Source of the DNA: Solirubrobacterales bacterium
GTDB lineage: Bacteria; Actinomycetota; Thermoleophilia; Solirubrobacterales; Solirubrobacteraceae
NCBI GenBank assembly: GCA_019239445.1
Contig: JAFAZV010000311.1
Coordinates: forward strand, 1-34,616
Reading direction: 5' to 3'
DNA length: 34,616 nucleotides
This document shows, piece after piece, positions 1 through 34,616 of this stretch. Under the pieces are notes generated by a model. It was not told the origin of the DNA. It worked only from the letters and a program-made list of their open reading frames with translations, and searched no databases. Made by a program: the position numbers and the translations under genes. Positions within the stretch are counted from its first letter, which is position 1, and each line of letters opens with the position of its first letter.

Positions 1-322
1 CTCCTCGCGCGTGATCGCGCTGCTGCACGGCCACACGCACCGCAACCAGATCGTCGCGCGCGCAGGTGCGGGAGGTGGCTACTGGGTGATCGGCACCGCC
101 TCGCTGATCGACTACCCGCAGCAGGTCCGAGCGCTGCGCGTGCTCGCCACCGCCGGCGGCGGGATCGCGATCCAGACCTGGATGCTCGATCACGACCTGC
201 CGGGCCGGCTCGGGGGGATTTCGCGCCAGCTGGCTTACCTCGATGCGCAGGGCGGGCGCCCGAACGAGTTCGCCGGCGGCCGCGGGGATCGCAACGCGAC
301 CCTCTACGTGCCGGCGCGGTAA
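1..322 (+). CDS. Metallophosphoesterase, C-terminal end (partial)
   Basis: The reading frame is open from the left edge (first full codon at 2), so only the last ~106 residues are present. They contain GHTHRN, the C-terminal His-rich metal-binding motif of calcineurin-like metallophosphoesterases, followed by a GTASLIDYPQQ segment that I associate with the larger secreted metallophosphoesterases of actinobacteria; that subfamily placement is from memory. The enzyme would hydrolyse phosphoester bonds using a two-metal centre; the substrate cannot be told. The stop is TAA at 320-322. Signal peptide and the first metal-binding motifs lie outside the window. No downstream gene is close enough to be clearly in the same operon. 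Confidence 0.75.
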   Translation, partial: SSRVIALLHGHTHRNQIVARAGAGGGYWVIGTASLIDYPQQVRALRVLATAGGGIAIQTWMLDHDLPGRLGGISRQLAYLDAQGGRPNEFAGGRGDRNATLYVPAR

Positions 323-335
323 GACGATTGCCACG

Positions 336-437
336 GCGTTCGAGAGCGCCGCCCGTTGCCGGCGTTCACGAACACCACGTCGAAAACTTCGCTGTAGCGT
401 TCGAGAGCAGCCGAAAGCCGCCCCGCTCACGAACGCT
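336..437. repeat. Repeated and inverted GCGTTCG elements in an intergenic gap
   Basis: The 323-570 gap holds no gene I can support. It contains GCGTTCGAGAGC twice (336-347 and 397-408), a GTTCACGAAC palindrome at about 364-373, and the near-inverse GCTCACGAACGCT (425-437). The arms 396-408 and 425-437 can form a 12-bp stem with one A-A mismatch and a 16-nt loop. This could terminate the metallophosphoesterase transcript or bind a regulator upstream of the VOC gene; the sequence does not decide. Confidence 0.45.
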
Positions 438-570
438 GCGGCGATGCGGCTCGGTTTCGCTCGCCTTCTTAGGCGCGGTTCGAGGCTGGTAGTCAAAGAT
501 CTGAATGCACTACATGGAGTCGACGCGTCCGGTCGGCAGCCGTTAGCCACGCGACTTGGAGAGAAACGAC

Positions 571-1053
571 ATGAATGCAATGCCGCAGGCCACCGGCCTG
601 TTCGAAACCCACTTGACGGTGAGCGACCTCGACCGCTCAGTTGCGTTCTATCGCGATGTGGTCGGGCTGCCGCTCGCGCTCGAAGTGCCGGAGCGCGGCG
701 CCGCGTTCTTCTGGATCGGCGGCGCGGGCAAGGCGATGCTCGGCCTGTGGTCGCTCGGGTCGGCGCCCATGGGCCTGTCGCTGCACATCGCCTTCGAGTG
801 CTCGCTCGAAGACGTTCTCAGCGCTTGCGACAGGCTCAGCGCACGTGGTCTCACGCCGTTGTCGTTCTTCGCCACCGAAACCACCGAGCCGAGCGTGATC
901 GGCTGGATGCCGGCGGCGGCGGTGTACTTACGCGATCCCGATGGGCACCTGATCGAGTATCTGGCGATGCTGCCGGAACCACCGCAGCCGGAGCTGGGAA
1001 TCGTCGACCTCTCGCAGTGGCGAGAGGACCGCGGCCGCGAGCCCAGCTCATGA
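571..1053 (+). CDS. VOC (glyoxalase/bleomycin-resistance fold) protein
   Basis: This 160-residue protein starts with TGLFETHLTVSDLDRSVAFY and ends its fold with DPDGHLIEYLAML, the beginning and end signatures of the vicinal-oxygen-chelate superfamily. The His of ETHLTV and the Glu of HLIEYL are at the usual metal-ligand positions. Members include glyoxalase I, ring-cleaving dioxygenases and antibiotic-binding proteins; nothing here identifies the substrate. I chose ATG 571 because GGAGAG at 558-563 is correctly spaced before it; a TTG at 556 in the same frame overlaps that ribosome site and is unlikely. The gene converges on the FMN reductase remnant, with only two bases between the stops. 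Confidence 0.85.
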   Translation: MNAMPQATGLFETHLTVSDLDRSVAFYRDVVGLPLALEVPERGAAFFWIGGAGKAMLGLWSLGSAPMGLSLHIAFECSLEDVLSACDRLSARGLTPLSFFATETTEPSVIGWMPAAAVYLRDPDGHLIEYLAMLPEPPQPELGIVDLSQWREDRGREPSS

Positions 1054-1055
1054 GT

Positions 1056-1607
1056 TCAGGCGCGCTCGGCGGCGGCCCGCGCGAGCGTGTCGAGGGCGTC
1101 GGCGATCGCTTCGCGGGCCGCCGGATCAGTCAGCGTTCCGTCGACGCCGACCATGTCACGCGTCACCTCGATCCGCACACAGGCAGCGTCGATGACGTCG
1201 GCGTGGACGTAGGCGAGAATCTTGCGCAGTGACTCGTGCGCGTCGGCTGCGCCGGTCGGAGCGGCGGGACCCGCGGCGTTGATCCACGCGATCGGCTTGC
1301 GGTAGGTGCTGCCGTCGCCGACGGTCCACTCAAGCAGGTTCTTGAACGCTCCCGGGAGCGCTCCGGCGTACTCCGGCGTGCACAAGAGAAGCGCATCTGC
1401 CGCGGCCACCGCAGCGCGCAGTTCAGCTACGGCCGGGTGAACACGTGCTCCTTCTCGATCGTCATCCGGGTTGAAGTGCGGCAGGCTGCCCATCCCGCCC
1501 TAGAGCGTCGTCTCGACGCCGTCGGTCGCGAGGGCGCTCGCGGTGCGTAGCACGGCCGTGTTGGTGGAGCACTGCCGCAGGCTTCCGGAGATCAAGAGGA
1601 TCCGCAC
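1056..1607 (-). pseudogene. NADPH-dependent FMN reductase broken by an amber codon
   Basis: Two adjacent open segments in the same frame together make one flavodoxin-like NADPH-dependent FMN reductase. The first gives RILLISGSLRQCSTNTAVL, the phosphate-binding start of the fold. The second starts GGMGSLPHFNPDDD and holds PEYAGALPGAFKNLLEW, the conserved flavin-site segment. They are separated only by TAG (plus strand 1500-1502), codon 36 from GTG 1607. As I recall the family, a Tyr/Phe usually sits there, so one base change (TAC or TAT to TAG) would explain it. No frameshift is involved. A start at the downstream ATG would lose the FMN phosphate loop. It lies 62 bp after the ABC permease and probably shares its transcript. 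Sequencing error is the main alternative. Confidence 0.75.
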
Positions 1608-1669
1608 TGGCCACCGCACGGACACAGCTTGCCATCCAGGCTGTCTTTGGTCAGACCGATCTTCGCGGC

Positions 1670-2527
1670 TCAGCTGACCACCGAGCGGGAGAACACCCGC
1701 ACCGCGATCACGCTCAGGGCCAGGGCGAACACCGCCACGACGGCGAGGCTCAACCACGCCTCAAGGGTCACGTTGCTCATGCCCCAGATGTCGTGCAGGC
1801 CCCTGCCGCTCGGATCGATGAAGCCGTAGCGGAGCAACGCCAGCGCATGGGTCAGCGGCAGGACCTTGGCGATCGCGGTCAACGCGCCCGGCATCGCGCT
1901 GATCGGGAACAGTGCGCCGGCGAAGAAGAAGGGCAGGATCGCCAGCACGGGGATGGCGCCGACGTAGTCCTCCTCCTTGGTGACACGACTTGCCACCGTC
2001 TCTGCAAGCGCGTACATGAACACGGTGAACAGCAACGAGGCCGCGAGGAACCACCCCACGCCGGCCCCGCCGACGTGGAACACGCCGCCACGTAGGGCGG
2101 AGAGGCCGACGACGACGATGGCTTGAAGCGCGGCCAGCGCGAGTGCTACGACCATGTTCCCCAATACCAGGTACGCCCGCGGGATCGGCGCCGCCAGCAA
2201 TTCGCGCTGGGCGCCACTCTGACGATCGACGAGCACGCTCAGCCCGGCGAACACGCAGCTCAGCGGGATGACCAGGCCGACCGCGCCGACGCCGACGAAC
2301 GAGGTGTAGTCGAGGTGAGAGTGCAGCCCCCCGGTGGCCTTCTTCAGCGCCGGCGCGAGGATCAGCGCGAGCAGTGCGGGACCGAGGAGTGGTACTGCGA
2401 TCTGACGCGGGGTCCGGGACGTCAGCATCGCGCGACGTCGCGCGAGCGTGAGCAGGGCGCTGCTCCGGGGCGGACGGCGTGGCGCGGTCGGACCGTGCAG
2501 CAGAGGTTCTGCAACCGTGGTTGCCAT
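1670..2527 (-). CDS. ABC-2 type exporter permease (DrrB-like)
   Basis: A 285-residue integral membrane protein with a charged cytoplasmic N-terminus and six hydrophobic segments, starting near IAVPLLGPALLALILAP and ending WLSLAVVAVFALALSVIAV. This is the size and topology of ABC-2 permeases of the daunorubicin-resistance (DrrB) type. It would form the export channel driven by the ATPase encoded 24 bp upstream. The start ATG 2527 is preceded by AAGGAG at good spacing. The substrate is unknown; DrrAB homologues export drugs, lipids or polysaccharide precursors. The segment before the last helices (FFFAGALFPISAMP) matches the conserved ABC-2 region. The FMN reductase remnant follows in the same orientation. 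Confidence 0.88.
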   Translation of the reverse strand: MATTVAEPLLHGPTAPRRPPRSSALLTLARRRAMLTSRTPRQIAVPLLGPALLALILAPALKKATGGLHSHLDYTSFVGVGAVGLVIPLSCVFAGLSVLVDRQSGAQRELLAAPIPRAYLVLGNMVVALALAALQAIVVVGLSALRGGVFHVGGAGVGWFLAASLLFTVFMYALAETVASRVTKEEDYVGAIPVLAILPFFFAGALFPISAMPGALTAIAKVLPLTHALALLRYGFIDPSGRGLHDIWGMSNVTLEAWLSLAVVAVFALALSVIAVRVFSRSVVS

Positions 2528-2551
2528 TTTGGATTCTCCTTTTCGGGTTGG

Positions 2552-3502
2552 TCAGGCGGCTTGCTGGAGGTCGGCGCCGGTGCGCTGGAGGTAGACGTCG
2601 TCAAGCGTCGCCACGCGCGTCGCGATCTCGTCGACCATGAGCGGCTCAGCCTCGACCTCGGCTAGCGCGGTCGACGCGGGGCGCCCGTGCAGCGGGACGG
2701 TGATACGAGCGCCGATTGCGAAGGCATCGGCGCCGGCGACGCCGCGCTCGCGCAGTCGCGCCAAGGCATGCTCAGGCTCATCCTCGACGCGGAACTCGAG
2801 GATCTCGCCTCCGAGCGCGTCCAGCAGCGCGTGCGGCGTGTCCAGCGCGACGATCGTGCCGGCGTGGATGATCGCGACGCGGTCGCACAGCCGCTCGGCC
2901 TCGTCGAGGTAGTGGGTGGTCATGACGATCGTCATCTCCTCGCGCGCCCGCAGTCCGCCGATCACGTCGAGCAGCTCTTGGCGGATGCGCGGGTCGAGCC
3001 CGACTGTCGGCTCATCGAGGAACAGCACCTTCGGGCCCGAGACGAGCGCCCGCGCGATCTCGAGCCGCCGGCGCTCCCCGCCGCTGTAACTCCCAACCGG
3101 CCGGTCGAGCTGCTCGGAGATGCCCAGGACTTCAGCGAGCTCGGCGATGCGGTGCCCGGCCAGCGCGGGCGCGCTTCCCCAGAGGCGACCGTGCAGGTCG
3201 AGGTTCTCGCGTCCGCTCAGCGAGCGGTCGACCACCGGCTCCTGGAAGACGACGCTCGAGATACCGCGTGCCAGCAGCGGCTGCTCGATGACGTCGTAAC
3301 CGGACAAGCGGGCGGTGCCACCGGTTGGAACCACGGTCGTTGTCAGCATGCCAACAGTTGTCGACTTGCCGGCGCCGTTAGGTCCCAGCAGCCCGAACAC
3401 CTCGCCGCTCGCGACTTCGAAGTCGATTCCGCGGACGGCGGGCACGCCACCGGGGTAGGTCTTCTCGAGTGCGATCACTTCGACCGCGGGTTGATCACTC
3501 AT
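2552..3502 (-). CDS. ABC exporter ATP-binding protein (DrrA-like)
   Basis: A 316-residue ATPase with Walker A GPNGAGKST, signature YSGGERRRLE, Walker B VLFLDEPTVGLDP and the switch His in MTTHYLDEAERLCDR. The extra ~80-residue C-terminal domain (EFRVEDEPEHAL through VYLQRTG) is typical of the DrrA subfamily, where it helps assemble with DrrB. ATG 3502 follows AAGGAG with a suitable spacer. It is the first gene of a minus-strand operon with the permease. The gap to the divergent ECF41 sigma gene is under 90 bp, so the two transcripts share a control region, and the exporter may belong to the sigma factor's regulon; that link is inference. Confidence 0.93.
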   Translation of the reverse strand: MSDQPAVEVIALEKTYPGGVPAVRGIDFEVASGEVFGLLGPNGAGKSTTVGMLTTTVVPTGGTARLSGYDVIEQPLLARGISSVVFQEPVVDRSLSGRENLDLHGRLWGSAPALAGHRIAELAEVLGISEQLDRPVGSYSGGERRRLEIARALVSGPKVLFLDEPTVGLDPRIRQELLDVIGGLRAREEMTIVMTTHYLDEAERLCDRVAIIHAGTIVALDTPHALLDALGGEILEFRVEDEPEHALARLRERGVAGADAFAIGARITVPLHGRPASTALAEVEAEPLMVDEIATRVATLDDVYLQRTGADLQQAA

Positions 3503-3527
3503 GTCGTTCGCTCCTTCGCTAGGCCGA

Positions 3528-3554
3528 TGTCACATCGACCTCGTGTGGCTCGTC
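3528..3554 (+). promoter_or_regulatory. Predicted ECF41 autoregulatory promoter
   Basis: TGTCACA at 3528-3534, a 16-base spacer, then CGTC at 3551-3554. As I know it, ECF41 sigma factors recognise TGTCACA near -35 and CGTC near -10, often upstream of their own gene. The site lies 35 bp before the ECF41 start and points towards it. The match is exact in both boxes, and I found no second exact copy in the window. Confidence 0.7.
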
Positions 3555-3589
3555 AGTGCTATGACGACGCGAAGCGAAGGGATGTGACC

Positions 3590-4474
3590 GTGACCGAGAA
3601 CGAACTACTGGCCGAACGCTTCGAGCGCCTGCGTCCTCGGCTGCACGCTGTGGCCTACCGGATGCTGGGCTCGCGCAGCGAGGCCGACGACGCGGTGCAG
3701 GAGTGCTGGCTGCGGCTGAACCGGAGCCAGGTGGATGGGATCGACAACCTCGGCGGCTGGCTGACCACCGTCGTCGGTCGCATCGCGCTGGACATGCTGA
3801 GGACGCGCGCGGCACGGCGCGAGGATTCGATCGACAGCTGGCTTCCCGAACCCGTTGTCACGCTCGAGGAACCGGCGGCGGACCCCCAGGAGCAGACGCT
3901 GATCGCGGACTCGGTCGGAGTCGCGCTGCTGGTCATACTCGAGACGCTGACGCCGGCCGAGCGCGTGGCGTTCGTGCTCCACGACATGTTCGGTTTGTCT
4001 TTCGCAGAGATTGCGCCGATCGTGGAGCGCTCGCCGGAGGCCGCCCGCCAGCTCGCCTCCCGCGCGCGCCGCCGCGTTCGCGGAGCACCCGCCGAGGCTG
4101 ACGCGGATCCGCGCACGCAGCGACGACTGGTCAGCGCGTTCCTGGCCGCTTCCCGCGAGGGCGACTTCGAGGCTCTGATCGCGGTGCTCGATCCCGAGGT
4201 CGTGTTCCGCATCGACGCCGGGGCAGCGGAGGGGCGGGCACGGGCGCCTGTGCATGGCGCGGAGGCAGTCGCCCGGCAAGTGCTCGCGCAGGGCACGCCG
4301 TTCGCGCCGTACGCTCGTCAGGCGCTCGTCAATGGATCCGCCGGCGCGGTTGTGGCGCGACCGGATCGGCCGCCGCTTGCGGTGGTCAGCTTCACGGTGC
4401 GCGCGGGCAGGATCGCGAGCATCAATCTGGTCCTGGATCCGGAGAAGCTGCCGGCGACGTTCGGCCGCGACTAA
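3590..4474 (+). CDS. sigJ: ECF41-family RNA polymerase sigma factor with SnoaL-like C-terminal domain
   Basis: A 294-residue sigma factor. Region 2 spans about residues 8-70 (RLHAVAYRMLGSRSEADDAV), region 4 about 105-165 (LTPAERVAFVLHDMFGLSFAEIA), and a ~120-residue SnoaL/NTF2-like domain follows. WLPEPV between the sigma regions is an ECF41 hallmark. In this family the C-terminal domain controls activity in place of a separate anti-sigma factor. The usual DGGGK loop is replaced here by DAGAAEG, so its regulatory behaviour may differ. GTG 3590 is chosen because AAGGG at 3577-3581 is eight bases upstream; GTG 3584 is too close. Family members often sit next to oxidoreductase or carboxymuconolactone decarboxylase genes, which are absent here; the divergent neighbour is an ABC exporter. 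The symbol follows mycobacterial SigJ and is a family label. Confidence 0.88.
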   Translation: MTENELLAERFERLRPRLHAVAYRMLGSRSEADDAVQECWLRLNRSQVDGIDNLGGWLTTVVGRIALDMLRTRAARREDSIDSWLPEPVVTLEEPAADPQEQTLIADSVGVALLVILETLTPAERVAFVLHDMFGLSFAEIAPIVERSPEAARQLASRARRRVRGAPAEADADPRTQRRLVSAFLAASREGDFEALIAVLDPEVVFRIDAGAAEGRARAPVHGAEAVARQVLAQGTPFAPYARQALVNGSAGAVVARPDRPPLAVVSFTVRAGRIASINLVLDPEKLPATFGRD

Positions 4475-4477
4475 CGA

Positions 4478-5728
4478 CTAATCAGAGACGAGGCTGCGCG
4501 CCGCGGCCAGCAGTTCGAAGTCGCGGCCCGGAGCGCCGACGAGCTGCAGGCCCGCCGGCAGCCCGCCGCCGGTCCACGCCAGCGGGAGCGACACGCACGG
4601 CGCCCCGATCAACGTCCAGACGCGGCAGAACACCGGATCGCCGGTGAAGTCGAGGCCGAGCAGCGGCACGCCAGTGGTGCTAGGTGTGAGAACGCCGTCA
4701 TAAGCGTCGAGCGTGTCCACCAAGCGCGCGCCGAGAGCGCTCGCGGTGCGCTTCGCGGTCGCGTACCCGGCCTCCGCGATGCGGGCACCGTCGTCGAGCG
4801 CCATGCGCAGCTCCTCGCTCAGCAGCTGCGGTGAATGCTCGAGCTCCGGCGCCAGGGAGCGCGCCGTCTCGTAGTACTGAATCGTCGTCTGGGCTTGCAC
4901 CAGCTCGAGGAACCCCGGCGCCAGCTCTAGCTGGGTTGCGCCGGCGGCCTCACTCGTCGCCTCGATTGCCGCGGCCGCCTCGGGCTCGATCTGCGACCAC
5001 AGTGGCGTGCGGGCGAAACCCAGCCGCGCCGCCGCGCCGGCCGGCGACGGTGGCGCCGGCGGCACGTCAAGGATCGCGGTCAGCGCGAGCTCGATGTCCC
5101 GCACGGATGCGGCAAACAACCCGACCGTGTCGAGCGAGCCCGCCAGCGGCTTGACGCCACCCCGCGGGAGCCGTCCGAACGTCGGCTTGAAGCCGACGAC
5201 GCCGCAGTAGGAGGCCGGACGGTTGATCGACCCGGCGGTCTGGCTGCCGGTCGCGAGACGGACAGTTCCGGCCGCCACCGCTGCGGCTGAGCCACTCGAG
5301 GAGCCGCCCGGCGTCCGCGCATGGTCGAGCGGGTTCAGCGTGTCGGTTGGATGCATCCAGGCGAACTCGGTGGACTTCGTCTTGCCGGCCAGGAGCGCGC
5401 CGCGCACGCGCAAACGCGTCACCAACGCCGCGTCGGCGGTCGGCCGGTGGCTCGCGTAGATCGGTGAGCCATAACTCGTTGGAAGCTCCGCGGTATCGAA
5501 GTTGTCCTTGACGCCTACCGGCAGACCGAACAACGGCAGCGCGATCCGAGCGGCGCGATCCAAACCGTCCAGCCGCGTAGCGTCCGACAGCAGCCGCTCT
5601 GCATCGACTGCCGCCCAGGCCTTCAGCGCATCGTCACCGACGTCGGCCAGGAACGCGTGCGCGACCTCGACCGCGCTGCACTGCCCAGCATGCAGGCGGT
5701 CGCGGAGCGCGAGCGCGTCATCCGACAA
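4478..5728 (-). CDS. Amidase (amidase-signature family)
   Basis: A 416-residue amidase with the Ser-cisSer-Lys machinery visible: the catalytic Lys in LPVGVKDN, the glycine/serine loop GGSSSGSAAAVAAG and the nucleophile region QTAGSINRPASYCG. It hydrolyses carboxylic amides to acid and ammonia; GatA, aryl-amidases and allophanate hydrolase share the fold. No GatB or GatC is nearby, so it is probably catabolic and not a tRNA amidotransferase subunit. At 416 residues it is shorter than most GatA (about 480). Translation appears to start at TTG 5728, inside the last codons of the upstream SDR gene (11-base overlap), which suggests translational coupling. It converges on the ECF41 gene with three bases between the stops. 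Confidence 0.88.
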   Translation of the reverse strand: MSDDALALRDRLHAGQCSAVEVAHAFLADVGDDALKAWAAVDAERLLSDATRLDGLDRAARIALPLFGLPVGVKDNFDTAELPTSYGSPIYASHRPTADAALVTRLRVRGALLAGKTKSTEFAWMHPTDTLNPLDHARTPGGSSSGSAAAVAAGTVRLATGSQTAGSINRPASYCGVVGFKPTFGRLPRGGVKPLAGSLDTVGLFAASVRDIELALTAILDVPPAPPSPAGAAARLGFARTPLWSQIEPEAAAAIEATSEAAGATQLELAPGFLELVQAQTTIQYYETARSLAPELEHSPQLLSEELRMALDDGARIAEAGYATAKRTASALGARLVDTLDAYDGVLTPSTTGVPLLGLDFTGDPVFCRVWTLIGAPCVSLPLAWTGGGLPAGLQLVGAPGRDFELLAAARSLVSD

Positions 5729-6554
5729 CCCATGCCTCGGCTCGCGAGAACAACGCGCGCCCCAGCTCCGGCGTGGCCGCCGAGCCGGTGCGCTTGCGCT
5801 GCGAACGCTCGTAGTAGAGCCCGCTCTCGCTCACGAGTTCGGGTGCGGTGGAGCAGTAGATGGTCGTTTTGGCGCCGTCGTTAGTTGAGCGCATGCCCAT
5901 CTTCATCAGCCGGCGGATGGGCCACGGGATCTCGCGCCAGATATCGGACGCGATCACACCGGGATGCAGCGCGTAGCTCGTCACCTGCTGGCCGTCGAGC
6001 CGGCGCGCCAGCTCCTGCGCGTGCAACACGTTGGCCAGCTTCGAGACCGCGTACTCGGGCAGCGCCGTCCGGCTCTTGGTCGGTTGGCGCACTGCCGCGA
6101 AGTCGATCCCTTTGGCGTTGCTGTGGGCGTCGCTGGCGACGTTGACGATGCGCGCCGGCGCGCTGTCGCGCAGTCGATCGAGAAGCAGCTGGGTGAGCAG
6201 GAACGGTCCGACGAAGTTGGTCCCGAAGGCGAGCTCGAAGCCGCTCTCGGTCAGGCCGCGCTGTCCGGCCACGCCGGCGTTGTTGATCAGCACGTGCAGC
6301 GGCCGTCCCGTGGTCAGGAACGCGTCGGCGCAGGCGTGCACCGACGGGAGCGATCCGAGGTCCAGCGGCAGGAAATGCAGCTTGTCGTTGCTCGTCGCCG
6401 CGGTGATCTCCGCCATCGCCGCCTGCGTCTTCGGCGCCGACCGACAGGCCAGAAACAGTTCGGCACCGCGCGCGGCGAGCGCACGCGCCGTGGCCTTGCC
6501 GATGCCGGTATTGGCGCCGGTGATGAGGATCGTCGTCGCGTCGAGATCGCCCAC
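5718..6554 (-). CDS. Short-chain dehydrogenase, retinol-dehydrogenase-like
   Basis: About 278 residues. It has the NAD(P)-binding motif TGANTGIG at the N-terminus, the structural motif NNAG (LHVLINNAGVAGQRG), the catalytic Tyr and Lys in YAVSK, and LHPGVIASDIW after it, as in the RDH11/12-like or light-dependent protochlorophyllide-reductase-like SDRs. It oxidises or reduces an alcohol/carbonyl group; the substrate is unknown. GTG 6554 places the start just before the first beta strand (GDLDATTILITG). An in-frame ATG at 6599 would add 15 residues and neither has a clear ribosome site. The gene overlaps the amidase downstream. Its start faces the LigD polymerase gene across 87 bp. Confidence 0.87.
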   Translation of the reverse strand: MGDLDATTILITGANTGIGKATARALAARGAELFLACRSAPKTQAAMAEITAATSNDKLHFLPLDLGSLPSVHACADAFLTTGRPLHVLINNAGVAGQRGLTESGFELAFGTNFVGPFLLTQLLLDRLRDSAPARIVNVASDAHSNAKGIDFAAVRQPTKSRTALPEYAVSKLANVLHAQELARRLDGQQVTSYALHPGVIASDIWREIPWPIRRLMKMGMRSTNDGAKTTIYCSTAPELVSESGLYYERSQRKRTGSAATPELGRALFSRAEAWVVG

Positions 6555-6641
6555 GGGCGGAGCATACGGGGCGGCGAGCAATCTCTGCGGGTGTCGCATA
6601 CGGCGGCGGGCGATCGCTGCGCGTGCCGCATACTGGTGCGC

Positions 6642-7586
6642 GTGCCCAAATCCAGAGCCGCCGCGCCGCCGGTGGAGCTCGAGATCGACGGACGCGGGGT
6701 GCGGATCTCGAGTCCCGACCGCGTTTACTTCTCCGTCCGCGGGGAGACGAAGCTCGACCTCGCGCGTTATTACCTGAGCGTTGGCGAGGGGATCGTGCGC
6801 GCGCTCCGCGAGCGACCTTGCATGCTGCACCGCTTCCCCGACGGAGTCGACGGGAACAAGGTGCATCAGAAGCGCGTTCCCAGCGGCGCGCCGGAGTGGC
6901 TTCAAACCGTCAGGGTCGATTTTCCCTCAGGCCGTCACGCGGACGAGCTGTGCGTGACCGAGGTAGCGAGCGTGATCTGGGCGGTGCAGATGGCGACGGT
7001 TGAGTTCCATCCTTGGAACTCCCGCCGCGGCGCCGTCGAGCGGCCCGATGAGTGGCGGATCGACCTCGACCCGATGCCGCGCTGCAAGCCCGAGAGCGTG
7101 CGCCACGTCGCGCACGTCGCGCGCGAGGTGCTGGCCGAGCTCGGAGCGACCGGCTGGCCAAAGACTTCGGGCGGCTCGGGGCTGCACGTGTACGTGCGGA
7201 TTGAACCGCGATGGAGCTTTGGCGAGGTGCGGCGCGCGGCGCTCGCGTTCGCGCGCGAGGTCGAGCGGCGCGTTCCACAGCACGCGACGACTACGTGGTG
7301 GCGCAAGGACCGCGAGCCCGACAAGGTGTTCGTCGATTACAACCAGAACGCGCGCGATCACACCATCGCGAGCGCTTATTCAGTCCGCGGCGTCCCCGAA
7401 GGAACGGTCTCGACACCGGTCCGATGGGATGAGATCGACGACGTGAGGCCGGAGGACTGCACGATCGCCACCGTGCCCGCTCGCTTCGCGGCGCTGGGAG
7501 ACCTGCATCGCGGGATCGACGAAGCGGTGTTCTCACTCGAGCCGTTGCTCGCCTGGGCGCAGCGCGAGGAACTGGACGCGGAGTGA
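6642..7586 (+). CDS. Stand-alone LigD polymerase domain (PolD, archaeo-eukaryotic primase fold)
   Basis: A 314-residue protein matching the polymerase module of LigD, the bacterial end-joining protein. Visible landmarks are RVYFSVRGETKLDLARYY, the catalytic pair D141/D143 in RIDLDPMPRC, TSGGSGLHVYV, and FVDYNQNARDHTIASAYSVR near the end. The family adds ribo- or deoxyribonucleotides at broken ends. No ligase or phosphoesterase domain is fused to it. GTG 6642 is chosen as the nearest start upstream of the conserved region; GTG 6636 is possible. No Ku gene is in the window. A stand-alone LigD phosphoesterase domain (15612-16112) and an ATP-dependent ligase (30695-32221) are encoded further along. 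Confidence 0.92.
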   Translation: MPKSRAAAPPVELEIDGRGVRISSPDRVYFSVRGETKLDLARYYLSVGEGIVRALRERPCMLHRFPDGVDGNKVHQKRVPSGAPEWLQTVRVDFPSGRHADELCVTEVASVIWAVQMATVEFHPWNSRRGAVERPDEWRIDLDPMPRCKPESVRHVAHVAREVLAELGATGWPKTSGGSGLHVYVRIEPRWSFGEVRRAALAFAREVERRVPQHATTTWWRKDREPDKVFVDYNQNARDHTIASAYSVRGVPEGTVSTPVRWDEIDDVRPEDCTIATVPARFAALGDLHRGIDEAVFSLEPLLAWAQREELDAE

Positions 7587-7610
7587 GGTGTCCTGCGACT
7601 GGTGTTGCGG

Positions 7611-8054
7611 TCAGCCTTGATCGGTGGCGACGATCAGGACGTTGCAGCGGGCACGGTGGGAGACCGTGTTGGGCACGCTGCCGATGAGCAGTCGCCGCGC
7701 CCCGTGCATTCCCTTGTTCCCGACCACGATCATGTCGGCTCCCACGCGTTCGGCCACGTCGAGGAGGGCGTCGGCGGGATCCTTCTCGAGCGCGTGCGTC
7801 GAGACCTCGAGGCCTTTGAAGCGGACCGTGGCGGCGGCCTCACTGAGCGTCGCGTCTACGGTCGCGTCAGGCAGAGGCGCCCAAACTCTGGCCGCGCCTT
7901 CGGGGGCGCCAGTGATACGGGCGCCGCGCAGCGGCTCATAGGCGGAGACGACGTGAACCTCCGCTCCCAGGGCCTGCGCCAGCCGGGTGGCTTCGGCCAC
8001 CGCCCGCTTAGCTCGCTCGGAGCCGTCGGTGCCGACTACGATGGATGGCGCCAT
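7611..8054 (-). CDS. Universal stress protein (UspA family)
   Basis: A 147-residue single-domain Usp. It opens with SIVVGTDGSERAKRAV, has VGADMIVVGNKG, and carries the ATP-binding G-2x-G-9x-G(S/T) signature in GNKGMHGARRLLIGSVPNTV. Members bind ATP and are induced by starvation or respiratory stress; targets are rarely known. ATG 8054 is well placed. It converges on the LigD polymerase gene, 24 bases from its stop, and is divergent from the 3-hydroxyisobutyrate-dehydrogenase-like gene across about 108 bp, where I see no clear promoter motif. Confidence 0.93.
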   Translation of the reverse strand: MAPSIVVGTDGSERAKRAVAEATRLAQALGAEVHVVSAYEPLRGARITGAPEGAARVWAPLPDATVDATLSEAAATVRFKGLEVSTHALEKDPADALLDVAERVGADMIVVGNKGMHGARRLLIGSVPNTVSHRARCNVLIVATDQG

Positions 8055-8162
8055 TCGCGCTGACTCTCCTCGCTTCGCCGTTTCCCGGCCGCAGGACCCT
8101 ACCGCAACCTCCGCGGCCCGGGGAGATGATTCCGTCTCGAGCGTCCCGAGCTCAGCGGGCGG

Positions 8163-9050
8163 ATGACGAGCACGATCGGCCTCATCGGCGCCGGGCGTAT
8201 GGGGCTCGCGATCGTGACGCGGCTCGTGCAGTCAGGTTTCGCCGTCATCGCCTCCGATCGCCGCGCCGAATGCGAGGGCGAAGTACGCCGCGTCGGTGCC
8301 GCATGGCAGGATTCCGCTCTTGGCGTGGCCGCCGCATCCGGCGTGCTGATCACGGTGCTGCCGGGCGCGCGGGAGCTCGAGGAGGTGATGGCGGTCGCGC
8401 TCCCCGCGCTGCAGCAGGGAGCGACGTGGATCGACATGACGAGCGCCGCGCCGGATGTCGGACGCAAGCTTCTCGAGATGGCGCGCGGCTACGGCATCGA
8501 GTGTCTCGATGCGCCGCTCGGCGGCAACCCGGCTGCTGCCGCGACCGGCCGGCTGCAGCTGTACGCGGGAGGCTCGGAGGCGACAGTTGCGCAGCAGCGC
8601 CGACTGCTCGAGTTGCTTGGCCGGATCGAGCACGTCGGCGGTCACGGCGCCGGCTACACGACCAAGCTGCTGATCAACCTGCTCTGGTTCGGGCAGGCGG
8701 TGGCGGTGACCGAGGCGTTGCTCCTGGCCCGGAGGATGGGCCTCGACCTCGATCGCCTGCGCAGCACGTTGACCCGCAGTTCCGCCGCCAGCCGGTTCAT
8801 CGAGCACGACCTGGATGCGCCCATGAACGGCGATTACCTGGCCGGGTTCGGTCTAGACCGCTGCTGCGAGGAGCTCGACGCCGTGACCGGGCTGGCTCGC
8901 GCGCACGCGGTGCCGTTCGAGCTCTCGAACGCCGTCAGGCGCGCGTACGCCGAATCGCTCGCTCGCTACGGTGCCGTCGGCGGCGAGCTGCTGGCGGTGG
9001 CGCTGCTCGAGGAACGGGCCGGTCTGCGGCTCCGGAGCCCCGAAGCTTGA
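8163..9050 (+). CDS. NAD(P)-dependent beta-hydroxyacid dehydrogenase (3-hydroxyisobutyrate dehydrogenase-like)
   Basis: A 295-residue member of the 3-hydroxyisobutyrate / 6-phosphogluconate dehydrogenase superfamily. It shows the Rossmann motif IGLIGAGRMGLAIVTRL, the substrate-binding segment CLDAPLGGNPAAAATGRL, and the catalytic-lysine helix GAGYTTKLLINLLW (usual form GxGxxxKxxNN). The C-terminal helical half is also typical. It oxidises a short beta-hydroxyacid; valine catabolism, tartronate semialdehyde or glyoxylate reduction are all possible, and the neighbours do not decide. The start ATG 8163 has no strong ribosome site. Its last 85 bases overlap, in opposite orientation, the end of the patatin gene. 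Confidence 0.9.
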   Translation: MTSTIGLIGAGRMGLAIVTRLVQSGFAVIASDRRAECEGEVRRVGAAWQDSALGVAAASGVLITVLPGARELEEVMAVALPALQQGATWIDMTSAAPDVGRKLLEMARGYGIECLDAPLGGNPAAAATGRLQLYAGGSEATVAQQRRLLELLGRIEHVGGHGAGYTTKLLINLLWFGQAVAVTEALLLARRMGLDLDRLRSTLTRSSAASRFIEHDLDAPMNGDYLAGFGLDRCCEELDAVTGLARAHAVPFELSNAVRRAYAESLARYGAVGGELLAVALLEERAGLRLRSPEA

Positions 9051-10126
9051 GCCGCGGCGTGGTCGGCCATCGCTTCGACGATCCGCTCGCGCCGCGTACT
9101 CTGCGGGCGGTCGCGGAACGTCTTCACGTAGGCGTCAAAGTCCCATGTCTCTAGGAACTGGGCCGCAGCGTCGCGGCCTGACTGGAACAGCCGCTGCTTG
9201 AGATGGGCGTCGTCATCGATGCTGAACTGGGTCGTGCTGACGCCGAGCGTGTCGATCGGGATCGTCCGCGCAAAGTTCGCCTGCTCGACATAGAGCCGGT
9301 CGTGCGCCTCCATCATCGTGCGGCCGATCGAGCGCAGGAACGAGAACAGTGAGTTTCGGCCGCCCGGCTGCGAGGCCTGTGCCGGGCCCGCGACAAGCGG
9401 ATCGTGATCGTCCGGCGCGACGAGCAGCAGTCCGAATGTCGGCCAGCGAGGGGGATGGTCCGGCGGGCAGTCGAACAGCCAGACCGGGAAGTTCGACAGG
9501 ATGCCGCCGTCCACGATCACGTGCTTGTCGTTTGCGTTGCGCGGGTCCTGGTAGACGACCGGGTTGAAGAACAGGGGGATCGACATGCTCATCCTGACCG
9601 CCCTTGCGATCTCGAGCTCGTCGGGATCGACGTTCAGATGCTCCCGCGCGTCGCGCGGCAGCACCAGCATGCGGCCATGGGTGAGATCCGAGGCGATCAC
9701 CTGCAGGCGATACTGGGCTCCAGCCGCGGGGTCCTCGCCATCCGCCGGCGGCATTTTCAGCTGACCGAAGCGGGTGAACCCAGTCGCCTCCAGCCGCTCG
9801 CGCATCCAGCCTTCGAAGTAGTTGCCGGGATGAAGCCCCTTGTGCCTGAGCAGCTGCAAGCCGGCGCCAATCAGGCCGCCAGCGCCATCCTCGAACTTCT
9901 TGTACTTCAGCTCCTCGAGCACCAGGGGCTCGAGCTCATCCCGGCCGTAGCCGGCAGCGACAAGCGCCGCAGTGATCGCGCCGGCCGAGGTGCCCGCCAC
10001 GCGCTGAGGCCGATAGCCCTCCGCGTCGAGGTGGCAGAACGCGCCCGCCAGTCCAATCCCCTTCACCCCGCCGCCCTCGAATACGAGGTCGACGCGTTTC
10101 TCGTCTGCGCTCGTTGCTACCGACAT
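8966..10126 (-). CDS. Patatin-like phospholipase
   Basis: A 386-residue patatin-family lipid acyl hydrolase. The oxyanion loop is EGGGVKGIGLAG (residues ~17-28), the nucleophile Ser47 is in AGTSAG, and the catalytic Asp206 is in VIVDGGILSNFP, so the Ser-Asp dyad is complete. There is no signal peptide or membrane segment, so the protein looks cytosolic unless exported by another route. The last ~30 residues are Ser/Arg/Ala-rich low complexity and are encoded antisense to the end of the 8163-9050 gene, so this tail may be unconserved. It follows the metalloprotease-like gene by 18 bp in the same direction, probably as one transcript. The natural substrate is unknown. Confidence 0.92.
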   Translation of the reverse strand: MSVATSADEKRVDLVFEGGGVKGIGLAGAFCHLDAEGYRPQRVAGTSAGAITAALVAAGYGRDELEPLVLEELKYKKFEDGAGGLIGAGLQLLRHKGLHPGNYFEGWMRERLEATGFTRFGQLKMPPADGEDPAAGAQYRLQVIASDLTHGRMLVLPRDAREHLNVDPDELEIARAVRMSMSIPLFFNPVVYQDPRNANDKHVIVDGGILSNFPVWLFDCPPDHPPRWPTFGLLLVAPDDHDPLVAGPAQASQPGGRNSLFSFLRSIGRTMMEAHDRLYVEQANFARTIPIDTLGVSTTQFSIDDDAHLKQRLFQSGRDAAAQFLETWDFDAYVKTFRDRPQSTRRERIVEAMADHAAAQASGLRSRRPARSSSSATASSSPPTAP

Positions 10127-10144
10127 CCCCTTCGCTCCCTTCGC

Positions 10145-11164
10145 TCAGCCCGTGCTCGCCATTGCAGCGGCGACGTGCGCCGCGGCGGCAGGTCCGCAGG
10201 CTGCATTCGACCACATCAGCTGGATGGGGACAGTCCCCGATCCGTCCGCGAGCTCGACCTCCTTGAACACCAGGGATATGTCGCCGGCGGCGTTGATCGG
10301 CAGGTCCCCGATCTCGCCCTGCCCGGTCTGCGAGTACCAGCCCAGCAGGTGGCCGTTGCCGGTGGCGTTCACGTCCTCGACTGCGGCATCCGTGCGAGCC
10401 TCGTTCAGCTCGTGGTAGAAGGTGGCGACGACGTTCTTCCACGGCTGGTCGAAGGCGACGATCCCGTTGTCACCTTCGGAATAGACGCCAATTGCGTAGT
10501 AGCAGGACGCCCCGCCCAGGTGGATTCCTCCGTGGTAGCCGCCAAGCCCCGCTTTCGAGCTCGCGGCATCGTCGGGGTCGATCTTGATCACGCCACCGCG
10601 GCGCCGCTCGTGCTCGGCCCGCTCGGCTGCCGCCGGCGTATGCGAAGGCGAGAAGTCATCGCAGAGCACGATGCCGGGCGGCAGCATGATGTTGATCACG
10701 CTCTGTGACGGATCCGCGTCGCCGAGAACGCCCGCGTCGTGCAGCTGCTTGGCCAGCGCTTCGGCGAAGTCCTTGTACACCGTGGCCGGCAGCGACATCT
10801 CGTGAACCACCGACGGCAGCATCTTCGACGTCACCGTCTCGCCCTCGAAGTACTGCTCGATCACGCTCTGCAGGTCCGGGTCGCTCATCGCGCGCGAGAG
10901 AGCGGCGTCGATCTGACGCATGTCGTCGCTCGAGTACCCGCCGGACGCGCCGACGTAGCAGTTGACGAACGTGAGCTGAGCGATCGTCGGACCGCCGTTG
11001 TTGACCAGGTTCCAGCTCGGCTGCGGTCGGAACCCAGGCGCCAGGTCGTCGCTACGCGGGCCGTTGGTCGGCTGCTGAGCCGGGTTTACTGCGTGCCGGT
11101 GAGCCGTCGAGCCCGGTCCGAGCACTACGTTGAGCGCCCGGACGGACGGATTCATTGCCCTCAC
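10145..11164 (-). CDS. Uncharacterised protein with a HELNEARTD zincin-like motif
   Basis: I do not recognise a named family for this 339-residue protein. Residues 251-259 read HELNEARTD after a hydrophobic VVATFY, and a GWYSQTGQGEIGDL segment follows about 20 residues later. This resembles a group of bacterial proteins with HELxEAxTDP...GWxxxxGEIxD, which I regard as probable zinc metallopeptidases; that link is from memory. Upstream is SVINIMLPPGIVLCDD and a Gly/His-rich GGYHGGIHLGGASCYYAIG stretch. There is no obvious signal peptide. GTG 11164 is preceded by AAGGGGGA; ATG 11155 is the alternative. The patatin-like lipase starts 18 bp downstream, so the pair may act together. Domain function is inferred from the motif only. 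Confidence 0.75.
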   Translation of the reverse strand: MRAMNPSVRALNVVLGPGSTAHRHAVNPAQQPTNGPRSDDLAPGFRPQPSWNLVNNGGPTIAQLTFVNCYVGASGGYSSDDMRQIDAALSRAMSDPDLQSVIEQYFEGETVTSKMLPSVVHEMSLPATVYKDFAEALAKQLHDAGVLGDADPSQSVINIMLPPGIVLCDDFSPSHTPAAAERAEHERRRGGVIKIDPDDAASSKAGLGGYHGGIHLGGASCYYAIGVYSEGDNGIVAFDQPWKNVVATFYHELNEARTDAAVEDVNATGNGHLLGWYSQTGQGEIGDLPINAAGDISLVFKEVELADGSGTVPIQLMWSNAACGPAAAAHVAAAMASTG

Positions 11165-11207
11165 GGAGGTCCCCCTTCATCGGTTTGGTGCAGAGCACGA
11201 AACCAAC

Positions 11208-12389
11208 TCAGCGACAGGCGCCGCGGTGACATTTCTCACAGGCCCTCGCCGCCCGCGCGCGCTCGCGAGCCCCGAAACGGGCGATCACGGAGCGATATGC
11301 CGCGAAGGCAGCTTTGCGCGTGTAGTCCGAGCGCAACAGTCCCTCGAAGGCGAACAGCGGCGGCGGCGTCAGAGCACCGGCACGAGCGATCGAATCGCGC
11401 AGGTTGAACCAGCGGAAGTCGGTTACGCCCAACGTACGGCCATAGTCGCGCGCCGCGCGCGCGAGGGCAACGAGCGCGGCCGCCTGCCCGCCTTCGCCGG
11501 CGCTCGCGGATGACACGCCTGTCTCGGTGACCCAGATCGGCACGCGGGCGTCGACGTGCGCCCGCGCCAGCAGGCAGCGGCGCAGCACACCGGCGGCCTG
11601 CACGAACTCGTGCCTGAACGTGTCACCCGCCGGCAGGAGCGGCGGATAAATCGCGCCGGGGTAGAAGTCGAGGCCGACGAAGCCGAGCGCGGCGCGGAAC
11701 GCGCGCCCGCCGCGCGTCGCGAGCCGCTCGAAGAAGGCGACATCGTTGCCCGGGTCGAAGCGGTAGGCGTAGGTGAAGCCGAAGTGCAGATGCGCAAAGC
11801 CGCGGCGCAACGCCTCGGCATGAGCCGCCTCGATGCCCTCAATCAGCGCGTCCTGCGCCCGCGGAAAGGCGCCGTCTGATGTGTTGGGCGAGAAGGTCAC
11901 ATTCACTTCGTTGGTGATGGTCATGGCAACCACGCCCGGATCGGGGCCGAACGCGTCGACGACGCGCCTGACGTAGCGCCGCCACGCCGTCAGATCTCCC
12001 GCCTGTGCGGCTGTCGGGTGGTAGCGGACCTGGAGCTCGACCTCGAACCCGTCCTGCGTGAGAGAGCGCGTCTCGCGCTGGAAGCGCCGGATCCCGGCCT
12101 CGCCGTCCGAGAAGAACATCCGGTTCAGCCGCAGCACGAGCTGACGGCGGCCCGGGCGCAGTGCCCGCAGCGCCGCGTGCTCCCGCTCGGCGTTGACGGG
12201 GGCTGACGGCAACTGGACGTTGCCCGCGCTGCCAGCCAGGCCGGGATCGACGCCGAAGCGAAGCGTCGGCGCCGGACGCGCCGTGACGTCGGCGTAGTTG
12301 CCCGTGCACAGCGGATCGCTCGCGGCACGTGCGAAGGAGGGCGCCAGCGCGGCGAGCACCACGATCGCGAGCGCAGTCAGCCGCCGCAC
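11208..12389 (-). CDS. Secreted TIM-barrel glycosidase-like protein (clan GH-A type)
   Basis: A 393-residue protein with a cleavable signal peptide (RRLTALAIVVLAALAPSFARA, cut before ASDPL). The mature part reads like a (beta/alpha)8 glycosidase: MTITNEVNVTF has the Asn-Glu pair that carries the acid/base in clan GH-A, and PIWVTETGVSS has the Glu expected for the nucleophile. FVGLDFYPGAIYPP and FRWFNLRD fit other barrel strands. The exact GH family is not clear to me. The C-terminus is Arg/Cys-rich (ACEKCHRGACR). GTG 12389 starts inside the last codons of the hydroxyacid dehydrogenase gene (13-base overlap), so translation is likely coupled. It would act outside the cell on a polysaccharide or glycoside. 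Confidence 0.75.
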   Translation of the reverse strand: MRRLTALAIVVLAALAPSFARAASDPLCTGNYADVTARPAPTLRFGVDPGLAGSAGNVQLPSAPVNAEREHAALRALRPGRRQLVLRLNRMFFSDGEAGIRRFQRETRSLTQDGFEVELQVRYHPTAAQAGDLTAWRRYVRRVVDAFGPDPGVVAMTITNEVNVTFSPNTSDGAFPRAQDALIEGIEAAHAEALRRGFAHLHFGFTYAYRFDPGNDVAFFERLATRGGRAFRAALGFVGLDFYPGAIYPPLLPAGDTFRHEFVQAAGVLRRCLLARAHVDARVPIWVTETGVSSASAGEGGQAAALVALARAARDYGRTLGVTDFRWFNLRDSIARAGALTPPPLFAFEGLLRSDYTRKAAFAAYRSVIARFGARERARAARACEKCHRGACR

Positions 12390-13558
12390 GCGTAGAGAGC
12401 CGACCGATCGAGGTCCGTGAGTGAGGTGTGACCGGTAAGACCGAGGGCGACGTCGATGTCGGCCCTGATCACGTCGAGGACGTGCCGCACACCGGCTTCT
12501 CCACGCGCGGCCACCGCCCACGCCCAGGCGCGGCCGATCAGCACGGCGCGGGCGCCCAGAGCGAGCATCTTGACGACGTCGAGCCCGGTCCGGATCCCTC
12601 CGTCGGCCAGCACCTCGACCTGATCGCCGACCGCTGCGAGAACCTCGGGTAGCGCCCGGGCGGTCGAGGGGACCGAGTCGAGTTGGCGCCCGCCGTGGTT
12701 CGACACCACCACAGCGTCCACTCCCGCCGCCACCGCCCGCCGCGCGTCTTCGGGGTCGAGCACCCCCTTGACGACGAGTCGTCCCGGCCAGTGCTCGCGC
12801 ACCCAGGCGATGTCCTTCCAGGTCACGCTGGGATCGAACTGCCCGTCGACCCACGTGCGGAACGCCGCCGGCGTACGCGCGCCCGGTACCGCGCGCTCGA
12901 GGTTGCCGAACGTGAGCGGTTTGCCGCCGAGCGCGACCTCGCGGACCCAGCGCGGATGGCTGAGCAGGTCCAGGCCGCGCAGCAGCTTGGCCCACGGCTG
13001 CGGGTCGCCGACGATCGCGTTGCGGGTGTCGCGGTGGCGGGCACCCACGACGGCGAGGTCGACAGTCAGCACCAGCACGGGGGCGCCGACCGCGAGCGCG
13101 CGCGCCATCAGCTCCTCGGCGTAGCTGCGGTCGCGCATCACGTAGAGCTGAAACCACGGCGGGCGCTTGGTAGCGCGCGCCACCTCCTCGAGGCTGCAGA
13201 TCGACACCGTCGATTCCACGAATGGGACCCCGGCCGCCTCGGCGGCGCGCGCCGCCTGCACCTCGGCGCGAGCGGCGAGCATGCCGCCGAGCCCGACAGG
13301 CCCAAGAATCACCGGGAGCGCCAGGCGCTGTGAGAGAACCTCGACCGCCGGGTCGCGCGTCGAGACGTCGCGCATCACGACCTGGCGCAGCAGCAAGCGC
13401 TCGAGGTCGCGGACGTTGGCGCGCAGCGTGGCCTCTTCGTAGGCGCCGCCGTCGACGTAGTCGAACAACTGCCGGGGAAGCTTACGGCGCGCCAGCTCCC
13501 GGTAGTCGAGCGCGGTTGCCGGCGCCAGCCGCAGCGGCCGATCAGCACTGAACCGCAC
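12377..13558 (-). CDS. lldD: FMN-dependent 2-hydroxyacid dehydrogenase/oxidase
   Basis: A 393-residue enzyme of the lactate dehydrogenase / glycolate oxidase family. Diagnostic pieces are FDYVDGGAYEEATLRAN near the N-terminus, PVILGPVGLGGM, WFQLYVMRDR, LVVKGVLDPEDA with the FMN-binding Lys, and the active-site motif VVSNHGGRQLD containing the catalytic His and Arg. LADGGIRTGLDVVK binds the FMN phosphate. It oxidises a 2-hydroxyacid, such as lactate, to the 2-oxoacid, passing electrons to oxygen, quinone or another acceptor. The symbol is a family label; mycofactocin-associated or mandelate-type paralogues look similar. GTG 13558 overlaps the end of the GNAT gene by 17 bases, and its own end overlaps the glycosidase start. 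Confidence 0.9.
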   Translation of the reverse strand: MRFSADRPLRLAPATALDYRELARRKLPRQLFDYVDGGAYEEATLRANVRDLERLLLRQVVMRDVSTRDPAVEVLSQRLALPVILGPVGLGGMLAARAEVQAARAAEAAGVPFVESTVSICSLEEVARATKRPPWFQLYVMRDRSYAEELMARALAVGAPVLVLTVDLAVVGARHRDTRNAIVGDPQPWAKLLRGLDLLSHPRWVREVALGGKPLTFGNLERAVPGARTPAAFRTWVDGQFDPSVTWKDIAWVREHWPGRLVVKGVLDPEDARRAVAAGVDAVVVSNHGGRQLDSVPSTARALPEVLAAVGDQVEVLADGGIRTGLDVVKMLALGARAVLIGRAWAWAVAARGEAGVRHVLDVIRADIDVALGLTGHTSLTDLDRSALYACGG

Positions 13559-14012
13559 GGCGCGAGCCTAACGAACCGGCGGGGCGCTGGAGTTGCACCT
13601 GACGCTCCTCAGCGGAGAACCCGAGACTGCGATAAACGCGAATCGCCGAGTCATCCGGATCGGCGACGATTACCAGAGTGTGCGCTCCGAGGACGTCGGC
13701 GGCGTAGCGGCCGGCGTCGAACAGCAGCCAGCTCGCCAGCCCTCGGCGACGGTGGTCGGGGTGCGTTTCGACCATCTGGTAGCGAGCTAAGCCCGGCTCA
13801 GTTGCGATCACGCCGAGCGAAGCGACCAAATGACCGTTCGCGAAGGCGCCGAACCAGGCGCCGGCGCCTTCCTCACATACGCGGCGAGAGGCGGCCAGCT
13901 GCCTCTCGACGAAGCCGCGTTGGTTTGAGCTGTCGTCGTCCGCGTAGACGCTCAGGCGCAGATCGGCAGCTGGCGCCCAGTCATCGTCGTCCTGTAGGGG
14001 TCTGAATGCCAC
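13542..14012 (-). CDS. GNAT acetyltransferase, C-terminal catalytic half (possibly frameshifted from the upstream half)
   Basis: A 156-residue GNAT domain with the acetyl-CoA motif VETHPDHRRRGLASWLL and the closing IRVYRSLGFSAEERQVQL. It starts at GTG 14012. As I recall, the usual architecture in actinobacteria is a ~290-residue protein whose first half carries a WWGNF segment, and exactly such a half is encoded immediately upstream in another frame, ending at 13981 and overlapping by 32 bases. Either the gene has a frameshift (net one extra base, modulo three) or it has split into two coupled genes. The tandem GTGGCGTGGC near the junction is a plausible slippage site. Substrate unknown. Confidence 0.78.
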   Translation of the reverse strand: MAFRPLQDDDDWAPAADLRLSVYADDDSSNQRGFVERQLAASRRVCEEGAGAWFGAFANGHLVASLGVIATEPGLARYQMVETHPDHRRRGLASWLLFDAGRYAADVLGAHTLVIVADPDDSAIRVYRSLGFSAEERQVQLQRPAGSLGSRRAVQC

Positions 14013-14403
14013 GCCACGCGCCGCGGGGAGCCGGCGGCTCGCGCAGCCGCGGCGCGGACAGGACCATGTTCACCTCAGCGCTCAACCCGAGCTCGTCGAT
14101 CTCGCCGCGATCGCCGATCGCGCCTTCGGTTCCGTCGACGCCGAACGCCAAGTGGGCGGCGTGCGGGAACTGGGCGAGGAACAAGCGGCGCAGCCCGGCC
14201 GCCTGGCCGGCGCCGACCGGACGCCCGAGCAGGACGAAGTTGCCCCACCAAAAATCTTCCTGCGCAGGCGTCTTGACGACGATGCAGCGATCGCGGGGGG
14301 TGATGCTCGAGCCGCCGAGGCGCCGGAGCCCGATGTCGGTGCGGTAGCCGAGTGACTCTACGCGCACGATCGCACCGTAGCGGGCGACTAGGCCGGGCTC
14401 ATC
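13981..14403 (-). CDS. N-terminal half of a two-part GNAT protein (separate frame)
   Basis: The frame encodes LVARYGAIVRVESLGYRTDI, then the distinctive DFWWGNFVLLGRPV, FPHAAHLAFGVDG and LGLSAEVNMVLSAPRL. I know this arrangement as the N-terminal half of a GNAT-related protein; the catalytic half follows in another frame (13542-14012). The frame ends at TGA 13981. I cannot place a start: homology seems to begin near 14403, two bases after the DUF2332 stop, but the first in-frame start codon inside is GTG 14367, and an upstream ATG would lie deep in the DUF2332 gene. This missing start supports a damaged or mis-sequenced gene. Confidence 0.65.
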   Translation of the reverse strand, partial: DEPGLVARYGAIVRVESLGYRTDIGLRRLGGSSITPRDRCIVVKTPAQEDFWWGNFVLLGRPVGAGQAAGLRRLFLAQFPHAAHLAFGVDGTEGAIGDRGEIDELGLSAEVNMVLSAPRLREPPAPRGAWRGIQTPTGRR

Positions 14404-14404
14404 G

Positions 14405-15571
14405 TCACCCCGCCAGCCACTCGAGCCAGGCAGCGCCGGGATGGGCAAGGCCGAGCAGACCGCCGGAGCGATGACCATCGCGGTAGGCCAGCCGTCCGAC
14501 GACACCGAACACGCCGTCGCGGCGGTTGCGCTCGACGAGGGCCGGCGGTGTCGGCAGTCCGAGCACGTTGTCGCTGGCCGAAGCGCCCAGCGGCACAAGT
14601 GGGTCGATCGAGACCCAATCCAGATCGCGTGTCGCGCCCGCGTCCGCAACCAGCGCCCGGAAGGAGCGCAGCTGTTCGGCGGCAAAGAAGACGTTCACAT
14701 AGGTGTCGGTCAAGCACACGAGCCGCTCGGTCGGAATTGCCTCGAGCACGCCCGCCAGCACATCGCCTACGTCGCCCCGGACCATCTGCGCCGGTTCGCG
14801 TGTGACCACGTCGACGGCGTGGTGAAATCGAGTCACGGCGCCGATTTCCTGCGGGATGCAGGCGGCAAGCCAAGCCCGCACCTCAGGGTCGCGAACGTCG
14901 AGCGGCTCGACGTCGATGCCGATACGTTCGCTCACCCGTGGAAGCCGCGCCGGAAGCGGCGGCGGCGCGCCGCCACGAACCTCGGTCTCGATCCTGACCG
15001 CTGAGTCAGGGTCGCCGGCTGTCCTCACCTGGCCCCCGGGGCCGTTGAAGTGGTAGCTGTAGCGGTCGAACTGCAGCGCGAGCCCGGCGCCGGTGCCAAC
15101 GTCGACGAGCGCCAGCTCTCGCTCCGCGGCGCCCGCGGCGGCCAGCGCGGGCACGAGCCCGGCGCAGCGGCCCACCTCATTCATCTGGTAGCGATGCGTC
15201 GCGCTCAGCTCGAGCAGCCGGTCGCGGTGCTCGAGGCAGAAGCTCCGGTACTCGTCCCGGAAGCGAGCATCCAGCGGTGGTTGCGGCTCTCCGGGCCGCG
15301 GGAAGAAGTCGCGGAGCGGCTGGGGCTCGCTCTCGAGGACGAGGAACGCCGCCGCCGCCTGGAACAGCAGCGCTGGCAGCTTGTCGGGCGGGATCATGGC
15401 GGCGATTGCGAGCAGCTCCTGATCGTCGCGCAGCACCTCGAACTGGGCCGCCGTCAGGCGCCACGAGCTCGGGGAGCCGGGAGCAGACCACGCCGCGGCC
15501 ACCGCCGCTGCCTCGTCGGCGACGACGCGCGGGTCGGTGGCAAACGGCGCGCGGGCTTGCTTCACCCGCAC
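14405..15571 (-). CDS. DUF2332 family protein
   Basis: A 388-residue protein that I place in DUF2332, a family common in actinobacteria with no assigned reaction. Characteristic segments are LRDFFPRPGEPQPPL, ATHRYQMNEVGRCAGLVP, and VDVGTGAGLALQFDRYSY, which looks like a Rossmann or SAM-binding glycine loop. RIGIDVEPLDVRD and VCLTDTYVNVFF follow at spacings consistent with later strands. A methyltransferase-like fold is therefore possible but inferred. It starts at GTG 15571, only 40 bp from the divergent LigD phosphoesterase gene, and heads the overlapping minus-strand cluster of GNAT, hydroxyacid dehydrogenase and glycosidase genes. Confidence 0.82.
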   Translation of the reverse strand: MRVKQARAPFATDPRVVADEAAAVAAAWSAPGSPSSWRLTAAQFEVLRDDQELLAIAAMIPPDKLPALLFQAAAAFLVLESEPQPLRDFFPRPGEPQPPLDARFRDEYRSFCLEHRDRLLELSATHRYQMNEVGRCAGLVPALAAAGAAERELALVDVGTGAGLALQFDRYSYHFNGPGGQVRTAGDPDSAVRIETEVRGGAPPPLPARLPRVSERIGIDVEPLDVRDPEVRAWLAACIPQEIGAVTRFHHAVDVVTREPAQMVRGDVGDVLAGVLEAIPTERLVCLTDTYVNVFFAAEQLRSFRALVADAGATRDLDWVSIDPLVPLGASASDNVLGLPTPPALVERNRRDGVFGVVGRLAYRDGHRSGGLLGLAHPGAAWLEWLAG

Positions 15572-15611
15572 ATCATTCCGCGCCGGGCATGCCGCGCGCT
15601 ACCGTCAGGCG

Positions 15612-16112
15612 GTGGGGAGCGCTCGCCGCTACGTCATCCAGCAGCACTCCGCCAGCACCGAGCACTACGACCTGCGGCTTCAGACTGGCGATGTGCTGCG
15701 TTCGTGGGCGGTGCCAAAGGGACCATCACTGAATCCCGCCGATCGCCGCCTGGCCCAACCTGTGCCGGACCACAGCCTCGGGCACGGCGACTTCGAGGGC
15801 GTGCTGCCCGACGCGCGGCGAGGGACCGGAGCGGTGATCATCTGGGACGAGGGCACCTACGACCTGCATCCCACAGCGAGGGACGGCGCGAAGACGCTGG
15901 CCGACGCGCTGGAGCGAGGTCATGCGGCGATCGAGCTGCACGGCCACAAGCTGCGGGGCGGTTGGGCGCTCACGCGGGTCGCCGTCCCGCCGGCCGAACG
16001 CTGGATCCTGGTCAAGATGCGCGATGCCGAAGCCGACCCGGCATGCGACATCACCGCCTCGCGGCCGGAGTCGGTCCGCAGCGGGCGGACGCTCGGCGAG
16101 CTGAGCCCATGA
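15612..16112 (+). CDS. Stand-alone LigD 3'-phosphoesterase domain
   Basis: About 166 residues matching the PE module of LigD. RYVIQQHSASTEHYDLRL contains the metal-binding His and Asp residues, followed by VLRSWAVPKGPSLNPADRR and later FEGVLP, GAVIIWDEGTYDL and GGWALTRV. The module trims 3' phosphates and ribonucleotides at DNA ends before ligation. GTG 15612 lies just before the conserved region; a longer in-frame start at GTG 15537 would run into the divergent DUF2332 gene and is less likely. The stop overlaps the next gene by ATGA, so the GNAT gene is translated next. The LigD polymerase module is a separate gene at 6642-7586. Confidence 0.9.
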   Translation: MGSARRYVIQQHSASTEHYDLRLQTGDVLRSWAVPKGPSLNPADRRLAQPVPDHSLGHGDFEGVLPDARRGTGAVIIWDEGTYDLHPTARDGAKTLADALERGHAAIELHGHKLRGGWALTRVAVPPAERWILVKMRDAEADPACDITASRPESVRSGRTLGELSP

Positions 16113-16585
16113 GCGACGCCGCTGCCGGCCTCGAGATCAGCGTGGCCGCTGGAGACGACGCGCCGGCGATCGGCCGTCTCCTGGACGCGTTCAACCGCGA
16201 ATACGGCGAGCCTTCGCCGGGACCCACGTGGCTGGCTCGGCGGATCCGCCGGCTGATCGGCGACGGAGACACTCTGGTCCTGCTCGGCGGCCGGGGTCCC
16301 GACGGAGTGGCCGTGATGCGCTTCCGCCGCTCGATCTGGAGCGAAGGTCTCGAGTGCTACTTGGCCGAGCTCTACGTCGTCCCGGAGCGGCGCGGGCGCG
16401 GGCTCGGCCGGGCTTTGATGCACGCCGCCATGGCGCTGGCGCGCGAGCGCGGCGCCGACTACATGGACCTGAACACGAGCGAGACCGACCTGGCGGCTCG
16501 CAGCCTCTACGAGAGCCTCGGCTTCAGCAACCGCGAGGGCAAGCTCGAGGGTCCGGTGAACCTCTATTACGAAAGCGAGCTTTGA
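16109..16585 (+). CDS. GNAT family N-acetyltransferase
   Basis: A 158-residue GNAT enzyme. The acetyl-CoA pyrophosphate-binding loop is in ELYVVPERRGRGLGRALMHA, and the C-terminal motif is AARSLYESLGFSNREG. The N-terminal region (DDAPAIGRLLDAFNREYGEP) is the usual variable acceptor side. Its start ATG overlaps the stop of the LigD phosphoesterase gene (ATGA), indicating coupled translation; whether it modifies a repair protein is speculation. The acceptor is unknown. An intact gene, unlike the split GNAT at 13542-14403. Confidence 0.9.
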   Translation: MSDAAAGLEISVAAGDDAPAIGRLLDAFNREYGEPSPGPTWLARRIRRLIGDGDTLVLLGGRGPDGVAVMRFRRSIWSEGLECYLAELYVVPERRGRGLGRALMHAAMALARERGADYMDLNTSETDLAARSLYESLGFSNREGKLEGPVNLYYESEL

Positions 16586-16625
16586 GCGACGGGCGGTCCC
16601 TGGGTCGATCGGGAATACTGACGCG

Positions 16626-17984
16626 GTGCTTCAGGGCACCCGCGAGATTCCGCTGTCGGAGCTGATTGGCGCGCTGTCGTATGCGCTCGACTTGGCCGAG
16701 GGCGAGCCGCCTGGACATGCCAAGCGCTCCTGCCTGATCGGTATGCGCGTGGCGGATGAGCTGGGGTTCGATCTCGAGGCCCGGGCCGACCTGTTCTACG
16801 CGCTGTTGCTCAAGGACGCAGGCTGCTCGGCAAACTCGGCGCGGATGGCGGCCCTGTTCGGCGCCGATGACCAGCAGGCCAAGCGGACGTCGAAGATCGT
16901 TGACTGGTCGCAGCCATTCGATGCGTTCGTGTGGTCGGTGCGTACCGTGGCGCCAGGAAGGTCGCTGCGGGCACGGCTCGAGCGGCTGCTGGCGATCCGC
17001 GACGAGGGAGAAGTGACGCGCTCGCTCATGCAGGCGCGTTGCGATCGCGGTGCGGAGATCGCGCTCATGCTGGGCTTCTCGCCGCGCGCGGCCGCGGCCA
17101 TCCGGGGGCTCGACGAGCACTGGGACGGGCGCGGGCAGCCGCGTGGTCTACGCGGAGAGGAGATCCCGGTCGAGGCGAGGGTCCTGTGCCTCGCGCAGAC
17201 GGTGGAGATCTTTCACCGCAGGCGCGGCCGCCAGGCCACCTACAGAATGGCGAGAAAGCGCCGGGGGCAGTGGTTCGATCCTGCGCTCGTCGAGGTGCTT
17301 GAGTCCTTCCGCGGCGACACGGACTTCTGGGCGTCGCTGCGCGATGCCGACGTCAGCGCGGTGGCGCCGCCGGATCAGGTCTTGCTCGTGGATGAGCCCC
17401 GGCTCGACCAGATCGCCGAGGCGTTCGCCAAGATCATCGACGCCAAGTCACCCTGGACGCATCGGCACTCGGCGCGGGCGGGCGAGATCGCGACCGCGAT
17501 CGCCGAGCGCCTGGGCAGCGAGCAGTCGGTGGTCCGCGACCTGCATCGCGCCGCGCGCCTGCACGATGTCGGCAAGCTGGCGATCTCGAACCGAATCCTC
17601 GACAAGCCGGGGCGGCTGAACCAGACCGAGCTGGCGGCGGTCAGACAGCACCCTCTGGTGACCGAGCGCATCCTCGAGCGCGTGCCCGGCTTCAGCGGTA
17701 TCTCGCCGCTGGCGAGCGCACATCATGAGCGACTGGACGGAAGCGGCTATCCCCACGGGCTGAGCAGTGAGGAGCTGACGCTGCCGATGCGCGTGCTCGC
17801 GGTCGCCGATGTGTTCGAGGCGCTCACGGCGGAGCGCCCCTATCGAGCCGCGCGCTCGCCGGCGCAGGCACTCGAGATCATGCGTGACGAAGTGCCCGAG
17901 CGTCTCGACGGCGACGCATTCGCGGCGCTCGAGACGCTGATCACCGAGCGTGAACCTGGTTCGCTGCAAGGCGCCCGCGGGTAG
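16626..17984 (+). CDS. HD-GYP phosphodiesterase with a degenerate first HD-GYP-like half
   Basis: A 452-residue protein. The C-terminal half (about 255-440) is an HD-GYP domain with RHSARAGEIA, H313-D in LHDVGK, ILDKPGRL, the HHE of SAHHERLDGSGYP (H366) and G374-Y375-P376, so the c-di-GMP phosphodiesterase signature is complete. The N-terminal half resembles a decayed copy: GHAKRSCLIGMRVAD, LLKDAGCSANS in place of HDxGK, and LDEHWDGRGQPRGLRGEEIP in place of HHExxDGxGYPxGL. It lacks the metal-binding HD pair and probably senses or scaffolds. No receiver or membrane domain is present, so it is soluble. GTG 16626 is the chosen start. Local signalling partners (GGDEF) are not in the window. Confidence 0.88.
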   Translation: MLQGTREIPLSELIGALSYALDLAEGEPPGHAKRSCLIGMRVADELGFDLEARADLFYALLLKDAGCSANSARMAALFGADDQQAKRTSKIVDWSQPFDAFVWSVRTVAPGRSLRARLERLLAIRDEGEVTRSLMQARCDRGAEIALMLGFSPRAAAAIRGLDEHWDGRGQPRGLRGEEIPVEARVLCLAQTVEIFHRRRGRQATYRMARKRRGQWFDPALVEVLESFRGDTDFWASLRDADVSAVAPPDQVLLVDEPRLDQIAEAFAKIIDAKSPWTHRHSARAGEIATAIAERLGSEQSVVRDLHRAARLHDVGKLAISNRILDKPGRLNQTELAAVRQHPLVTERILERVPGFSGISPLASAHHERLDGSGYPHGLSSEELTLPMRVLAVADVFEALTAERPYRAARSPAQALEIMRDEVPERLDGDAFAALETLITEREPGSLQGARG

Positions 17985-18020
17985 GCGATCGGCGTCAGCA
18001 GCCCGAACCGAGGAGACACA

Positions 18021-18206
18021 ATGGAGATCCCGAAGGATCAGATTCTTCAGATGCTGCGCGACCGGGGCAACCACGACCAAGCCCAGCAGGCCGATCAGCA
18101 GCTCCCCGACCAGGTCGACACCGAACAGCACTCCGATCTGCTCGGACAGGTCGGCATCAACCCGCAGGACCTGCCCGGTAACCTCGGCGGCAAGTTGGGC
18201 TTGTAG
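18021..18206 (+). CDS. Small conserved actinobacterial protein (61 aa)
   Basis: A 61-residue acidic, Gln/Asp-rich soluble protein starting MEIPKDQILQMLRDRGNHDQ and containing QQLPDQVDTEQHSDLLGQVG. I recall similar small proteins in many actinobacteria, with the LPDQVDT...H..LL core conserved, but no function. A good ribosome site (GAGGAGA at about 18011-18017) precedes ATG 18021, which supports a real gene despite its size. It lies 36 bp after the HD-GYP gene in the same orientation, so it may share that transcript. No transmembrane segment or cysteine is present. Confidence 0.8.
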   Translation: MEIPKDQILQMLRDRGNHDQAQQADQQLPDQVDTEQHSDLLGQVGINPQDLPGNLGGKLGL

Positions 18207-18217
18207 GCGTCAGGGGC

Positions 18218-18232
18218 GGCGCGCGCGGCGCC
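18218..18232. terminator. Possible GC hairpin between convergent genes
   Basis: GGCGC and GCGCC arms flank a 5-base GC loop in the 47-bp gap between the 61-residue gene and the CsbD-like gene. There is no T-tract. It could act for both directions, but a five-base stem of pure GC arises readily in this sequence. Confidence 0.25.
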
Positions 18233-18253
18233 TCGCGTATAGGGCTTCGTCGC

Positions 18254-18502
18254 TCAGCGCGAACCGCGCTTAGTGCCGCTCTTCGCCTGGCTCTTCGCCC
18301 GGCCCTTGGTTTGGGACTTGGTCCGGCTCGCCTGGCTCTTGGCGCGGCCCGTTGCCACGCGGCCCGACCCACGCGTGCGTGCGGCCTTGCCCTTCGCCTT
18401 CTTCGAGTTGCGCCCGGTCAGCTTGCCGAACATTCCCATCACGCTGCCGCCGATGCGGTCGAGCGTCCCTTCGCTCTTGTTGCGTCGTGAGCTCTTCGCC
18501 AT
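18254..18502 (-). CDS. CsbD-like small stress protein with a Lys/Arg-rich tail
   Basis: An 82-residue, strongly basic protein. The first half (SEGTLDRIGGSVMGMFGKLTG...KAKGKAAR) fits the CsbD-like pattern of EG-x-x-G-x-x-K-x-x-GKLT and KGKAxQ, with the first K/G positions partly replaced. The second half is an imperfect KSQ/GRAKSQ repeat, similar to histone-like or nucleic-acid-binding tails. CsbD was named as a sigma-B controlled stress protein in Bacillus. AGGAGGA upstream of ATG 18502 supports the start. A possible stress-sigma promoter lies just upstream. The basic tail suggests DNA or RNA contact; that is inference. Confidence 0.7.
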   Translation of the reverse strand: MAKSSRRNKSEGTLDRIGGSVMGMFGKLTGRNSKKAKGKAARTRGSGRVATGRAKSQASRTKSQTKGRAKSQAKSGTKRGSR

Positions 18503-18536
18503 GATCGGGGTTCCTCCTGTAGGGGTACGTGCGAGG

Positions 18537-18562
18537 GTTCCCGCACTGTTCGGCGCAGAAAC
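18537..18562 (-). promoter_or_regulatory. Possible stress-sigma (SigB/SigF-like) promoter of the CsbD-like gene
   Basis: Read on the minus strand, GTTT, a 16-base spacer and GGGAAC lie about 35 bases upstream of the CsbD-like start. Actinobacterial SigF/SigB promoters approximate GTTT-N15-17-GGGTAT, so the -10 box matches at only four of six positions. The placement before a CsbD-like gene is what makes it worth noting. Confidence 0.3.
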
Positions 18563-18598
18563 GATAGTCCCCGCGCCGCCCTGGCCTCGCCCCGCGCC

Positions 18599-19768
18599 TC
18601 AATCCGCGGAGTGCCGCCTCGCAGCTCGCGCCACCGCGACATCGTCCCGCGCCGAGTTCCGGCCCGCGCCAACCCACGCGAAGCGGAACGCGAGGCCGGC
18701 GCCGAGGAAGAGCCCACTCGCGAGATGATCGGCACCGCGGGCACCGCGCCGTCCAGCCACCGATAGCCCGAGCCCGGCCAGCACCGCGCCTTTAGCGAGC
18801 GTGAACAGCGTCCGCGACCGTCCGGTCTCGAGCGCCGATCGCAACGGCCCGAGGCGCCGTTCGTTGAGTCGCGAGAGCCCCAACTCGGCGCACATCGCTC
18901 CAATCTGGAGCGCTTCCAAGGCTGAGCGCGCGGGATCATCCGGCGCCGTCCCGCTCGCCGCCAGCGCGAGACGGCAGCCGGCCGCTCCGGTGGCGGTGGC
19001 AGTGGCGACGAAGATCGGCGCCAGCAGCGCTCGGCTCCGCGCCCAGACGGGCACTGCCGTAGAGGCGAGCAGCACGCCGGTGTAGGACCCGAGGTAGGTC
19101 CCGAGCGCGGCCGTCGCGACACCCAGCGACCTGGCCAGCTTGTCTGCACCGACCAACTCGGCCGCCACCGCGCCGCCGGCTGTGGCGCTGAACCCACTCA
19201 GGCACCACGCCCCCATCGACATCGGGGAGCGCGGCTTGAAGATCCGCAGCATGTGCAGGAAGCGCAGAGGGCGCCCGAGGTCGAGGACGAGCAGCGGCGC
19301 ACACGGCGCCACCGCAGCCAGGGCGACTCGGCGCGCGATCGTCGCGGCATCGCGCTCGCCCGTGATGTCGGCGGCCAGGCCCACAAAGGCCGAGCCGGTG
19401 GCGATCCCGCCGAACCAGAAGTAAAGCGGCACCTCCCATGTCCACACGGCCGGGTGGATGAACGGCCCTTGGACGGTGTCCGGCAGCTGCGCTCCGCCGC
19501 GCATCCGCCGCGCCGCGGCTCGAACCTCCCGATCGTCGCCGGCGCGGCGATAGCTCGTGTCTCGCCGGTAGAGGTAGGACCACCGGGCATCGGCCCAATC
19601 GCGCTGGAAGCCCGCGACGGGCGCGTGCTCGACCGCGCGCCGCCAGCGGCCAGGTCCACCTCTCGTACCGAGCGCCGGGGTCATGTCGCGCTCCGGCGGC
19701 GAGCCGCCTTGCGCCTTGAACTCGGCGCGGATCCGCTCCTCAGGACTCGGGCCGCGCTCGTGGCTCAT
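18599..19768 (-). CDS. NrfD-type membrane subunit of the formate dehydrogenase
   Basis: A 389-residue protein whose first ~115 residues are soluble and charged, followed by seven to eight hydrophobic segments from WEVPLYFWFGGIATGSAF to LFLGAGLAFRFAWVGAG. The opening helix and LDLGRPLRFLHMLRIFKPRSPMS are characteristic of NrfD/PsrC proteins, quinone-interacting membrane anchors that lack heme. It would pass electrons between the ferredoxin subunit and the quinone pool. The long N-terminal extension is unusual and may dock to the FdhB subunit. Its start overlaps the fdhB stop (ATGA), so the three subunits are translated together. E. coli formate dehydrogenase-N uses a heme b subunit here instead. 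Confidence 0.85.
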   Translation of the reverse strand: MSHERGPSPEERIRAEFKAQGGSPPERDMTPALGTRGGPGRWRRAVEHAPVAGFQRDWADARWSYLYRRDTSYRRAGDDREVRAAARRMRGGAQLPDTVQGPFIHPAVWTWEVPLYFWFGGIATGSAFVGLAADITGERDAATIARRVALAAVAPCAPLLVLDLGRPLRFLHMLRIFKPRSPMSMGAWCLSGFSATAGGAVAAELVGADKLARSLGVATAALGTYLGSYTGVLLASTAVPVWARSRALLAPIFVATATATGAAGCRLALAASGTAPDDPARSALEALQIGAMCAELGLSRLNERRLGPLRSALETGRSRTLFTLAKGAVLAGLGLSVAGRRGARGADHLASGLFLGAGLAFRFAWVGAGRNSARDDVAVARAARRHSAD

Positions 19769-20871
19769 CGTGGTGCCCTGCGCTTTGAGATCGCGAAGCT
19801 CGCGATCGCGCCGAGGGCAGCCACGCCCGCCGCGGCCAGGCCGGCGGCGGTGGCGAGCGGAGCGTTCGCCTGGATCGGCGAGTCGGCCTGGGCCGGAAGC
19901 CCGAACCGTTCAGGCGGCTCGGTGAGCAGGAAAAACGCGCCGAGGCCGCCCGCCAGCTGCTCCCCCGGCTCGTCGGCGGCGCCGTAGAGGTAGGCGGTGT
20001 CGATGCCTCTCTCGTGCAGCGCGATCACGCGCCCTTTGGCCACCTCCACGAGCTCGTCGTAGGGGCCGAACTGGATCGAGTCGGTCGGGCACGCCTTCGC
20101 GCACGCGGGCTCGAGGCCGTCCTGCAGCCGGTCGTAGCACAGCGTGCACTTGGCCGCGCGGCCGTCGTAGGGATCGCGGTTCGGAACCCCAAACGGACAC
20201 GATGGGACGCAGTAGCCGCAGCCATTACAGATGTCAGGCTGGACGATCACGGTCTGGAACTCGGTACGTATGAGCGCTCCGGTGGGACAAGCGTCGAGAC
20301 AACCGGCGTTGGTGCAGTGCTTGCACACGTCGGACATGAACAGCCACCGGTCCATCGCGGCAACCGCCTCGCCGACGTCGACGTCGCCGGCGCCGACAAT
20401 TGACACAGCGATCTCGCCCCCGGCCGAGGCGCCACCGTCGCCGCCGGCGGACGCCTCGCGCCGCTCGTCCGCCCACTCGACTAGGTCGGGCACCTCTTCC
20501 GGGCGCACGCCACCGCCGGCGCCACCGAGCGCTTCGACGCTCGGCAGCTCGCTTCCGGCCGCGGGCAACGACGGCGCGTGGCCGCCGGCGCCCGCGGCGA
20601 GCGCAGCCTGCGCCTCCGCGCGTGCGGCCGGCGAGGGAGCGAGTCGCTCCACGAAACGGACATGGCGCCACGTTGCGGCGCCAAGCGAGCCGGTGTGGTC
20701 ATAAGAGCCACCCTTGCGGAACTGAAAGCCATCCGCAGGCAGGTCGTTCCATTGCTTGCACGCCACCTCACAGGACTTGCAGCCGATGCACACCGTGGTG
20801 TCGGTGAAGAAGCCCATCCGGACCGCCCCCTCGCGGTGCACCGCGATCTCGCTCGGCGCCGCGCTCGTCAT
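19765..20871 (-). CDS. fdhB: Formate dehydrogenase iron-sulfur subunit (four [4Fe-4S] clusters)
   Basis: A 368-residue ferredoxin-like subunit. Four cysteine groups are visible: CIGCKSCEVACKQW, CKHCTNAGCLDACP, CNGCGYCVPSCPFGVPN and CTLCYDRLQDG...CAKACP, matching the beta subunit of formate dehydrogenase-N (FdnH/FdoH). Between the first and second groups is a ~110-residue Gly/Ala-rich insertion (about 75-150 most repetitive) not seen in E. coli. A C-terminal hydrophobic helix (LAAAGVAALGAIASFAISK) should anchor it in the membrane. ATG 20871 overlaps the fdhA stop by ATGA; a longer start at 20946 would lie inside fdhA and is unlikely. It relays electrons from the selenoprotein to the NrfD subunit. 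Confidence 0.9.
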   Translation of the reverse strand: MTSAAPSEIAVHREGAVRMGFFTDTTVCIGCKSCEVACKQWNDLPADGFQFRKGGSYDHTGSLGAATWRHVRFVERLAPSPAARAEAQAALAAGAGGHAPSLPAAGSELPSVEALGGAGGGVRPEEVPDLVEWADERREASAGGDGGASAGGEIAVSIVGAGDVDVGEAVAAMDRWLFMSDVCKHCTNAGCLDACPTGALIRTEFQTVIVQPDICNGCGYCVPSCPFGVPNRDPYDGRAAKCTLCYDRLQDGLEPACAKACPTDSIQFGPYDELVEVAKGRVIALHERGIDTAYLYGAADEPGEQLAGGLGAFFLLTEPPERFGLPAQADSPIQANAPLATAAGLAAAGVAALGAIASFAISKRRAPR

Positions 20872-23800
20872 CCGCGCCGCCCCGACTCGCGGGCCAACTC
20901 GCGCGCGGCTTCCCACCCGGCCGGGAAATCGGACGCAGCACGCCACTCCTTGTCAGGCGGGATCGGCAGCTCGTACATGCTCGCCGGCGTTTGCGCGCCC
21001 CTCTCCGGAACCTCCGCCTCGTGATCGCCTGCGGGCGCCATCTGGTCGACCTGCTCATCGGCATGAGCCAGCACCTGCGTGGGTTGGTGCTCACGACGCC
21101 CCGCGCGGACCTGGCAGGAGAAGGTCTTGTCCTCGATCGTGACGTTGGGGTCGCCGCTCAGCGCAATGAGGTCGTTCACGCTGTCGCCGATCACGCCCTG
21201 CTCGTTGGTCCGGTAGGTGCCCCAATGCCACGGGATCGCGATCTGATGGACGACCTGCTCTCCCATGCGCAGAGGCTGCAGCCGGCTCGTCACCTTCGCT
21301 CGCGCCTCGATCTCGCCGCGCCGCGTGATCACGGTCAGCCACCCGCCGTCTTCGATTTCGCGTTCGCGCGCCAGCAGCGGACTGAGCTCGACGAACATCG
21401 CGGGCTGAAGCTCGGCCAACCACGGCAGGTTGCGGCTCATCGCTCCCGCCGTGTGGTGCTCGGTCAGGCGGAACGTCGACGCCACTACCGGATAATCGCG
21501 GCTGCGCGCCGGGTTCAGTGGGTTATCGGGGCGGCTCCAGTAGATCCCGCACGGGTTGCCGCCGGTCTTCGGGTAGAGCGCGTTCACGAACGGGGACTCG
21601 AACGGCTCGTAATAGGTGGGTAGAGGCCCATCCAGCGGTCCGGTGTGCGCGAACAGGGCGGCACGGCCGTCGACCATCATGATGAACGGCGCTTGGCCGC
21701 CGAGGGCGTCGACTCCGGTCGCGCCGGGCGGGGGTTCGTAGCTCGGTGGCCGGTCGGCGAGGAAGTCGGGCGCGTCGTATCCCGTCCAGCGGCCGCGCTC
21801 CTCGTCCCACCAGACGTACTTCTTGCGCTCGGACCAGGGCTTGCCGTCGGGATCGGCCGAGGCGCGGTTGTAGAGGATGTGGCGGTTCTCTGGCCACACC
21901 CAACCCCATTCCGGCGACACCCACCCCCCCGGGGCGTCGAGATCCCCGGGATTGCGGCGCCGCGTCTGGTTGACCCCGTCGGCATAGCAGCCGGAGTAGA
22001 TCCAGCAACCGCACGCGGTGCTGCCGTCGGCGCGCAGCTCGGTGTACAGGTTGACGAGCTCGCGGGTACGCAGGTCATAGCCGTTGATCTCCTTGAGCAC
22101 GTCCTCCGCGCTCGGCTCCGCCTCGGGACCGTGCTCGGCGTAGTTCCATGTGAGGTTGCGGATCGGCCAGTCGCGATCGTGTCGCGAGGAGGCGTAGCGG
22201 GCCTTGATGCGCTTGCCCAGGTGGTAGATGAAGTGCAGCTCTGAACGCGCGTCGCCGGGCGGCTCGAGCGCCTTATCGCGCCACTGCACGAGCCGCTGCG
22301 TGTTGGTGAACGATCCTTCCTTCTCCACGTGCGAGGCGGCCGGCATCAGGAAGACTTCGGTGCCGATGTCCTCCGTGCGCAGCTCACCGGAGCGGATCTC
22401 CGGTGAGTCGCGCCAGAAGCTCGCGGTCTCGAGATCGGCGAGGTCGCGCACCACAAGCCATTTCAGCTTGCCCAGCGCCCGCCGCTGAAGGCCGGCGTGC
22501 TGGGAGCCGACAGCCGGGTTCTGGCCCATGATGAACATGCCATCTAGGCCGCCGTCGATCGCGCGCAGCACGGTCGGAAAGTGCGAGTGGTTGCCGGAGA
22601 TCTTCGGCAGATAGCCAAAGCCGTAGTCGTTCTCCGCCCGGGCGCCCTCGCCGAACCAGGCTTTGAGCAGCGAGACGATGTACTTGTCGTAGTTGGCCCA
22701 CCAGCCGCGCTCGCTCGAGCCGACCTCGACGAAGTCGGCGAGAGTCTGGTGGTCCTCCCTCGCCCGCGGCATCCGTAGATAGCCGGGCAGAAGGTCGTAC
22801 AAGGTAGGAATGTCGCTCGAGCCCTGGATCGAGGCGTGCCCGCGCATCGCCATCACGCCGCCGCCGGGACGCCCGACGTTGCCGAGCAGCAGCTGGACGA
22901 TCGCGCCCGCGCGGATCGTCTGCACGCCCGTGCTGTGCTGCGTCCAGCCGACCGCGTAGGCGAGCATCGTCGTGCGCTCGCGCCCGGAGTTCTCGATCAG
23001 CGCGTCGGCCACGCGCAGGAAATCCTCGGCCGAGCAGCCGCAGATGCGGCTCACCATCTCGGGCGTGTAGCGCTCGTAGTGGCGCTTGATGATCTGAAAC
23101 ACGCAGCGCGGATGCTCGAGTGTCGGATCCGTCGGCACTTGATCGAGCCCGGTGCCGGCTTCCGTTTGCTCTTCGAACGCCTGCGTTGCCTGCTCGCGCT
23201 CGCCAGGTCCCGACGGCGCGTCGCTGCTCTCCGGCAGCCAAGTCGTCCGGTCGTAGGTGCCGCTGGCGGGGTCGTAGCCGGAGAACAGCCCGTCCAGCTC
23301 CTCCGGCCCCTGATAGCCCTCGTTGATTATCACCGGCGCGTTCGTGTAGTTCACGACGTAGTCGCGGAAGAACGACCCGGTCTCGATGATGCGCCGGATC
23401 AGCCCGCCGAGGAAGGCGATATCGCTGCCGGCGCGGATCTGCACGTAGATGTCGGCGACCGCGCTGGTGCGCGAGTAGTGCGGGTCGACGTGGATGATCT
23501 TCGCCCCCCGCTCACGAGCTTTCATCATCCAGCGCGAGCCGACCGGGTGCGCCTCAACGAGCGAGTTGCCCTGGATCCAGACGCAATCCGATTGCTGGAA
23601 ATCTTGCTGGAAGTTCGTCGCTCCCCCGCGGCCGAATGAGGCGCCCAGACCGGGCACCGTCGAGGAGTGTCATATCCGTGCCTGATTCTCGATCTGCACC
23701 GCGCCAAGCGCGGTGAACAGCTTCTTGATCAGGTAGTTCTCCTCGTTGTCGAGTGTGGCCCCGCCCAGGTGTGCGAAGGCGAGTGTTCGATCGACTCTCC

Positions 23801-24263
23801 ACCCCTCGGAGTTGGCCTCCTGCCAGTGCTCCTCGCGGGCGGCGATGACCCGCTCAGCGATCATGTCCATCGCGCGCTCGAGCTCGAGCTCCTGCCATTC
23901 GGTGGCGTGCGGCGCCCGGTAGAGAACCTTTGTCAACCGTGCCGGCTGCTGGATCAGCTGGCGCGAAGCCTGGCCTTTGGGGCACAGCGTGCCCTGGTTG
24001 ATCGGCGAGCGCGGATTGCCCTCGATGTCCACGAGCTCGCCGCCGCGGGTGTAGACCAGCTGCCCGCAGCCTACGGCGCAGTAGGGACAGACCGATTCGG
24101 TGGCGCGAAGGCCGGCGATGCGCGCTCCGGCACGCTTCGTGTTGCGCGACACCGCGGCTGGCCCGAGACCCCAGTCGGCGGTGCGGCCGATCAGCGGCAG
24201 CTGACGGATGCGCTCGAACGCGCGCGGTCGCGACGAATCCCTCCCTGCCTGCTTGCCCGTCAT
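20868..24263 (-). CDS. fdhA: Formate dehydrogenase alpha subunit, selenocysteine-containing
   Basis: Read through the in-frame TGA at 23670-23672, this is one 1131-residue molybdopterin oxidoreductase; residue 198 is selenocysteine. E. coli FdnG has it at 196. The N-terminal [4Fe-4S] motif is CPYCAVGCG with the fourth Cys in GTLCPKG. The active site reads ENQARI-Sec-HSSTVPGLG, where formate dehydrogenases carry Sec or Cys next to the catalytic His. Later landmarks include GWTQHSTGVQTIRAGAIVQ, MGQNPAVGSQH and the C-terminal dinucleotide-binding domain (STFRLTEHHTAGAMSRNLPW). It oxidises formate to CO2, or the reverse, at a Mo/W bis-MGD centre. I see no Tat signal peptide, so the active site probably faces the cytoplasm, unlike FdnG. 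It starts six bases after the flavoenzyme stop. Conventional gene calling would report two genes (20868-23657 and 23670-24263). Confidence 0.95.
23640..23672 (-). promoter_or_regulatory. Selenocysteine codon and bacterial SECIS hairpin in fdhA
   Basis: TGA occupies 23672-23670 on the minus strand. After 11 bases a perfect 7-bp stem (GGTGCCC pairing with GGGCGCC, one G-U) closes the five-base loop GGTCT at 23658-23640. E. coli fdhF has the same 11-base distance and the same GGTCT loop, where SelB binds the loop G and U. The hairpin lies inside coding sequence and is translated as TVPGLGA. Confidence 0.9.
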
Positions 24264-24269
24264 CTCATT

Positions 24270-25316
24270 TCATTTGGCTGAGGGCGCCGCACTTTGGCGC
24301 GCTTCGCCGGCAGCATACGCCGAGGCCGCTGAGACTGGCGACGCTTCGACGTGGTCGCGGACGAGACGCCCGAGCAGCGGCGCGAACTTGAACAAGCTGG
24401 GTCCGGTGAGCCCGATGACTCCATCGTGTTCCCGCAGATCCCAGCCGTCGTGGGCGGGACCGCTCGGGTTGAGCGGAAACTCGCAGGCGATGACGCGTTC
24501 TGGTACCGGCGCGAGCCCCGGCAGCAGACGGACGACTATCTCCACCGTGCGCCGATACGCCTCGCGGATGGCATCGGCCTCGGAGATTGCCACCGAGCCG
24601 GCGTCGCTCAGGCCGACCGAGTAGTGATCGCCACCATCCAGCACGGCATAGAAAGGCTCCGACATGGCCTCGTCGCGCTGGATCCAGCAGGGCGCGCTGG
24701 CGTCGAGCGGCTCGCGGAGCGCGAATGAGAATCGCACTGAGCGCAGCCGCTCAGGCTCGGGCAGACCGAGCAGCGCGTAGGTACCGGGACCCGCGCACAC
24801 CACCACCCGGTCGGCGTCGATCCGCTCGCCGCTGGCGAGGCTCACCCCCTCCGCATCGACGGCGACCACCTCGTCCAGCACGAGCTCCAAGTCGCGCTGC
24901 AGGAACCGCACCGTCGCTTCCGCGCGGATCGCGGCGCCGGTGGCTTCGAGCCATCCGCCTCCGGGGAGATCAGCGAGCGGATGGCGTGCTCCGTCCACCG
25001 GCTCGAGGCCCCCATAGCGCCGCAGGTGGACCTCGCGATCGGCCATATCCCCGGTCAGCAGGAGACCGACCGCCTGTAACAGCGGCTCGCCGGCCAGCTC
25101 CTCCCACACGCGCCAGAGCTCGAGCGCGCTCGCCGCCGCGTCCGTGAGCTCTCGATCGGCATGGGCGAGGCGGAAGATCCGCGAGAGGCCGGCCGACTGG
25201 CGCGCGCCGGGGACATCCGCGCTCAGCACCGTCACCTGATGGCCCGCCCGCGACAGCTCGAAGGCGGCGGCTAGTCCGACCACCCCGGCACCCACGACGA
25301 CTACATCGCTGCTCAT
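24270..25316 (-). CDS. FAD-dependent amine oxidase/dehydrogenase (sarcosine oxidase-like)
   Basis: A 348-residue DAO-superfamily flavoenzyme. It has the dinucleotide-binding VVVVGAGVVGLAAAFELSRAG at the N-terminus, RIDADRVVVCAGPGTYALLG, and a C-terminal GVIGLTGPSLFKFAPLLG that matches the FAD-contact segment of monomeric sarcosine / N-methyltryptophan oxidases. A Cys in VIACEFPLNP is near where those enzymes attach FAD covalently; I cannot confirm the alignment. Such enzymes remove an N-methyl group as formaldehyde. The formate dehydrogenase gene starts six bases after its stop, so it is the first gene of that operon, hinting that the FDH uses formate derived from formaldehyde. Glycine- or proline-type oxidases are alternatives. 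Confidence 0.82.
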   Translation of the reverse strand: MSSDVVVVGAGVVGLAAAFELSRAGHQVTVLSADVPGARQSAGLSRIFRLAHADRELTDAAASALELWRVWEELAGEPLLQAVGLLLTGDMADREVHLRRYGGLEPVDGARHPLADLPGGGWLEATGAAIRAEATVRFLQRDLELVLDEVVAVDAEGVSLASGERIDADRVVVCAGPGTYALLGLPEPERLRSVRFSFALREPLDASAPCWIQRDEAMSEPFYAVLDGGDHYSVGLSDAGSVAISEADAIREAYRRTVEIVVRLLPGLAPVPERVIACEFPLNPSGPAHDGWDLREHDGVIGLTGPSLFKFAPLLGRLVRDHVEASPVSAASAYAAGEARQSAAPSAK

Positions 25317-25585
25317 CGCCCTCGAACCCTAGTGAGTTGGATCCGTGTCACCGCGCACGCCCGGGTCAAAAACGTCGTACTCGTCCGTGTTCCCCTGCCG
25401 AGGGCACGAATTCGTCGGCATAGATCAACAAGGTTGTGTTCGCGGGCGGCCGCACACCGAGTGCGACGTTTTCATCCATCCGTTGTGCGGCCAGAGGACC
25501 CTCAAAACGCTGGGGCGGGTTTCGCCGGGGCTGGCGCCGGATAGGTAGCTCCCGGGATCTGAGCTGCGGAGGAGGAGATAGAAAG
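25317..25585. other. Divergent control region between the FDH operon and the GH65 gene
   Basis: This 269-bp gap must hold promoters for both directions. The clearest structure is a perfect 9-bp inverted repeat, GGCCGCACA (25448-25456) and TGTGCGGCC (25484-25492), separated by 27 bases. It could be a regulator site or a hairpin in the GH65 leader. The GH65 ribosome site GGAGGAGA lies at 25569-25576. I see no convincing -10/-35 pair and no riboswitch. Confidence 0.4.
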
Positions 25586-28306
25586 ATGCGTGCGCGGGTG
25601 CGTTTGGCTGGCGGCGTCGTGATGTCGGTGGCGGTCTTGCTCCTCACGGCAGCCGGGACGGCCGGCGCCGCCGGCGGGTCGTTCTTGCTCACGGCGCGCG
25701 AGGATGGCAACAGCTACGCCCCCACCTTCACCGGTAACGGCCTCCTCGGCGTGCGGATCCCGGCGACGGGCCAGGGGTATGCCGGCGGGACCGTTCCGGC
25801 CCAATCCGAGCTGGCGGGCTTCTACGCCCGGCCTTCGAAGGGCAAGGCTGCGCAGCTCGTCCAGCAGCGGGCGAACATCCCGACCTGGTCGACGCTGACC
25901 TTCTCGGACGGCGGAACCGCCTTCTCGACTCGCGCCGGCACCACCTCCGGATGGCGCCAATCGATCGACCTGCACACCGGAATTGTCTCCACGACCGCGC
26001 GCTGGAGGGCTCCGAACGGCCACGTCACCGATATGAGCTATCGGGTGTTCACCGACCGCGCGCGCGAGCACGTCGCCGTCGTGCAGCTCGTGCTCGTCCC
26101 GCACTGGTCAGGGACGGCCACCGCGAGCGACATCATCGACGGCACGGCCGACACGCAGGCCTCGAAGGCCGCTCCCGTCCTGACCTCGCAAGTGGCGAAA
26201 GGGTGGAACGTCGGCGCGAGGTCGGACTGGGTCACGATCGCGGCCTTTGGTACCGGCATCCAAACCACGCTGGCCGATCAGCTGGTCGCGAGCCCGAACG
26301 TGGCCGCCATCAGTGCGCCGATCGATGAGGGGGTGGCGCAGAGTGTCGGCCAGCGGCTGAGCTTCCCCGTCACCGCCGGGCAGTCCTACGTGCTGACCAA
26401 GTACGTCGGCGTCGACTACTCGCTCGACAGCCCCGCCAGCGCTGCCGCCGCCCAGCTCGAAGCCGCAGGCGCGGCGTCCGCGGGCTCTGCCGCCCTGGAA
26501 GCCGAGAACAACCGAGCGTGGGCGCAGCTCTGGGAAGGCCGGATCGACGTCTTCGGCAACCCGACGCTCGCCACCAACGTCAACGCCAGCGAGTTCTATC
26601 TGTGGTCGAGCACGCGCGAAGATCTGGACTGGAGCGTGTCTCCCGCAGGCATCTCCTCCAACGGCTACGACGGCCACATCTTCTGGGACGCTGAGACGTG
26701 GATGTACCCGTCGCTGCTCCTCCAGCACCCGGAGCTGGCGGCCGGGATGAACGCCTATCGCTTCGATCGCCTGGCTGCGGCCGAGCAGCACGCGCTCGCG
26801 ACGGGATACGCGGGCGCTCGGTTCCCGTGGGAGAGCGCGTTCGACGGAACCGAACAGATTCCGCCCCCGGTGTCCGTGAACAGCGAGGGCCTGTATGAGC
26901 AGCACATCACCGCTGACGTGGCGCTGGCGCAATGGCAGTACTACCTCGCTACGGGCGACCGGCAATGGCTGGCCTTGCGCGGCTGGCCGGTGATCGCCGG
27001 CGCCGCCGCGTTCTGGGCCTCGCGCGCGCGCCCAGGCTCGCACGGCAGCTATCACATCGCCCACGTCACGGGCCCTGACGAGGAGAACCCGAACGTGAAC
27101 GACGAGGTGTTCACGAACGTCGGCGCCAGGGTGACGCTGCAGAACGCGATCTCGGCCGCGCGCGCGTTGGGGAAGGCATCTCCGCCGGCTTGGTCCCGGA
27201 TCGCCGCCGGGCTGGTCGTGCCGATCATCCGGGGGCGACATCCGGAGTACGCCAGCTACCGCTCGCAGCTCGTCAAGCAGGCCGACGTGACGCTACTGCA
27301 GTACCCGTGGTCGTTCCCGATGCCGGGACGGATCGCCCAGAGCGACCTCGACTTCTATGTCCCGCGCACCGACCCCACCGGCCCGTCGATGAGCGACGCC
27401 GTGAACTCGATCGACAGCCTGCGGCTCGGATCGCCGGGCTGTGCGGGCTACGTCTACACCGTGCGCAGCTACGAGCCCTTCATTCGCGACGTGTTTCACC
27501 AGTTCTCCGAGACGAGGACCGGCGGCGCGTTCACGTTCATGACCGGGATCGGCGGATTCCTGCAGGAGTTCCTCTACGGTTATTCGGGGCTGCGCTGGCA
27601 GGGCGGCGCCGCGCTGCCGATCGCTCCGACCTTGACCAGCCAGCTCTCGGGCCTGGTGCTTCGCAACCTGTCCTGGCGAGGCCGGCGCTTCGACATCTCG
27701 ATCGGGCGCACGAGCACGACCGTGACGCTGACCAGCGGCGGGTCCCTGCCGTTGCGGACACCGTCCGGGGTGCGGGTGGTCACACTCGGCCGGCCGCTGC
27801 GGATCGCCACGGCGCGTCCCGATCTTACGGCGAGCTCAGACGCCATCCGCTGCCAGAACGTCCGCGCGAGCAGCGCCCAGATCGGAGCCCCCGCGCTCGC
27901 GGCCGTCGACGGCAGCTCGGCCACCGATTGGCAGCCGGCGAAGCTTCCCGCGACCCTGACCGTCGCCACCCACGGCGGCCAGGGGCGCATCCGCCACGCC
28001 ACCGTGCGCTGGGGCCAGATGTGGCCGGCGCAGCCCAAGCCGAACGTCCACCCGGCTCCGGGGCCGGTCAAGACGCTGCGCGCCTCGAGCTACGCCCTGC
28101 AGGTGTCGAACAGCGGCCGGACGTGGAAGACCGTGGTCCAGGTCCGGGACACCGGCAGCGGTACAACGGACAGCCTCACCTTCGCGCCCGTCAGCGCCCG
28201 CTACGTCCGCTTGCGGCTCCTCGCGGCGTCGCTGGGGACGGTCGCCGGCTCGAAGCCCAAGCAGCCGCTCGAGCCGGAGGTGAACGAGCTGACTGTGACG
28301 CGTTGA
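25586..28306 (+). CDS. Secreted GH65-family glycosidase with C-terminal F5/8 type C-like domain
   Basis: A 906-residue exported enzyme. The signal peptide is residues 1-30 (VVMSVAVLLLTAAGTAGAAG). The (alpha/alpha)6 catalytic region has HIFWDAETWMYPSLLL, WESAFDGTEQIPPP, and VTGPDEENPNVNDEVFTN, whose first Glu (E499) is at the general-acid position of GH65 (kojibiose, trehalose and maltose phosphorylases; the animal glucosylgalactosyl-hydroxylysine glucosidase). A signal peptide and lack of a clear phosphate-binding loop favour a hydrolase acting outside the cell on alpha-glucosides. The last ~140 residues (ALAAVDGSSATDWQP to ARYVRLRLL) resemble a discoidin (F5/8 C) carbohydrate-binding domain. 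ATG 25586 has a strong GGAGGAGA ribosome site. The final codons lie in a tandem duplication. Confidence 0.88.
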   Translation: MRARVRLAGGVVMSVAVLLLTAAGTAGAAGGSFLLTAREDGNSYAPTFTGNGLLGVRIPATGQGYAGGTVPAQSELAGFYARPSKGKAAQLVQQRANIPTWSTLTFSDGGTAFSTRAGTTSGWRQSIDLHTGIVSTTARWRAPNGHVTDMSYRVFTDRAREHVAVVQLVLVPHWSGTATASDIIDGTADTQASKAAPVLTSQVAKGWNVGARSDWVTIAAFGTGIQTTLADQLVASPNVAAISAPIDEGVAQSVGQRLSFPVTAGQSYVLTKYVGVDYSLDSPASAAAAQLEAAGAASAGSAALEAENNRAWAQLWEGRIDVFGNPTLATNVNASEFYLWSSTREDLDWSVSPAGISSNGYDGHIFWDAETWMYPSLLLQHPELAAGMNAYRFDRLAAAEQHALATGYAGARFPWESAFDGTEQIPPPVSVNSEGLYEQHITADVALAQWQYYLATGDRQWLALRGWPVIAGAAAFWASRARPGSHGSYHIAHVTGPDEENPNVNDEVFTNVGARVTLQNAISAARALGKASPPAWSRIAAGLVVPIIRGRHPEYASYRSQLVKQADVTLLQYPWSFPMPGRIAQSDLDFYVPRTDPTGPSMSDAVNSIDSLRLGSPGCAGYVYTVRSYEPFIRDVFHQFSETRTGGAFTFMTGIGGFLQEFLYGYSGLRWQGGAALPIAPTLTSQLSGLVLRNLSWRGRRFDISIGRTSTTVTLTSGGSLPLRTPSGVRVVTLGRPLRIATARPDLTASSDAIRCQNVRASSAQIGAPALAAVDGSSATDWQPAKLPATLTVATHGGQGRIRHATVRWGQMWPAQPKPNVHPAPGPVKTLRASSYALQVSNSGRTWKTVVQVRDTGSGTTDSLTFAPVSARYVRLRLLAASLGTVAGSKPKQPLEPEVNELTVTR

Positions 28307-28375
28307 TCAACTGACCTCTGCCGCTCGAGCCGGAGGTGAACGAGCTGACTGTGACGCGTTGATCAACTGACCTCT
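28264..28375. repeat. Exact 56-bp tandem duplication over the GH65 stop codon
   Basis: Positions 28264-28319 and 28320-28375 are identical. The unit covers the last codons of the GH65 gene, its TGA and 13 following bases. The first copy is used as the end of the gene. Each copy holds the palindrome GTTGATCAAC (28302-28311 and 28358-28367). No decay is visible, so the event is recent or an assembly artefact. Confidence 0.95.
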
Positions 28376-28413
28376 CCCGTCGGCGACCGCACGCGCCCCT
28401 ATCCCGAGGACGC

Positions 28414-28433
28414 CTGAACCCGCTCAGGTTCAG
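28414..28433. terminator. Hairpin between convergent genes
   Basis: CTGAACC (28414-28420) and GGTTCAG (28427-28433) pair perfectly around a 6-base loop. The right arm includes the stop codon of the saccharopine-dehydrogenase-like gene. It may terminate the GH65 transcript from the other side. No T-run follows. Confidence 0.45.
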
Positions 28434-29650
28434 CCGACGCTCAGGCGCTCTTCGCTGCCGTGCGGCGAGCCGTACTGCGCGAGCAGCTCCAGGAACGGCG
28501 CCGCATCGAAGGCCTCCGGACCCAGCACCCCCGCGCCCGACCAAACGCCCTCGGCGAGCAGCTCGAGCGCCACGATCGGGTTGATCGCCGTCTGCCAGAC
28601 GACGGCCTGGCAGCCATCGCGCGCCATCGTCTCCTGGTTGTCGGCGAGGTGGTACAGGTAGGTCGCCCGCGGGCGTCCGTCGCTGCCCGTCCCGGTGACG
28701 AAGGTTCCGGCGCAGGTGACGCCGCTCATGCGGTCGCCGAGGGTGGCCGGGTCGGGGAGGACAGCCGCCACGACATCGCGCGGCGAAACCTGCATCCCGC
28801 GTACGGTGACGGGATCGGTGCCGTCCAGCCCGAGCTTGTGCAGCACCTGCAGGACCTCGATGAACTCACTCCCCAGGCCGTACTTGAACGTGACCCGCCG
28901 GCAGTCGATCCAGCGCGGAACCAGCACAACTTCCTCGTGCTCGACGTTGACGCACTCGATCGGGCCGATGCCGCCGGGGAAGACGAACGTCTCGGGATCG
29001 GAGAAAGGCTCGGTGGTGAAGAAGCCGCGATCGCGCTCCCAGATGAGCGGCGGGTTGAGGCATTCCTCGATCGTGGTCCAGATCGAGAAGCTGGGCGCGA
29101 AGTCGTTGCCCGACACGGTCAGGTTCGCTCCGTCGCGCACCGCGACCTCGTCGATCGAGGAGAACATCGTGTCAGCGGCGTGACGCGCGAACACGTCGGA
29201 GAGACCCGGCTCTACCCCGATGCCGACGAGCGCGAGCAGCCCGGCTCGGCGCCAGTCCTCGTCCGCCGCGAACTGCTCCGCGCCGAGCAGCTCGCCGGGG
29301 CGGCGGTAGGGATCGGTCGGATGAGGACGCGACAGCGTCATCGCCATGTCGAGGTAGGTCACTCCGATCTCGCGGGCGGCGGCGAAGATCGGCGGGTTGA
29401 GCCGCGGATCGCCGGCGTTCAGCACGGCGTCGAACCGGCCGTCGCGCAGGAACGCCGCCACCTCGTTGCGAGCCGAGGCGTCGACGGCCGTCCCAGCCAT
29501 CCGTTCGTCGCCTAGCTGAGCCGCCACCCGCGCGGCGCGAGTGACGTCGATGTCGGCGAGCGTGAGCTGCTCGAAGAAGTCGCGGTGGCGCGCGATCGCC
29601 GCCGCGGCGGCCCCGACGCCGCCGGCCCCAATGATCGCGATTCGCCTCAC
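28430..29650 (-). CDS. Saccharopine dehydrogenase-like NAD(P) oxidoreductase
   Basis: A 406-residue protein. It opens with RRIAIIGAGGVGAAAAAIA, a Rossmann nucleotide-binding loop, and continues VLNAGDPRLNPPIFAAAREIG and VTYLDMAMT, the strand-loop that defines the saccharopine/carboxynorspermidine dehydrogenase family. ALVGIGVEPGLSDVFARHAAD is the conserved PG segment joining the two domains. It would catalyse reductive condensation or oxidative cleavage of an amino acid with an aldehyde or ketoacid; the actual substrate could be lysine, carboxynorspermidine or homospermidine. No lysine-catabolism partner is adjacent. GTG 29650 places the start directly before the glycine loop. A stretch of 12-bp GC repeats lies just upstream. 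Confidence 0.86.
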   Translation of the reverse strand: MRRIAIIGAGGVGAAAAAIARHRDFFEQLTLADIDVTRAARVAAQLGDERMAGTAVDASARNEVAAFLRDGRFDAVLNAGDPRLNPPIFAAAREIGVTYLDMAMTLSRPHPTDPYRRPGELLGAEQFAADEDWRRAGLLALVGIGVEPGLSDVFARHAADTMFSSIDEVAVRDGANLTVSGNDFAPSFSIWTTIEECLNPPLIWERDRGFFTTEPFSDPETFVFPGGIGPIECVNVEHEEVVLVPRWIDCRRVTFKYGLGSEFIEVLQVLHKLGLDGTDPVTVRGMQVSPRDVVAAVLPDPATLGDRMSGVTCAGTFVTGTGSDGRPRATYLYHLADNQETMARDGCQAVVWQTAINPIVALELLAEGVWSGAGVLGPEAFDAAPFLELLAQYGSPHGSEERLSVG

Positions 29651-29664
29651 GCCGCGGTCGCGCA

Positions 29665-29688
29665 GCCGACGCCGAGGCCGACGCCGAG
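29665..29688. repeat. Two tandem copies of a 12-bp GC-rich unit
   Basis: GCCGACGCCGAG occurs twice in tandem, 15 bases upstream of the saccharopine-dehydrogenase-like start, with a partial third copy beginning after it. It is probably simple-sequence slippage. Confidence 0.6.
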
Positions 29689-29822
29689 GCCGCGCAGGAG
29701 CGATCTCAGGTGGTCGTTGCGGTCGTGATCCTGCATCGTCGCGTGCTCGTCGCCCGCCGGCGGGGATTCGAGCGCGCGCGATCCTCGCAAACCGTCGCCG
29801 TCGCCGCAAGCCACGGAGATGC

Positions 29823-29859
29823 CCTGCCGGCCGGCCGCGCGCGGGCGCCGGCCGGCAGG
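29823..29859 (-). terminator. Strong 13-bp GC hairpin after the AOC-like gene
   Basis: A perfect 13-bp stem (CCTGCCGGCCGGC with GCCGGCCGGCAGG) and an 11-base GC loop sit 17 bases after the stop of the allene-oxide-cyclase-like gene. No U-tract follows, as is common for terminators of high-GC actinobacteria. The rest of the 29651-29875 gap shows nothing else I can support. Confidence 0.65.
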
Positions 29860-29875
29860 ACGCCGGCATCCTGCG

Positions 29876-30388
29876 TCAGCTCAGTCTGAAGATGAAGTCG
29901 TACTTCGTGCCGCCGTTGCGCGAGTTCAGGACCATCTCGCCGCGGCTCGACCGGTACCGACCGGTCCCGCCGGTGATCGAGAGCACGCTGTTGCGAGTGT
30001 CGTAGAACGGACCCTGGACCGTCAGCTGCCCCTGCTTGAGGAACGTCGTCCATAGGCACTCCCAGATGCCTTCCTTCGGCGCGATGCGGGTGCAGAAGCC
30101 TTCGTCGTGACCGACCTGCTTCGTGTCGGCTGCATCGAACACCGGATTGTTGAAGACCAAGATGTTGCCTTTGACGTCCTTGCCGCCCCCGGTCGGAACC
30201 TCGGTGTCCGTGATGGCGTGCTCGACAACGTGGATGGTGCGGACCGCGACGTAAGCACGAGGCGCTTTCGCTCTCGTGGCGCCGGCGGCGCCGGCGGCGC
30301 CGACCGCGCCGGCCGCGATCGCGGCGCCGCCAAGCGCGGCTGTGCTCGCCAGGACAAGGCGGCGGCGGGCTGACTTCGTGGCTGACAT
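29876..30388 (-). CDS. Exported allene-oxide-cyclase-like (AOC/dirigent barrel) protein
   Basis: A 170-residue protein. The N-terminus has Arg-Arg-Arg followed by a long Ala/Gly hydrophobic stretch (LVLASTAALGGAAIAAGA), a likely Tat or Sec export signal. The mature part ends VQGPFYDTRNSVLSITGGTG then YRSSRGEM, the SITGGTGxYxxARGxM signature shared by plant allene oxide cyclases, dirigent proteins and their bacterial relatives, which form small beta barrels. The conserved region NILVFNNPVFDAADTKQVGH binds near the barrel opening. Its ligand in bacteria is unknown. ATG 30388 follows GAGGAGGGAG. Actinobacterial homologues are often secreted and linked to secondary metabolism; no such cluster is evident here. 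Confidence 0.85.
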   Translation of the reverse strand: MSATKSARRRLVLASTAALGGAAIAAGAVGAAGAAGATRAKAPRAYVAVRTIHVVEHAITDTEVPTGGGKDVKGNILVFNNPVFDAADTKQVGHDEGFCTRIAPKEGIWECLWTTFLKQGQLTVQGPFYDTRNSVLSITGGTGRYRSSRGEMVLNSRNGGTKYDFIFRLS

Positions 30389-30694
30389 GAGACTCTCCCT
30401 CCTCGAACTGGACCTACGGATTGGCGCGATCCTACGTCGCGCGCCGGATCGGGAGGATCACACCCGCCGACCACGGGCCGCCAAAAATGCCCACACTTGC
30501 AGCCCAGCCACGCAGTGGTCGCGATCGTGGTGCTCTGGGCACAGGTTTCGCGACCACCTGCCCACCCGCGTCGAAGTGGTCGACTTCGTGGTGGTTCGCG
30601 CGCTCCTCGGCTCCGCCGCCTCCGCCACCGCCCTCGGTTCCGCCGCCTCCGCCACCGCCCTCGGGTCCGCAGCGTTGCTGCTTCTCTACGTGCC
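30389..30694. other. 306-bp gap between divergent genes, with a possible HNH nuclease remnant
   Basis: No intact gene is supportable here. Minus-strand reading of about 30600-30485 gives ANHHEVDHFDAGGQVV in one frame and, after a frame change, NLCPEHHDRDH in another; joined, these look like the DH...GG...NL.LC..HH core of an HNH endonuclease, as in the common DUF222/HNH actinobacterial proteins. No start, N-terminal domain or intact frame remains, so this would be a decayed fragment. GC-rich sequence yields chance matches, so confidence is low. The promoters for the AOC-like gene and the DNA ligase must lie in this region. Confidence 0.3.
30606..30670. repeat. 27-bp tandem repeat, 2.4 copies
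   Basis: Units start at 30606 and 30633 with a partial third at 30660. The two full copies differ at one base (CTCGGC versus CTCGGT). The array is rich in CCGCC and lies just before the DNA ligase start. It is too short and lacks spacers to be a CRISPR array. Confidence 0.85.
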
Positions 30695-32221
30695 TTGACT
30701 TCCCTTGGCGATGTCGTTGACGCCTCGCGGCAGGTAGCCGCGACCCGCTCGCGCTCGCAGAAGGTCGCGATTCTCGCCGGACTTTTGCGCAAGCTCGAAC
30801 CCAGCGAGGTTCCGATCGCGGTTGCCTTCCTGGCCGGCGTACCGCGCCAGGGTCGCATCGGCATCGGCTACTCAACGCTCCGGGCGATCGCGCCGGCGCG
30901 GGCGCCGGCCGGCGGAGTCGCGCAGGCCGCGCTCGAGGTGATCGAGGTCGACCGCGCGATCGACGAGATCGTCGCGCTGGCGGGAAGCGGATCCGCCCGC
31001 CGGCGCAGCCAGCGGCTCGAGGCGCTGCTGGCGCGGGCGACCCCGGAAGAGGTCGAGTTCGTCGGGCGGCTGCTCACCGGCGAGCTGAGGCAGGGCGCGC
31101 TTGCGGGCATCATGGCCGACGCGATCGCCAGCGCTGCAGAGGTTCCGAGCGAGCTCGTGCGCCGGGCGCTGATGCTTTCAGGAAATCTTTCGCGGACCGC
31201 AGACATCGCGCTAGCGGCCGGCGGAGAGGGCCTGCGAGGCGTCGGCTTCGAGGTCTTCCGGCCGATCCTGCCGATGCTCGCGTCGACCGCGAACAACGTC
31301 GCCGAGGCGGTTGAGGGGTTCGCCTGCGCATCGGTGGAATGGAAGCTCGACGGGATCCGGGTGCAGATCCATCGCCGGGCGCGCGAGGTCCGGATCTACA
31401 CGCGCAACCTCAACGACATCACCGCGGCCCTGCCCGGAGTCGTCCAGGCGGTGCTCGCCCTGCCACTGGAGCAGGCGGTGCTCGACGGCGAGGCGCTGTG
31501 GATGGCCGAGGGCGGTCCCGCGTCTTTTCAGGAAACCGTCTCTCGGATCGACCGTGATGCCCCGCCGGAGGGGATCGTGACGTTCCTGTTCGACCTCTTG
31601 CACCTCGAAGGTGAGGACCTGCTCGACACCCCGCTCCGCGTCCGCGCCGAGAGGCTCCAAGCCGTCGCGCCCGGCCTGACGATCCCCCGCGTGCTGACCT
31701 CGGATCCGGAGACCGCTCGGGGCGTTCTCGAGGAGTCGCTCCAGGCCGGCCACGAGGGAGTCGTGGTCAAGGACGCGGCATCGCTCTACGCCGCTGGGCG
31801 CCGAGGCGGCGCTTGGCGCAAGGTCAAGCCGGTGCAGACCTACGACCTGGTCGTCCTCGGCGCGGAATGGGGGCACGGCCGCCGCCAAGGCTGGCTCTCG
31901 AATCTTCATCTCGGGGCTCGTGATCCCGGCACCGGCGGCTTCGCGATGGTCGGCAAGTGCTTCAAGGGGCTGACCGATGAGCTGCTCGAGTGGCAAACGC
32001 GCGAGCTGCTCGCGCGCGAGACCGAGCGCCGCGGGATCGCCGTGCTGGTGCGTCCGGAGCTGGTGGTCGAGATCGCGATCGATGGCGTCCAGGTCTCGAC
32101 CCGCTATCCGGGCGGGATCGCGCTGCGGTTCGCGCGCGTCAAGCGCTACCGGCCCGACAAGCGCGCCGATGAGGCCGACAGCATTGAGGAGCTTCGCCGG
32201 CTGCTCCCGCACCGCGTGTGA
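30695..32221 (+). CDS. ligB: ATP-dependent DNA ligase (LigB type)
   Basis: A 508-residue ligase, close to the 507 residues of mycobacterial LigB. An N-terminal DNA-binding domain (about 1-195) precedes the adenylation domain, where K217 in VEWKLDGIRVQIH is the residue adenylated by ATP. Further motifs are VLDGEALW (motif III), FLFDLLHL (IIIa), EGVVVKDAASLY (IV) and WRKVKP (V); the OB-fold domain ends RFARVKRYRPDK. It seals nicks in duplex DNA with ATP. It is not fused to LigD modules. I take TTG 30695 as start because it fits the family's N-terminus (LGDVVDASRQVAATRSRSQK); no ribosome site is evident. Replicative ligation is normally by the NAD-dependent LigA, so this is a repair ligase. Confidence 0.92.
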   Translation: MTSLGDVVDASRQVAATRSRSQKVAILAGLLRKLEPSEVPIAVAFLAGVPRQGRIGIGYSTLRAIAPARAPAGGVAQAALEVIEVDRAIDEIVALAGSGSARRRSQRLEALLARATPEEVEFVGRLLTGELRQGALAGIMADAIASAAEVPSELVRRALMLSGNLSRTADIALAAGGEGLRGVGFEVFRPILPMLASTANNVAEAVEGFACASVEWKLDGIRVQIHRRAREVRIYTRNLNDITAALPGVVQAVLALPLEQAVLDGEALWMAEGGPASFQETVSRIDRDAPPEGIVTFLFDLLHLEGEDLLDTPLRVRAERLQAVAPGLTIPRVLTSDPETARGVLEESLQAGHEGVVVKDAASLYAAGRRGGAWRKVKPVQTYDLVVLGAEWGHGRRQGWLSNLHLGARDPGTGGFAMVGKCFKGLTDELLEWQTRELLARETERRGIAVLVRPELVVEIAIDGVQVSTRYPGGIALRFARVKRYRPDKRADEADSIEELRRLLPHRV

Positions 32222-32342
32222 CCGACGGCACCCGGCGGGAGCGAAGCGCTCACCACCGCGCCCCGTATCCCGAGCAGAGAAATCAACAGGCGATGTACGC
32301 GCCGGTGGGCAAGCATCGCCGCGGGCGCCAGAGAGAGATGGA

Positions 32343-32366
32343 GAGGCCGTCCTTCGGGGCGGCCTC
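32343..32366 (+). terminator. 10-bp hairpin with a TTCG loop
   Basis: GAGGCCGTCC (32343-32352) and GGGCGGCCTC (32357-32366) pair completely with one G-U around the stable tetraloop TTCG. It lies 120 bases after the ligase stop and about 28 before the next gene. It may terminate the ligase transcript or be a leader hairpin. No T-run follows. Confidence 0.6.
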
Positions 32367-32394
32367 GCCGCCGGGCCGCCGGTAAGGTTGGACC

Positions 32395-32706
32395 GTGGAG
32401 CTCCGGCGCGGCTCACAGCACCTGCTTGCGACGGCGCTCGGCGCCGCGCTCGTCGAGTCGGCCGCGACCTGGCTGCGCAGCGGGCGCCTCGGCGGCAATG
32501 TCGTGGTGCGCTGTGATCGCGGCCACCTGTTCACGACGCTCTGGATCCCGGCCGTGTCAGTGAAGTCGCTTCGTCTCATCGCTTGGAGATTTCAGTACTG
32601 CCCGGTCGGCCGCCACTGGACGCTGGTGAGGCCGGTGAACGAGGACGACTTGGGCCGAAGGCAACGTCAGGCCGCGCAGCAGCGGCACGACATCTGGCTC
32701 CCGTAG
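32395..32706 (+). CDS. Small conserved protein with a possible zinc-binding motif
   Basis: A 103-residue protein of unknown function. The middle reads VVVRCDRGHLFTTLWIPAVS and then FQYCPVGRHWTLVRPV, so two Cys and two His (C-x2-GH ... CP-x-GRHW) could bind zinc like a small ribbon. I recall similar actinobacterial proteins with CRxGHLFTTIWIPG and CPVGxHW, not assigned a role. The C-terminus is basic and Gln/Arg-rich. GTG 32395 is the only reasonable start. A strong hairpin lies just upstream. It converges on the SDR gene. No operon partner is evident. Confidence 0.72.
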   Translation: MELRRGSQHLLATALGAALVESAATWLRSGRLGGNVVVRCDRGHLFTTLWIPAVSVKSLRLIAWRFQYCPVGRHWTLVRPVNEDDLGRRQRQAAQQRHDIWLP

Positions 32707-32734
32707 AGAACGCGTGAGCTGAATCCCGAGCGGT

Positions 32735-33505
32735 TTAGCCGCGGCCGATGAACGGCATGTTCGTCGCCATCACCGTGAGGAACTGCACGTTCGCATCGAG
32801 CGGCAGCCGTGCCATGTAGACGACGGCATCGACTGCAGCGCGCACATCCATCATCGGCTCGGGGCGGACCGAGCCGTCGGCTTGTAGCGCGCCGGCTCCG
32901 AGGCTCACGGTCAGCTCGGTGGCGGCGTTGCCTATGTCGATCTGGCCGCAGGCGATGTGAAACGGGCGCCCCTCCAGGGAGATCGCCTTTGTCAGGCCGG
33001 TGATCGCGTGCTTGGTCGCGGTGTAGGCGACCGCGTGCGGTCTCGGCACGTGGGCCGAGACCGAGCCGTTGTTGATGATGCGTCCTCCCTGCGGCTGCTG
33101 GGACTTCATGGCGCGAAAGGCTTCTCGTGCGCAGAGGAAGCTGCCGGTCAGGTTCGTCTCCACCACGACCTGCCAAGCGTCGAGCGTCACTTCGTCGAGC
33201 GGTGACGGGGACCCGAACAGGCCGGCGTTGTTGAACAGAACGTCGACGCGGCCGTAAGCATCGGCGGCCCGCGCGAACAGCGCCCGCACGGCGGCGGGAT
33301 CGGTCACGTCAGTCGGCACGACGAGCGCACGCTCCGGAGCCATCGGTAGCTCACCCAGCGTCTGACGCAACGTGTGCTCGCGCCGCCCGGCCAGGACGAC
33401 GCGGATCCCCGAGTCGAGCATCGCGCGCGCCACCCCCCGGCCGATCCCGGAGCCCGCGCCCGTGACCACGGCCACGAGCGAAGGCTCAGCGTTGGCGCCG
33501 ATCAC
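32735..33505 (-). CDS. Short-chain dehydrogenase/reductase
   Basis: A 256-residue classical SDR with [15 protein letters not shown] (nucleotide binding), [11 protein letters not shown], the catalytic Ser in NNGSVSAH and the YTATK Tyr-Lys pair. The Arg after the first strand ([11 protein letters not shown]) suggests NADP. It would act on an alcohol or ketone of unknown identity. GTG 33505 lies three bases after the cupin gene's stop, so the two are co-translated and follow the enoyl-CoA hydratase gene, forming a small operon. It is not closely similar to the SDR at 5718-6554; the two belong to different subfamilies. Confidence 0.9.
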
Positions 33506-33508
33506 CCG

Positions 33509-34003
33509 CTACGGGGCGAGCTCGTCGCCGTGCAAGTCCGCCGGCAGCGGGAGGTCCTGCGGGTTCACGCCCTCCGCCTGCGTCCAGGACGCGAACGCCT
33601 CCCCGTCGCGTCCCTGGTGCTCGCCTGCGCCTCCGAGCGCGAGGAGGACCAAGCGGCCCGGCCCGCGGTTGACAAGCTGGCGGCGAACGCTCGGCGCCAC
33701 GCGCACGAGCTCTCCTTCCCCGACGTGCGACTCCTCGCCTTCGACGATCAGACATAGCCGTCCCTCCAACACGAGGTACACCTCCTCCTGCCGTGCGTGG
33801 CGGTGGATCCGGCCCCGCTGTCCGGGCTGAAGCACGATCTGGTTCATCCCGAATGACGTCACGCCGAGGGCGCGGCGCAGCGACAAGAACCGCTCTTGAT
33901 GGTCCGGATCCAGCCGCGTCCGCGCGATCTCACCCTCCACCCGGCGCATCTTCTCAAGCCGGCGCCCGCCCTGCTGTGCCCGCCCGCTACTTCGGGGCGT
34001 CAC
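33509..34003 (-). CDS. Cupin-domain protein
   Basis: A single-domain cupin of up to 164 residues. GQRGRIHRHARQEEVYLVLEG is cupin motif 1, with the two His and the Glu that bind a metal. Motif 2 is degenerate (ELVRVAPSVRRQLVN): the expected His is replaced by Arg, so a metal site may be incomplete. Small cupins of this type are often sugar-binding or regulatory proteins or dioxygenase-like enzymes. GTG 34003 is nine bases after the upstream stop; ATG 33949 (146 residues) is an alternative and begins close to the conserved part. It sits between the crotonase and SDR genes in one operon. Confidence 0.83.
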   Translation of the reverse strand: MTPRSSGRAQQGGRRLEKMRRVEGEIARTRLDPDHQERFLSLRRALGVTSFGMNQIVLQPGQRGRIHRHARQEEVYLVLEGRLCLIVEGEESHVGEGELVRVAPSVRRQLVNRGPGRLVLLALGGAGEHQGRDGEAFASWTQAEGVNPQDLPLPADLHGDELAP

Positions 34004-34012
34004 CGCTCGCCG

Positions 34013-34616
34013 TCACCGTCCCTCGTACGTGGCGTGCCCGGGACCGTCGCGGAGGAACGAGGCCACCGCATTCTGGAGGTCACGGGTGCCGAAGAGAGCT
34101 CCCGACACCTCGGGCACGATCGCATCGGCGGCGTGGGTTCCGCTCTCGACCTGCGTCCGAACGATCTTCTTGGTCGCCGCGAGAGCCAGCGTCGGTCCGT
34201 CCGCGATCCGAGTCGCGAAAGCGTGAGCCGCTTGCGCGAAGCCGTCGTCCGGCCACACGCGACTGACGACGTTCCAGCGCTCCAGAGTGACGGCGTCGAA
34301 CAATCCGCCCGTGTAGATCAGCTCCTTCGCCCGCGCGGGGCCGGCGCGCTCGGCCAGGCGCTGCGGTCCGCCCATCGACGGCGTGAGGCCGACGACGGTC
34401 TCCACGAGCCCGAACTTGGCCGACTCGGCCGCCAGCAGCAGGTCGCAGGCCAGGCTCAGCTCAAACGCGGCCGTCAGGCACATGGCGTGGCTGGCGAAGA
34501 AGGTCGGGCAGGGAAGCTCCTCGACTCGGCGGACGACCTCGAGCAGGCGCTGCCAGAGCTCGGCAGCGGCCTCGGGGCTGAGGCCTTCGAACAGGTGCAC
34601 ATCGACGCCACCGGAG
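34013..34616 (-). CDS. Enoyl-CoA hydratase/isomerase family protein (N-terminus outside the window)
   Basis: The frame is open to the right edge, so only the C-terminal ~200 residues are visible. The first visible residues SGGVDVHLF correspond to the oxyanion-hole/GxD region of crotonases. CPTFFASHAMCLTAAFELSLACDL is the second segment; the usual glycine-rich G-x-GGG there is replaced by MCLTAA, which is unusual. KFGLVETVVGLTPSMGGPQRL contains the region of the catalytic Glu. The family hydrates or isomerises acyl-CoA thioesters; this variant loop could alter the oxyanion hole. It is the first visible gene of the crotonase-cupin-SDR operon. Confidence 0.85.
   Translation of the reverse strand, partial: SGGVDVHLFEGLSPEAAAELWQRLLEVVRRVEELPCPTFFASHAMCLTAAFELSLACDLLLAAESAKFGLVETVVGLTPSMGGPQRLAERAGPARAKELIYTGGLFDAVTLERWNVVSRVWPDDGFAQAAHAFATRIADGPTLALAATKKIVRTQVESGTHAADAIVPEVSGALFGTRDLQNAVASFLRDGPGHATYEGR

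What the first reader, a model, noticed from the sequence alone, without database searches (positions are those of the whole stretch)
20868..24263. Selenocysteine formate dehydrogenase hidden as two genes
Seen: two minus-strand frames are separated by one in-frame TGA, with no frame change, and together give a full alpha subunit with Sec at residue 198. A 7-bp stem with a GGTCT loop starts 11 bases after the TGA. Known: E. coli fdhF has the same loop and distance, and Sec/Cys is adjacent to the catalytic His in this family. Inference: the organism carries SelA, SelB, SelD and tRNA-Sec elsewhere; none is in the window. Selenoproteins are rare in high-GC actinobacteria, so the gene is easily missed.
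Basis: partly seen in the sequence, partly recalled or inferred. Interest (0 to 1): 0.85.

Follow-up and report, generated by a model that had tools for sequence, protein, structure and literature searches.

The report
Selenocysteine formate dehydrogenase in soil actinobacterium
The two adjacent reading frames are one intact gene for a selenium-containing formate-oxidising enzyme whose internal UGA 'stop' is read as selenocysteine; this is real, but it is a fairly ordinary member of an enzyme family already known in actinobacteria.

Summary
Confirmed. Minus-strand frames 24263-23670 and 23657-20868 are one 1131-residue formate dehydrogenase alpha subunit with a single in-frame TGA (23670-23672) at the catalytic selenocysteine position (U198-H199). 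A 7-bp hairpin with loop GGTCT starts 11 nt after the TGA and is the only such site in the window. Across 71 distinct TGA relatives the hairpin is 96% paired with compensatory changes, including wobble-to-wobble pairs. The same draft genome (Thermoleophilia-type MAG) encodes SelA-SelB, SelD, FdhD and two further TGA-containing formate dehydrogenases. Its tRNA-Sec was not found; in six same-genus relatives tRNA-Sec lies beside a gene that is also absent from this assembly, so a gap is likely. A same-genus single-contig relative with no detected tRNA-Sec, SelA or SelB carries Cys at the site.

Membrane-bound formate oxidation through a 4Fe-4S subunit and an NrfD-like protein is inferred. Novelty: new member of a known kind.

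The parts
20868..24263 (-). fdhA: formate dehydrogenase alpha subunit, 1131 residues, Sec at 198, terminal TGA at 20868-20870
   Evidence: Read-through translation; NF041513 and TIGR01553 over cut-off; Pfam Molybdopterin, Molybdop_Fe4S4, Molydop_binding
23670..23672 (-). in-frame TGA codon read as selenocysteine
   Evidence: TGA at the homologous codon in relatives 66-85% identical
23640..23658 (-). SECIS hairpin: 7-bp stem, loop GGTCT (23647-23651), 11 nt after the TGA
   Evidence: covariation in 71 relatives; Rfam SECIS_3 at 23617-23675, 40.1 bits, below its gathering score
19765..20871 (-). fdhB: 4Fe-4S electron-transfer subunit (listed ORF starts at 20946; an ATG at 20871 overlaps the fdhA stop as ATGA; conserved MGFFTDT begins at 20817); one C-terminal hydrophobic segment
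   Evidence: Fer4_11; TIGR01582 174 bits, under its cut-off 334.7
18599..19768 (-). NrfD-like membrane subunit; start overlaps the fdhB stop as ATGA
   Evidence: Pfam NrfD 83.7 bits

Best explanation
The locus is a three-gene operon (fdhA-fdhB-NrfD-like) for a membrane-associated, probably cytoplasm-facing molybdenum or tungsten formate dehydrogenase. UGA codon 198 is read as selenocysteine because SelB carrying Sec-tRNA-Sec binds the hairpin 11 nt downstream. Sec198 ligates the metal of the bis-pterin cofactor next to His199 and takes part in formate oxidation to CO2. Electrons pass through the 4Fe-4S clusters of alpha and beta to the NrfD-like subunit and probably to quinone. Shown here: gene structure, hairpin with covariation, family membership, selA, selB and selD in the same assembly. 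Inferred: actual Sec insertion, presence of tRNA-Sec, metal, orientation, quinone coupling and direction of catalysis.
For: Single in-frame TGA at the Sec site of an otherwise intact gene. SECIS 96.0% paired in 71 distinct UGA relatives (shuffles 86.9%, slid versions at most 63.4%), 41 double-sided changes against 9.1 in shuffles, covariation score 0.311 against 0.138; three of the pairs join third codon positions. SelA, SelB, SelD and FdhD in the assembly. Two more UGA formate dehydrogenases with the same hairpin register in the same assembly. Across 61 related genomes the UGA gene co-occurs with tRNA-Sec (p 7e-5) and SelB (p 2e-5). Cys replaces Sec in G015, where no strong tRNA-Sec, SelA or SelB was found. 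A. chiangmaiensis, with the same kinds of enzymes, shows selenium-dependent formate removal (PMC7176365).
Against: tRNA-Sec not found in this assembly. G034, 97% complete, has the UGA gene but no detected tRNA-Sec, SelA or SelB. The co-occurrence p-values ignore shared ancestry and assembly gaps. The assembly is 6.9% contaminated, so the parts may not all come from one strain. No protein-level evidence.
Confidence: 0.95

Rival explanations
1. The TGA is a sequencing or assembly error, or a true nonsense mutation in a decaying gene.
For: The window is one contig of a draft metagenome assembly with 6.9% contamination.
Against: TGA is at the same codon in relatives down to about 52-58% identity; the downstream half keeps the coding GC pattern; the hairpin covaries; two paralogues in the assembly have the same feature.
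Confidence: 0.02
2. Two separate proteins are made: a 197-residue N-terminal part, and a C-terminal part started at the GTG at 23657 after the TGA.
For: A GTG start lies 12 nt after the TGA and gives a 929-residue frame.
Against: The split falls at the catalytic residue and inside the Sec motif; homologues with Cys are single chains; the hairpin is conserved at synonymous positions.
Confidence: 0.01
3. UGA is no longer decoded in this lineage because tRNA-Sec has been lost.
For: No tRNA-Sec match above tRNA-Ser level; G034 has the UGA gene with no tRNA-Sec, SelA or SelB detected.
Against: selA, selB and selD are intact and three UGA formate dehydrogenases remain open. The gene that flanks tRNA-Sec in six same-genus relatives also has no match in this assembly, which points to a gap.
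Confidence: 0.02

Closest known systems
Sec formate dehydrogenases FDH1, FDH2 and FDH3 of Actinomycetospora chiangmaiensis DSM 45062 (PMC7176365)
   Same: Three Sec-FDHs in one actinobacterium: two described as membrane-bound with alpha subunits of 1078 and 1089 aa and one cytoplasmic NAD-dependent of 640 aa; SelA, SelB, SelD and FdhD present
   Different: Other class of Actinomycetota; selenium dependence and protein detection shown there, only sequence evidence here; I did not align those sequences directly
NCBIfam NF041513 formate_DH_Act and TIGR01553 formate-DH-alph
   Same: Window protein passes both cut-offs over nearly full length
   Different: The window clade has a C-terminal extension of about 60 residues past the end of NF041513 and forms its own Thermoleophilia branch
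Periplasmic Sec-FDH of Desulfovibrio (1H0H, 6SDR) and E. coli Fdh-N (1KQF)
   Same: Closest solved structures by sequence; Sec next to His
   Different: No Tat motif found in the N-termini of the window's family; NrfD-like third subunit here, cytochrome b in E. coli Fdh-N (own knowledge)
E. coli fdhF SECIS
   Same: GGTCT loop at the same +19 to +23 register after the Sec codon
   Different: E. coli does not form the regular seven-pair stem
UAG-Sec formate dehydrogenases of Geodermatophilaceae (PMC5330540)
   Same: Same gene family, same site, same hairpin
   Different: Sec codon is TAG there, TGA here

Membership tests
Formate dehydrogenase alpha subunit, Fdh-N/NF041513 type | Full-length match over curated cut-off | tested here: met
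   NF041513 1602 of 1400 bits; TIGR01553 934 of 814 bits
Formate dehydrogenase alpha subunit, Fdh-N/NF041513 type | N-terminal 4Fe-4S motif, molybdopterin domains, Sec/Cys followed by His | tested here: met
Selenoprotein decoded by bacterial SECIS | In-frame UGA at a site that is Cys or Sec in homologues | tested here: met
   Cys in L071 and L075; X (Sec) in 1H0H
Selenoprotein decoded by bacterial SECIS | Hairpin just downstream with conserved loop, kept by compensatory change | tested here: met
Selenoprotein decoded by bacterial SECIS | SelA, SelB and SelD in the genome | tested here: met
Selenoprotein decoded by bacterial SECIS | tRNA-Sec in the genome | tested here: inconclusive
   Not found in an incomplete assembly; strong in 29 of 61 genomes of the related set; flanking gene also missing here
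Selenoprotein decoded by bacterial SECIS | Selenium incorporated at residue 198 | not testable with these tools
   Needs 75Se labelling or peptide mass spectrometry
Rfam RF01989 SECIS_3 | Score over the gathering threshold (63 bits) | tested here: not met
   40.1 bits, E 4e-8; the score does not separate a UGA paralogue (15.3) from a Cys control (15.6), so it is not relied on
Membrane-bound respiratory formate dehydrogenase | Adjacent 4Fe-4S and membrane subunits | tested here: met
   Fer4_11 and NrfD domains, ATGA overlaps; order repeated in relatives' loci
Membrane-bound respiratory formate dehydrogenase | Formate oxidation coupled to quinone reduction | not testable with these tools
   Inference from gene order and families

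The most novel reading that the evidence does not exclude
This lineage reads UGA as Sec with a divergent tRNA-Sec that both the Rfam model and a model built from relatives miss; G034, with the UGA gene but no detected tRNA-Sec, SelA or SelB, would be the extreme case.
Probability: 0.03. Interest if true: 0.65.

Novelty: new member of a known kind. Interest (0 to 1): 0.2.

Why it matters
It shows that a Thermoleophilia-type soil actinobacterium encodes three separate selenocysteine formate dehydrogenases, a gene type that table-11 gene calling splits in two. It extends the published actinobacterial set to this lineage and provides a large SECIS covariation set. It does not change what is known about selenocysteine decoding.

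Tried and rejected
Second in-frame TGA reported in ten relatives' genes: in the loci checked it is the ordinary terminal stop, read through by the aligner. ARAGORN tRNA-SeC on C195 206-288(-): rejected, it lies antisense inside selA and lacks the conserved tRNA-Sec arms of the relatives. tRNA-Sec next to selD, where several relatives have it: none after selD here. Link with the FAD oxidoreductase gene just upstream (24270-25316): no match in the other loci fetched, so not treated as part of the system. Rfam at the gathering threshold found nothing in the window. Rfam SECIS_3 as a discriminating test: dropped after the Cys control scored like a UGA paralogue.

Full report
OBSERVATION. The window is contig C63 (34,616 bases) of a 4.32-Mb, 462-contig assembly, 92.5% complete and 6.9% contaminated; its closest named relatives are Solirubrobacterales and Thermoleophilaceae metagenome genomes. 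The two minus-strand frames 23670-24263 and 20868-23657 are in register and separated only by TGA 23670-23672. Read through, they give 1131 residues with Sec at 198 and a terminal TGA. Both halves share the coding GC signature. The protein matches NF041513 'formate_DH_Act' (1602 bits, cut-off 1400) and TIGR01553 (934 bits, cut-off 814), with Fe4S4, molybdopterin and dinucleotide-binding domains. It aligns to the Sec residue of D. gigas formate dehydrogenase 1H0H in the context QARI-U-HS.

SECIS. Eleven bases after the TGA lies GGTGCCC-GGTCT-GGGCGCC. Of 69,142 positions in the window it is the only one with seven pairs and an RGTYT loop at that spacing. E. coli fdhF has GGTCT at the same register. 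On 71 distinct UGA relatives the stem is 96.0% paired (shuffles 86.9%, slid versions at most 63.4%), with 41 double-sided changes (shuffles 9.1) and a covariation score of 0.311 (shuffles 0.138, slid at most 0.105). Three of the seven pairs join third codon positions, so protein constraint does not explain their covariation; pair 15-27 occurs as CG, UA, GC, UG and AU. The outermost pair is weaker (16 of 71 unpaired). The loop is RGTYT in all 87 distinct TGA or TAG forms, although GGT is only 6 of 109 glycine codons in this gene. In the two Cys relatives several stem positions are unpaired. Rfam SECIS_3 matches the site (40.1 bits, under its gathering score), but a UGA paralogue scores 15.3 and a Cys control 15.6, so I do not lean on it.

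MACHINERY. SelA and SelB are adjacent on C195, SelD is on C200 and FdhD on C324. A second selA 5' end at the edge of C110 is 95% identical, which suggests strain mixing. Two more UGA formate dehydrogenases are in the assembly: C329 (55% identical to the window protein) and C266 (TIGR01591 type, beside NuoE/NuoF-like frames, probably NAD-dependent). Both have seven-pair hairpins with GGTCT at the same register. tRNA-Sec was not found: the best Rfam match is a tRNA-Ser, and a model built from 12 relatives gives only tRNA-Ser-level scores. In six same-genus relatives tRNA-Sec lies near an OB-fold protein gene, and that gene has no match in this assembly, so the region is probably missing. In G025 and G034 the gene is present without a tRNA-Sec behind it, so the synteny is not absolute.

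DISTRIBUTION. Among 61 related genomes the UGA gene co-occurs with tRNA-Sec (p 7e-5) and SelB (p 2e-5); tRNA-Sec and SelB co-occur at p 6e-10. These tests ignore shared ancestry and assembly incompleteness. G015 (single contig) has Cys and no strong tRNA-Sec, SelA or SelB match. In a quick tree of 100 alpha subunits the window protein sits in a clade of 14 Thermoleophilia-type rows, and its C329 paralogue in another clade; all sampled rows are UGA except one clade of 20 with UAG, of which 19 are Geodermatophilaceae and one is labelled Bacillus, and one Cys row. The UAG case is published (PMC5330540). The search that supplied the named relatives was seeded with the window protein and kept the best 80 of 133 loci, so it is not a census.

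MECHANISM. fdhA, fdhB and the NrfD-like gene overlap by ATGA at both junctions, which suggests translational coupling. No Tat motif was found in the N-termini of the family, beta has one C-terminal hydrophobic segment, and the third subunit is NrfD-type. The same gene order recurs in most relatives' loci. The simplest reading is a cytoplasm-facing, membrane-anchored enzyme that passes electrons from formate to quinone; this part is inference.

COMPARISON. Actinomycetospora chiangmaiensis has three Sec-FDHs of the same kinds, detected SelA, SelB and SelD proteins, and selenium-dependent formate removal (PMC7176365). Zhang et al. 2006 name Actinobacteria among three selenoprotein-rich phyla (PMC1794560), and Peng et al. 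2016 list Sec-trait transfers among actinobacteria (PMC5029168). I found no paper in the held library on Sec-FDHs of Thermoleophilia or Solirubrobacter, which is weak evidence because most subscription papers are absent. The finding is correct and well supported, but it is a new member of a known kind, and the rarity claim that raised its interest is not supported.

Noticed in passing
G034 (L059, named record L084: CADCVR010000024.1): A 97%-complete relative carries the UGA gene with its hairpin but no tRNA-Sec, SelA or SelB was detected: missing contigs, or a recent loss of decoding.
   Followed up: partly
L095, L102-L105, L107, L111, L115, L118, L120, L122-L124, L127-L129, L132, L134, L135, L137: Twenty formate dehydrogenase genes, nearly all Geodermatophilaceae, have TAG at the Sec site with the same hairpin; one (L128) is in an unverified record labelled Bacillus sp. 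AZ43 that falls inside the Blastococcus group.
   Followed up: partly
L021 (C266) 580-814: About 119-nt direct repeat, two copies 72% alike, with inverted-repeat arms of 17-46 nt, some 1.5 kb past the end of the NAD-type formate dehydrogenase operon.
   Followed up: no
L019 (C195) 206-288 (-): ARAGORN calls a tRNA-SeC antisense inside selA; it does not resemble the relatives' tRNA-Sec and could mislead annotation.
   Followed up: yes
window 5964-7586 (+) and 30497-32221 (+): A LigD primase-polymerase gene and an ATP-dependent DNA ligase gene lie about 23 kb apart, which suggests a split bacterial end-joining system.
   Followed up: no
L019 1-320 and L020 4369-4671: Two selA 5' regions, 95% identical in protein, on different contigs: strain heterogeneity in the assembly.
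   Followed up: partly
window 25436-28306 (+): A glycoside hydrolase family 65 protein with an F5/8 type C domain, next to the formate dehydrogenase locus on the other strand.
   Followed up: no
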